A DNA stretch of 48,785 nt from Bacteroides sp. GTDB lineage: Bacteria > Bacteroidota > Bacteroidia > Bacteroidales > SM23-62. Shown in pieces: positions 1 through 48,785 of the stretch (its first letter is position 1; each line of letters starts with the position of its first letter). The stretch spans positions 1 through 48,785 of the forward strand of contig DAOWJB010000076.1 of the NCBI GenBank assembly GCA_030640625.1. The letters run 5' to 3'. The translations under genes were made by a program, and so were the position numbers. The notes below the pieces were generated by a model, which had not been told where the DNA came from, did not search any database, and saw only the letters and a program-made list of their open reading frames with translations.

Positions 1-278
1 GGCAGTAATACCTGAATGACGATGAAATAACCCAGCAGGTAACCCAGGACAATCTGCATATAAGAGAACTGGCTGTCCCCCACCCAGCCCGGCAGGGAAA
101 TGAACGTCACCCCCGAAAGGGAGGCACCGATCATTCCAAAGGCAACGACATACCAGGGCGACCTCCTGTTGCCAATAAAAAAAGAGGCATTGTCGGCATG
201 GCGACCCGTCACATGGGAAATGACCAGGATCAGGGCGAAATAGAGCAGGATAACTGTCAGGACGAGGAATGGGGTCAT
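1..278 (-). CDS. Sodium:solute symporter family protein, N-terminal part (cut by window start)
   Basis: Reading the minus strand from the ATG at 276-278 gives an open frame of 92 codons that runs off the window edge. The first ~20 residues form a membrane helix. The sequence [20 protein letters not shown] followed by a second helix and '[12 protein letters not shown]' is the usual opening of SSS-family (solute:sodium symporter) proteins, which import sugars, amino acids or ions with sodium at the inner membrane. The substrate cannot be told from this fragment. It is divergent from recR. The frame has no stop and begins with a plausible start, so it looks like an intact gene rather than a remnant. 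Confidence 0.8.
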
Positions 279-331
279 AATTTCAATTAATCCTTCCGAT
301 GAAGGAATTATTATACAAATAAATAAAAAAA

Positions 332-362
332 TTGCCTGATGAGGAATTTGGTGTTATTTTTG
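332..362 (+). promoter_or_regulatory. Predicted promoter of recR
   Basis: A TTG at 332-334 is followed after 20 bases by TATTTTTG at 355-362. This fits the Bacteroidota housekeeping pattern TTG-N19/20-TAnnTTTG. Transcription would begin near 369, just before the ATG at 386. This argues against the longer upstream TTG start at 332 and supports the RecR start chosen here. Confidence 0.6.
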
Positions 363-385
363 AAAAGTTCCTGAAACCATTTGGC

Positions 386-1033
386 ATGTCAGCATTCCAC
401 AATTATCCCTCAAAACTTTTAGAGCAAGCCGTTCGAGAATTTGCCGCCCTGCCTGGCATTGGTAGCAAGACGGCACTCAGGCTGGTGCTGCACCTTTTGA
501 AACAGGATATGGAAGATGTAGAAAACTTTGGGAATGCCATGATCGAACTCAAAAAAAACATACATCACTGCACGATCTGCCAGAATATTTCCGACACCGA
601 GGTCTGCCAGATCTGTTCAAATCCGAAACGGGACCGGCAACTGGTCTGTGTCGTAGAGAACATCAGGGATGTAATGTCTATCGAGGGGACCAACCAGTAT
701 ACCGGGCTATATCATGTGCTCGGGGGGATCATCTCACCGATCGAGGGGGTCGGTCCCGGCGACCTGACCATTGACCAGCTCGAGCAAAGGATCAAACCGG
801 GTGGCATTGAGGAGGTGATCCTGGCCCTGAGCACAACCATGGAAGGTGATACGACTAATTTCTATATCTATAAACGACTCCAGTCTTACCAGCTCAGGAT
901 AACCACCCTGGCACGCGGTGTAGCCATAGGTGACGAGCTTGAATATGCAGACGAGATCACCCTGGGCCGGTCCATCGTGGACAGGACACCTTTTGAGATT
1001 AATTTCAGTGGACGAAAACAGGACCTCTCCTGA
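386..1033 (+). CDS. recR: Recombination mediator protein RecR
   Basis: RecR works with RecF/RecO in loading RecA onto gapped DNA. The 215-residue product has the full family layout. An N-terminal helix-hairpin-helix ([12 protein letters not shown], residues ~22-33) is followed by a four-cysteine zinc finger (Cys62, Cys65, Cys74, Cys77) and a Toprim domain beginning [11 protein letters not shown], with the acidic Glu91, running to ~175. The start at ATG 386 was chosen because [14 protein letters not shown] matches the normal RecR beginning and the usual length is about 200 residues. An upstream TTG would add 18 residues that overlap a predicted promoter. lysA follows in the same direction after 60 bases with its own -7 box. 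Confidence 0.95.
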
Positions 1034-1062
1034 TCTGGATTTTTTGTTTCCGGAATCCATCT

Positions 1063-1070
1063 TAAATTTG
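1063..1070 (+). promoter_or_regulatory. Predicted -7 box for lysA
   Basis: TAAATTTG at 1063-1070 matches TAnnTTTG exactly and lies 23 bases before the lysA ATG. The nearest TTTG (1043-1046) is 16 bases upstream, slightly shorter than the preferred 19-20 spacing. Confidence 0.45.
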
Positions 1071-1093
1071 TTATTTACATTAATCCTCTTATC

Positions 1094-2332
1094 ATGGAAC
1101 TTTTAAACAACCAGTATGTCATCGATAACGTACCTGTATGCGATCTCATTCATAAGTATGGATCTCCCATCTACGTATATGATACCGCCAGGATGGAGAA
1201 GCAATACAAGCGACTGGAAAATGCTTTTAAAGGTTCCCGCATAAAAATAAATTATGCCTGCAAGGCACTGACCAATATAAATGTACTGAGATTTTTCAAG
1301 GGAATGGGTTCCGGACTTGATGCGGTTTCCGTTCAGGAAGTGTTGTTGGGACTGAAGGCAGGTTATGATCCACAGGATATTTTATATACGCCCAATTGCG
1401 TATCGATAGAAGAGATCAATGAGGTTATGGACCTGGGAGTGAGGATCAATATAGACAGCATCTCCATACTTGAGCAATTCGGACACCAGCATGGGTTCAA
1501 TATCCCGATATGCATACGGATCAATCCCCATATTATGGCAGGAGGGAACCAGAAGACATCCACCGGGCATATCGATTCAAAATTTGGCATATCCATTTAC
1601 CAGCTGCCACACGTTGAACGGGTCATTGAGACCAATGATATGAAAGTGGAAGGGATCCATATGCATACAGGTTCAGATATTCTTGATGTGGATGTATTCC
1701 TTCGGGGAATTGAGATCCTTCTTGAATCTTCCAGGCATTTTAAGGATCTGGACTACATCGATATAGGATCAGGTTTCAAGGTGGCCTACCGGGATGGGGA
1801 TAACTTTACAGATATAGAATCATTCGGGAAAAGCCTCTCGAAGCGTTTCAACAAGTTTAGCAGTGAATATGGAAAGGACCTGACCCTGATCTTTGAACCC
1901 GGAAAATTCCTGGTAAGCGAGGCAGGCTATTTCCTGGCCAGGGTCAATGTGATCAAACATACAACTGCTACTGTGTTCGCCGGACTCGATACAGGCATGA
2001 ACCACTTTATCCGTCCCATGTTTTATGATTCCTATCACCAGATCATCAATGTGTCAAAACCCAGGGGAAAAACACGTATCTATACAGTCGTAGGCTATAT
2101 TTGTGAAACAGACACATTTGGATGGAACAGGAAAATTACAGAAATTTCCGAAGGAGACGTACTGGCTTTCAAGAATGCCGGTGCCTACTGTTTTGCCATG
2201 TCATCCAATTACAATTCCAGGTACAGGCCGGCTGAAGTAATGGTGCACAAACAAAAAGATTACCTCATCAGGAAAAGGGAAGAACTGGAAGACCTGACCC
2301 GGAACCAGGTGATATTAGATAATATTTTGTAA
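1094..2332 (+). CDS. lysA: Diaminopimelate decarboxylase
   Basis: A PLP enzyme that decarboxylates meso-diaminopimelate to L-lysine, the last step of lysine synthesis. The 412-residue protein has the fold-type III alanine-racemase barrel. The PLP lysine is Lys57 in NYACKALTN. The HMHTGSDI segment (~residues 190-197) corresponds to the family HIGSQ motif. A C-terminal beta domain follows, with YICETDTFGWN (the CES-x-D substrate-binding motif, here CETD) and NAGAYCFAMSSNYN. Length agrees with the family. Ornithine or carboxynorspermidine decarboxylases share the fold, but the CETD and GAY motifs favour LysA. The aspartate-pathway genes thrABC lie far downstream in the window, so lysA is not clustered with them. 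Confidence 0.93.
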   Translation: MELLNNQYVIDNVPVCDLIHKYGSPIYVYDTARMEKQYKRLENAFKGSRIKINYACKALTNINVLRFFKGMGSGLDAVSVQEVLLGLKAGYDPQDILYTPNCVSIEEINEVMDLGVRINIDSISILEQFGHQHGFNIPICIRINPHIMAGGNQKTSTGHIDSKFGISIYQLPHVERVIETNDMKVEGIHMHTGSDILDVDVFLRGIEILLESSRHFKDLDYIDIGSGFKVAYRDGDNFTDIESFGKSLSKRFNKFSSEYGKDLTLIFEPGKFLVSEAGYFLARVNVIKHTTATVFAGLDTGMNHFIRPMFYDSYHQIINVSKPRGKTRIYTVVGYICETDTFGWNRKITEISEGDVLAFKNAGAYCFAMSSNYNSRYRPAEVMVHKQKDYLIRKREELEDLTRNQVILDNIL

Positions 2333-2355
2333 TTTTCAAATATCCAGCACAGTCT

Positions 2356-4320
2356 ATGGATCTCTCCATTATTATTGTCAACTATAACGTCAAGTATTTC
2401 CTGGAGCAATGCCTGCATTCAGTGCAACACTCCTGCGGGAACCTGCAGATGGAGGTCTTTGTGGTTGACAACAATTCTGTGGATGGTTCCTGTGCCATGG
2501 TTCAGGAAAAATTTCCGGATGTAAGCCTGATCCGCAATGATCAGAACCTTGGTTTCTCGGTGGCCAATAACCAGGCTATAAAAAAATCAACCGGGAGATA
2601 TGTTTTGCTCTTGAATCCGGATACCGTCATCGAGGAAGATACCCTTACAAAATGTGTCTCCTATATGGATGAACATCCGGATAGCGGGGGACTGGGTGTA
2701 AAGATGATTGACGGGAAAGGTGATTTCCTCCCGGAATCAAAGAGAAGCCTGCCTACTCCCAGGGTGGCTTTTTATAAGATTTTCGGACTCTCAAGACTTT
2801 TTCCAAGATCCCGCACATTCTCCAGATACCATCTTGGTTATCTTGACAAGGACCAGATCCATCAGATTGAAATTCTGCCCGGGGCCTTTATGATGCTGCG
2901 CAAATCCGCCCTGGACAAGATCGGAATTCTGGATGAAGACTTTTTCATGTACGGGGAAGATATTGATATCTCATACCGCCTGCTGAATGCCGGGTACAAG
3001 AATGTATACTACCCGGAAACAACCATCATCCATTACAAGGGAGAAAGCACAAAAAAAGGATCAATGAACTATGTGCTTACCTTCTACAACGCAATGATCA
3101 TTTTTGCCAGGAAACACTTTTCAAAGAAAATGGCCAAAAGCTATGCGGCCATAATTAACCTGGCCGTCTACTTCAGGGCATTCCTCGCCCTGCTAAGGCG
3201 TTTTGTAAAAAATTTCTCCCTGCCCATTGTCCAGGCCGTTCTCATCTATATTGGTTTCTCCCTGATCAAACCGTTATGGGAGCTTTACAAGTTCCAGGGC
3301 AGCAGCCAGTATCCCAGGGAGTATATGACCATCGTTGTTCCGGCATATATCCTTATCTGGCTACTCGCCCTGTTCTTTTCCGAAGCCTATGACACACCGG
3401 TAAAGCCCTCACGCATCTTTAAAGGAATTTTCACGGGCACCCTTATCATTCTGGTAATCTATGCCCTGCTTTCTGAATCCCTCCGGTTTTCCAGGGCCCT
3501 CCTGTTGATGGGGGCTGTATGGGCCTTGATATCCAGTTACCTGATCAGCCTGGTTTTCCATTTTTTACGGATTACAGGATTCAGGTTCGACCTGAAAAGA
3601 AATAAAAAAATAATCATTATCGGAAAACACGATGAATCCTGGCGGGTCGAATCAATGCTTAAAAAAGCAGAAGCAAAGGGGTTTATTGCTGGCTATGTTA
3701 ATCCGGAAGTTGATGATGATGACACTTATATAGGCCATATTGACCAGCTGGAGGAGATCATCAAGATCAATCATATCGACGAGATTATTTTCTGTGCGCG
3801 GGATATATCTTCCCAGGATATCATCCGCAAGATGATGTTGTTAACCAATGGCAGGGTGGAATATAAAATTGCCCCGCCCGAAAGCCTTTCCATTATAGGC
3901 AGCCATTCAATCAATACCCCGGGAGATCTATATCTGATTGACTTTGAGTCGATTAACAAGCCGGCGAACCGGCGTAACAAAAAATTCTTTGATGTTGTTT
4001 CATCCATCATCCTGCTAATAAGTGCACCCATACTGCTGTTTATGGTAAAGCATCCCATGCAGGCCCTGGTCAACATTTTCAGGGTGCTTTCAGGCAGGTA
4101 CTCCTGGGTTGGTTTCCACCCGGATCCGGAACACCTGAACCTGCCAGCCATCAAACCCGGGATCCTGTTCCCTTCTGATGCACTTGGCAGCGATAATGCC
4201 GATTCAGAAACCCTGGCCAATCTGAATATTATGTACATCAAGAATTACAGCGTCTTTACGGATGCCATGATCCTGCTCCGGAACATCCGTCATATTGGAA
4301 GGAAAGATCCGGAAATGTAA
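2356..4320 (+). CDS. GT2 glycosyltransferase fused to membrane, Rossmann-like and reduced sugar-transferase segments
   Basis: Residues 1-245 are a family 2 glycosyltransferase. They open with LSIIIVNYNVKYFLEQCL, carry VVDNNSVDGS for nucleotide-sugar binding, NPDT at 87-90 in the DxD position, and the acidic MYGEDIDISYRL (198-209) as likely catalytic base region. About four hydrophobic segments follow (~265-310, 323-343, 358-372, 380-405). Next comes a Rossmann-like stretch starting KKIIIIGKHDESW (~417-500), and then a tail (543-650) that resembles the ends of polyprenyl-phosphate sugar transferases (FFDVVSSIILLISAPIL, then FRVLSGRYSWVGFHP and KPGI). The catalytic middle of such transferases is missing between them. 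The protein probably sits at the inner membrane and makes surface polysaccharide or lipid-linked glycan. Acceptor and sugar are unknown. lysA ends 23 bases upstream. Confidence 0.8.
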   Translation: MDLSIIIVNYNVKYFLEQCLHSVQHSCGNLQMEVFVVDNNSVDGSCAMVQEKFPDVSLIRNDQNLGFSVANNQAIKKSTGRYVLLLNPDTVIEEDTLTKCVSYMDEHPDSGGLGVKMIDGKGDFLPESKRSLPTPRVAFYKIFGLSRLFPRSRTFSRYHLGYLDKDQIHQIEILPGAFMMLRKSALDKIGILDEDFFMYGEDIDISYRLLNAGYKNVYYPETTIIHYKGESTKKGSMNYVLTFYNAMIIFARKHFSKKMAKSYAAIINLAVYFRAFLALLRRFVKNFSLPIVQAVLIYIGFSLIKPLWELYKFQGSSQYPREYMTIVVPAYILIWLLALFFSEAYDTPVKPSRIFKGIFTGTLIILVIYALLSESLRFSRALLLMGAVWALISSYLISLVFHFLRITGFRFDLKRNKKIIIIGKHDESWRVESMLKKAEAKGFIAGYVNPEVDDDDTYIGHIDQLEEIIKINHIDEIIFCARDISSQDIIRKMMLLTNGRVEYKIAPPESLSIIGSHSINTPGDLYLIDFESINKPANRRNKKFFDVVSSIILLISAPILLFMVKHPMQALVNIFRVLSGRYSWVGFHPDPEHLNLPAIKPGILFPSDALGSDNADSETLANLNIMYIKNYSVFTDAMILLRNIRHIGRKDPEM

Positions 4321-4367
4321 GTTTGCTCCGAAACTTTTTTTATTTTTATCCAGTCTTAATAGTGAAA

Positions 4368-5756
4368 ATGGCCCAGATCGAGATCATATTACCAGCCATG
4401 GGAGAAGGGATTATTGAAGCCGAGATCACCCGGTGGCTTGTACATGAGGGAGACCATGTTGAAATTGACACTCCCGTGGTAGAAGTGGCGACTGACAAGG
4501 TTGACAGCGAGATTCCTTCTCCGGGGACCGGTATCATCTTCAAGATCTTTCTCGCTGAGGGAGATGTGCCAAAAGTAGGGCAGGTGATTGCCCTGATCTC
4601 GACCGGAACAGACGATGACAGGCAGTCCAACGAAAACCTGACCGGAGAGGATCCTGCAACAGGTACAGAGGAAAGCGCAGCCAAACAAGCTGAGGATATC
4701 AGAAAGCAACGGGAAGTTGAGAAGAAAGCTGCCAGCAGCCTGGTATTTGAGAACAGGAATCTTGCATCTGTTGCATTCCTGTCACCGGTCATCAGAAAAA
4801 TCGCCAGGGATCACGGCCTGTCCCCTGACGAACTTCAATATGTTCAGGGTACAGGGAAAGGAGGCAGGATAACCAGGGCAGACCTGCTCGAATACCTGGA
4901 CAGAAAGAAGAATGCAGATGATAACATAACCGTCCCCCATAAGCCACAATCCCCAAAAGCGGAATCTGCCCCCAAAGAAACATCGCCCGGTACAAAACAA
5001 AGGACCAAAGCTACCCTAATCAGCCGGGATCAAATTTATGGTACGGGTGAATCAAGGGTAGAGGAAATGGACCGGATGAGAAAACTCATTGCAGATCACA
5101 TGGTCTATTCCAAACAGACAGCCCCTCATGTCACTTCCTTTGTGGAATCGGATGTTACGCAGATGATCAGATGGAGGGATATGGTCAAGGAAGAATTTCT
5201 GCAACAATACAAACAAAAACTTACCATTACCACCCTGATCCTGGAGGCCGTTGCCAAATCCCTCAAGGAATTTCCATCCATTAATGTTTCTTTGGACGGC
5301 TATCAGATCATTCATAAAACTTCCATCAATATAGGCATGGCTGCGGCCCTGCCTGACGGGAACCTGATCGTTCCTGTCATCCGGCATGCGGACCAACTTA
5401 ACCTTCCGGGTCTGGCCGCTGCAGTGAATGACCTGGCCAACCGCGCGAGGTCCAATAAGCTTCAGCCTGCAGAAATTCAGGGAGGAACCTTCACTGTTAC
5501 CAACCTTGGCAATTTCAGTAATATAGCAGGTACACCGGTGATCAACCAGCCTGAAGTGGCCATCCTGGCAGTTGGTGCTATTCAAAAGAAACCGGCAGTG
5601 GTGGAAACGCCCCAGGGAGATACCATCGGGATCCGTCAAATGGTAATCCTTTCCCTGTCCTATGATCACCGCATTGTGAACGGTGCGCTGGGAGGGTCCT
5701 TCCTGAACAGCATTGCCAACACGCTACAAAACTTTGATCAGGAAAGAAGTATTTAA
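4368..5756 (+). CDS. 2-oxoacid dehydrogenase complex E2 (dihydrolipoamide acyltransferase)
   Basis: The E2 core transfers the acyl group from lipoate to CoA. The 462-residue protein has one lipoyl domain with lipoylated Lys44 in VATDKVDSEI. A charged linker leads to the E3/E1-binding domain (~136-177, SPVIRKIARDHG...GGRITRADLLEYL), and a second linker leads to the catalytic acyltransferase domain (~230-460). The catalytic histidine is His434 in SYDHRIVNGALGG. The usual HxxxDG aspartate is Asn438. The start was set at ATG 4368 because MAQIEIILPAMGEG is the standard lipoyl-domain opening. The longer frame only adds 15 hydrophobic residues. E1 is encoded at 19107-21530 and E3 is not in the window. 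Whether the substrate is pyruvate or branched-chain 2-oxoacids cannot be settled from sequence; the fused E1 is often annotated as branched-chain. Confidence 0.9.
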   Translation: MAQIEIILPAMGEGIIEAEITRWLVHEGDHVEIDTPVVEVATDKVDSEIPSPGTGIIFKIFLAEGDVPKVGQVIALISTGTDDDRQSNENLTGEDPATGTEESAAKQAEDIRKQREVEKKAASSLVFENRNLASVAFLSPVIRKIARDHGLSPDELQYVQGTGKGGRITRADLLEYLDRKKNADDNITVPHKPQSPKAESAPKETSPGTKQRTKATLISRDQIYGTGESRVEEMDRMRKLIADHMVYSKQTAPHVTSFVESDVTQMIRWRDMVKEEFLQQYKQKLTITTLILEAVAKSLKEFPSINVSLDGYQIIHKTSINIGMAAALPDGNLIVPVIRHADQLNLPGLAAAVNDLANRARSNKLQPAEIQGGTFTVTNLGNFSNIAGTPVINQPEVAILAVGAIQKKPAVVETPQGDTIGIRQMVILSLSYDHRIVNGALGGSFLNSIANTLQNFDQERSI

Positions 5757-5860
5757 CCATTCTGCCTGACCTGACGGTTGGTGGTAAATCTAAGCCCATT
5801 CACCTCTTCCACAAACCCTGTCGGTTAAAAATATGGTTATTAACAGTCCGGGACCACGTA

Positions 5861-5896
5861 TTGATGGTTGTTCTTTCAGTTAAATTTGTAAATTTG
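5861..5896 (+). promoter_or_regulatory. Two overlapping predicted promoters for the PorE-like gene cluster
   Basis: Two exact TAnnTTTG boxes, TAAATTTG at 5881-5888 and again at 5889-5896, lie head to tail. Each has a TTG at a workable distance: 5861-5863 (17 bases) and 5868-5870 (18 bases). They lie 28 bases before the ATG at 5925. Either the region has two start sites 8 bases apart or one box is redundant. Confidence 0.6.
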
Positions 5897-5924
5897 TTAC
5901 ATACCACTCTGATGTCCGAAATTT

Positions 5925-8900
5925 ATGAAACGTCATTCCGCACTTCTATTCCTTTTCATAATGCTTGCTCAATACGTCTTCACCCAGAGCGAGAGCAACT
6001 TCCGGGAAATGTTTCTGTATGCTGAATCAGAATTCCTGTTCGAGGAATATGCCGAAGCACTTCCGAATTACCTGCGACTGAACAAGCAGTATCCGGATAA
6101 TGACAACATCAATTTTAAACTAGGTGTCTGTTATCTCAATGACACTTATGAAAAAGACAAGGCAATCAGTTTTCTGGAAAAAGCCGTCCAGAACATCAAT
6201 CCGAAGTACAAGGAAAATAGCTTCAAGGAAACGGGAGCCCCGATGGAAGCCAATTTTTACCTTGGTAACGCCTACCGGATCAATAATGAGCTTAATAGAG
6301 CCATTGAAACCTATAAGCATTTTAAGGATCAGGCCGATCCAGAGCTATATGACCTGGACCTGGTGAATGAACAGATCACTGCCTGTGAAAATGCAATTGA
6401 TCTTAAAACAAGGCCTGTAGATATTGAAATCGTCAATCTGGGTGACCGGATCAATACGAGATTCTCGGATGTTCAACCCGTCATTTCCGGTGATGAATCC
6501 AAGCTTGTTTTTGTTCAAAAACAACCCTTTTTTGATGCACTCGCCTTCTCGGAGAAAATTGATGGAGAGTGGTCATTCCCAAGAATATTGATGGAAGAAT
6601 TGCAGGTGGATGAAGATGTATACCCGACCTGCCTCTCACATGACGGAAATACACTGATCATTTACCGCAATGATAATTTCACGGGCAACCTTTATACCAG
6701 TAATTATGCCGATGGCAGATGGTCTCCCCTTGTCAAGCTGAATGAAAACATTAACACAAAATACTGGGAATCCCATGCCTCCCTGAATAATACAGGAGAC
6801 ACGCTGTTTTTTACCAGCAATCGAAAGGGAGGATATGGTGGACTGGATATTTATTATTCAGTGAAAGGATCGAACAATGACTGGGGACAGGCCATAAATC
6901 TGGGGCCCACTATCAATACGAAATACAACGAAGAAACCCCTTTTATTACTTCTGATGGCAAAACACTTTATTTCAGCTCTTACGGGCATTATAACATGGG
7001 GGGTTATGATGTTCTTTACACAACAAGGCTGGACAACGGGAAATGGGCTGTTCCCATTAATGCGGGCTACCCGATCAATACAACGGACGATGATGTATTC
7101 TTCAATCCTGTTCAGAACGGTGCATATGCCTATTTTTCACGGTTCCTGGACGATGGCCTGGGCCGTACCGATATCTACCGTTTGGAGATCTTCTCAAAAA
7201 CCCACCCCAGGAAGTTCCAGGTAAACGGAATGGTGAGCGTAGAGGATGAAGCCAGCCTGACCAGTCCGGTCCGGATCGCCGTAGTCGAGCATTATACACG
7301 GGACACAGTAGCCGTTACCTATGCCGACCCGTCAACCGGGGCATTCACCTTTACGGCTGTTGCAGGCGCCTATGATCTGCTTGTGGAAGGGGAAGATTAT
7401 GAAACTGCCTCACGAAGCATGGAAATACCCGAGGATTACCTCGAGAAGGAACTGGCGCTGACTTCGGCCATCCTGCTCACCCTGTCCAGGCACCTGATGG
7501 ACATGCAACCAAAAATCGTGGATAAGATAAAAGTAAGTGACACATTGATCATTGTTGACTCGGACGATCCTATTGAGATTCCCATGACACTTGAAAGGGA
7601 TTCCGAACTGGATGTGGATATATATCACAATGGTATGCTCAATCGATTTGAATCGCATGAAATTGAAAGAAGGAGGTATGTTTATACATATGTCCCGGTG
7701 CCAGGTGAAAACCTGCTAAAGTTCAAGCTGACAGACAGGCGGGGTAACCTCAGTTACAAGGATATACGTGTCATTTATACGCCAGCTGTCCTCTCCGCCG
7801 AGGATAGTCTCGCAATGGTGGCAGCAGCCATGGCTGCGAAAACACTTTCTGAAGATGAACTTGAGGCATACAGGCAAAGGCTGGCTGAGAATGCTCATGG
7901 GGACCTTAAAGAAGTATTGAAGAACCTGGGTCTTGCAGCTGCCGGGATCTTCTCGGTTGACCAGCTGGTTAAACACCTCAAAGAGCAGGCTGCATCTCAT
8001 GATTATACAGAAGAGGATGTTGACAGGCTGATCGTGATCACCCCGTTTGACGAACTGGCATGGACAAAACAGTTACACCGAAACATGACAGCCGCTGCAG
8101 ACGGTGACCTGAAAAATGTATTGGAAGAATTAAACCTTGATGATGAAGGTATCATCAGCGAGAAAGAACTCGTGAGTTACCTTAAAACCCAGGCAGCAGA
8201 AAATGATTATACCCCCCAGGATGTCGATGACCTGATCCTTAAGGTCTTGCAGATCAAGTACCTGAGTGATTACCTTGATCAGCTCATCAACATTTGTCCG
8301 GATGATAACCTGCGAACGGCATTGGAGGATATTGATCTTAACCAGGCCGGGCTGACCAACCTGACGGAATTATATGAACATGTGCTGGACCAGGCCGAAA
8401 GTTACGGCTATGGTACAGGATCTGCCAACAGGCTGTTTGCGGAACTCGCCCAGCATATGGACCTGCAGGTGCTGATTGATCATCTGGCAGCTGTATCCTC
8501 CGGAGATTTGCAGCTATTGCTGAGCGGACTGGATCCCGAAGCAGAGGGTCTTGAAAATGCCACAGATCTGACACTGTACCTGCTTGATGCAGCCGGGAAG
8601 CATGATTATACGCAGGAGGATGTACTGAGGCTGCTGATGGATTATATTGGGAGAGAGGATCTTAAAGAGATCATTGAAATCCTCATCAGTATCTCCTCGG
8701 GTGACCTGCAGGATGTACTGATCAATCTTGACCTGGAGCGGGATGGTATCCATGACCTGGCAGACCTGTTCTATTATCTTCTGGATCAGGCAGCCAGCCA
8801 TGATTATACGGAAGATGATGTGATCAAGCTCTTCCTGGATCTGCTGAAGATCCTTGAAGATGAATCACTGGCGAATGAATTATCAGCCACCATCGACCAG

Positions 8901-9023
8901 GATATCGATACCGGGGCCCGGAAATATTGGTATTTCTGGGTCCTTGGCGGTTTGCTGCTGATCTTTGCAGTCATCCTGATTCGCAGGAAGAAGAAATCTG
9001 AAGAAACCAACCAGACAGTGTGA
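5925..9023 (+). CDS. Exported TPR/PD40-propeller protein with five C-terminal ~67-residue repeats and a membrane anchor (PorE-like)
   Basis: The 1032-residue product starts with a signal peptide (hydrophobic core ~5-18). Residues ~25-160 are TPR-like (YLGNAYRINNELNRAIETY). Residues ~165-425 form a PD40/TolB-type beta-propeller with blade motifs TSNRKGGYGGLDIYYS and SSYGHYNMGGYDVLY. Residues ~430-515 look like a carboxypeptidase-regulatory-type beta-sandwich, followed by another beta-rich stretch to ~620. Residues 659 to ~985 hold five helical repeats beginning at 659, 727, 794, 860 and 926. A single membrane helix at ~1001-1020 is followed by RRKKK, which predicts a C-terminus in the cytoplasm and the rest in the periplasm. 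TPR + propeller + regulatory domain recalls PorE of the type IX secretion system, but the OmpA domain is replaced by repeats and an anchor. First of three paralogues. Function unknown. Confidence 0.85.
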   Translation: MKRHSALLFLFIMLAQYVFTQSESNFREMFLYAESEFLFEEYAEALPNYLRLNKQYPDNDNINFKLGVCYLNDTYEKDKAISFLEKAVQNINPKYKENSFKETGAPMEANFYLGNAYRINNELNRAIETYKHFKDQADPELYDLDLVNEQITACENAIDLKTRPVDIEIVNLGDRINTRFSDVQPVISGDESKLVFVQKQPFFDALAFSEKIDGEWSFPRILMEELQVDEDVYPTCLSHDGNTLIIYRNDNFTGNLYTSNYADGRWSPLVKLNENINTKYWESHASLNNTGDTLFFTSNRKGGYGGLDIYYSVKGSNNDWGQAINLGPTINTKYNEETPFITSDGKTLYFSSYGHYNMGGYDVLYTTRLDNGKWAVPINAGYPINTTDDDVFFNPVQNGAYAYFSRFLDDGLGRTDIYRLEIFSKTHPRKFQVNGMVSVEDEASLTSPVRIAVVEHYTRDTVAVTYADPSTGAFTFTAVAGAYDLLVEGEDYETASRSMEIPEDYLEKELALTSAILLTLSRHLMDMQPKIVDKIKVSDTLIIVDSDDPIEIPMTLERDSELDVDIYHNGMLNRFESHEIERRRYVYTYVPVPGENLLKFKLTDRRGNLSYKDIRVIYTPAVLSAEDSLAMVAAAMAAKTLSEDELEAYRQRLAENAHGDLKEVLKNLGLAAAGIFSVDQLVKHLKEQAASHDYTEEDVDRLIVITPFDELAWTKQLHRNMTAAADGDLKNVLEELNLDDEGIISEKELVSYLKTQAAENDYTPQDVDDLILKVLQIKYLSDYLDQLINICPDDNLRTALEDIDLNQAGLTNLTELYEHVLDQAESYGYGTGSANRLFAELAQHMDLQVLIDHLAAVSSGDLQLLLSGLDPEAEGLENATDLTLYLLDAAGKHDYTQEDVLRLLMDYIGREDLKEIIEILISISSGDLQDVLINLDLERDGIHDLADLFYYLLDQAASHDYTEDDVIKLFLDLLKILEDESLANELSATIDQDIDTGARKYWYFWVLGGLLLIFAVILIRRKKKSEETNQTV
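7899..8879 (+). repeat. Five tandem ~67-residue protein repeats within the first PorE-like gene
   Basis: Repeat units start at protein residues 659, 727, 794, 860 and 926, so the periods are 68, 67, 66 and 66. Each begins GDLxxVLxxL (unit 3 has DNL) and contains a G-[IL] turn, a helix ending LxxQA, and the motif [SK]HDYTxxDV (SHDYTEEDV, ENDYTPQDV, degenerate SYGYGTGSA, KHDYTQEDV, SHDYTEDDV). At DNA level the motif is partly kept (catgattata in units 1, 4 and 5), but the units have diverged, so this is an old duplication. I do not recognise the repeat family. Confidence 0.85.
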
Positions 9024-9159
9024 CATGGATCTTATTTATCCGCTTTCATTCACATAGATGACTGAATAATACTGCTGTTAGAGCCATCCTTGCTCAGGCA
9101 TATCTGCAGCAATATTTCCATTTGTGCTAAAACAATTTTCAATTATTGTAATTAAGTTA

Positions 9160-9167
9160 TAAATTTG
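9160..9167 (+). promoter_or_regulatory. Predicted -7 box for the second PorE-like gene
   Basis: TAAATTTG at 9160-9167 matches TAnnTTTG, 26 bases before the ATG at 9194. No well-spaced TTG is visible upstream; the TTTC at 9136-9139 is the best weak match. Together with the 170-base gap this suggests separate transcription from the preceding gene. Confidence 0.45.
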
Positions 9168-9193
9168 TTATACTACGGTAAAACTATCCATAC

Positions 9194-10978
9194 ATGAAAA
9201 AATTACAGCCTCTTGTTCTCCTCCTGCTCCTGATACCCGCTCAGATTTACTCACAGGAATACCAGGAAATTCTCAGAAACATATTTTTCGATGCTGAGTA
9301 TTATTTAATGGAGGAATCATACCCCGATGCCCTTGTTGAATATCAGAAATTGTATACCCGGGGTTACGAGGATAATGCAAACATCAATTACAGAATGGGG
9401 GTATGCTACCTGAATGTGCCCGGAGAAAAAAGCAAGGCCATCCCCTACCTGATGAAGGCCGCACAGAACACTACCACCCGTTACAAGGAAGGGATTTTCA
9501 CCGAATCCAAAGCGGCCATTGATGTTTTTCTGTACCTGGGAAATGCTTACCGGATTTCCAATGAACTGGACAGGGCGATTAATGCCTACAACAAATACAA
9601 GGAATTAATCGATAACAAGGAGTCAGAAATGGTTATTTACGCCGATCAGCAGATCACAGCCTGCAACAATGCCAGGAATGCCATGGATAATCCTGTTTAT
9701 TTCATCAGAACACATACGGGTGAAGCGGTCAATGGCAGAACATCTGATTACAATCCGCTGGTTTCAGCGGATGAACAAATGATGATTTATATGACATCCC
9801 TTAAATTTTATGACGCTATTAATATGACCAGGATGGAAGACGGTAAATGGTCTTCGCCTGTAAACATTACCCCCCAGATCCAGTCCGACGGAGATCAGCA
9901 TGTTAACAGTCTGAGCCTGGACGGTAAAGAGTTGTATTTGAATCTGGAGGACAATTTCAATAGTGACATATATTACAGTAAATTTGAGAACGATCAATGG
10001 ACCAAGTCTGAACCACTTGGCAAACAAATCAATACAAAATTCTGGGAATCACATGCCTGTATATCCCCGGATGGAAAAGAACTCCTGCTGACCAGCAACC
10101 GGAAAGGCAGTTATGGTGGCATGGATATTTATGTTAGTCAGAAAGGAGATGACGGAGAATGGCTGGCACCGGTTAACCTGGGAGATACCATCAATACAGA
10201 ACTGAATGAAGACAACCCATTTTTGTCAGAGGATGGAAAACGCCTGTATTTTTCTTCACAGGGACATTACAATATCGGAGGTTACGATGTATTTTATGCT
10301 GATAAGCAGGTTGATGGAAGCTGGGGCGAGCCCAAAAACCTGGGATATCCCCTGAATACTACTGATGATGACCTGTTTTATATGCCCCTTGGTAATGGGA
10401 AATTGGCATACATGGCAATATTTGATGATGAAAACATCGGCTCCAGGGATATTTACCGCTTCGAACTATTTGATACAGAAGAAGAATATCTTGCTGCCAT
10501 TACTCCTCCGGAACCCATTATACCTGTTGAGGAAGTTCCAGAGGAAGAGCCTGTTGAGGAGCTTAGGATCTATACCCTTCGTCCTGTATATTTTGGCTTT
10601 GATAAATACAGTGTCGCTGACGAGACAAGGTCAACACTCAATGAAATAATCATGGCTATGGGAGCCATTCCCGAGCTTAAAATTGAAGCCATCGGGCACA
10701 CTGATAGCAAAGGATCAGATACCTATAATATGGGGCTGTCAAGAAGACGGGCGGAAAGTATCGTAGAATTCCTTATACAGAACGGGATTGATACAGGAAG
10801 GATCACATCAAGCGGAAAAGGTGAGACCGATCCGGTAGCGAGGAATACAGATCCCAATGGGTCAGACAGCCCTGGAGGCCGGAAATTGAACCGGAGGGTG
10901 GAATTCCGGGTAATTACACCTGATATCCCGAATATAGTGGTAGAAGAGATAAAAGTCCCAGCCGGACTGCATAAATAG
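9194..10978 (+). CDS. Exported TPR/PD40-propeller protein with C-terminal OmpA peptidoglycan-binding domain (PorE-like)
   Basis: The 594-residue protein has a signal peptide (~1-20, ending IYSQ). A TPR-like region follows (~25-160, FLYLGNAYRISNELDRAINAY), then a PD40 propeller (~165-425) with TSNRKGSYGGMDIYVS and GHYNIGGYDVFY. A Pro/Glu-rich spacer (~438-456) leads to an OmpA-C domain (~458-574). The OmpA domain shows VYFGFDKYSV, GHTDSKGSDTYN and NMGLSRRRAESIV, which carry the Asp and Arg expected to grip diaminopimelate. It should therefore tether to peptidoglycan from the periplasm or outer membrane. This layout is the closest of the three paralogues to PorE-type OmpA proteins of type IX secretion, though a regulatory beta-sandwich before OmpA is not evident. 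Many Bacteroidota OmpA proteins share the architecture, so a T9SS role is an inference. Confidence 0.9.
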   Translation: MKKLQPLVLLLLLIPAQIYSQEYQEILRNIFFDAEYYLMEESYPDALVEYQKLYTRGYEDNANINYRMGVCYLNVPGEKSKAIPYLMKAAQNTTTRYKEGIFTESKAAIDVFLYLGNAYRISNELDRAINAYNKYKELIDNKESEMVIYADQQITACNNARNAMDNPVYFIRTHTGEAVNGRTSDYNPLVSADEQMMIYMTSLKFYDAINMTRMEDGKWSSPVNITPQIQSDGDQHVNSLSLDGKELYLNLEDNFNSDIYYSKFENDQWTKSEPLGKQINTKFWESHACISPDGKELLLTSNRKGSYGGMDIYVSQKGDDGEWLAPVNLGDTINTELNEDNPFLSEDGKRLYFSSQGHYNIGGYDVFYADKQVDGSWGEPKNLGYPLNTTDDDLFYMPLGNGKLAYMAIFDDENIGSRDIYRFELFDTEEEYLAAITPPEPIIPVEEVPEEEPVEELRIYTLRPVYFGFDKYSVADETRSTLNEIIMAMGAIPELKIEAIGHTDSKGSDTYNMGLSRRRAESIVEFLIQNGIDTGRITSSGKGETDPVARNTDPNGSDSPGGRKLNRRVEFRVITPDIPNIVVEEIKVPAGLHK

Positions 10979-11092
10979 CCTCCCGGCAACCTTTTCTCCT
11001 TTTTTAATGTCCATTTATATACGGCTGACCCGGAATTAATCCGTGGCAGTGTATTTTTTTTTATATTTATAGAGGACAAAAATCCACGCAGA

Positions 11093-12547
11093 ATGAAAGG
11101 TTACTCCCGAAATCTGGTCATTTTGATAATCCTTCTCCTGTCAAATCCTTTGATTTTTGCACAGGAAATCACCAACCCCAAGGAACTGTTTTCCGAAGGA
11201 GAGTATTTTTTCCTGTCTGAAGAGTATGAAGAGGCATTGTATTATTACCTGCAACTTTTAGAGATCTATCCGGATCATGCCAATTTCAATTTCAAGGCAG
11301 GTTGGACCTATATGCAAATACCGGGTCAGGAATTCATGGCCATACCATACCTCGAAAAAGCCATAACAAAAACCAGTATCAAGTACAAAAAAAGGTCATT
11401 CAAGGAGAAGAATGCCCCTCATCATGCATATTTCCGTCTTGGCAACGCTTACAGAATTAATAATGAACTGGAGAAGGCCCTGGACACCTACCAGGTGTTC
11501 GTGGATTCGAAGGAATTTGAAGGCAACTATAACCTGAATATTGTGGAAACCGAGATCGCCGCCTGTAACAGGGCCAAGATCATTCAGGACGATCCGGTAA
11601 ATGTCAAATTCACGAAACTGGCGAGTCCCGTGAACAGCTCTTCGGATAATACCAATGCCATTTTTTCAGGAGATGGTAACACGATGGTCTTTGTTACAGA
11701 ACTGAAGTTTTACGATGCCATCCAACAATCAAAAAAAATAAACGGGGAATGGACTATCCCTGAAGTGCTGAATCCCCAGGTTGGCTCTGACGGGGATTTC
11801 TATCCCACCTCTCTTTCCTATGATGGCAAGGAATTATTTATGGTCAAGCGCATGGAAGAGAATGCGGATATTTATGTCAGTACCCTGGGAGAAGATTTAT
11901 GGTCCAAAGCCACCCCCCTGAACAGTTTCATCAACACCCGGGCACATGAAACCCATGCCAGTATCTCTGCTGATGGGAATACCCTGTACTTTACCAGTGC
12001 CAGAAGAGGTGGTATTGGCGGCATTGACATTTACCGGTCCCAAAGACAGTCCACCGGCGATTGGGAAGAGGCTGTAAACCTTGGACCAGGGATCAATACT
12101 GCGGAAGATGAGGAGACTCCTTTCATGACAGTGGATGGGAAACGGCTGATCTTTTGCTCCAAAGGTCACTTCAACATGGGTGGATACGACATCTTTTATA
12201 GTGACCTGGAAGCAAATGGCAAGTGGGCGAATCCAGTCAATATTGGATATCCCATCAATACCACTGGAGATGATCTGTTTTTCCATCCCATTGGCAAAGG
12301 GTTCCAGGGATATATGTCAAAAGTTGACAGGGATGGTCCCCTGACTTTTGATATTTACAGGGTGGAGATCCTGGACAAGGAAGCCGACCACCCTGGATTT
12401 GAGCTGCCCGTGTTTAACAGGGATTTCATGATTAAGCTTATCCAGCCAGAGACAGGAGATACAATTATCCTGCATTACAATAAGGAAAAGGATGTAATGA
12501 AGGCCAGTGATCCTGCTTACAGGATCATTATTGATGATAAGAAATAG
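11093..12547 (+). CDS. Exported TPR/PD40-propeller protein without a C-terminal anchor (PorE-like, short)
   Basis: Third paralogue of the tandem set, 484 residues. The signal peptide spans ~1-23 (hydrophobic core VILIILLLSNPLIF, then AQ). A TPR-like region (~27-155) contains YFRLGNAYRINNELEKALDTY. The propeller (~165-425) contains TSARRGGIGGIDIYRS, GHFNMGGYDIFYSD and YPINTTGDDLFFHP, each aligning directly with the neighbours. After the propeller only ~55 residues remain, with no OmpA domain, repeat or membrane helix, so it would be a soluble periplasmic or surface partner. The ORF ends cleanly and the reading frame is intact, so the short tail appears natural rather than a truncation. The GNAT gene begins 16 bases later. 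Confidence 0.85.
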   Translation: MKGYSRNLVILIILLLSNPLIFAQEITNPKELFSEGEYFFLSEEYEEALYYYLQLLEIYPDHANFNFKAGWTYMQIPGQEFMAIPYLEKAITKTSIKYKKRSFKEKNAPHHAYFRLGNAYRINNELEKALDTYQVFVDSKEFEGNYNLNIVETEIAACNRAKIIQDDPVNVKFTKLASPVNSSSDNTNAIFSGDGNTMVFVTELKFYDAIQQSKKINGEWTIPEVLNPQVGSDGDFYPTSLSYDGKELFMVKRMEENADIYVSTLGEDLWSKATPLNSFINTRAHETHASISADGNTLYFTSARRGGIGGIDIYRSQRQSTGDWEEAVNLGPGINTAEDEETPFMTVDGKRLIFCSKGHFNMGGYDIFYSDLEANGKWANPVNIGYPINTTGDDLFFHPIGKGFQGYMSKVDRDGPLTFDIYRVEILDKEADHPGFELPVFNRDFMIKLIQPETGDTIILHYNKEKDVMKASDPAYRIIIDDKK

Positions 12548-12563
12548 TCATCCTCTAGAACAT

Positions 12564-13106
12564 ATGGATCCCCTAACCGGAAAAAATATTAGGCTCAGGG
12601 CCATTGAACCTGCCGACCTGGACATTATTTATGAATGGGAAAACGATCCTGGGAACTGGCTGATCAGCAATACCATCACTCCCTTCTCAAAGCAGGTGCT
12701 CAGGAAATATATTGAGAATGCCCACATAGACATCCATGAAGCCAGGCAACTCAGGCTGATGATCGACCTGATCGATAGCTCCGGTAGCATGAAGGAGATA
12801 ATCGGAACAGTGGATCTGTTTGATTTTGACCCGGTCCATCATCGGGCTGGTATCGGCATTCTGATAGCAAATCAGGAAAACAGGATGAAAGGATATGCTT
12901 CTGAATCACTTGCCGTTCTTATCCAATATGCCTTTGAAACCCTGCAGCTACACCAGCTCTACTGCAATATTTCCTGGGACAATCAAGCCAGCCTGAACTT
13001 ATTCAGAAAAATCGGATTCATCGAAATTGGTGTCAAAAAAGATTGGCTTCGCGAAAACAACTGGTGGCAGGACGTTTATCTCTTCCAGCTGATCCGTCCG
13101 GATTGA
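12564..13106 (+). CDS. GNAT-family N-acetyltransferase (RimJ/RimL-like)
   Basis: A 180-residue acetyl-CoA-dependent acetyltransferase of the Acetyltransf_3 type. It opens LTGKNIRLRAIEPADLDIIYEWENDP, shortened here to the key positions RLRAIEP and WENDP, as in RimJ/RimL and spermidine acetyltransferases. The acetyl-CoA loop is at ENRMKGYASESL, and the family ending is NQASLNLFRKIGF. The substrate could be a ribosomal protein N-terminus, a polyamine or a small molecule; sequence alone does not decide. The start at ATG 12564 avoids an overlap with the preceding gene. The longer in-frame start would overlap it by about 40 bases. Confidence 0.88.
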   Translation: MDPLTGKNIRLRAIEPADLDIIYEWENDPGNWLISNTITPFSKQVLRKYIENAHIDIHEARQLRLMIDLIDSSGSMKEIIGTVDLFDFDPVHHRAGIGILIANQENRMKGYASESLAVLIQYAFETLQLHQLYCNISWDNQASLNLFRKIGFIEIGVKKDWLRENNWWQDVYLFQLIRPD

Positions 13107-13108
13107 CA

Positions 13109-13561
13109 TCACAACACATCTTTCCAATCAGGGATGAAATCCGTAAACTGGTATTTATCCTCATTATCAACATACCGGCAACAATAATGCTTGATCCCGT
13201 TGGTAACGAGCAGCCAGGGAACATGATGGGTCAGGTTGTAAAGACCTATCTGGTCAAATACCTTCTCGTTGATAGGAACAGCAGGAGCTTTGCACTCAAC
13301 AAGCAGCACCGGATCCCCCAGTTTATTATACACCAGAATGTCACTGCGCTTCTTCATCTTATTGAAACTGAATTGTTGTTCAACAGTGATCAATGATGCA
13401 GGGAATCCTTTGTCCTGTACCAGGTATTGAATGAAGTTTTGCCTGACCCATTCCTCCGGAGTCAGAACGATGTACTTTTTCCGGATAGCATCGAAAATAT
13501 AATTTCTCCCGGCCTCTGATTTTATAGTAAAGGAATAAGTTGGTAAATTTAAAGATTCCAT
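13109..13561 (-). CDS. Stand-alone HsdR N-terminal-like nuclease domain protein
   Basis: A 150-residue protein resembling only the N-terminal nuclease domain of type I restriction subunit HsdR. The PD-(D/E)xK pattern is visible as Asp74 (KRSDILVYN), Glu89 and Lys91 (LLVECKAP). Gln106 in DQIGLYN may be the additional motif glutamine. There is no helicase part and no HsdM or HsdS gene nearby, so it is not a complete restriction enzyme. Such short proteins are common in Bacteroidota and their role is unknown. It ends 3 bases from the GNAT gene (convergent) and is divergent from the AMP nucleosidase gene. The active-site residues are intact, so a nuclease activity is plausible. Confidence 0.82.
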   Translation of the reverse strand: MESLNLPTYSFTIKSEAGRNYIFDAIRKKYIVLTPEEWVRQNFIQYLVQDKGFPASLITVEQQFSFNKMKKRSDILVYNKLGDPVLLVECKAPAVPINEKVFDQIGLYNLTHHVPWLLVTNGIKHYCCRYVDNEDKYQFTDFIPDWKDVL

Positions 13562-13583
13562 TAAAGCCCATTAAGGTCTGGAA

Positions 13584-13591
13584 CAAAAATA
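13584..13591 (-). promoter_or_regulatory. Predicted -7 box for the HsdR-N-like gene
   Basis: On the minus strand TATTTTTG (plus strand 13584-13591) matches TAnnTTTG and lies 22 bases before the ATG at 13561. No clear TTG element is seen at the expected distance. Confidence 0.35.
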
Positions 13592-13617
13592 ATAATAAGT
13601 GACAGAAGGAGAATGCC

Positions 13618-14388
13618 ATGAAGACGAAAAAGGATATTGTTGAGAACTGGCTGACCCGTTACACGGGGCAGCAATTGAATGATTTCGGAGCATATATACT
13701 GCTTACCAACTTCGATAATTATCTTGAACTTTTCTGCGAAATAAACGGGACAACCCTCATTGATCCTGCAAAACCAATGCCCTGCGCTACACATGATGGC
13801 ATAACCATCATCAATTTTGGCATGGGAAGCGCAAATGCTGCTACCATCATGGACCTGCTCTCAGCCATTCACCCCAAAGCTGTATTATTCCTGGGTAAAT
13901 GTGGTGGACTTAAGAAGAAAAACAAACTTGGCGATTTGATCCTTCCCATTGCAGCCATCCGGAATGAGGGCACATCGAATGATTATCTTCCTCCGGAAGT
14001 ACCGGCGCTGCCCGCATTCAGCCTGCAACGGGCCGTATCCTCTACCATCCGCAGGCATGAAAAGGATTACTGGACGGGGACCGTTTTCACTACCAACCGC
14101 CGGGTATGGGAACACGATGATCATTTCAAGGATTACCTGGCAAAAACCCGGTCCATGGCCATCGATATGGAAACAGCCACCATTTTTACGGTTGGTTTTG
14201 CCAACGAGATCCCGACGGGAGCCCTGCTTCTTGTCTCAGACCAGCCGATGATATCCGCCGGCATAAAGACCATAGAAAGCGACAAAACAGTCACCAACAA
14301 ATATGTCGATGATCATCTGATGATTGGCATTGATTCACTGAATGAATTAAAGGAGGAAGGATTCTCCGTCAAACATCTCCGTTTTTAA
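13618..14388 (+). CDS. amn: AMP nucleosidase, short form
   Basis: Cleaves AMP to adenine and ribose-5-phosphate. The 256-residue protein is a PNP/UDP-phosphorylase fold enzyme: GMGSANAATIMDLL, then LFLGKCGGLKKKNKLGDLILP (key part GKCGGL) and the ribose-binding segment AIDMETATIFTVGF, with Met-Glu typical of nucleosidases. It lacks the ~200-residue N-terminal domain of the E. coli enzyme. This short form is widespread in Bacteroidota. A Shine-Dalgarno-like AAGGAG (13606-13611) stands 6 bases before the ATG. The downstream holA starts 10 bases after the stop, so the two are probably cotranscribed. Other nucleoside phosphorylases are the main alternative. Confidence 0.88.
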   Translation: MKTKKDIVENWLTRYTGQQLNDFGAYILLTNFDNYLELFCEINGTTLIDPAKPMPCATHDGITIINFGMGSANAATIMDLLSAIHPKAVLFLGKCGGLKKKNKLGDLILPIAAIRNEGTSNDYLPPEVPALPAFSLQRAVSSTIRRHEKDYWTGTVFTTNRRVWEHDDHFKDYLAKTRSMAIDMETATIFTVGFANEIPTGALLLVSDQPMISAGIKTIESDKTVTNKYVDDHLMIGIDSLNELKEEGFSVKHLRF

Positions 14389-14398
14389 TACCAGGCTT

Positions 14399-15400
14399 AT
14401 GACTTTTGAGGAAATCCTGAAAGAACTTAAAGAAAAAAAATATCGACCCATCTATTTTCTGATGGGTGAAGAACCCTACTTCATTGACAGGATTACTGAA
14501 ACCATCGCCGAAAATGTCCTGAGTGAAGAAGAGAAAACCTTCAACCAGATGGTATTGTACGGAAAGGACACCGACATCCCAAATATTATTAATACTGCCA
14601 AACGGTTTCCCATGATGGCCAGCCACCAGGTAGTGATCGTCAGGGAAGCACAGCACCTGGACAAAATTGAGGACCTGATCTACTATGTTGAAAGTCCCCT
14701 GGAATCCACCCTGCTTGTGATCAATTACAAGTATAAAAAACTGGATAAACGTAAAAAACTTTATAAATCCCTCGAAAAAAGCAGTATCCTGTTCGAGTCA
14801 AAAAGATTATATGATGATAAGATCCCACCCTGGATATACAGTTATCTTCGTTACAGGAGAAAAAAAATCGAACCCAAGGCAGCCATGATATTAATTGAAT
14901 ACCTGGGAAATGACCTTGGTAAGATTGCCAATGAACTGGAAAAACTGATCATAATCCTCAAGGCAGAACAGGATATCATCACTGCCTCAGACATTGAACG
15001 GAATATCGGGATCAGCAAGGATTACAATAATTTCGAATTGAATAATGCCCTGGCACAACGCAATGTATTAAAGGCCAACAGGATAGTCCGGTACTTTCAA
15101 GGCAATCAAAAAAACCACCCCGTGACCCTGACCATAACTTCTATTTATTTCTTTTTCAGTAAAGTCTTGAATTACCATTTCATCCCGGATAAATCCATGC
15201 GTAATGTCGCATCGATTTTAAGGATCGACCCATTTTTCGTAAGGGATTATGAAACAGCCGCAAAGAATTACAACACGGCCAAAACTGTTCAGGTAATATC
15301 CCTGTTGCGGGAATATGACCTTAAAACCAAAGGTTTCGGCAATGTATCTTCTGCGCCTGGTGAATTATTAAAGGAATTGATTTACAAAATAATGCATTAG
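14399..15400 (+). CDS. holA: DNA polymerase III subunit delta
   Basis: The delta subunit of the clamp loader opens the sliding clamp during replication. At 333 residues it has the family length. The opening is FEEILKELKEKKYRPIYFLMG in the expected form, where YFLMGEEPYFIDRI is the recognisable HolA start. ATPase-like but non-catalytic segments follow (NTAKRFPMMASHQVVIVREA, ESTLLVINYKY). A middle lid includes LGNDLGKIANELEKL, and the collar helices include NFELNNALAQRN. It lies between amn and the rhomboid gene with 1-10 base gaps, indicating one operon through at least the rhomboid gene. Confidence 0.92.
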   Translation: MTFEEILKELKEKKYRPIYFLMGEEPYFIDRITETIAENVLSEEEKTFNQMVLYGKDTDIPNIINTAKRFPMMASHQVVIVREAQHLDKIEDLIYYVESPLESTLLVINYKYKKLDKRKKLYKSLEKSSILFESKRLYDDKIPPWIYSYLRYRRKKIEPKAAMILIEYLGNDLGKIANELEKLIIILKAEQDIITASDIERNIGISKDYNNFELNNALAQRNVLKANRIVRYFQGNQKNHPVTLTITSIYFFFSKVLNYHFIPDKSMRNVASILRIDPFFVRDYETAAKNYNTAKTVQVISLLREYDLKTKGFGNVSSAPGELLKELIYKIMH

Positions 15401-15401
15401 T

Positions 15402-16019
15402 ATGACCATCATTATTATAATCGTAACACTGATCATCACCGTCGTGGCCTTCTACAGCGAAGAATTCATGTCGAAAATGATGCTGAATCCTTATCAGGTA
15501 TACCATAAAAGAGAGTGGTACCGCATGATCACTTCTGGCTTCCTCCATGCAGACTGGACACATCTGATCATCAATATGATCGTTCTGTATTCCTTTGGTT
15601 CCAATGTCGAGTCCTGGTTCAGGGAACTGAAGATGGCAGGTTATATTAACAGTGTCACAATCACCTACAGCCTTTTGTATTTTGGTGGCATTATTGTTTC
15701 TTCCATGATCACCCTGTTCCGGCACAGGAATAACCGGTGGTACAATTCTGTAGGTGCATCAGGGGCCGTATCAGCCATCATCTTTACAAGCATTTTTTTT
15801 AATCCACTCGATAGGCTTTATTTCTTTGCAGTCATACCCATTCCAGGTATCGTCTTCGCTGTGCTCTACCTGGTATACAGCAGTTATATGAGCAGGCGCA
15901 ACAAGGACAATATCAATCACGATGCGCATTTCCTGGGTGCGGTTTACGGATTTGCCTTCCCCTTGTTAATTGACTTTGACCTGCTTTCTCATTTTTTGCA
16001 GGGACTATCGATATTTTAA
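15402..16019 (+). CDS. Rhomboid-family intramembrane serine protease
   Basis: A 205-residue membrane protein with about six hydrophobic segments. The catalytic serine is Ser120 in SVGASGAVSA (GxSG motif) and the histidine is His176 in HDAHFLGAVYG, with the GxxxG packing glycines after it. The loop HADWTHLIINMIVLYSFG (~49-66) matches the HxxxN region of the family (His54, Asn58). All catalytic positions are present, so it should be active. It cleaves membrane protein substrates, which cannot be predicted here. It begins 1 base after holA and ends 9 bases before the aminotransferase gene, so it is part of the same operon. Confidence 0.92.
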   Translation: MTIIIIIVTLIITVVAFYSEEFMSKMMLNPYQVYHKREWYRMITSGFLHADWTHLIINMIVLYSFGSNVESWFRELKMAGYINSVTITYSLLYFGGIIVSSMITLFRHRNNRWYNSVGASGAVSAIIFTSIFFNPLDRLYFFAVIPIPGIVFAVLYLVYSSYMSRRNKDNINHDAHFLGAVYGFAFPLLIDFDLLSHFLQGLSIF

Positions 16020-16028
16020 CGGACCAGC

Positions 16029-16874
16029 ATGCATGATGGAGGAGGATATTGTTGGCTGAATGGCCATTTCTACAGGGAAAATGAAACCCCTGTTGATGCC
16101 AGGCTGTTCAAAACGGGGATTATTGTCAGGGAGGAGATCCGGACCAGGGGTACCCGGATCGCTTTTTATCCTGAACATTATGAGCACCTGCAGTCACGAT
16201 TAAGCATTTTCAAGATTTCCCTGCCGGATATCCTGACAGCGGAAGAAATGCACCAGGAAGCAGTGCGCCTGATCAATAAGAACCGGTACTTCGGTGGAAA
16301 TTGCCTGCGTATATCCTTGATTCATGATCCAGGACCTCCTGCAGTTGCGAACCATTGCCTGATGGAATGCATACCTCTGGACAAATCCATTTATGTACTT
16401 AACCGGAAAGGATATACACTGGGTGTGTATGATGATCTGAATATCCCGGTAAACCACTTGACAGGGAAATTTGCCCGCTCTCCACTGCTTGATTTTTTTG
16501 CCATGCGCTACCAGGCATCTAAGGGGCTGGATGATTGCATACTGCTCAATCAGCAGGGACATATTGTGGAGAGCATCTATTCAAGTATCTTTCTCATGAT
16601 CAATAATGAGATACATACACCTCCACTGAAAGACGGATCTTCCACATCGGTAATGCGGTCCCAAATGATCAGGTTATTTTCAGATACAGGGAAGCCGGTA
16701 AATGAAAAAATCTCTCTCAGGATTCTTGATATTGAAAAAGCTGAGGAGATCATGCTGGCAGATGCATTGGACGGGATCCGGTGGGTAGTGGCCATGGCCC
16801 GGTTCAGGTATTTCAACCATACAGGTTCCGAAATGATCGGTTTGCTGAATGAGAAAGCCTTTGGGAAAGATTAA
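16029..16874 (+). CDS. Class IV aminotransferase / aminodeoxychorismate lyase-like protein
   Basis: A 281-residue fold-type IV PLP protein. The PLP lysine is Lys147 in LTGKFARSP, and the family glutamate is Glu181 in GHIVESIYSSIFLM, the place of E-x-x-x-S-N-I-F. The C-terminal half keeps LADALDGIRWV, where the family has a DG/NA motif near the phosphate. Its size and layout suit PabC, which makes 4-aminobenzoate for folate, or a branched-chain or D-amino acid aminotransferase. The sequence does not separate these clearly. Folate-related folE lies elsewhere in the window and is not linked. The stop codon overlaps the stop of convergent yqgE in a shared TTAA (16871-16874). Confidence 0.78.
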   Translation: MHDGGGYCWLNGHFYRENETPVDARLFKTGIIVREEIRTRGTRIAFYPEHYEHLQSRLSIFKISLPDILTAEEMHQEAVRLINKNRYFGGNCLRISLIHDPGPPAVANHCLMECIPLDKSIYVLNRKGYTLGVYDDLNIPVNHLTGKFARSPLLDFFAMRYQASKGLDDCILLNQQGHIVESIYSSIFLMINNEIHTPPLKDGSSTSVMRSQMIRLFSDTGKPVNEKISLRILDIEKAEEIMLADALDGIRWVVAMARFRYFNHTGSEMIGLLNEKAFGKD

Positions 16875-17458
16875 TTAAGTCCTGGATTCTCAGGAAAATT
16901 AATCCATGTCTTGTATTTATCTCCGGACTTTTTCAAGATATCCTTCCAGAGATTATGGTCAGGTCCCTTCATGATCCGTTCAGCTTTCATTTCAGACACC
17001 AGCCAGGCATTTTCCGATAATTCATTATCCAGTTGGTTCGGGGACCAGCCCGCATAACCGAGAAAAAACCTGATTTCATGTTCTTTGATCTTACCTGAAG
17101 TGATCATCTCTTTCACGTCCTCAAAATCTCCACCCCAGTATAGGTTATCAATTACCTGGACTGCATTGGGAATTTTGTCACCAAGTGTATGAATATAATG
17201 GATCGTGTTGGTATTTACGGGTCCGCCGATGGATATCTCGGCCTCAATTTCAGGGAAATCCGACAGCACATCATTGACCGCCAAATCAACAGGTTTATTC
17301 AATACAAAGCCAACGGAGCCCTCCTTCGAGTGTTCAGTAAGCAGCACGACTGAGCGACGGAAATAGGTATCGTTCAAAAACGGTTCGGAAATAAGAATCC
17401 TCCCCTGTTTGGCAACCTTGTTGTTTTCTATGTTAAAAAAATCAATATCCAGTTCCAT
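16871..17458 (-). CDS. YqgE/AlgH family protein
   Basis: A 195-residue member of the UPF0301/AlgH family. Family hallmarks are GRILISEPFLND, FRRSVVLLTEHSKEGSVGFVLNKP (core VLLTEH and GFVLNKP), SIGGPVNTNTIHYIH and FFLGYAGWSPNQLDNEL. The molecular function of this family is not established. In proteobacteria AlgH was linked to alginate regulation. It is convergent with the aminotransferase gene, and divergent from nhaC across a 160-base spacer. Confidence 0.93.
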   Translation of the reverse strand: MELDIDFFNIENNKVAKQGRILISEPFLNDTYFRRSVVLLTEHSKEGSVGFVLNKPVDLAVNDVLSDFPEIEAEISIGGPVNTNTIHYIHTLGDKIPNAVQVIDNLYWGGDFEDVKEMITSGKIKEHEIRFFLGYAGWSPNQLDNELSENAWLVSEMKAERIMKGPDHNLWKDILKKSGDKYKTWINFPENPGLN

Positions 17459-17498
17459 CTATGCTGAATATTTGCCTGCAATATATCCAAATATTTTA

Positions 17499-17506
17499 CA
17501 AATATA
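17499..17506 (-). promoter_or_regulatory. Predicted -7 box for yqgE
   Basis: Minus-strand TATATTTG (plus 17499-17506) matches TAnnTTTG, 40 bases before the yqgE ATG. No TTG stands at the usual spacing. The rest of the 17459-17618 spacer is AT-rich, and no clear promoter is seen for nhaC. Confidence 0.35.
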
Positions 17507-17618
17507 ATACACCCGGGACAGGTTTTATTATAATTCATACGAAATTTATAGTTAAACGTTCATCTCCCTTCCATTAAATTCTTTTACTATCTTTCCAATT
17601 TGATTTCCACTTAAATTG

Positions 17619-19106
17619 ATGGATGTAGTAAAAAAGAAGCCCACCCTGCTACAGGCTTTAATCCCGATAGTCTGCCTGATATTCCTGCTATCATTAAATG
17701 TTTTCATTTATGGAGAAGATACTTTGTCAGGTGCCAACCAGATTGCCCTGTTGCTTGCTGCGTCTATAGCTGGAATAATTGCCATACGCTTGAAACTGAC
17801 CTGGTCGGCGGTAAGTTCCCAGATCGTGTCAAGCATCAGCACAGCCATGCCATCCATCCTCATTCTTTTGCTGATTGGTTCCCTGGCCGGAACCTGGATG
17901 ATAAGCGGGGTTGTACCCGCCATGATATATTACGGTCTGAAGATTATTCACCCCAGCATTTTCCTGTTTGCAGCAGTGATTACATGCAGCATCGTTTCGC
18001 TGGCTACCGGAAGTGCCTGGTCAACGATTGCCACCGTTGGTATCGCCCTGCTTGGTATTGGACAGGCCCTGGGGATGCCTGTTGGACTGGTGGCCGGGGC
18101 CATTATTTCCGGGGCCTATTTCGGCGATAAGATGTCCCCTCTCTCAGATACCACCAATCTCGCCCCGGCCATGGCCGGCACAGATCTGTTCACGCATATC
18201 AGGTACATGATGATCACAACGGTCCCAAGTATGACCCTTACCCTGATCATATTCCTGGTGATCGGATTTGCAGGTAACTTTGAAAATGACGGAGCCAATG
18301 TTGAGGCCGTACTTGAACAGGTCCAGCTTAACTTCTATGTTTCCCCGGTGCTGCTGATCGTGCCGGTACTGCTGATCCTGGTTATTATAAAAAAAATGCC
18401 ACCCCTGCCTGCCATCCTTTTTGGCGTGCTCCTGGGGGGCTTGTTTGCCGTTATTTTCCAGCCTGATATCATCCGGACCATAGCAGGCGGATCATATGGC
18501 TATGGCATGAGTGCCTATATTTCTGTGATGCAGTCCATGTTCGGTGATGTCAGCATCACAACGCAGAATGAACTTGTAAACGAACTGTTAAGCACCACGG
18601 GTATGGCAGGCATGCTGGATACCATATGGCTGATCCTTGCTGCCATGGTATTTGGTGGCGTGATGGAATCTGCGGGACTGCTGATGAGGATATCGGAAGC
18701 CATCATTAAGTGGTCCCATTCAACAGGATCACTGGTCGCTTCTACCGTGGTAACCAGTATTTTCTTTAACATCACCGCCTCCGACCAGTATATCGCCATA
18801 GTTGTACCCGGACGAATGTATGCAAAAACGTACCGTGAACGGGGATATAAACCGGAACTGCTGAGCCGTACGCTGGAGGACGGCGGAACGGTGACCTCGG
18901 TCCTGATCCCATGGAATACATGTGGTGCCACCCAGTCCAGGGTACTGGGGGTATCAACATTTACTTACCTCCCATACTGCTTTTTTAATATTATCAGTCC
19001 ATTCATGACCATCCTTGTTGCCATGCTGAATTACCGGATCAGGCGAGTAGGCAAGGATGAACAACCCGACCAAAGCCTGGAAGAGAATGACAGGAAAGAC
19101 CAGTGA
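17619..19106 (+). CDS. nhaC: NhaC-family Na+/H+ antiporter
   Basis: A 495-residue inner-membrane protein with about 11-12 hydrophobic helices. The family signature region GSAWSTIATVGIALLGIGQALG and AGAIISGAYFGDKMSPLSDTTNLAPAM (key parts SAYFGDK-like GAYFGDKMSPLSDT) is intact. So are TASDQYIAIVVPGRMY and LEDGGTVTSVLIPWNTCGA in the second half, which are NhaC hallmarks. It exchanges sodium for protons. Together with Nqr in this window it can link the sodium and proton gradients. The ATG at 17619 is preferred over the TTG immediately before it. The stop abuts the stop of convergent E1 with no spacer. Confidence 0.92.
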   Translation: MDVVKKKPTLLQALIPIVCLIFLLSLNVFIYGEDTLSGANQIALLLAASIAGIIAIRLKLTWSAVSSQIVSSISTAMPSILILLLIGSLAGTWMISGVVPAMIYYGLKIIHPSIFLFAAVITCSIVSLATGSAWSTIATVGIALLGIGQALGMPVGLVAGAIISGAYFGDKMSPLSDTTNLAPAMAGTDLFTHIRYMMITTVPSMTLTLIIFLVIGFAGNFENDGANVEAVLEQVQLNFYVSPVLLIVPVLLILVIIKKMPPLPAILFGVLLGGLFAVIFQPDIIRTIAGGSYGYGMSAYISVMQSMFGDVSITTQNELVNELLSTTGMAGMLDTIWLILAAMVFGGVMESAGLLMRISEAIIKWSHSTGSLVASTVVTSIFFNITASDQYIAIVVPGRMYAKTYRERGYKPELLSRTLEDGGTVTSVLIPWNTCGATQSRVLGVSTFTYLPYCFFNIISPFMTILVAMLNYRIRRVGKDEQPDQSLEENDRKDQ

Positions 19107-21530
19107 TCAGAAAATACCGGGATATTTCTCCGGATTGGATTCATGCATTATCTCATAGAGGATCTCGAACACATCCTCGGCACTTGGATTGGAAAAATAA
19201 TCACCATCTGTTCCATAGGCAGGCCTGTGATCCCGTTGCGAGATGGTTCTGGGTTGTGCATCAAGATATTCATAAGCTCCCTGCTCCTCGAGCACCTTCT
19301 GCATCATGTAGGCGGTGGCTCCCCCGGGAACATCTTCATCGAAAAAAACAACTTTCCCGGTTTTCCTGACTGATTCAAAGATGGTGTGCGGTAGATCAAA
19401 GGGAATCAGCGTTTGTACATCGATCACTTCCACATCAATATTGAAATCCTCCAGCTGAGCAACGGCCTCCTCTGCTATCCTGACACAGGAACCATAGGTC
19501 ACCAGCGTAATATCTTCTCCGGGGCGGATGATCTCGGGAATCCCCAGCGGGATCCTGAACACACCCAGGTTTGATGGCATCCGCTCCTTCAGGCGATATC
19601 CGTTAAGCGGCTCAATCACCAGGGCAGGATCATCCCCCTCAAGCAGTGTATTATAAAATCCGGCAGCCCGGGTCATATCGCGTGGTACACAAACATAAAC
19701 CCCGCGAATGGAATTGATCACCATACTGAGGGGGGAGCCAGAATGCCAGATCCCTTCCAGCCGATGTCCCCTGGTCCGGATAATCACCGGTGCCGACTGT
19801 GCCCCTTTTGTCCGGTAATGCATGGTAGCCAGGTCATCGCTGATGGTTTGAAGTCCATACAGCAAATAATCGAAATACTGTATCTCGGCAATCGGCCTGA
19901 ATCCCCTCATGGCCAGGCCAATCCCCTGCCCGATAATGGTGGTTTCCCGGATCCCGGTATCGGTGATCCGCTGTTCGCCGTATTTTTCCTGCAATCCCTC
20001 CAGGCTCTGGTTCACGCCCCCTATTTTGCCGGTATCCTCTCCGAAAGTTACCAGCATGGGATATTTGGCAAAGAGGCGGTCGAAATTCTCCCGCAATATC
20101 TCCCTTCCTGTCACTTCTAACTCCTCATCAGGGTATTCGGGCATAACCGGCTGGACATTCAAAACGGACCGGTCACTTTCATTGTACAGAAAAGCGCTAT
20201 AATGATCCCAGGCCTCATCGTACTGCCGGTTAAGCCAGGCATTTATTTCTACCTGTAATTGGTTCCTTACGGGACAATCAGAACAGATATGCCGGAGAAC
20301 CTTCTTGGCCGTGGAGAAATTATCTTTACGTATGGGATTCCTGACTTTTTGGAGGTTTTTGCGCAGGATTTTGATCTTGTCTATCTCATCGGAGGCACAT
20401 TTACATTTTTTGTGCACCAATATATCGACCAGTTCATCCCTCTCCCTGCTTATGGCATCAGTGTAATTTGCCCAGGCAGTCTCACGGGCCTTTTTTACAC
20501 GCAATACAGCTTCTTTTTCAATGCTATCCAGATCTTCTGAAGTAGCAAGATTACTTTCCAGTATCCACTCCCGCATTTTTTTCAATGGATCAAATTCCTT
20601 TTCCCACTCCAGCCTTTCCTTCGATTTATACCGTTCATGCGAGCCTGAGGTGGAATGTCCGAGTGGCTGGTTCATCTCATCGATATGAAACAAGACAGGT
20701 ATATGCGCTGACCTGCATCTTTGAATTCCTTCTTCAAAGACCTTGCATAATCCAGGATAATCCCAGCCCCTGGCATTGTATATCAGGATGCCGTCTTCTT
20801 TTTCATTTGCTTCGAATCCTTTCAATGCAGCCGAAATACTCTCCTTTACTGTCTGGTAATCACGTGTTACAGAAATGCCATATCCATCATCCCATACAGC
20901 AACAGCCATGGGGATCTGCAATACGGCGGCGGCATTCATGGTTTCAAAAAAATGGCCCTCGGAAGTACTTGCATCCCCGATCATTCCGAAAGCTACTTCG
21001 TTCCCATTATCAGACAGGTGGCCGGTCCCATTCAGTTCCGTATTATGCCTGAACAGCTTTGAAGCATAGGCAAAACCCACAAGTCTAGGCATTTGGGCCG
21101 CTGTCGGGGAAAGATCTGCTCCGGAATTTTTCTGCTCCATCAGATTTCTCCAGGAACCGTCAGGATTAATATTACGAGTGGCAAAATGATTGTTAAAGTT
21201 CCTTCCTGCATTTCCCGGATTCAACTCCGGATCAGTACACCCGTAGATCTGGGCGAAAAATCCCTCCGGTGTCACGATACCTGCAGCCATCATGAAGGTT
21301 TGGTCCCGGTAGTACCCCGACCGCCAGTCCCCATTCCTGAAATTCTTTGCCATGGCGATCTGTGCGATTTCCTTGCCATCACCAAATATTCCAAATTTCG
21401 CTTTTCCCGTCAGTACTTCTTTTCTGGCTACTACACTGCAATGCCTGCTGATATGTGCCATCCGGTAATCTTCCAGTACTTCTTCCCGGAAAGAATCATA
21501 GGAGATCTTCTGCATACTCTCATCCTTCAT
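19107..21530 (-). CDS. Fused 2-oxoacid dehydrogenase E1 alpha-beta subunit
   Basis: An 807-residue thiamine-diphosphate enzyme that decarboxylates a 2-oxoacid and reductively acylates E2 lipoate. The alpha half (~1-340) has the TPP motif from IGDASTSEGHFFETMNAAA (Gly185-Asp186) to WDDGYGIS, where the usual Asn-Asn is Asp214-Asp215. After a ~140-residue middle segment, the beta half (~480-807) has VTFGEDTGKIGGVNQSLEGL, DTGIRETTIIGQGIGLAMRG and the C-terminal IDVQTLIPFDLPHT. The ATG at 21530 is chosen over a TTG four codons upstream. Its E2 partner is at 4368-5756. Pyruvate or branched-chain 2-oxoacids are both possible; the fused form is frequent in Bacteroidota. A -7 box (21558-21565) precedes it. 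Confidence 0.92.
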   Translation of the reverse strand: MKDESMQKISYDSFREEVLEDYRMAHISRHCSVVARKEVLTGKAKFGIFGDGKEIAQIAMAKNFRNGDWRSGYYRDQTFMMAAGIVTPEGFFAQIYGCTDPELNPGNAGRNFNNHFATRNINPDGSWRNLMEQKNSGADLSPTAAQMPRLVGFAYASKLFRHNTELNGTGHLSDNGNEVAFGMIGDASTSEGHFFETMNAAAVLQIPMAVAVWDDGYGISVTRDYQTVKESISAALKGFEANEKEDGILIYNARGWDYPGLCKVFEEGIQRCRSAHIPVLFHIDEMNQPLGHSTSGSHERYKSKERLEWEKEFDPLKKMREWILESNLATSEDLDSIEKEAVLRVKKARETAWANYTDAISRERDELVDILVHKKCKCASDEIDKIKILRKNLQKVRNPIRKDNFSTAKKVLRHICSDCPVRNQLQVEINAWLNRQYDEAWDHYSAFLYNESDRSVLNVQPVMPEYPDEELEVTGREILRENFDRLFAKYPMLVTFGEDTGKIGGVNQSLEGLQEKYGEQRITDTGIRETTIIGQGIGLAMRGFRPIAEIQYFDYLLYGLQTISDDLATMHYRTKGAQSAPVIIRTRGHRLEGIWHSGSPLSMVINSIRGVYVCVPRDMTRAAGFYNTLLEGDDPALVIEPLNGYRLKERMPSNLGVFRIPLGIPEIIRPGEDITLVTYGSCVRIAEEAVAQLEDFNIDVEVIDVQTLIPFDLPHTIFESVRKTGKVVFFDEDVPGGATAYMMQKVLEEQGAYEYLDAQPRTISQRDHRPAYGTDGDYFSNPSAEDVFEILYEIMHESNPEKYPGIF

Positions 21531-21557
21531 AGGCTGATCCAATATTTTGTATCAGGA

Positions 21558-21565
21558 CAAATTTA
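21558..21565 (-). promoter_or_regulatory. Predicted -7 box for the fused E1 gene
   Basis: Minus-strand TAAATTTG (plus 21558-21565) is an exact TAnnTTTG box, 28 bases before the E1 ATG. No TTG is seen at the standard distance. Confidence 0.45.
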
Positions 21566-21578
21566 ATGAGAATTATAC

Positions 21579-21586
21579 TAACTTTG
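21579..21586 (+). promoter_or_regulatory. Predicted -7 box for the small Cys-rich membrane protein
   Basis: TAACTTTG at 21579-21586 fits TAnnTTTG and ends only 5 bases before the ATG at 21592. The transcript would then be leaderless or nearly so. It is divergent from the E1 promoter within a 61-base spacer. Confidence 0.35.
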
Positions 21587-21591
21587 CATCC

Positions 21592-21807
21592 ATGCTACTA
21601 AAGGTAATAATCATTTCAACGGTACTGCTGGGTATAGCCTTCCTGGGATTAGCCTTCCGGGCCCTCTTTGTTCGCGGAGGCAGGTTTCCACAGACATCCA
21701 TTGGAAAGAACAAGCAAATGCGGGAACTGGGCATTACCTGCGTGAAACACGATGAATTGAATTGCCATAAGAACGGCGGAAGTTTTGGTGCTTGTGGTTG
21801 TTCCTAG
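21592..21807 (+). CDS. Small single-helix membrane protein with four C-terminal cysteines (possible NqrM-like maturation factor)
   Basis: A 71-residue protein with one N-terminal membrane helix (~3-23), then RALFVRGGRFPQ and a tail with Cys50, Cys58, Cys68 and Cys70 (spacing C-x7-C-x9-C-x-C), ending GACGCS. The start MLLKVIIIST was chosen because it opens directly with the helix. It lies 4 bases from the end of apbE (convergent) and next to the complete nqr operon. The size, single helix and four-cysteine tail recall NqrM (DUF539), which is needed to place iron in NqrD/NqrE of Vibrio. The cysteine spacing differs, though, and I cannot align the two confidently. The coding call is strong; the function is an inference from position and shape. 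Confidence 0.75.
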   Translation: MLLKVIIISTVLLGIAFLGLAFRALFVRGGRFPQTSIGKNKQMRELGITCVKHDELNCHKNGGSFGACGCS

Positions 21808-21811
21808 ATCA

Positions 21812-22831
21812 TTAAATATCTTCTGACAGTATTTTTTTCATTCCTGCAGTATACCAAACCTTGTATTCCCCCATCTCATCATTATAGATCAGGTAAGCAT
21901 CCAGATTGTTATGCTCTTCCAGGAACGCCCGGGCTTTCTTAAATCCCATTACCATAAAGGCCGTGGCGTAGGCATCGGCACGCATGCAATCGCTGGCGAC
22001 CACCGTTGCACTCAGCAAGCCATGCTGCACAGGGTATCCTGTGAAAGGATCTATGGTATGTGAATACTTAATGCCATCTTCTTCGTAGAACCTGCGATAA
22101 TTCCCGGAAGTGGCAAGCGACTTGCCTGATATTTGAACGATTGCCTGCATTTCTACTCCCGGAAGCTGCAGTCCGTCTATGGGTTTGTCAATACCGATGC
22201 GCCAATCCAGTCCGAACCTGTTCTGGCCACTGGTCCTCACCTCTCCACCTATCTCAATCAGATAATTTTCGATTTTCTCCGAATTGAGAAACTCAGCAAG
22301 TACGTCGACCGCATAACCCTGGGCTATGGCATTCATATCCAGCATGATTCCCTCCTGTTGCTTAATCAGCCTGTCCTGTTCGAGAGAGACCTTGTCCATC
22401 CCTACAAACTGCAAAAGACTGTCAATCAGAGCACTGTCTACCCTGGCTTTCTCGGTAAAACCAAATCCCCAGGCATTCACAATTGGAGCTACGGTAATAT
22501 CGAAGGCTCCACCGGTAATGGTATATACTTCTTCTGCCGCAGAGAAACAGTTCCTGAAGTAATTGTCAGCGAGGATATCATTCATCCCCTGGTTCATGCG
22601 GGAGATGATTGACGAGGGTATATAGGTGGAAAGCGACTGGTCAAATTCCCGAAGCAATTCTTCAAGCCTGTCCTGGTAATTTGTACTATCCGGATCCTGG
22701 TAAGTAATATTGTAGGTGGTCCCCTGGGTATATCCACTGATCTTCAGCCAGGCACCCCTGTTACCTGAAGAACAGCCATTCAAAATGAGGGCCAGAACGA
22801 AGATTCCTGCCCAAAACATCATTCTATGCAT
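21812..22831 (-). CDS. apbE: FAD:protein FMN transferase (lipoprotein)
   Basis: Covalently attaches FMN from FAD to a Thr in D-x-x-[ST]-G-x-T sites, here expected to be NqrB and NqrC. The 339-residue protein has a lipoprotein signal with Cys20 in LILNGCSS, so it faces the periplasm. The family blocks are present: GYTQGTTYNITY, then DQSLSTYIPSSIISRMN, VAPIVNAWGFG, MLDMNAIAQGYAVDVLAEFL, YLIEIGGEVRTSG and SHTIDPFTGYPVQ. The last of these includes the metal/FAD-binding acidic residue and YATAFMVMG follows it. It is the last gene of the nqrABCDEF-apbE cluster, 29 bases after nqrF. Confidence 0.95.
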   Translation of the reverse strand: MHRMMFWAGIFVLALILNGCSSGNRGAWLKISGYTQGTTYNITYQDPDSTNYQDRLEELLREFDQSLSTYIPSSIISRMNQGMNDILADNYFRNCFSAAEEVYTITGGAFDITVAPIVNAWGFGFTEKARVDSALIDSLLQFVGMDKVSLEQDRLIKQQEGIMLDMNAIAQGYAVDVLAEFLNSEKIENYLIEIGGEVRTSGQNRFGLDWRIGIDKPIDGLQLPGVEMQAIVQISGKSLATSGNYRRFYEEDGIKYSHTIDPFTGYPVQHGLLSATVVASDCMRADAYATAFMVMGFKKARAFLEEHNNLDAYLIYNDEMGEYKVWYTAGMKKILSEDI

Positions 22832-22860
22832 TGCTATTATTAAAAAATGTCGGATCCTTT

Positions 22861-24114
22861 CTAGCCGCCGAAATCGTCAAAATCGACCATTTCATCCGGT
22901 ATACCCAGGTTATACAGCATATCCTGAACGGCATCATTCATCATGGGCGGTCCGCAAAGATAATATTCAATCTCCTCAGGTTCCTCCACATTACCAAGGT
23001 ATTTATCATATAATACCTGGTGTATAAATCCGGTCAGTCCATCCCAATTATCCTCATCCAGAGGCTCGGAAAGGGCAATATAAAATTTAAAATTTGGGAA
23101 TTTCTTCTCGATGGCCCTGAATTCATCTTCGTAGAAGATCTCTCGCATCGACCTGGCGCCATACCAGTAGGACACCTTGCGGTTGGTATTCAATGTATGG
23201 AACAGATGGAATATATGCGATCTGAGGGGAGCCATTCCTGCCCCACCACCAATGTAGACCATTTCCTTATCGGTATCTTTGATATGAAATTCACCGTAAG
23301 GTCCCGAAACCATCACTTTGTCCCCTGGCTTTCTAGAAAATATAAAAGAAGAACATACACCCGGTGGCACTTTCATGAAGCCTCCCCTGGATTTATCCCA
23401 GGGTGGGGTGGCGATCCGTATATTCAGCATCACAATATTACCCTCTGCCGGATGGTTTGCCATGGAGTAGGCACGGTAGGTCTCTTCCGAGTTTTTCATT
23501 TTCAGGTCCCACATGTTGTACTTATCCCACTCATCCCTGAATTCTTCTTCAATGTCAAAATCCTTAAATTCGACCTTAACTTTTGGAACATCGATTTGTA
23601 CATATCCTCCGGAATCAAAAGCAAGGCTTTCTCCCTCGGGCAGCCTCACAACGAATTCTTTGATAAATGTCGCTACGTTCTTGTTTGATATGACCTCGCA
23701 TTCCCACTTCTTGATCCCCATTACTGATTCCGGGACCTTGATCTTCATATCACTGCGAATTTTAACCTGGCATCCCAGCCGCCAGTTATTTTGTTGTTCC
23801 TTCCGTGTAAAGAAACCCGTCTCAGTGGGCAGTATACTGCCGCCTCCTTCATATACCTGGACTTTGCACAAACCACATGTTCCCCCGCCGCCACACGCAG
23901 ATGGCAGAAAAATGCCGGAACCAGACATCGTATTCAGAAGTGTATTTCCGGGGGGAACAATCAATTCCTTGTCGTTGATCTGCAGTTTGACTTCCCCCTG
24001 GGGTGTTAGTTTGGCCCTTGCATAGAGCAGCATAAACACAAGCAGGATGATAATAAACAGGAAGACTGCAATACTTATCAGGATAACTCCAAGGGAGGAT
24101 GTTAATAGCACCAT
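22861..24114 (-). CDS. nqrF: Na+-translocating NADH:quinone reductase subunit F
   Basis: The electron-input subunit of Na+-NQR. It takes electrons from NADH through FAD and a [2Fe-2S] cluster. The 417-residue protein has an N-terminal membrane helix (~7-31) and a ferredoxin domain with cluster ligands Cys74, Cys80, Cys83 and Cys115. The FAD domain carries YRAYSMANHPAE, and the NADH domain has YIGGGAGMAPLRSHIFHL (core GGGAGMAPLRS), YWYGARSMREIFY and YYLCGPPMMNDAV. Lengths and motifs match the family. The gene is sixth in the operon, 15 bases after nqrE. Confidence 0.97.
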   Translation of the reverse strand: MVLLTSSLGVILISIAVFLFIIILLVFMLLYARAKLTPQGEVKLQINDKELIVPPGNTLLNTMSGSGIFLPSACGGGGTCGLCKVQVYEGGGSILPTETGFFTRKEQQNNWRLGCQVKIRSDMKIKVPESVMGIKKWECEVISNKNVATFIKEFVVRLPEGESLAFDSGGYVQIDVPKVKVEFKDFDIEEEFRDEWDKYNMWDLKMKNSEETYRAYSMANHPAEGNIVMLNIRIATPPWDKSRGGFMKVPPGVCSSFIFSRKPGDKVMVSGPYGEFHIKDTDKEMVYIGGGAGMAPLRSHIFHLFHTLNTNRKVSYWYGARSMREIFYEDEFRAIEKKFPNFKFYIALSEPLDEDNWDGLTGFIHQVLYDKYLGNVEEPEEIEYYLCGPPMMNDAVQDMLYNLGIPDEMVDFDDFGG

Positions 24115-24129
24115 TTCAGACGTCTGTAT

Positions 24130-24747
24130 TTAAAGTTTAATACCCATAAAACTCATGAAAGCAATTCCCATCAACCCGGTGATGATGAAAGTGATCCCTA
24201 GTCCACGCAAAGGAGCAGGTACATTGGAATACCGTATCTTCTCCCGGATGGCAGCAATGCCTACGATGGCCAGGAACCAACCCACACCGGAACCGAGTCC
24301 GAATGCGGTTGCTTCAACAATAGAAGTATACTCTCTTTCCTGCATGAACAGTGAACCGCCCAGGATGGCACAGTTCACTGCGATCAAGGGAAGGAATATT
24401 CCCAATGAGTTATAAAGGGAGGGGGAGAACTTCTCCACGACCATTTCAACCAATTGCACCATTGAAGCGATCACTGCAATGAACATAATGAAGCTCAGAA
24501 AACTCAGGTCTACATCGGCCAGTGTTGGACTGAGCCATGTAAGGGCACCCTCTTTAAGAATATAATTTTCTAACAGGTAATCAATGGGGAGCGTAAAACC
24601 CAGGACAAAGATCACTGCCAGTCCGAGTCCCGTCGATGTCTTCACTGTCTTCGATACCGCCAGGTATGAGCACATACCCAGGAAATATGCGAAGATCATA
24701 TTGTCAATAAAGATGGATTTGACGAATATATTTACGAGATTTTCCAT
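24130..24747 (-). CDS. nqrE: Na+-translocating NADH:quinone reductase subunit E
   Basis: A 205-residue integral membrane subunit with six predicted helices, homologous to NqrD and RnfA. It begins with [20 protein letters not shown] in family form, followed by [20 protein letters not shown], which contains the conserved Cys26 that with its NqrD counterpart is known to help bind the intramembrane iron centre. A second conserved cysteine sits in [12 protein letters not shown]. The length and motifs are normal. Minus-strand operon order is nqrD-nqrE-nqrF with spacers of 15 bases. Confidence 0.96.
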
Positions 24748-24762
24748 TTTTCTATAAGTTTT

Positions 24763-25410
24763 CTACTTCTCTTCAATTAGTTTCCGGTTCCTTGCACGCT
24801 GTATCCAGATAATGATTCCAACGGTAATCAGCGCCATGGGGGGAAGGATCATCAATCCGTTATTGACATATCCGGTTGTGAATATACCCAGCTTCTCAAA
24901 CAGGGGATAATCCCATATAGTTCCTGAGCCAAGCAATTCCCTGAAGAAGGCAACGATGATCAGGATTAAACCATATCCTGCAGCATTCCCGACACCATCC
25001 AGGAATGCTGGCCATGGTTTGTTGGCAAGCGCAAAGGCCTCCAGCCGTCCCATAATTATACAATTGGTGATGATCAGTCCGACAAACACCGAAAGTTGTT
25101 TGCTCACATCATAGGCAAAAGCCTGCAAAATCTCATCAACCAGGATCACCATGGTGGCGATCACGGTCAGTTGTACGATGATGCGGATCCTGGGAGGAAT
25201 GGACTTTCTGAGCAGGGATATCACTACATTGGAGACAGCCATTACTGCCACTACGGAAATCGCCAATACTACCGATGGTTTGAGTTTAACTGTAACAGCC
25301 AGGGCCGAACAGATCCCGAGGACCTGTACTGTAATGGGATTGCTGTCATTCAGAGGATCCCTCAGCAAATTCAGATTTTTGGTTGAAAACAGCGGTTCTC
25401 TCTCTTTCAT
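24763..25410 (-). CDS. nqrD: Na+-translocating NADH:quinone reductase subunit D
   Basis: A 215-residue integral membrane subunit paralogous to NqrE. The start contains NPITVQVLGICSALAVTVKL with the conserved Cys in GICSALAVT. The second conserved cysteine is in LIITNCIIMGRLEAFA. Six membrane helices are predicted. With NqrE it is known to hold the iron centre between the cytoplasmic and periplasmic flavins. It follows nqrC by 2 bases, so translation may be coupled. Confidence 0.96.
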   Translation of the reverse strand: MKEREPLFSTKNLNLLRDPLNDSNPITVQVLGICSALAVTVKLKPSVVLAISVVAVMAVSNVVISLLRKSIPPRIRIIVQLTVIATMVILVDEILQAFAYDVSKQLSVFVGLIITNCIIMGRLEAFALANKPWPAFLDGVGNAAGYGLILIIVAFFRELLGSGTIWDYPLFEKLGIFTTGYVNNGLMILPPMALITVGIIIWIQRARNRKLIEEK

Positions 25411-25412
25411 GA

Positions 25413-26138
25413 TCAGTTGCTTTTGTTTTTAAAGAAAGTTTCATAATTGCCAAGGCATTCCTCCATCATCTCCTGGAGTGCCACACTGGTGATGGTCCCT
25501 CCCGATATGGCATCGACGGCATGCGGATCAGCCGGATCAGCACCGCCCTTTACAACCCTGATGGAGGTAAATTTACCGGCATCATCAAATATTTTCTTCC
25601 CCAGGTATTGGGACTGATACCATTCCGTGTTGATCTCTGCTCCCAGTCCGGGTGTTTCCTTGGCATGGGCGAAGATGGCACCGTAAATGGTCGACATGTC
25701 TTCCTGCAGTGAAATGTACCCCCATATGGGTCCCCATAAGCCTTTCCCCTGCAGTGGAAGGATGTAGATCTCCGTGCCGTCTTCCTCTACAAAGATGAAT
25801 ACCGGGAGACTGCGTTCTTCGGGCGCTCTTGCCAGCTCAGCCTTAAGGTTAACCCTGAAAGCATCCACATCCTCTTTCAATGCTCCGCTTGCATCTATGG
25901 TAAAGCTCTTTGTAATATTTACCTCATAGGCCTCCTCCACAAAAGTATCTTTGTCCTTAACCTCATCAAGATCACGGGCGATACCTACAGAGCGCAGAAT
26001 ATCCAGTTTCTTCTCAATCTCAACATTTTTTTCCTGGAATGGCTTAAGCTGCTCTGCCACGAAGGACAAAAGGGTGGCAACCAGCATTACCATAACTGTC
26101 GAGAAAATAAAAATATATGTGTTGCTAAATCTCTTCAT
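25413..26138 (-). CDS. nqrC: Na+-translocating NADH:quinone reductase subunit C
   Basis: A 241-residue subunit with one N-terminal helix (~7-29) and a periplasmic FMN-binding domain. The FMN acceptor is Thr215 in DAISGGTITS. This matches the ApbE target pattern D-x-x-[ST]-G-A-T except that Gly replaces Ala just before the threonine. The segment LPLQGKGLWGPIWGYISL (core GKGLWGPI) is typical of NqrC and RnfG. The gene starts 12 bases after nqrB. Confidence 0.96.
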   Translation of the reverse strand: MKRFSNTYIFIFSTVMVMLVATLLSFVAEQLKPFQEKNVEIEKKLDILRSVGIARDLDEVKDKDTFVEEAYEVNITKSFTIDASGALKEDVDAFRVNLKAELARAPEERSLPVFIFVEEDGTEIYILPLQGKGLWGPIWGYISLQEDMSTIYGAIFAHAKETPGLGAEINTEWYQSQYLGKKIFDDAGKFTSIRVVKGGADPADPHAVDAISGGTITSVALQEMMEECLGNYETFFKNKSN

Positions 26139-26150
26139 AGGATTGGTCCT

Positions 26151-27335
26151 TTAGGCGTTTGTACTTACTTTCACTCTTTTGAGCCTTCTTTTAATATGTG
26201 ATTCTATCACATAATGATCAATAAGCGGTGCAAAGACATTCATCAGCAGGATGGCCAGCATCACCCCTTCAGGGAAGGCCGGATTCAGCACCCGGATTAT
26301 GATGGCCAGCAGGCCGATGAGAAATCCGTATATCCACTTGCCCCTTTCGGTCTGTGCGGCACTTACCGGGTCGGTCGCCATAAAGACGGCACCAAAGGCA
26401 AATCCGCCCAGCATCAGGTGCTGCCAGAAAGGGATCTCCATCAAGGCATTTCCTCCGAATGAATTCAGGATCAGTCCCATGACCGTACCACCTGCAAAAA
26501 CCGAGAGGATGATCTTCCAGCTGCCCACACCGGTGTAAATAAGGAAAGCGGCCCCGATCAGGATGGCCAGCATGGAAGTTTCCCCGATCGATCCGGGTAT
26601 GATTCCCAGGAACATGTCCATGCCAGTCATGGGATCGCCTGTGGTATTAAGTATCTGTGGTTCATTGACAGCAGCTTGTCCAAGAGCTGTGGCTCCGCTA
26701 AATCCATCAACGATTCCTTCCCCCTTAAACAGGCCATTGATCCAGACCTTGTCTCCGGACATGAACGTGGGATATGCGAAGAATAAAAAGGCCCTTGCTG
26801 TGAGTGCCGGATTGAGAATATTCATGCCAACCCCACCAAAGACCTCCTTGCCAATGATCACGGCGAAGACTGTTGCTACAGCCACCATCCAGAGGGGGGT
26901 GTCAACGGGAACTACCAGTGGGACCAGGATGCCCGATACAAGGTAGCCTTCACTTACTTCATGACCCCTGATCTGGGCAAACAAAAACTCTATGCCCAGT
27001 CCGACTACATATGAGACAACAATGATCGGGAACACCTTGAGGAACCCGAACCAGAAATTCCCCAGAAGGGTGCGTTCCAATCCGATGGCCAGCGCATTCT
27101 GATAGCCAGTATTCCACATCCCCATGAGGATGGCAGGCACCAAGGCCAGCACCACGACAATCATGGTACGCTTCATATCCATTGCATCTCGGATATGCGA
27201 TCCTTTCTGGGTTACATGATTGGGTACAAAGAGGAATGACTCAAAGGCCTCGAATGTGGACTGCAAGGCAGCGAACTTCCCACCCTTTTCAAAATTCGGC
27301 TTGATCTTATCTACAAACCTTCTCAGTGAATTCAT
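26151..27335 (-). CDS. nqrB: Na+-translocating NADH:quinone reductase subunit B
   Basis: A 394-residue membrane subunit with about ten helices. It carries covalent FMN at Thr216 in VDGFSGATALGQ, an exact ApbE target site, and also binds riboflavin. NqrB forms the main sodium pathway. Family blocks are HIRDAMDMKRTMIVVVLALVP, of which RDAMDMKRTM is the conserved part, GYLVSGILVPLVVPVDTPLW (VSGILVPL), FGGVGMNILNPALTARAFLFFAYP (GMNILNPAL) and FMATDPVSAAQTERGKWIYG (ATDPVSA). It starts 33 bases after the nqrA stop. Confidence 0.97.
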   Translation of the reverse strand: MNSLRRFVDKIKPNFEKGGKFAALQSTFEAFESFLFVPNHVTQKGSHIRDAMDMKRTMIVVVLALVPAILMGMWNTGYQNALAIGLERTLLGNFWFGFLKVFPIIVVSYVVGLGIEFLFAQIRGHEVSEGYLVSGILVPLVVPVDTPLWMVAVATVFAVIIGKEVFGGVGMNILNPALTARAFLFFAYPTFMSGDKVWINGLFKGEGIVDGFSGATALGQAAVNEPQILNTTGDPMTGMDMFLGIIPGSIGETSMLAILIGAAFLIYTGVGSWKIILSVFAGGTVMGLILNSFGGNALMEIPFWQHLMLGGFAFGAVFMATDPVSAAQTERGKWIYGFLIGLLAIIIRVLNPAFPEGVMLAILLMNVFAPLIDHYVIESHIKRRLKRVKVSTNA

Positions 27336-27368
27336 ATGCGTATGGGATGATTTTTTTTAGATGATGAA

Positions 27369-28721
27369 TTACTCTAATTCTTTGATCATCTGATCAATTC
27401 CTTGCCTGATTATGGACTGGATCTCGATTTTCGAGGGACAGACGAACTCGCAAAGGGCGAAATCCTCCTCGGCTACCTCGAATATTCCCAATTGTTCCAT
27501 TTTCTCAATATCATCCACAAGGATGGCTTTCAAAAGGTGCATCGGGTATATGTTCATGGGCAGGACCTTCTCATACTCGCCGGTCAATACAAATGGCCTT
27601 TCTCCTCCCTTCAGATTGGTATCAACCTTATATTCCCTGCCAGGCATCAGCCAGGTGGCAAAACTCCTGGAAACGCTGAATTTGTTAAATCCAGGTGCTA
27701 TCCAACCAAACATTTCGTAATAATTCCCTTCCGGCAGGATGGTCAACTGACTGTCATAATAACCAAGGTATCCGATTTTATTTATTTTGCTTCCGGTAAG
27801 GGCATTTCCGCTGATATACCTCAAATCTCCCGGATTCACATTATCCACTACAAAGGGCTCAATACTGGTTCCGCTTAATACCTTGAAATACCTTGGCTTT
27901 TTAACCTCCGAACCGGTTACGGCTATTACCTTGGTGGCATCATAGACTCCCTGTTCAAACAAACGGCCAATCATGACCACCTCCTCGGGTTGTATGTACC
28001 AGACTGTCTCATCCTTGTTGACAGGGTCAACATGATGGATCTGAATGCCAGGATTTCCAGCCGGATGTGGTCCTTTAAAATAATGCAGGGTAACACCAGT
28101 TACTTCAGTAAAAACATCAGCGGCAGGATAATCAGCATTCAGGGAAAGGTGGACATCTCCCCTGGTTAGCTTATTCAGGACATTGATCCCTGTTTGAAAA
28201 ACCTTGTTGTTCCCTTTCACCACAAAATCCATATCCGGTGCCAGTGGGGCTGTATTAAAACCTGAAATAAAGATGGCTTTTGGTTCAACCTGTGAACGGG
28301 CAATCACCGCATAAGGCCGCTGCCGGATAGATGGCCAGAGGCCGGCATCCTGGATTTTCTGAATGATCTGCCCCCGGTCAAGAAACCCCGGATCGGCAGC
28401 CCTGAATTCTTCATATTCATTCTTTCCATCGGCTTCAACAACCACCTCCAGTATTCTTCTTCTTTCCCCCCTGTTGACGGCCTTGACCACACCACTGACC
28501 GGTGAGGTAAATTTAACTTCGGGCCTGAGTTTATCAAAGAAAAGGACCGATCCTGCTTTTACCGTATCTCCTGGCCTGGCAGCCAGTTTTGGCATGATCC
28601 CGGGAAAATCGATGGGTTTAACAGCGTAGGTAGAGGCAGGTTGTACGTTGGAAATAATCTTTTCGGCAGTTCCTTTCAGTTTTATATCAAGACCTTTCTT
28701 GATCTTAAATACCTTGGACAT
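27369..28721 (-). CDS. nqrA: Na+-translocating NADH:quinone reductase subunit A
   Basis: A 450-residue cytoplasmic subunit, the first gene of the nqr operon. It begins MSKVFKIKKGLDIKLKG, the family start, which is why ATG 28721 was chosen over one seven codons upstream. It contains DFPGIMPKLAARPGDTVKAG (KLAARPGDTVKAG), a biotinyl-lipoyl-like beta region, and a C-terminal AEEDFALCEFVCPSKIEIQSIIRQG with paired cysteines (CEFVCPSK). NqrA contributes to the quinone site. The promoter just upstream fits the Bacteroidota consensus well. Confidence 0.96.
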   Translation of the reverse strand: MSKVFKIKKGLDIKLKGTAEKIISNVQPASTYAVKPIDFPGIMPKLAARPGDTVKAGSVLFFDKLRPEVKFTSPVSGVVKAVNRGERRRILEVVVEADGKNEYEEFRAADPGFLDRGQIIQKIQDAGLWPSIRQRPYAVIARSQVEPKAIFISGFNTAPLAPDMDFVVKGNNKVFQTGINVLNKLTRGDVHLSLNADYPAADVFTEVTGVTLHYFKGPHPAGNPGIQIHHVDPVNKDETVWYIQPEEVVMIGRLFEQGVYDATKVIAVTGSEVKKPRYFKVLSGTSIEPFVVDNVNPGDLRYISGNALTGSKINKIGYLGYYDSQLTILPEGNYYEMFGWIAPGFNKFSVSRSFATWLMPGREYKVDTNLKGGERPFVLTGEYEKVLPMNIYPMHLLKAILVDDIEKMEQLGIFEVAEEDFALCEFVCPSKIEIQSIIRQGIDQMIKELE

Positions 28722-28753
28722 GGAATAATTTTTGATTTGCAAAAAACGTTTGA

Positions 28754-28783
28754 CAAAAATAGGTATTTTTAATTTTCCTGCAA
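28754..28783 (-). promoter_or_regulatory. Predicted promoter of the nqr operon
   Basis: On the minus strand TTG (plus 28781-28783) is followed after 19 bases by TATTTTTG (plus 28754-28761). This is an almost ideal Bacteroidota promoter. It is placed 32 bases before the nqrA ATG. Confidence 0.7.
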
Positions 28784-28809
28784 GACGGAATACCTGAGAT
28801 TCAGATAAT

Positions 28810-28831
28810 AAAACTTTACATGTAAAGTTTT
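28810..28831. promoter_or_regulatory. Perfect 22-bp palindrome between nqrA and the type IX plug gene (candidate operator)
   Basis: The half-site AAAACTTTACA is followed immediately by its exact reverse complement TGTAAAGTTTT, with no spacer. It lies in the spacer between divergent genes, about 27 bases upstream of the nqrA TTG element and 8 bases before a TTGACA on the plus strand. A terminator is not expected here because both genes read outward, so a dimeric regulator site is the best reading. Confidence 0.6.
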
Positions 28832-28838
28832 TAATATG

Positions 28839-28866
28839 TTGACATATATATTATTGCTGTTATGAT
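28839..28866 (+). promoter_or_regulatory. Possible promoter of the DUF5103 gene (sigma70-like spacing)
   Basis: TTGACA (28839-28844), 16 bases, then TATGAT (28861-28866). This resembles an E. coli-type promoter rather than the TTG/TAnnTTTG form seen elsewhere in the window. No TAnnTTTG box is present before this gene. In AT-rich DNA such a match can be accidental. Confidence 0.3.
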
Positions 28867-28896
28867 GGGTTTGATCTGCTATAAAACATAATTAAT

Positions 28897-30198
28897 ATGA
28901 CCATTCAGAAGATCGTGTTCAGGTTGAATAAATCCTTGATCGCCGGTGCATTGCTGGTCTTCATTGGGTTGGCGGAGCTTGTCTCCCAGGAAGCATTTTA
29001 TACAGATTGTATTTACCTTCCCACCATCAAATCTGTTCAGCTCCACAGGGCCGGTTGGGATATGACCTATCCCATTATTGAATTAAACAGTGCCGATCAG
29101 CTGGAACTCCGTTTTGATGACCTCAGCGATGCGGTAAAGAATTATTCCTATACAATTGAACATTGTGATGCAGACTGGATGCCATCGAATCTCAGCGTGG
29201 ATGAATATATTGATGGATTCAACCATCAGCCCCTTCAGGATTATTCCCTGTCCTTTAACACCCATGTAAACTATGTTCATTACAAAGTGGTATTGCCGAA
29301 TGATGACATGGGAATAAGGATATCCGGTAATTATGTCTTTAAGATATTCGAGGACTTTGACGAAAGTAACCTTGTACTCGTACAGCGTTTTTCAGTAGCA
29401 GAGCCCCTGGTCAGTATCCATGGAAATGCCGGCCGGCCGGTCGCAGATCCATACAGGGATGACGGTCACCAGATTAGCTTCAAGGTTTTGCTGGGATCGG
29501 TTAGCATCAATGATCCGTATTCCGAGATCAAGGTTGCGATACAGCAGAACAACCGCTGGAATATGTCCATAAGAAACCTGAAGCCGCTCTTTATCACGGA
29601 CGAAATGCTGGATTATGACCATCAGTCACAAAATATTTTCAAGGGCGGAAATGAATACCGCTATTTTGATATCAAAAGCATGCGCTATCAGGCAGAAATG
29701 GTCCGGGATATCCAGTACAAGCCACCTCATTACCACGTTTACCTGGTCCCCGATGAACTCCGGTACAATGGCCGTTATTTTTTCCGGGGCGACCTGAACG
29801 GCCGTTATTATATTGAGGTCCAGGAAGGCGTAAAGAGACATACGGAATCAGATTATGTGCATGTTCACTTCACGCTTCCAATGCCGGTACCTGTTGTTGA
29901 TGGTAAGCTTTATGTATGCGGTGCCCTGTCTAACTGGCAGTGCAATGAATCGAACCAGCTGTCGTATAACTTTGAAACAAAATCATACGAACTTGAGCTG
30001 CTTCTGAAACAGGGATATTATAATTATGAATATGTATTTGTCCGGGATGGATCAAGGTTTCCTGATGCCACCTATATTGAAGGGAGTCATTATGATACAG
30101 AAAATGATTATGTGATCTATGTTTACCTGACTACGAACACCTCCAGGTATGACAGGTTAATAGGTTACCAGATCCTGAACTCTATCAGAAAGAACTGA
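28897..30198 (+). CDS. Type IX secretion system plug protein (DUF5103 family)
   Basis: A 433-residue exported protein: charged start, hydrophobic helix ~14-30, then a beta-rich body. It matches the DUF5103 family, including an opening IKSVQLHRAGWDMTYPIIEL (SVQLHRAGW, PIIEL), YSYTIEHCDADWMPSNLS (YTIEHCDADW), EYIDGF, NYVFKIFED and a C-terminal segment YVCGALSNWQ resembling a carbohydrate-binding-module-like fold. In Flavobacterium a protein of this family was found to plug the outer-membrane translocon SprA. Its presence therefore signals a type IX secretion system. Other core T9SS genes are not in the window. It is divergent from nqrA and convergent with the HD gene. Confidence 0.9.
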   Translation: MTIQKIVFRLNKSLIAGALLVFIGLAELVSQEAFYTDCIYLPTIKSVQLHRAGWDMTYPIIELNSADQLELRFDDLSDAVKNYSYTIEHCDADWMPSNLSVDEYIDGFNHQPLQDYSLSFNTHVNYVHYKVVLPNDDMGIRISGNYVFKIFEDFDESNLVLVQRFSVAEPLVSIHGNAGRPVADPYRDDGHQISFKVLLGSVSINDPYSEIKVAIQQNNRWNMSIRNLKPLFITDEMLDYDHQSQNIFKGGNEYRYFDIKSMRYQAEMVRDIQYKPPHYHVYLVPDELRYNGRYFFRGDLNGRYYIEVQEGVKRHTESDYVHVHFTLPMPVPVVDGKLYVCGALSNWQCNESNQLSYNFETKSYELELLLKQGYYNYEYVFVRDGSRFPDATYIEGSHYDTENDYVIYVYLTTNTSRYDRLIGYQILNSIRKN

Positions 30199-30202
30199 CC
30201 GT

Positions 30203-30760
30203 TTACAGCCCGATCTCCTCCCCGATCTCTTTCATGGCATTCAGGCTGATCTCAACAAATTCCTGCAGCGGGATGCCAATCTTTTCACATTCCATGATGA
30301 TGTCCCTGTTCACAGAGGCTGCAAAAGCCTTTTGCTTCATTCTTTTCACAATGGATTTTGGCTTTACCGGAGCGATTTTTCGGTCAGGATAAACCAGCGC
30401 AGTAGCATAGATAAGTCCGGTTATCGTTTCCCCGGCAGCCAGCGCATGCTGAAATTCTGTTTCTCGCTGCAACCCCGTAGCCATCTCATTATGCATGCTA
30501 ATGGCATCCAGCACATCCTCATCCAGGTCAAAATCCTTTAAAAGTTCCCTGGCTTTCAGCGAATGCACTTTGGGATCCGCATTTGTGACCTCCACATCGA
30601 TATCATGCAACAATCCGGTAAGTGCCCATTTTTCCTCATCCCTGTCCAGTCTTCTTGCCAATGCACGCAAAACGGCTTCTGAAGACAGGGAATGATAGAT
30701 CATTTTCTGGTTTTTTATGTATCCGTTCAGGAGATTCCAGGCTTCATCACGTGTAATCAT
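30203..30760 (-). CDS. HD-domain metal-dependent phosphohydrolase
   Basis: A 185-residue protein with the HD-domain metal ligands: His23 in MIYHSLSSEAV, His52-Asp53 in LTGLLHDIDVE, and a further histidine in ISMHNEMAT. It fits the HDIG-type family of short predicted hydrolases found widely in anaerobes. The substrate is unknown; nucleotides or phosphoesters are typical for the fold. It ends 4 bases from the DUF5103 gene (convergent) and is divergent from the DUF1858 gene by 45 bases. Confidence 0.88.
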   Translation of the reverse strand: MITRDEAWNLLNGYIKNQKMIYHSLSSEAVLRALARRLDRDEEKWALTGLLHDIDVEVTNADPKVHSLKARELLKDFDLDEDVLDAISMHNEMATGLQRETEFQHALAAGETITGLIYATALVYPDRKIAPVKPKSIVKRMKQKAFAASVNRDIIMECEKIGIPLQEFVEISLNAMKEIGEEIGL

Positions 30761-30773
30761 TCTATCTTGTTAT

Positions 30774-30781
30774 TAATTTTG
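30774..30781 (+). promoter_or_regulatory. Predicted -7 box for the DUF1858 gene
   Basis: TAATTTTG at 30774-30781 matches TAnnTTTG, 24 bases before the ATG at 30806. No TTG is seen at the right distance. Confidence 0.35.
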
Positions 30782-30805
30782 TACCAAAATATTGAAAATA
30801 AACCT

Positions 30806-31027
30806 ATGCAGAAAGAGATTGACGCAAAGATTTCGATTGAGGACCTGGTGGATATTCTGCCGGCATCTGCCAGTTACCTGTCTGGAAAGGGCATCAGATG
30901 CATTGCCTGTGGCGAGCCCATCTGGGGTACCCTCGAAGAAGCAGCACTTGAAAAAGGATTCGGACAGGAAGAAATCAATGGATTTGTCAGGGAATTGAAT
31001 GAACTCCTGCGAGGGGGAGAAGAATGA
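30806..31027 (+). CDS. DUF1858 domain protein
   Basis: A 73-residue protein. The pattern is ISIEDLVDILPASASYLSGKGIRCIACGEPIWGTLEEAALEKG: the parts IEDLVDILP, a CxxC (Cys-Ile-Ala-Cys), and GTLEEAALEKGF match DUF1858, where a helical domain ends in a cysteine pair. The family is often found beside or fused to redox proteins and its role is not established. Starting at ATG 30806 gives the normal domain size. The longer frame upstream overlaps the divergent HD gene. The pterin synthase gene follows after 101 bases with its own -7 box. Confidence 0.85.
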   Translation: MQKEIDAKISIEDLVDILPASASYLSGKGIRCIACGEPIWGTLEEAALEKGFGQEEINGFVRELNELLRGGEE

Positions 31028-31073
31028 TTCCTGTTATCAGGAATTGAACATTATCCCTCGGAATGCGTTTTGG

Positions 31074-31081
31074 TATATTTG
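31074..31081 (+). promoter_or_regulatory. Predicted -7 box for the pterin synthase-folE pair
   Basis: TATATTTG at 31074-31081 fits TAnnTTTG exactly, 47 bases upstream of the ATG at 31129. A TTG at the standard distance is missing. The box lies inside the longer upstream reading frame, which supports the later start codon. Confidence 0.4.
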
Positions 31082-31128
31082 GAAAAGAGCTTGAAAATGA
31101 CTCAATTTACATTTTGAAACCGCTTACA

Positions 31129-31542
31129 ATGATCTATCTTACTAGAAGAGAACGTTTCAATGCTGCTCACAGGCTTTACCGTGAAGATTGGTCTGAGGAG
31201 AAGAATATGGATGTTTTTGGAAAGTGTTCAAACCCGAACTGGCACGGACATAATTATATCCTGTTCGTCACGGTAAAGGGAGAAATGAAACCTGAATTGG
31301 GTTATGTTGTTGATCTGAAAGTGCTCGGCCAGGTCATACGGGAGAAAATCATCGACAGACTCGACCATAAAAACATTAATCTCGAGGTAGATTTCATGAA
31401 AGGCAGGATGGCGTCAACAGAGCATATCGCCATGGCCATCTGGAAAGAACTTGATTCGCATATACTTGCCCTGGATGTGGAGCTTCACCGGATACGCCTT
31501 GAAGAAACGGAGAATAATTTTGTAGAATATTTTGGAAATTAA
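31129..31542 (+). CDS. 6-pyruvoyl-tetrahydropterin synthase / QueD family protein
   Basis: A 137-residue tunnelling-fold enzyme acting on dihydroneopterin triphosphate, the FolE product. The zinc ligands are His14 (FNAAHRL), His39 and His41 (NWHGHNY). The catalytic residues are Cys33 (FGKCSNPN), Asp79-His80 (LDHKNIN) and Glu126. The Cys is separated from HGH by five residues, as in animal 6-pyruvoyl-tetrahydropterin synthase (FGKCNNPNGHGHNY), whereas E. coli QueD has three. It may therefore make 6-pyruvoyl-tetrahydropterin rather than, or as well as, the queuosine precursor. The ATG at 31129 restores the normal family length. folE follows after 11 bases, so substrate and enzyme are made together. 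Confidence 0.88.
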
Positions 31543-31553
31543 GCCCATATCCT

Positions 31554-32192
31554 ATGGAAATCATTAATAACGGTGCCGGACCGGCAGAAAACGAAGGGTA
31601 CAACAGGATAGATAAATTCAATGATGAAAAAACCGAAATATTAACCGGCCTTTATAAGAATGTCCTTGATACCCTAGGAGAAGACATCCGGAGGGAGGGC
31701 CTGGACCAAACCCCGAACCGGGTGGCAAAATCCATGCAGTTTCTAACGCAAGGATACGGGACTGATCCTGATCAGATTATTTCACAGGCCATGTTCAGAG
31801 AAGATTATAATGAGATGGTAATCGTAAAGGATATTGATGTTTTTTCCCTTTGTGAACATCATCTGATCCCTTTCCTGGGAAAAGCCCATGTTGCTTATAT
31901 ACCCAATGGTTACATTACAGGTTTAAGCAAGATCGCACGGGTGGTGGAGGCCTTTGCAAGAAGGCTTCAGGTACAGGAACGGCTGACCATGCAGATCCGT
32001 GACTGTCTCGAAACCACGCTCAAGCCGCTGGGAGTCGCAGTGGTAATAGAGGCCAAGCATCTTTGCATGGTAATGCGGGGCATCCAGAAACAAAATTCCG
32101 TGACAACTACCTCCGCTTTTACAGGTGAATTCCTCAATAATACCAGCACACGGGGAGAGTTCATCCACCTGATCGGCACGGGCCTGCATTAA
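31554..32192 (+). CDS. folE: GTP cyclohydrolase I
   Basis: Converts GTP to 7,8-dihydroneopterin triphosphate, the entry to folate, queuosine and biopterin synthesis. The 212-residue protein has the family motifs [13 protein letters not shown], then the zinc-site Cys and His in [20 protein letters not shown] (core CEHHLIPF), [22 protein letters not shown] ([17 protein letters not shown]) and the second zinc Cys in [11 protein letters not shown]. The N-terminal ~25 residues are variable, as usual. It is cotranscribed with the pterin synthase gene. A GC-rich hairpin followed by T-rich sequence lies 58 bases after the stop. Confidence 0.96.
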
Positions 32193-32249
32193 AAGATTCC
32201 ACCTACAGGCAAATATCAGTTTGCTCTGCATTTGAGTAATACTGTTTGA

Positions 32250-32282
32250 GTCCCGATCTAACGGATCGGGGCGAGTTGTTTT
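32250..32282 (+). terminator. Hairpin after folE, probable terminator
   Basis: CCCGATC (32252-32258), loop TAACG, GATCGGG (32264-32270), extended by a T-G and a G-C pair, then GCGAGTTGTTTTT. The stem is stable. The T-run begins a few bases after the stem, so termination may be partial. It stands between folE and the fabD -7 box. Confidence 0.5.
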
Positions 32283-32323
32283 TACGAAAGAGCAGAGTAA
32301 TCTGATTTTGCCGTTATTTTCCT

Positions 32324-32331
32324 TACTTTTG
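32324..32331 (+). promoter_or_regulatory. Predicted -7 box for fabD
   Basis: TACTTTTG at 32324-32331 fits TAnnTTTG, 29 bases before the fabD ATG. The closest TTG upstream (32308-32310) is too near, at 13 bases. Confidence 0.4.
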
Positions 32332-32360
32332 TCGAAATTTTTAACAATCAATTTTTTAGG

Positions 32361-33233
32361 ATGAAAGCATTTGTATTCCCCGGCCAGGGGGCACAATTCC
32401 CTGGAATGGGCAAAGATCTGTACGAAGAATATTCCGAGGCCAAAGACCGTTTCGAAGAAGCCAATGAAATACTCGGTTTCAATATCACCGGACTGATGTT
32501 TGATGGAACCGAGGAAGACCTCCGCCAGACGAAGGTAACACAGCCAGCCATATTTCTACATTCGGTGATCCTGGCTGGCACAATCGAGGATTTCCGGCCG
32601 GAAATGGTGGCTGGACATTCCCTTGGGGAGTTTTCCGCACTGGTGGCTAATAGATCACTTTCATTTGCTGATGGACTTAAACTCGTTTCAAAAAGGGCTT
32701 CCGCCATGCAAAAAGCCTGTGAGGCAGAAGCTTCCACTATGGCAGCTATACTCGGACTGGATGATGAAGTCGTGGAAAAAGTCTGCACTGAGATCCCGGA
32801 CGTGGTGGTCCCAGCCAATTATAACAGTCCAGGTCAGATCGTTATTTCAGGATCTATCGCGGGAATAGATAAAGCCGTTGAGAAATTATCCGGTCTTGGT
32901 GCAAAACGAGCCATCAAGCTGAGCGTTGGCGGCGCGTTTCATTCACCATTGATGGAACCGGCCAGGCAAGAACTTGAAACCGCCATCATGAACACCCCCT
33001 TCTCTACACCGTTATGTCCTGTTTACCAGAACTTTACAGCTCTGCCAACGAGTGATTCGGATACCATCAAGAACAACCTGATGGCACAGCTCACAGCTCC
33101 CGTCAGGTGGACCCAGACCATTCAGAACATGCTGCATGATGGTGCCTCATCTTTCACGGAAGTGGGACCCGGGAAGGTCCTCCAGGGACTGATCAGGAAA
33201 GTCGACAGGGAGGTACCCACAGCCAGTGCATAG
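32361..33233 (+). CDS. fabD: Malonyl-CoA:ACP transacylase
   Basis: Moves malonyl from CoA to acyl carrier protein for fatty-acid synthesis. The 290-residue protein starts AFVFPGQGAQFPGMGKDLY (FPGQGAQ), has the nucleophile Ser87 in VAGHSLGEFSALVA, and the catalytic histidine in SVGGAFHSPLMEPA. It ends EVGPGKVLQGLIRK, as in the family. It stands alone, with its own predicted -7 box and terminator-like hairpins on both sides, rather than in a fab operon. Confidence 0.96.
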   Translation: MKAFVFPGQGAQFPGMGKDLYEEYSEAKDRFEEANEILGFNITGLMFDGTEEDLRQTKVTQPAIFLHSVILAGTIEDFRPEMVAGHSLGEFSALVANRSLSFADGLKLVSKRASAMQKACEAEASTMAAILGLDDEVVEKVCTEIPDVVVPANYNSPGQIVISGSIAGIDKAVEKLSGLGAKRAIKLSVGGAFHSPLMEPARQELETAIMNTPFSTPLCPVYQNFTALPTSDSDTIKNNLMAQLTAPVRWTQTIQNMLHDGASSFTEVGPGKVLQGLIRKVDREVPTASA

Positions 33234-33262
33234 CAGACCGGTCAGCCTGGGTGTGTATATTT

Positions 33263-33295
33263 ACTATGATTGTCGGACTGACTATCATAGTTTTT
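33263..33295 (+). terminator. Hairpin between fabD and thrA, possible terminator
   Basis: ACTATGAT (33263-33270) and its exact inverse ATCATAGT (33284-33291) flank a 13-base loop and are followed by TTTTT (33291-33295). The stem is AT-rich and so weak. It could instead be an operator upstream of the thr genes, as the thrA -7 box begins 4 bases later. Confidence 0.4.
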
Positions 33296-33298
33296 AGC

Positions 33299-33306
33299 TA
33301 AATTTG
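33299..33306 (+). promoter_or_regulatory. Predicted -7 box for the thrABC operon
   Basis: TAAATTTG at 33299-33306 is an exact TAnnTTTG box, 55 bases before the thrA ATG. The nearest TTG (33270-33272) is 26 bases upstream, longer than normal. No threonine-rich leader peptide is seen in the 55-base leader. Confidence 0.4.
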
Positions 33307-33361
33307 CTTCTTTCATTAAAAATCAGAACATTAAGACCTATCCTGCTTTACAATTGATATT

Positions 33362-35788
33362 ATGAAGGTATTAAAATTCGGAGGATCCTCAGTTGGCACA
33401 CCGGAATGCATTCTGAGGGTTAAAACCATCGTTGAGAGCCAGGTTGAACCAAGTATTGTAGTAGTTTCTGCTTTCCAGGGCGTTACAGATCAATTAATCA
33501 AGGTAAGCAAGCTGGCAATGGAAAGGGAAGAAGCTTACAAGGATCTATTATCTGAGACCGAGCAAAGGCATTACCAGGCTGTCAAGGAACTTTTCCGGGT
33601 TAACCAGCAAAGCAATATCCTGGCTGGGATAAAAGTATTGATCAATGAACTGGAAGAGACCCTGCATGGTGTTTTTCTCCTGCAGGACCTGACAGCGAAA
33701 ACCCAGGATACAATCCTCAGTTTCGGAGAGCGATTGTCCTCATTCATCATCTCGCTTATAATCAACGATGCCTACCTGGTGGAAATCAGGGACCTGATCA
33801 AGACGAACAGTCAGTATAGCAAGGCCCAGGTCCTTTTCAACCAGAGCTATCCACTGATCGCGGAACACTTTAAATCCCTCCAAAAATATGCGGTTGTCCC
33901 GGGCTTCATCGCAAGCAATGAAAAGGGAGAGACAACCACCCTGGGACGTGGCGGATCAGATTACACGGCAGCCATCATTGCTGCGGGAGTTGATGCATCT
34001 GTCCTGGAAATCTGGACAGACGTGGATGGTTTTATGACAGCAGATCCGCGAAAGGTAGAGAAGGCCTATGCCATCGAATCATTGAGTTATGCTGAAGCCA
34101 TGGAATTGTCGCATTTCGGTGCGAAGGTTCTGTATACACCCACAATCCATCCGGTCCTTGATAAAAGAATACGCATTCATATCAAGAATACATTTTCTCC
34201 TGAAAAGAAAGGGACCCTGATCGGCATGCAGGAGATCGTTCCCAACCAATCACCCATCAAAGGGATCTCGTCCATTGACCAGGTTGATCTTATTACCCTG
34301 CAGGGTTCCGGCATGGTAGGCGTCACCGGTACTTCCATGCGCCTGTTCACGGCGCTTGCCGGACGGAATATCAATATCATCCTGATCACTCAGGCCTCCT
34401 CAGAGTATTCCATCAGTTTCGCCATACATCCAGACGGTACTCAGGAAGCAGAGCAAGCCATAAGGGAAGAATTTCACCATGAGATTGAGATCATTCATTC
34501 CATCAGGATCCTCGTGGAAAGAGACCTTTCGGTCATCGCTATTGTCGGCGAGAGAATGCGGCATACCCCCGGTATCTCTGCTAAATTGTTTCAGGCAATG
34601 GGACGTAACGGGATCAACGTGATCGCGATAGCCCAGGGATCCTCGGAGCTGAATATCTCCGTGGTGATCAGTCACCACAGCCTGCGGAAGGCAATGAATG
34701 TGATCCATGAAGGATTCTTCCTGTCTCATTACAAGGAACTTCACCTCTTCCTGGTGGGTGTCGGGACCGTAGGTTCCAGGCTGCTGAATCAAATCCGCAA
34801 CCAGCAAGAAAAGCTGTTGCTTCATCATCACCTCAAGGTTAACCTGATAGGCTTATCCAACTCTAAAAAGATGATCATCGATCACAATGGCATTGATATC
34901 GAAAGTTATAAAGACCTGCTCAGCGAGGGACAACCAACCGATTTGCAGGCTTTCTCCAACCGGATCGCAGAACTGAACCTGCGGAACAGTGTATTCATTG
35001 ATTGCACGGCAGCATCCGAGGTAGCTGAAGGCTATAAACAGCAGTTCAATAATTACGTTTCGGTAGTCACGGCCAACAAGATTGCATGTTCATCTGCCTA
35101 TGAGAATTACAAGGATCTGAAAAACACCGCACAGACAAAAGGCGTGAAATTCATTTTTGAGACCAATGTGGGCGCAGGCCTTCCCATCATCAATACGATG
35201 AACGACCTGATCAACAGCGGCGACAGAATCCTTGAACTGGAGGCCGTTTTGTCTGGTACACTCAATTACATATTCAATACCCTGGATAAGGATAACCGCC
35301 TGAGTGATGTGATCCGGCAGGCGAAGGAACTTGGCTATTCTGAACCGGATCCCAGAATTGACCTGAGTGGCATTGATGTCATTCGCAAACTCATCATCCT
35401 GTCAAGAGAGTCCGGCTACAAGATCGAGGAAAAACAGGTGAAAGTTACGCCCATCCTCCCAAAGGAATGTTTTGAAGGCAGCCTGGACGAATTCTGGCAA
35501 AAAGTTAGCAACTACGATGAGGAATTTGAGAAAGAACGGGCAGCGCTGGAAAAGAAAAATATGAAATGGCGTTTTGTGGCCCGGCTGAAGGAGGGCAAAG
35601 CTTCCGTAAGCCTTACTGAGGTTGGGATGGATCATCCCCTGTTCCCCCTGGAAGGAAGTAACAACATCATCATGATCACCACGGAAAGGTATAAGGAACA
35701 CCCCATGATCATTAAGGGATACGGAGCCGGTGCAGAAGTAACTGCCGCCGGATTGTTTGCCGATGTTATCCGGATAGCGAATATCTAG
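33362..35788 (+). CDS. thrA: Bifunctional aspartokinase / homoserine dehydrogenase I
   Basis: Catalyses the first and third steps from aspartate to threonine. In the 808-residue protein, residues 1-~290 are aspartokinase, with KFGGSSVG at 5-12 and TTLGRGGSDYTAA. Two ACT regulatory domains follow (~300-460), seen in SGMVGVTGTSMRLFTAL and GINVIAIAQGSSELNIS. The homoserine dehydrogenase domain (~465-808) has FLVGVGTVGSRLL for NAD(P) binding, VTANKIA, and SGTLNYIFNTL. The ACT domains predict feedback control, probably by threonine. thrB starts 3 bases after the stop. Confidence 0.97.
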   Translation: MKVLKFGGSSVGTPECILRVKTIVESQVEPSIVVVSAFQGVTDQLIKVSKLAMEREEAYKDLLSETEQRHYQAVKELFRVNQQSNILAGIKVLINELEETLHGVFLLQDLTAKTQDTILSFGERLSSFIISLIINDAYLVEIRDLIKTNSQYSKAQVLFNQSYPLIAEHFKSLQKYAVVPGFIASNEKGETTTLGRGGSDYTAAIIAAGVDASVLEIWTDVDGFMTADPRKVEKAYAIESLSYAEAMELSHFGAKVLYTPTIHPVLDKRIRIHIKNTFSPEKKGTLIGMQEIVPNQSPIKGISSIDQVDLITLQGSGMVGVTGTSMRLFTALAGRNINIILITQASSEYSISFAIHPDGTQEAEQAIREEFHHEIEIIHSIRILVERDLSVIAIVGERMRHTPGISAKLFQAMGRNGINVIAIAQGSSELNISVVISHHSLRKAMNVIHEGFFLSHYKELHLFLVGVGTVGSRLLNQIRNQQEKLLLHHHLKVNLIGLSNSKKMIIDHNGIDIESYKDLLSEGQPTDLQAFSNRIAELNLRNSVFIDCTAASEVAEGYKQQFNNYVSVVTANKIACSSAYENYKDLKNTAQTKGVKFIFETNVGAGLPIINTMNDLINSGDRILELEAVLSGTLNYIFNTLDKDNRLSDVIRQAKELGYSEPDPRIDLSGIDVIRKLIILSRESGYKIEEKQVKVTPILPKECFEGSLDEFWQKVSNYDEEFEKERAALEKKNMKWRFVARLKEGKASVSLTEVGMDHPLFPLEGSNNIIMITTERYKEHPMIIKGYGAGAEVTAAGLFADVIRIANI

Positions 35789-35791
35789 AAC

Positions 35792-36724
35792 GTGGATAAT
35801 GGAGTACATATATACTCGCCGGCTACGGTGGCCAATGTGGGACCCGGATTTGATATCCTTGGATTTGCCTTGAACCAGCCTGGAGATGAGATCCTGGTTG
35901 AAAAATCCGGAGAAAATGTACACAGCATCATAAACCAATCAGGACTTAGTTTACCCCTGGATCCTGTCAAAAACGTATCCACCGTTGCCATCGATTCCAT
36001 GCTGAACCAACTGGGAAGCACCCAGAAATTCCGCCTGACCTTCTTAAAAAAGATAGCACCCGGCAGTGGGATCGGTTCAAGTGCGGCCAGTTCTGCAGGA
36101 GCTGTTTATGGTGCCAACCATCTCCTGGGAAGTCCATTTACAAACCGGGAGCTGGTGCCTTTTGCCATGAAAGGAGAAGAGGCAGCAAGTGGTTCTGCCC
36201 ATGCGGACAATGTTGCCCCGGCCCTGCTTGGTGGATTTGTCCTGGTCAGGAGTTATGACCCCCTGGATATCATAAGTATTCCCGGACCGGATCAGCTTTA
36301 TTGCAGCGTGGTACACCCGGATATAAGTATTGCCACGAAGGACAGCCGCAAGATCCTGAAAACCACTGTATCCCTCGAGAAGGCAATAACCCAGTGCGGG
36401 AATGTGGCGGGATTGGTAACCGGACTGATTACCAGAGATTACCGATTGATCAGTGACTCGATGCATGACGTAATTGCTGAACCCGTCCGGTCTTTCCTCA
36501 TCCCGGAATACGAGAAAGTAAAAAAAGCCGCCCTTGAGGCCGGCGCCCTGGGATGCAGCATATCAGGTTCAGGGCCATCCATCTTTGCGCTCAGCGAGCA
36601 TGAGGACATTGCAGTCAGGGCCGGGAAGGCCATGGAAAATATCTTTACCGTCGCAGGGATCGGCAGCAATGTTTTTATTTCACAGGTTAATAAGCAGGGC
36701 ATGAATGTCATGACTAGCGAATAA
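35792..36724 (+). CDS. thrB: Homoserine kinase
   Basis: Phosphorylates homoserine for threonine synthesis. It is a GHMP kinase of 310 residues with the opening PATVANVGPGFDILGFAL (VANVGPGFD), the ATP loop KKIAPGSGIGSSAASSAGAV (PGSGIGSSAAS) and the C-terminal GCSISGSGPSIFAL. The start is a GTG at 35792, 3 bases after thrA; no suitable in-frame ATG exists before the conserved region. The stop shares one base with the thrC start (TAATG), so the three genes are very likely translationally linked. Confidence 0.96.
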   Translation: MDNGVHIYSPATVANVGPGFDILGFALNQPGDEILVEKSGENVHSIINQSGLSLPLDPVKNVSTVAIDSMLNQLGSTQKFRLTFLKKIAPGSGIGSSAASSAGAVYGANHLLGSPFTNRELVPFAMKGEEAASGSAHADNVAPALLGGFVLVRSYDPLDIISIPGPDQLYCSVVHPDISIATKDSRKILKTTVSLEKAITQCGNVAGLVTGLITRDYRLISDSMHDVIAEPVRSFLIPEYEKVKKAALEAGALGCSISGSGPSIFALSEHEDIAVRAGKAMENIFTVAGIGSNVFISQVNKQGMNVMTSE

Positions 36725-38025
36725 TGAATTATTACAGCACCGGGAACAGACAGCTCAGGCGGTCACTGAAGGACGCGGTCCTCGATGGACTTGCCCCGGA
36801 TGGTGGACTCTATATGCCTGAAAGTATACCGGTCCTCCCAAAGGAACAATTGCATTCATTTAAGACCAAAACCTTCCCGGAGATCTCCCGGGAAATTGCG
36901 TTAAGCCTGTTCCATGAGGACCTGCCGGAACCGGATATCATAAGGATTACAGATTCAGCCATCAATTTTGACACCCCTCTGGTAAAGGTGGAAGATGGAA
37001 TCTATACCCTGGAATTGTTTCACGGTCCAACATTGGCATTCAAAGACGTGGGCGCCCGCTTCATGGCCCGAATGTTGGAACATTTTACCAGGGGACTCAA
37101 CCAGAAAATCAATGTCCTTGTGGCCACATCTGGTGATACCGGAAGTGCTGTGGCCAGTGGTTTTTTAAACGTAGAAGGTGTCCAGGTATTCATCCTTTAC
37201 CCTTCTGGTGGTGTAAGTAAGCTCCAGGAGATGCAATTGACTACACTTGGAGGCAATATAACGGCACTGGAGATATCGGGAACCTTTGATGACTGTCAAA
37301 GATTGGTGAAATCGGCTTTCCAGGACAGTGATCTCACAAAAAATATGATCCTGACCTCGGCAAATTCAATCAACCTTGCCCGCCTGCTTCCCCAGTCATT
37401 TTATTATTTCAATGCCTGGGCCAGGCTTTCGGAAAACCAGGAATTTTATGTCTCGGTACCCAGTGGTAACTTTGGAAATCTTACCGCCGGATTGATTGCC
37501 GGTAAAATGGGATTGCCGGTAAAGCATTATATCGTTGCCACCAATGTTAATGATGTAGTTCCCGAGTACCTGGATACAGGGAAATATCGCCCCCGGCCTT
37601 CCATAGCCACCATAGCCAATGCCATGGATGTGGGCAATCCAAGTAATTTTGCGAGGATCCTGGATCTTTATGGTCATTCCCATGAGACTATCCTTGATGT
37701 CATGAGTGCATATTCCTATACTGATAAGGAGCTTAAAGAAACCATGGGGGATGTTTACCGCCGTACAGGGTACCTGCTTGATCCGCATGGTGCTGCGGGT
37801 TATCAGGCCTTAAAACAGCATGCCCCAAAAGAGGAAGGAATTTCAGGAGTATTCCTTGAAACTGCCCACCCTGGAAAATTTAGCCTGACGGTTGAAGAAG
37901 TGATCCAATCCACTATTGAGATCCCCGAAAAGCTGAAGCAGGCATCTTCAAAGGAAAAAGTTAGTATACCGCTAACAAGCGAATTCTCAGAATTGAAGGA
38001 ATTCCTGGTTCAAACTGTACGTTAA
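36724..38025 (+). CDS. thrC: Threonine synthase
   Basis: A PLP enzyme that converts O-phosphohomoserine to threonine. The 433-residue protein opens YYSTGNRQLRRSLKDAVLDGLAPDGGLYMPESIP, of which DGLAPDGGLYMP is the family signature. The PLP lysine lies in PTLAFKDVGARFM. The phosphate-binding region is VATSGDTGSAVASGF, and FYVSVPSGNFGNLTAGL follows. The length is typical of the bacterial class-1 type. It is the last gene of thrABC; no clear terminator is visible in the 183 bases to the convergent gdhA. Confidence 0.96.
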   Translation: MNYYSTGNRQLRRSLKDAVLDGLAPDGGLYMPESIPVLPKEQLHSFKTKTFPEISREIALSLFHEDLPEPDIIRITDSAINFDTPLVKVEDGIYTLELFHGPTLAFKDVGARFMARMLEHFTRGLNQKINVLVATSGDTGSAVASGFLNVEGVQVFILYPSGGVSKLQEMQLTTLGGNITALEISGTFDDCQRLVKSAFQDSDLTKNMILTSANSINLARLLPQSFYYFNAWARLSENQEFYVSVPSGNFGNLTAGLIAGKMGLPVKHYIVATNVNDVVPEYLDTGKYRPRPSIATIANAMDVGNPSNFARILDLYGHSHETILDVMSAYSYTDKELKETMGDVYRRTGYLLDPHGAAGYQALKQHAPKEEGISGVFLETAHPGKFSLTVEEVIQSTIEIPEKLKQASSKEKVSIPLTSEFSELKEFLVQTVR

Positions 38026-38208
38026 TCAGGCAGGATCGCACCTTGTTCCTTCATTCTACCTTGATAATCTGTGCGCCGGCCGTGTAGGACCCAGTGATTT
38101 TACTATCTCCTTTGTGGTGATATGAGAATCGTTTTAAAACCCTTACCACTTTGAGGTAAATGTTTACTGGCACAAAATCCAGCTTGGTTTTTTATTCATT
38201 AACCGAAC

Positions 38209-39546
38209 CTAGATGATGCCCTGATCAAGCATGGCATTGGCCACCTTCATAAAGCCGGCAATATTGGCTCCATTTACATAGTTTATATAGCCATCGGGTT
38301 CTGTCCCATGTTCCACGCAGGCGACATGGATATTGGTCATGATCTCATGAAGTCGTCTGTCAACCTCTTCCCGTTGCCAGTTCAGTTTCATGCTGTTCTG
38401 TGACATTTCGAGGCCGGATGTGGCAACACCACCTGCATTGGCAGCTTTACCGGGAGCATACAGGATCTTGTTCTCCTGGAGTAATTCGATGGCTTCCGGT
38501 ATACAGGGCATATTGGCTCCTTCACAAACACAAATACAACCGTTCTTCACCAGGTTTTTAGCATCCTCCTCATTAAGCTCATTTTCCGTTGCGCAGGGCA
38601 TGGCAATATCGCATTTTACTTCCCAGGGATGTTTACCGGGCACGAACTCTGTCCCTTCAAACTCATAAGAATAAGGTTTGACAATATCTTCATTGGAAGC
38701 ACGCAGCTCCAGCATATAGTCTATTTTTTCACCGGATACTCCTTCCTGATCATGTACATAGCCATCCGGACCGGACAGGGTGACTACCTTCCCTCCCAGC
38801 TCGACAACTTTCTGTGCGGCGCCCCATGCTACATTGCCGAATCCGCTGATAGCAACCGTCTTTCCTTCAAATGTTTCCCCTTTTGTGGCAAGCATTTCCT
38901 TGGCGAAATAGACACAACCAAAACCTGTGGCTTCTGGACGGATCAGGCTGCCTCCCCAATTAATGCCTTTACCTGTTAACACACCCGTATTCTCCCTGGC
39001 CAGTTTTCTGTATATTCCATAAAGGAAACCTATTTCACGCGTACCTACACCGATGTCACCCGCCGGTACGTCGGTGGACGGGCCAATCAGTTTCCAGAGT
39101 TCAAGCATAAAGTGCTGGCAAAAACGCATGATCTCGCTGTTCGATTTCCCTTTTGGATTGAAATCAGATCCTCCTTTGGCACCACCCATTGGCAATGAGG
39201 TCAGGCTGTTCTTGAAAATCTGTTCGAATCCCAGGAACTTCAGTATGCTCAGGTTGACACTTGGGTGAAACCGAAGACCACCTTTATATGGCCCGATAAT
39301 ATTATTGAATTGGATCCGGTACCCCAGGTTCACATGTACATTTCCCTGGTCATCTTCCCAGGGTACTTTGAAAATAAGAATCCTGTCTGGCTCTATGAGC
39401 CGGTCGATAATACCGGCTGCCTCGAAATGTGGATTGGCATTGTAAATTTCCTCAATGGATTCCAGGACTTCCCGTACAGCTTGATGATATTCCGGTTCTC
39501 CCGGGTGCTTTTTCTCGAGTTCAACCATTACCCTGTCAACGTTCAT
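38209..39546 (-). CDS. gdhA: Glutamate dehydrogenase, hexameric, probably NADP-dependent
   Basis: Reversible amination of 2-oxoglutarate to glutamate. The 445-residue protein belongs to the ~450-residue small hexameric family: PYKGGLRFHPSVNLSILKFLGFEQ (KGGLRFHP), catalytic lysine in LPMGGAKGGSDFNPKG, DVPAGDIGVGTREIGFLYG and the dinucleotide loop ISGFGNVAWGAAQKV. C-terminal NAGGVATSGLEMSQNS matches. Biosynthetic use with NADPH is the usual role. It has a 93-base upstream region with no good promoter match. The neighbouring PPDK-like genes on the same strand are upstream of it and could read through. Confidence 0.95.
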   Translation of the reverse strand: MNVDRVMVELEKKHPGEPEYHQAVREVLESIEEIYNANPHFEAAGIIDRLIEPDRILIFKVPWEDDQGNVHVNLGYRIQFNNIIGPYKGGLRFHPSVNLSILKFLGFEQIFKNSLTSLPMGGAKGGSDFNPKGKSNSEIMRFCQHFMLELWKLIGPSTDVPAGDIGVGTREIGFLYGIYRKLARENTGVLTGKGINWGGSLIRPEATGFGCVYFAKEMLATKGETFEGKTVAISGFGNVAWGAAQKVVELGGKVVTLSGPDGYVHDQEGVSGEKIDYMLELRASNEDIVKPYSYEFEGTEFVPGKHPWEVKCDIAMPCATENELNEEDAKNLVKNGCICVCEGANMPCIPEAIELLQENKILYAPGKAANAGGVATSGLEMSQNSMKLNWQREEVDRRLHEIMTNIHVACVEHGTEPDGYINYVNGANIAGFMKVANAMLDQGII

Positions 39547-39639
39547 AACTGTTAGATTTGATTTTCATTTAAAAATACATTTATACCTCTTGTCTGGCAA
39601 ATAATATAACATGATATAAAATATTGACTTTTATCAGGT

Positions 39640-42615
39640 TTAGCCGGAAAAGGTATCCTTATAGATAACCCCTTTATTGGATTTGCCATCTACCTCTACC
39701 CTGAGTGGTTTGTTAAACCGGATATGTCTGAAATACTCATTTTCCATGGTTGCGGGGAGCTTATCAAGATATTCAAGGTCAAAGAACCCATCATTAATAA
39801 ATGGATTGATGGTGAAATAACCTACCCTGAATGAAGTGATGTTCTGGAAAAAGTGGGTACCCTGGCTGGGATCGATCCGGTAATTTTCCAATCCGGATTC
39901 GATAATCACCCGTGCAGCTGAAAGCTGGGCCCATTTGGCAGGTATCCCAAGCCAGGGATCAGTCGATCCCCATCTTCCCGGTCCGATCAGGATGTAATTT
40001 TTCCCATCGCGTAAGAACTCTTCATTTTTTGCCTCGATCAGTCCAGCAATTTTACTGTTGTTCGCAGGATCAAATGAAGCTGGTTTTACATATACCAGGT
40101 CCTTGAGATCTTCAAAGGATCCATTCCCCAGAGCCGATTCAGAATATACGATGGTATCTTCCAGATTGACATCATCAAGTTTGAAGCTAATGCTCTGATC
40201 ATTTAAAACAATCGGCCTGATCTGAAGGAAACTGAAAACAGCAGGAAGTCCGGTCGGCATATCCAGATTTATGGCAAATTCTATTTCTATCGGGTTATTC
40301 ATTTCCTTCTGGCCTGTCTGCAGAAGGTCGCTCAGGATTTTTGCCAGTGGAATGGCATTATAATTCAGCAGCTGTGAGAAGGTGACAACCCGCTTTCCGG
40401 GACCATATACACCATCCCTGATCATATGGTTCTCATAATCATAGGTGGATGCGGCATACCTGAAGGAAGCATCTTTCTCTGCATCTTTGAAGGGTATCTT
40501 CAGCAGGTTTGCCCCATCGTCCACAGAAGGAATGAAACTATTGGGATCCAGGTTGACAGCCAGGAATTTTTTCTGGGTATCCTTTAAGACCATATCAGGA
40601 TCTGAAAGTTGAAGTACCTTTTTGGGATATTTGGGTGAGAATCTGAGTCCAACGCCGCCTTCCATCAAATATTTTCCGAGGCCGTAGGCAATTACTGCAA
40701 TACCATCTTCTGGTTTTTCCGGTTCGATAGGATAAAAGTTAATAGACCGGGCAACCCCCGACAGGGAAGGGTAAAATCTGTCTCCATATGCAGATCCGCA
40801 CACCTCCTGCAAAATAATGCCCATTTTTTCCTCGTCTATCACATTGGAAGTGGCAGCCATATAAGATTTACTGCTTTTATAATAGACCGAGGCATACACA
40901 CTTTTTATGGCTGCTGTAAGGATGTTAAGCATATGATCCCTGTCTTCTTTGTCACAAGGGACCATATAGGTGGAATAGATCCCTGCAAAAGGCTGGTAAT
41001 GAGAATCTTCCAGCTTGCTAGAACTCCTCACGGCCACAGGATTCTCGAGGACCTCGACAAATGCCTTCAAATCCTGAATTACCCAGTCCGGCATGGCAGC
41101 ACGGAGGAAATAATCCAGGATCTCCACGTCCTCTTTATCGGACAGGGCCACCCCGAACAGATCATTTTCTACCATAAAATCATCAAAAACATCCGTACTC
41201 AGGACAACCGTTCTGGGTATGGTTATCACAATCCCCGGATATTTATTGAAAAGATGATGTTTTTCAATAATTGAGTTGATAAATGCCAGTCCCCTGGCTT
41301 TACCACCGCTGGATTCTTCTCCTATTCTGCTGAATACCAGGTATTCATTAAATTTATTCCTGTTAAATTTTGCAATGATACCCCGGCCCTTGGCAATCCT
41401 GAAATTGGAGATGGACTCATAGAGGTAGCTCCTCAATTCATCCAAACTTGGAAAATCCTCATTTCTCACGTGTTTAAACAACTGGGCAACCTGAAATAAT
41501 GCCCGGGCATTCAGCCATTTGGAAAAATCATTGCGCCCGGAATGCAATTCTAGCACCTTTTCAGGGATCTTCAGTATCTCTGTCTGCATGGCCTGCAGGT
41601 CCTCGGCCCTGCCAATCTCTTCCATGGTGTCAGGATCACGAAAAACAAAATCTCCAAATCCAAAATTTTCAAGGATGTATTGATTCAGTTCATGCGAGAG
41701 AGACTTTGAATATTTATGCATAAACCCAATGCCCAGGTCTTTAGCCTCCTTTGCCATGGTTTCATCGGATGACTGCAGGAGGAAAGGCATGAACTTATCT
41801 TCCTCTTTGACCAGCCTGCAAAATTCAAGGCCCATTTTTCCCTTCTGCCTACTCCTGGCATTTTTCTTAAAGTTCACATCAGATATGATCCCCAGCATAT
41901 TATACTTGTACTTCTGGAATAGTTTTACAGCGTCATCAAGGGACGTAGCCAATAGAACCTTTGGCCTCCCCCTCATCCGCAACATACGATGATGTTCATT
42001 CAGGGCTTCCTCGCTGAATTCCCTGGATTGTTTCAGGATAATTTTATACAGGTTAGGAAGATAACTTGAAATATACCTGATGGAATCCTCCACCAGCAGA
42101 ATTGTCTGAACACCAACTGCCTCCACATCATGCTCGGCATTCATTTTGTCTTCGATTAGTTTGATGATGGCAAGGAGAAGGTCTGCATTTCCAAGCCATG
42201 AAAAAACATAGTCAATGGCAGAAAGGTCTTCTTTTTGAAGTCGTACAGAAACTTCACGGGAGAAGTGAGTGAGCGTTACGATGGGTATCTCCTCATACTT
42301 GGCCTTGATCTGTTTTGCCAGCTCAAAGGTATCGATGTCCTCAATATTCAGCATTTCAATGATCAGGTCAATTTGCTCCTTTTTCAGGATCTTAAAAGCT
42401 TCCCTGGCAGAATTTGCCAGGATAAATATGGGGGGATAACGCAGGTTCAGGGAAACATATTCATTAAAGATCTGTTCATCAATGCGACCGTCCTCTTCGA
42501 TCATGAATGCATCATAATTGCTGCAGATCAATAATACCTTCCGGATACGTTTTTGCATCAGGAGGTTAAAAGGCGGCTGGCCAAAATCAATGGTGGGAAT
42601 GTTTAATTTATTCAC
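39640..42615 (-). CDS. Receiver / PEP-synthase-type ATP-grasp fusion protein (second gene of pair)
   Basis: A 991-residue protein. Residues ~26-155 look like a receiver domain without its phospho-acceptor (IDLIIEMLNIED, Met where Asp is expected). Residues ~170-318 are a second receiver with the acidic pair Glu176-Asp177 (LLVEDS), acceptor Asp246 (GIISDVNF), Ser283 region (LLQSSDE) and Lys301. Residues ~430-803 are a PPDK_N/PEP-synthase ATP-grasp domain: SSGGKARGLAFIN, AVRSSSKLEDSHYQPFAG, IEIEFAINL, LQIRPI. The phosphohistidine and PEP-binding domains of PEP synthase are absent. Instead a C-terminal module (~820-991) has ILIGPGRWGSTDPWLGIP and GTHFFQN with His921. The GTG start overlaps the previous stop by 8 bases. 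Function unknown; probably a cytoplasmic ATP-dependent phosphotransfer or signalling protein. Confidence 0.85.
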   Translation of the reverse strand: MNKLNIPTIDFGQPPFNLLMQKRIRKVLLICSNYDAFMIEEDGRIDEQIFNEYVSLNLRYPPIFILANSAREAFKILKKEQIDLIIEMLNIEDIDTFELAKQIKAKYEEIPIVTLTHFSREVSVRLQKEDLSAIDYVFSWLGNADLLLAIIKLIEDKMNAEHDVEAVGVQTILLVEDSIRYISSYLPNLYKIILKQSREFSEEALNEHHRMLRMRGRPKVLLATSLDDAVKLFQKYKYNMLGIISDVNFKKNARSRQKGKMGLEFCRLVKEEDKFMPFLLQSSDETMAKEAKDLGIGFMHKYSKSLSHELNQYILENFGFGDFVFRDPDTMEEIGRAEDLQAMQTEILKIPEKVLELHSGRNDFSKWLNARALFQVAQLFKHVRNEDFPSLDELRSYLYESISNFRIAKGRGIIAKFNRNKFNEYLVFSRIGEESSGGKARGLAFINSIIEKHHLFNKYPGIVITIPRTVVLSTDVFDDFMVENDLFGVALSDKEDVEILDYFLRAAMPDWVIQDLKAFVEVLENPVAVRSSSKLEDSHYQPFAGIYSTYMVPCDKEDRDHMLNILTAAIKSVYASVYYKSSKSYMAATSNVIDEEKMGIILQEVCGSAYGDRFYPSLSGVARSINFYPIEPEKPEDGIAVIAYGLGKYLMEGGVGLRFSPKYPKKVLQLSDPDMVLKDTQKKFLAVNLDPNSFIPSVDDGANLLKIPFKDAEKDASFRYAASTYDYENHMIRDGVYGPGKRVVTFSQLLNYNAIPLAKILSDLLQTGQKEMNNPIEIEFAINLDMPTGLPAVFSFLQIRPIVLNDQSISFKLDDVNLEDTIVYSESALGNGSFEDLKDLVYVKPASFDPANNSKIAGLIEAKNEEFLRDGKNYILIGPGRWGSTDPWLGIPAKWAQLSAARVIIESGLENYRIDPSQGTHFFQNITSFRVGYFTINPFINDGFFDLEYLDKLPATMENEYFRHIRFNKPLRVEVDGKSNKGVIYKDTFSG

Positions 42616-45600
42616 CAGATATATGGTTATTCCAAGTGATCAGGGAAGTACGCTTCTTCCCATCCATCACTATGGTTAAGGGTTCTTCAAATTCAATATG
42701 GGTTATATATTCCTTGTCACTGATAACTTTTTGCATTTTCAGTTTTTCCCAATCGATATAATCCGTATCAGAATCATGCTTAACGGATAAATATCCGACA
42801 TTCATGGAAGTCAAATTGTGAAAGAAATGGGATCCGAGCGAGGCATCCAGCGGAAATTCAGGCAGGCTTATTTCAACAATTACCCTGGCGTTGGATATCT
42901 GAGGCCAGACCAGCGGGATACCGATAAAACGGTCCCTGGTACCCCAACGACCCGGACCGATCAGGACGTACTTCTTGTCTTTTTTCACCATCTCGGCATT
43001 CAAGGCTTCAATTTCAGGGATAATCTCCTGTGTCCTTGTTTTATTAAATTTCTCAGATTTTATAAATACTACATCCCGGATATCCTCCACTGTCCCATTC
43101 CCCATGCTGCGCTCTGCATACAATAGGATCCTGTCCCTGTCAATAAGCTCCATATTTATCTCAAAATCATCCATGCTTCCTGCCAGCGGCTTGAGTTGCA
43201 GCAGGTAAAAGGAGGCCCGTCCTTGTTCATCCCTGTTGAGATCAACCGCATATTCAATTTCCACGGGAGCACCCAGGGCTTCCTTTACTACATTCAGGAT
43301 CAGTTCGATTGTTTTGGCCATGGGTATGTACTCAAATTTGAGTATGTCTGCAAAATTTATGATACGTGGACCAGAGGCATCGAGTCCAGGTGTAACTTTT
43401 TGATTATCATAATTATATACCGATGCACAATGATTCAGGGTACCATGTCTTTCGGCCTCATTGATCTCCAGCCTGATGAGTCCTGCATCCTGACCCAATC
43501 TCAGTAGTTCCGGGTCTTCCTTTTCCATGTTAATGGCATAAAAAAACACCTGCGAACCCTTTATCTGCTCCTGTGGTGTATAATTCTCCAGATCGGGGTA
43601 TTTGGGAGAGAACCGGTAGGCCTTATAGCCTCCCACTACGTATTGTCCGAGTCCCAATGCAGATACTGCATAGCCGTCTTCCGGCTCCATATGTGCCACC
43701 GGATAAAAGTTATAGGACTGTGCCGTACCACTTATATGCGGATAATAATAACCGTTGAAGGGATTGCCTACTACCTCCTGGATAACGACAGCCATCTTTT
43801 CATCATCGACCCTGAAATTGATGGCTTCAAAATAACTGCGGGCATGGTTGGAAAAAATAGAAGCATATACAAGTTTTATGGCATCTATTGCCTGCTTCAG
43901 CCGGACCTTGAATTCAGCATGATTATTGGGAAGTAAATAGGTGTCGAATACACCGGAGAAAGGATGGGTATTACTGTCCTCCAACAGGCTGGAGGACCTG
44001 ATTGCCAATGGCGTCTTTACATTTTTTACTAGGGTACGCAGTTTTTTTTCCAGACCATAAGATAGATCACCTTCAAGGAACTTTTGCTTGATTTCTTGAT
44101 AGTCAATGCCTGAATGTACCTGGTCATTCAACTTATTTCTTTCCATGAACAGGTCAAACTCGTCTGTACCAATCACAGAGGTAATGGGTGTCCTGATCTG
44201 GATACCGGGAATAATTTCTGAAAAATTCAGGTTGTAGATCAGCGTATTTACGAAAGCCAGTCCCCGTCCCTTCCCTCCAAGAGCGCCAGTACCCATGCTG
44301 ACAATATTTTTTTCATCAAGAATGGCATTCTCTTCAAAATTGATTATCTGCCCTATATTGGCATCATTACGGTGTTTCCCGATGACGTCTTTGAGATAAT
44401 TCCTGAATTCCAACGTGGTTTTGAAATCTGAAACCTGAATTGGATGGATCATTTTGGCGATCTTGATCTCGCCTCTTGCCATCAACCAAAGAGTAAAATG
44501 ATTACGGTTCGCATGATAAACAAGTGACTCCTCGGGAATGGTATCTATGTGATTTTCGAATTCCTTGAGTGTCCTGGCCTCTGCAATGGTTTTACCCGAA
44601 GCATCCTTGTAAACAAAATTCCCGAATCCCAGATGATGTTTTATAAAACTTTCAATATCCTGTATCAGGGTTTCTGAATTTTTATTAATGAATATCGATT
44701 TCAGTTCAAAGGCACGGTGTGAATTCTGGACATCGGAGGACTGGATAACGGTAGGTAATCCCCTTATCTGTTTCCTGATCTGTCGGACCAAGCCAAAACC
44801 TGCTTCCTCATCCATGGCCCCTACCCGGGGGTATTTAACATCCGTGATCAGGCAAAGAAGGTGCTCCTTGTACTGATTAAAGATATCTATAGCCTGTTCA
44901 TATGTAGTGGCCAGCAGGATTTTCGGGCGTGCCCTCATCCGCAATACCTTCAAAAGGTCATCCGAGCTTACATCCTCAATGATCCGCTCGGTATGTTCCA
45001 TCACATTGCTGTATAGCAGCGGCAGGTAGCGTGAATAGTATTTTTCTGAATCTTCGACCAGCAGGATCACTTTCACCATGCCAATATTCGTATCGTTTTC
45101 TACATTAACCTTATCTTCCAGTTGTAAGATCATGGCAGAGAAGATCTTGCTGTCTCCATTCCAAACGAAGATCCTGTCAATAATATCAAGATGATTTGAA
45201 TGCTCCTTAAACCGTGTGATCTCCAGGTTATTATTCAGCAGGACATAGATTGGAATATAAGGGAAATCTTTTTTTACCCTGGTCCCTATCTGAATGTGTG
45301 TATGCCAGTCGCTACTGATCATCAGGATCACCAGGTCGAAATGTTTTGAATTCAATTGTTCAAGTGCTTCCTTATAGGTGGATACCCCGGTGACCCTGGG
45401 CATAGATGTTTGGTTAAGCTGGCGATATTCCCCTAAGATGTATTCGGAGAAATGACCCTCTTTCTCTATAGCATAAGCATCATACAATGTTGCCACCAGC
45501 AGGATCTCCTTTACCCTATAGGGCATCAGGTCATGAAAGATATCCCGGTTTGCATTTTGTTTATTCAGGAATTTCTGGAGAAGCTGCCTGGAACTGAGGG

Positions 45601-46084
45601 TGGGCGTTTGAAATTCAGATTTTTCAGATTTATCCTTGATCTTTTCCTTTGAAAGCTGTAAAATCTCCCTGGCTTCCAGACTGTCAATATAATTCGACAG
45701 GATACTTGCCAGATTAATGATCAGGTCTCTTTCCTCCTTGAGGAAGGGTCCCTCATCAAATTCCTTGAATTTCCGAAGGTAATAGACCTCTATCATACCT
45801 TCTTCCCTATCGACTGTCTGGAAAATCTGCTGCTGACACCATCCGGTCTTCCTGAAATTCTGCGACAGGTATTCCTTCCCTGCATAACGGATCCGGGCCA
45901 CAGTCCGTTCCGGGTATTGCCAGGCCCGAGGCAGGATCTGCACTATCTGCTGAAATGTTTCGCTCAGGGATTTCCCCTCTTTCAGGATCTGGGTGGTACG
46001 GTTTATACAGGCCAGTTCCTTCAGTCGCTCCTTCTTTTCAGCGATGATCCTTTCAACTTCTCTGGGATTGCTGTTTTCAGCCAT
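42608..46084 (-). CDS. GAF / receiver / PEP-synthase-type ATP-grasp fusion protein (first gene of pair)
   Basis: An 1158-residue paralogue of the next gene with an added N-terminal GAF-like sensor (~15-140). A receiver-like domain without acceptor (~190-320, FDLVILMISSDW) is followed by an intact receiver (~337-490: Glu344-Asp345, Asp415 in LITDVKYP, Ser450 region, Lys468 in FINKNS). The ATP-grasp part (~598-967) has ALGGKGRGLAFVN, AIRSSSLLEDSNTHPFSG, VEIEYAVDL and LLQLKPL. The C-terminal module (~985-1158) repeats LIGPGRWGTRDRFIGIP and GSHFFHN (His1086) of the partner. No phosphohistidine domain is present. A -7 box lies 17 bases upstream, and korB ends 131 bases away on the same strand behind a strong terminator. 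Function unknown. Confidence 0.85.
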   Translation of the reverse strand: MAENSNPREVERIIAEKKERLKELACINRTTQILKEGKSLSETFQQIVQILPRAWQYPERTVARIRYAGKEYLSQNFRKTGWCQQQIFQTVDREEGMIEVYYLRKFKEFDEGPFLKEERDLIINLASILSNYIDSLEAREILQLSKEKIKDKSEKSEFQTPTLSSRQLLQKFLNKQNANRDIFHDLMPYRVKEILLVATLYDAYAIEKEGHFSEYILGEYRQLNQTSMPRVTGVSTYKEALEQLNSKHFDLVILMISSDWHTHIQIGTRVKKDFPYIPIYVLLNNNLEITRFKEHSNHLDIIDRIFVWNGDSKIFSAMILQLEDKVNVENDTNIGMVKVILLVEDSEKYYSRYLPLLYSNVMEHTERIIEDVSSDDLLKVLRMRARPKILLATTYEQAIDIFNQYKEHLLCLITDVKYPRVGAMDEEAGFGLVRQIRKQIRGLPTVIQSSDVQNSHRAFELKSIFINKNSETLIQDIESFIKHHLGFGNFVYKDASGKTIAEARTLKEFENHIDTIPEESLVYHANRNHFTLWLMARGEIKIAKMIHPIQVSDFKTTLEFRNYLKDVIGKHRNDANIGQIINFEENAILDEKNIVSMGTGALGGKGRGLAFVNTLIYNLNFSEIIPGIQIRTPITSVIGTDEFDLFMERNKLNDQVHSGIDYQEIKQKFLEGDLSYGLEKKLRTLVKNVKTPLAIRSSSLLEDSNTHPFSGVFDTYLLPNNHAEFKVRLKQAIDAIKLVYASIFSNHARSYFEAINFRVDDEKMAVVIQEVVGNPFNGYYYPHISGTAQSYNFYPVAHMEPEDGYAVSALGLGQYVVGGYKAYRFSPKYPDLENYTPQEQIKGSQVFFYAINMEKEDPELLRLGQDAGLIRLEINEAERHGTLNHCASVYNYDNQKVTPGLDASGPRIINFADILKFEYIPMAKTIELILNVVKEALGAPVEIEYAVDLNRDEQGRASFYLLQLKPLAGSMDDFEINMELIDRDRILLYAERSMGNGTVEDIRDVVFIKSEKFNKTRTQEIIPEIEALNAEMVKKDKKYVLIGPGRWGTRDRFIGIPLVWPQISNARVIVEISLPEFPLDASLGSHFFHNLTSMNVGYLSVKHDSDTDYIDWEKLKMQKVISDKEYITHIEFEEPLTIVMDGKKRTSLITWNNHISGE

Positions 46085-46101
46085 TACTCTGCCTGTTTTT
46101 A

Positions 46102-46109
46102 CAAAAATA
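46102..46109 (-). promoter_or_regulatory. Predicted -7 box for the receiver/ATP-grasp pair
   Basis: Minus-strand TATTTTTG (plus 46102-46109) matches TAnnTTTG, 17 bases before the ATG of the 1158-residue protein. A TTTG lies 12 bases upstream of it, too close to be a good partner. Confidence 0.45.
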
Positions 46110-46147
46110 CGAAACGATTATCAAATGAGATTGCCGGGTGGGCAGAT

Positions 46148-46193
46148 AAAAAAACCGTAAACCTGATCCTGTTCCCACAAGATCCGTTTACGG
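46148..46193 (-). terminator. Strong intrinsic terminator after korB
   Basis: On the minus strand CCGTAAAC (plus 46186-46193) pairs with GTTTACGG (plus 46155-46162). Between them ATCTTGT and ACAGGAT form a second stem of 7 pairs (one G-U) around a GGGA loop. Seven T residues follow (plus 46148-46154). It ends korAB transcription before the receiver/ATP-grasp genes. Confidence 0.85.
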
Positions 46194-46215
46194 CATTTGC
46201 GCAAGGCCATAAGTA

Positions 46216-47244
46216 TCATTCAACCTCGAAAGTGTTCCCGGAATGTAGCAAATCATTAACCGTCTTAATCTTAGAATGTTCCTTAGCCGCGGCTATCTGA
46301 CTGGTTAACAGCGATTCATAAACGGTGTTGTCACAGGAGCGGATAACGCCCATTGCCACAGGCAATTCCGGAAGCGCCATGCGGGCAAGCATATAATGAG
46401 TTGTGTCGTCCGGATCTTTATCATCATGGACCAGGATATCTTCCATCTTATATCCGTTTTCTCCTATGGTAACAGCTTTCAAACGGCCATGCTCCATGAC
46501 CAGGCCCTTCTTCCCTTCATTGCCAAAGATCATGGGCTCACCGTGTTTCAGGTATATCTGATGCTCGGCCCGAACCTCTTTGCCTGTGATCTCTTTGTGG
46601 ACCTGGTTGGCGAAAATGATACAATTCTGCAAGACTTCGACTAATGAGGTACCCTTGTTTTCAGCTGCCTTGATAAATACTTCCCTCATCATCTTCGGTT
46701 CCGTATCCACTACCCGGGCAAAAAATGCGCCATTCGCACCCATGGCCAGTTCCCCGGGCATGAAAGGATTTTCAATGGTCCCATCCGGTGATGTTTTGGT
46801 AACGCTTCCCTTGGGTGTGGTTGGTGAATACTGTCCTTTGGTCAGTCCATATATCTTATTATTGAAAAGAAGAATATTCACATTAATATTCCGCCGGAGA
46901 AGATGAATGAAATGATTCCCCCCTATGGCCATCAGATCACCGTCACCGGTAACCACCCAAACACTCAGGTCGGGATTCGCCACCTTTATCCCGGAGGCTA
47001 TGGCGGTTGCCCGTCCGTGCAGGCTGTGAAATCCGTAGGTATTGATGTAATAAGGGAACCTGGAGGAACAACCGATCCCGGAGACAAATACAACATTTTC
47101 CTTTTTAACCCCGGTCTCGGGCAGGGCGCTCTGAACAGTGGATAGTACAGAATGACCGCCGCATCCTGCACACCACTTAACGGGTTGGTCTACCTTAAAA
47201 TCTGCTTTGGTCAGTTCACCAATATTTTTCAGCGCATCACTCAT
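46216..47244 (-). CDS. korB: 2-oxoglutarate (2-oxoacid):ferredoxin oxidoreductase subunit beta
   Basis: The TPP-binding subunit of a ferredoxin-linked 2-oxoacid oxidoreductase that oxidises 2-oxoacid plus CoA to acyl-CoA and CO2. The 342-residue protein has the cluster/TPP start KWCAGCGGHSVLSTVQ, GIGCSSRFPYYINTYGFHSLHGRA and the TPP motif VTGDGDLMAIGGNH...LFNNKIYGLTKGQYSPT. A further cysteine is in LQNCIIFANQ. The 4-base overlap with korA (ATGA) implies translational coupling. 2-Oxoglutarate is favoured because subunits of this shape (alpha with fused gamma, ~340-residue beta) are commonly KorAB; pyruvate or branched-chain acids remain possible. Confidence 0.92.
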   Translation of the reverse strand: MSDALKNIGELTKADFKVDQPVKWCAGCGGHSVLSTVQSALPETGVKKENVVFVSGIGCSSRFPYYINTYGFHSLHGRATAIASGIKVANPDLSVWVVTGDGDLMAIGGNHFIHLLRRNINVNILLFNNKIYGLTKGQYSPTTPKGSVTKTSPDGTIENPFMPGELAMGANGAFFARVVDTEPKMMREVFIKAAENKGTSLVEVLQNCIIFANQVHKEITGKEVRAEHQIYLKHGEPMIFGNEGKKGLVMEHGRLKAVTIGENGYKMEDILVHDDKDPDDTTHYMLARMALPELPVAMGVIRSCDNTVYESLLTSQIAAAKEHSKIKTVNDLLHSGNTFEVE

Positions 47245-48785
47245 GATAATTCCTCCAATATTTCATTGTACTTATACTTCAATTCTGAGATCATAAATGG
47301 CAGTCCCTGGATCTTATTATACTTCAAATATTCAAATTCCGGGTACTCCATCCTCAGGTAACTGGCAAATTGTCCCAGGTTCAATTCACACACGATCCTT
47401 TTTTTGAATCCTTTAAGTACCTCCCGTGTATTTGCCGGAAGCGGTCTAATGAAATTGAACTGGGCTAAGCTGATGCTTTTCCCATCATCCTGCAGTTCCT
47501 CAACTGCTGTGATCAGGGCACCATATGTACCTCCCCAGCCGATGACCAGCAGGTCGCCTTCCTTTTCCCCGATGATTTCCTGTTCTGGGATAAATTCAAC
47601 CACCTTCTGGACCTTGGCCTCCCTTTGTTCGACCATAATCTGGTGATTCAGGGGGTCATTCGATATTTCCCCCGTAATATCCGCTTTTTCCAATCCGCCC
47701 ACCTGGTGACGTAACCCTTCCTGCCCAGGTATCGCCCAGTACCTGGCCAGTTTATCCGGACGCCGGTGATAGGGGTAGAAATTCGGATCATTGTCTTCCA
47801 CGACAGGGACCTCAATATCCGGCAGGTCATTTACATCCGGGATATGCCATAATTCTGAACCATTCGCCAGGTACCCGTCAGTTAGCAGGATCACCGGGGT
47901 CATATGCTCGATCGCTATTTTGGAAGCTTTATATGCATAATCAAAACAATTGGCCGGTGTACTTGCGGCAATAACAACGACAGGACTCTCCCCGCTCCTT
48001 CCATACAGAGCCTGCATCAGGTCAGCTTGTTCCGTTTTGGTCGGAAGTCCCGTAGAGGGCCCGCCCCTTTGAACATTCACAATTACCAGGGGCAACTCGG
48101 TCATGACTGCCAGTCCGATTCCTTCACCTTTCAACGCAAGTCCGGGTCCGGATGTAGTAGTCACTGCCAGCTTGCCAGCAAAACTGGCACCGATCGCCGA
48201 ACAGATCCCGGCAATCTCGTCCTCTGCCTGGAATGATATTGCCCCCAGGTGTTTCATGCCGGCAATTTCCTGAAGAATTTCTGAGGCGGGTGTTATAGGA
48301 TAGGAACCCAGAAAGAGAGGTCTGCCGGATCTTTCTGCAGCAGCCAGCAATCCCCATGAGGTAGCCTGGTTGCCTGTGATATTTCTGAACAACCCTTTTT
48401 TCTTGAGGGCCGGATTCACCATGAAGGTGGTTGTCATGGCCTCGATGGTTTCAGCATAATTATAACCCTCCCGCAGGACCTTGATGTTTGCCTTGACAAG
48501 TTCGGGCTTCTTGCCAAATTTTGCTTCCAGAAAACCTTCACCGATCTTGATATCCCGGTTGAACAACCAATATAGCAGTCCGGCTACAAACTGGTTTTTT
48601 GTCTTGTCGGCTGTCTGGTTATCCAATCCGAATTCCTGTACTGTAGACCTGGTCAACGTTGTAATGGGTGCTTTCACCACATTGTAGCCTTCCAGGCTGC
48701 CATCATCAAGCGGGTCTTCGATGTAGCCAGCCTTCTTATAATGCTTGCTATCGAAATTACCAATATCGATAATGATGGTAGCGCC
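47241..48785 (-). CDS. korA: 2-oxoglutarate (2-oxoacid):ferredoxin oxidoreductase subunit alpha with fused gamma domain (5' end outside window)
   Basis: The open frame continues upstream of the first GTG at 48680 to the window edge. That part encodes GYIEDPLDDGSLEGYNVVKA, typical of the gamma domain, so the gene is cut rather than starting at 48680. About 515 codons are present. The gamma domain is at the start, then the alpha part with GNQATSWGLLAAAERSGRPLF, SYPITPASEILQEIAG, TTSGPGLALKGEGIGLAVMTELP and VQRGGPSTGLPTKTEQADLMQALYG. These are the CoA- and TPP-contacting hallmarks of OFOR alpha subunits. korB follows with a 4-base overlap. Confidence 0.93.
   Translation of the reverse strand, partial: GATIIIDIGNFDSKHYKKAGYIEDPLDDGSLEGYNVVKAPITTLTRSTVQEFGLDNQTADKTKNQFVAGLLYWLFNRDIKIGEGFLEAKFGKKPELVKANIKVLREGYNYAETIEAMTTTFMVNPALKKKGLFRNITGNQATSWGLLAAAERSGRPLFLGSYPITPASEILQEIAGMKHLGAISFQAEDEIAGICSAIGASFAGKLAVTTTSGPGLALKGEGIGLAVMTELPLVIVNVQRGGPSTGLPTKTEQADLMQALYGRSGESPVVVIAASTPANCFDYAYKASKIAIEHMTPVILLTDGYLANGSELWHIPDVNDLPDIEVPVVEDNDPNFYPYHRRPDKLARYWAIPGQEGLRHQVGGLEKADITGEISNDPLNHQIMVEQREAKVQKVVEFIPEQEIIGEKEGDLLVIGWGGTYGALITAVEELQDDGKSISLAQFNFIRPLPANTREVLKGFKKRIVCELNLGQFASYLRMEYPEFEYLKYNKIQGLPFMISELKYKYNEILEELS

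Follow-up and report, generated by a model that had tools for sequence, protein, structure and literature searches.

Relatives of PPDK that have been turned into regulators of metabolic enzymes have a precedent in VadK (Rv1127c) of Mycobacterium tuberculosis. This shortened PPDK relative undergoes autophosphorylation at a histidine residue and interacts with enzymes of the methylcitrate cycle (PMC13400623). The two proteins described here, termed P1 and P2, resemble VadK in combining a PPDK-derived ATP-grasp domain that lacks the PEP/pyruvate domain with a conserved histidine. For VadK, regulation through binding of enzymes of central metabolism has been proposed; the same can be proposed for P1 and P2 on the grounds of their genomic linkage to glutamate dehydrogenase (GDH). 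On the other hand, VadK retains a normal swivel domain with the autophosphorylated histidine, is devoid of receivers and targets the methylcitrate cycle, whereas none of the tests run relates the histidine-containing module of P1 and P2 to a swivel domain, and it is GDH to which their genes are linked.

When the P1 model was compared with the PDB using Foldseek, the closest ATP-grasp folds were those of rifampin phosphotransferase (RPH; 5hv1, E 1e-12; PMC4844700) and of the two-component dikinases HpeHI/PpsAB (HpeI, 9goj; PMC12167813), in addition to PPDK itself (1ggo). RPH and HpeHI/PpsAB carry swivel and small-molecule domains and no receivers, while P1 and P2 contain neither a swivel nor a small-molecule domain. 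PPDK and PEP synthase share the ATP-grasp motif pattern GGK, VRS, [DE]xE and LQxR with P1 and P2 but possess a swivel domain and a PEP barrel, both of which are missing here. The fold search of P1 also returned PleD, in which two receivers precede the output domain as in P1, and PorX from Bacteroidota, in which a receiver likewise stands ahead of an output domain. The outputs of these proteins are GGDEF or PglZ, in contrast to the ATP-grasp domain and new module of P1 and P2. A survey of the open literature, a scope that leaves most subscription papers outside and is no proof of absence, yielded no paper on the P1/P2 family or on PPDK_N-receiver fusions; in public databases the family is present under a generic name.

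The genes for P1 and P2 are located in a window of 48,785 nucleotides, i.e., the whole stretch of DNA that was analysed (Table 1). The stop of P2 and the start of P1 overlap (GTGAATAA). The earlier note had described two paralogous genes overlapping by 8 bases, each encoding a receiver without acceptor, a complete receiver, an intact PPDK_N domain and a shared C-terminal module, and Pfam matches and alignment bear out every one of these parts. Promoter and terminator scans of the two outer junctions of the pair gave scores no better than those of shuffled sequence. On the minus strand the genes follow the order KorA-KorB-P2-P1-GDH, which represents the 2-oxoglutarate branch point.

Table 1. 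Positions of the P1/P2 gene pair, its encoded domains and the adjoining genes within the window.
Feature	Position	Strand	Basis
P1 gene (991 aa): receiver (no acceptor), receiver, helical linker, PPDK_N ATP-grasp, C-terminal module	39640..42615	-	ORF, Pfam, alignment, AlphaFold2
P1 receiver 1, Met replacing the acceptor Asp (residues 25-165)	42121..42543	-	Pfam Response_reg, alignment
P1 receiver 2, complete: E176/D177, D246, S282, K301 (residues 169-318)	41662..42111	-	Pfam, alignment, PleD-like double receiver in Foldseek
Codon of D246, predicted phospho-acceptor, invariant in 150/150	41878..41880	-	Conservation alignment
P1 PPDK_N ATP-grasp domain (residues 435-807)	40195..41313	-	Pfam; Foldseek
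P1 C-terminal module (residues ~815-985), GPGRWG and THFF	39661..40173	-	Alignment, structure prediction, conservation
Codon of H921, invariant His at N-terminus of predicted helix	39853..39855	-	AlphaFold2, conservation
P2 gene (1158 aa): N-terminal sensor-like region, receiver (no acceptor), receiver, PPDK_N ATP-grasp, C-terminal module	42608..46084	-	ORF, Pfam, alignment
P2 N-terminal region, proposed GAF (residues 1-160)	45605..46084	-	Weak PDB profile match
P2 receivers, two (residues ~190-485)	44630..45517	-	Pfam, alignment
P2 PPDK_N ATP-grasp domain (residues 601-971)	43172..44284	-	Pfam
P2 C-terminal module, GPGRWG and SHFF	42635..43147	-	Alignment
Glutamate dehydrogenase (GDH), directly downstream of P1, 93 bp gap	38209..39546	-	Recurrent neighbour of the family
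KorB-like TPP subunit of 2-oxoacid:ferredoxin oxidoreductase, 131 bp upstream of P2	46216..47244	-	Neighbours the family in 12 loci
KorA-like subunit, ORF probably cut by contig end	47241..48680	-	Relatives of 614-615 aa

Residue conservation was counted in the 173 family members that are 500 aa or longer and, for the receivers, in 150 full-length P1/P2-type proteins. The PPDK_N domain is recognized by Pfam in P1 and P2 with E values of 1e-33 and 3e-37, respectively, and K439, R530, E536, E779 and Q798 are unvarying wherever the region is present. The PPDK-type ligands K, R, ExE and Q are all found in the ATP-grasp domains of P1 and P2, with the equivalence between P1 and PPDK residues resting on motifs, as the mafft alignment is unreliable beyond the main ones. 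The intact PEP-synthase-type ATP-grasp domain reported earlier is thus supported by Pfam as well as by retention of the ligand residues among the relatives. At the position of R800 of P1, corresponding to the last arginine of the PPDK motif LQxR, P2-type proteins contain lysine (23/23) where P1-type proteins have arginine, hinting at a different activity of the two paralogues.

Receivers are matched by Pfam in both proteins, in P1 by PF00072 and in P2 below the curated Pfam cut-off. The acceptor position of receiver 1 is occupied by M88 in P1 and by methionine or threonine in 102 and 36, respectively, of the 150 full-length proteins; aspartate is not among the residues listed for this position. 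Receiver 2 displays the whole set of response-regulator residues (DD/ED pair, acceptor Asp, T/S and Lys): D246 and K301 are invariant (150/150 each), S282 is serine in 149 sequences and threonine in one, and in the acidic pair formed by E176 and D177 the latter position is aspartate in 142 and asparagine in eight cases. Judged from these alignments, the architecture of P1 and P2 is real, ancient and strongly constrained.

The larger protein had been suggested to carry a GAF sensor domain. This assignment is unproven, as the N-terminus of P2 gave no Pfam GAF match and only a weak PDB profile match to Nlh2 (4g3v, E 0.024 over 33 residues); one relative has a PAS_9 domain in this region. With regard to the input, the statement that no cognate kinase lies nearby holds true for the window, where none adjoins the pair, though not for the family, since a kinase adjoins P1 in several other genera. 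Beside the P1 gene, loci L158, L162, L204 and L205 encode a PAS-PAS-HisKA_3 kinase together with a LuxR-type response regulator, and homologues also occur in L210 and L215; kinase and regulator are candidates for the signal source of the family. In the first four loci these genes are situated between two GDH-P1 units (L158, 7673-10422; L162, 9322-11394).

The AlphaFold2 model of P1, based on an alignment of 76 sequences, reached a mean pLDDT of 86.5 and a pTM of 0.79, and the C-terminal module modelled alone scored 87.2 and 0.86. The motifs GxGRWG and H921 ([TS]HFF) are unvarying wherever this region is present, so that the earlier claim of an invariant histidine in the module finds support in all of the 173 members in which the position is aligned.

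Relatives of P1 were detected in 39 of 41 genomes in a set made up of the window's genome and related ones; in a phylum-wide sample of 297 genomes, 48 gave a match at E ≤ 1e-30. The named holders include Bacteroides, Phocaeicola, Parabacteroides, Lutibacter, Gillisia and Candidatus Delongbacteria. Full-length P1 often occurs alone, and P2 is restricted to part of the group. Shorter forms of about 580 aa consist of ATP-grasp domain and module without receivers and are also found beside GDH, while a branch of about 1060 aa carries an additional NTP_transf_2 nucleotidyltransferase domain; the two forms often constitute an adjacent pair. The existence of these receiver-less and NTP_transf_2 forms identifies ATP-grasp domain plus module as the core of the family and the receivers as an added layer of control. 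Members of the NTP_transf_2 branch (about 28% identity; L152-L156, L148-L150, L223-L225) contain PPDK_N and the same C-terminal module and usually adjoin a divergent GDH. Pfam confirmed the NTP_transf_2 domain in L156, L147 and L150. In several genomes this branch is paired with the receiver-less 580-aa form, and it is a possible GDH nucleotidylation system.

GDH is a main route by which Bacteroides, Prevotella and their relatives, the dominant bacteria of gut and rumen, assimilate ammonia. Reversible inactivation of the enzyme in vivo was reportedly observed in B. fragilis by Yamamoto and co-workers in 1987. A neighbourhood survey in Bacteroidota, proposed in the earlier note, has now been run and reveals as recurrent partner of the family the very GDH next door to P1 that this note had missed. 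GDH genes were searched in 80 family-carrying genomes and their distances to family genes measured. Outside the taxonomic order of the window, a GDH gene lies within 3 kb of 55 of the 67 family genes, with a chance expectation of about 0.5% per gene. Inside that order the values are lower (16/50 within 3 kb, 24/50 within 10 kb), partly because contigs are short; GDH is also absent near the family on some long contigs (G020 and G036). Clustering of neighbours that did not presuppose GDH returned it as the commonest neighbour family, present in 70 loci vs. 21 for the next, and of 82 loci flanked on each side by 4 kb or more of sequence, 44 have GDH within 4 kb. The next metabolic partner after GDH is KorA-KorB.

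Relative to the family gene, GDH is found upstream on the same strand (40 cases), downstream (23), divergent (15) or convergent (2), and in the GDH tree family-adjacent sequences appear on both sides of the deepest split and in many clades. This varied orientation together with the deep separation of the GDH clades indicates that the linkage is not one inherited arrangement. It is seen across Bacteroidota and in Candidatus Delongbacteria and extends to the divergent GDH beside the 28%-identical NTP_transf_2 branch. Recurring layouts are GDH-P1-GDH and GDH-P1-HK-RR-GDH-P1-GDH, and in the RefSeq entry for Parabacteroides distasonis gdhA is divergently adjacent to a P1 homologue annotated as 'PEP/pyruvate-binding domain-containing protein'. 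The genomic link between GDH and the family is strong. GDH itself does not need the family, as 39 of the 41 genomes that lack a P1 match have GDH.

As its recurrent partner, GDH is the most likely target of the family; genomic linkage by itself does not show it to be a substrate. According to the title of a study by Baggio and Morrison (1996; cited in PMC4539542), one or more trans-acting genes downstream of gdhA affect GDH activity in B. thetaiotaomicron, which belongs to the same order of bacteria as the source of the window. The downstream position named in that title does not match the divergent P1 of the Bacteroides loci examined: in B. bouchesdurhonensis and Bacteroides sp. 51 the gene adjoining GDH encodes a peptidase, and P1, instead of lying downstream of GDH, is oriented divergently from this peptidase gene. 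Being conserved, well bounded and repeatedly adjacent to GDH, the family is a concrete candidate for the reported trans-acting control of GDH activity.

Based on the invariant ATP-grasp residues, the complete receiver 2, the invariant histidine of the module and the recurrent linkage to GDH, we propose that P1 and P2 may constitute a receiver-gated, ATP-driven phosphotransfer unit that would regulate GDH and thereby the 2-oxoglutarate/glutamate branch point, a reading that we regard as the most likely one and to which we assign a probability of roughly 45%. A histidine kinase would phosphorylate receiver 2 and thus turn the output on or off, the ATP-grasp domain would phosphorylate H921, or H921 would serve in catalysis, and the phosphoryl group or the activated protein would act on GDH or on a different protein belonging to the 2-oxoglutarate node. 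GDH would probably either be modified covalently and reversibly or be bound in a regulated fashion, and P1 and P2 may split the work, e.g., by acting in opposite directions or as halves of a heteromer. If true, this would provide a case of a receiver driving a PEP-synthase-type ATP-grasp domain. A more specific version, in which a receiver-controlled protein kinase with a dikinase-type ATP-grasp domain and a catalytic histidine in an unseen fold reversibly modifies GDH as the Bacteroidota counterpart of GlnE/GlnD control of glutamine synthetase, is tentative and in our view rather unlikely.

The origin of the closest ATP-grasp folds, RPH and HpeI, from small-molecule dikinases speaks for P1 and P2 being metabolite kinases or dikinases, the module of which would bind 2-oxoglutarate, glutamate or a relative for phosphorylation from ATP, and the invariant GxGRWG/HFF surface could form the substrate pocket. 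A shared pathway would explain the adjacency to GDH. We nevertheless consider this unlikely, because signalling is suggested by the two receivers and the sensor-like N-terminus, duplicate copies bordering duplicate GDH genes fit a regulator better than a pathway enzyme, and a pathway product is not evident.

Alternatively, the ATP-grasp domain might be a sensor of adenylate charge and not a catalyst, with ATP/ADP binding and receiver phosphorylation jointly controlling non-covalent binding to GDH. The receiver architecture and the GDH linkage agree with this, control of GDH by the energy state is plausible, and GarA in mycobacteria sets a precedent for binding proteins that regulate GDH. However, the matches to the PPDK metal/phosphate ligands (E777/E779, Q798, R530 and K439) and H921 show no or almost no variation among the 173 members, which exceeds the usual demand of nucleotide binding and renders a mere sensor improbable.

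Compared with the phosphotransfer unit proposed above, a further possibility assigns a different part to the module, namely that of a strongly diverged swivel domain whose acceptor is the receiver aspartate of the same protein, so that the dikinase would charge the receiver without a histidine kinase. From sequence and general knowledge, one would expect a swivel domain to show much the same succession of elements as is predicted for the module (b-b-a-b-a-b-loop-His at helix N-terminus-b-b-b, where the helix beginning with the histidine follows the fourth main strand) and to have its histidine where the only invariant one of the module is located; this resemblance is no more than suggestive. 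On the other hand, P1 and P2 lack a Pfam match to the phosphohistidine swivel domain (PF00391), the module has neither a Pfam match of its own nor a PDB match by sequence profile, and hhalign, run with shallow and deeper alignments against the swivel domains of PPDK-like proteins and of shorter PF00391 proteins encoded in related genomes, detected no similarity. Foldseek retrieved no PDB fold match (best E 0.022, TM 0.24), and no viral relative was present in BFVD. The phosphohistidine swivel motif T/SxxGGxxxH (PMC12167813) is absent from the module, and receiver-less forms exist beside GDH. A charging swivel domain is thus distinctly improbable. The earlier note had conceded that its proposal would fall if the module turned out to be a diverged phosphohistidine domain, and Pfam, PDB profile, profile-profile and fold comparisons did not overturn it. 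Given the lack of any sequence, profile or fold match, the missing motif and an element order that is merely suggestive, the module represents a new fold or else a relative of the swivel domain that has diverged past recognition; in any case it is not a recognizable part of PEP synthase. The family as a whole may be a regulatory variant of the PPDK-type ATP-grasp proteins, and it contains a confidently predicted domain without known fold relative, which may prove to be a new fold.

That P1 and P2 are a PEP synthase/PPDK or a broken remnant thereof, as the PPDK_N match and the public annotation quoted above could imply, is rejected as next to impossible on domain content, since neither a swivel domain nor a PEP barrel is recognizable, separate PPDK pieces (PPDK_N and a PF00391 swivel match) are encoded in the same genome and phylum-wide conservation of residues excludes decay. 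No Pfam match to the PEP/pyruvate TIM barrel was obtained for P1 or P2, nor is any unassigned region large enough for it; in agreement with the earlier view that the pair cannot make PEP, such synthesis is very unlikely.

Other genes in the window were also inspected. The KorA ORF comprises 479 aa from an internal GTG, compared with 614-615 aa in its relatives, and is probably cut by the contig end. NqrA (27369-28742) heads an apparent Nqr operon running to about 22861, of which Pfam confirms NqrA only. Besides the ferredoxin-type KorAB, the window encodes a fused E1-alpha/beta 2-oxoacid dehydrogenase (E1_dh and transketolase domains) at 19107-21542.
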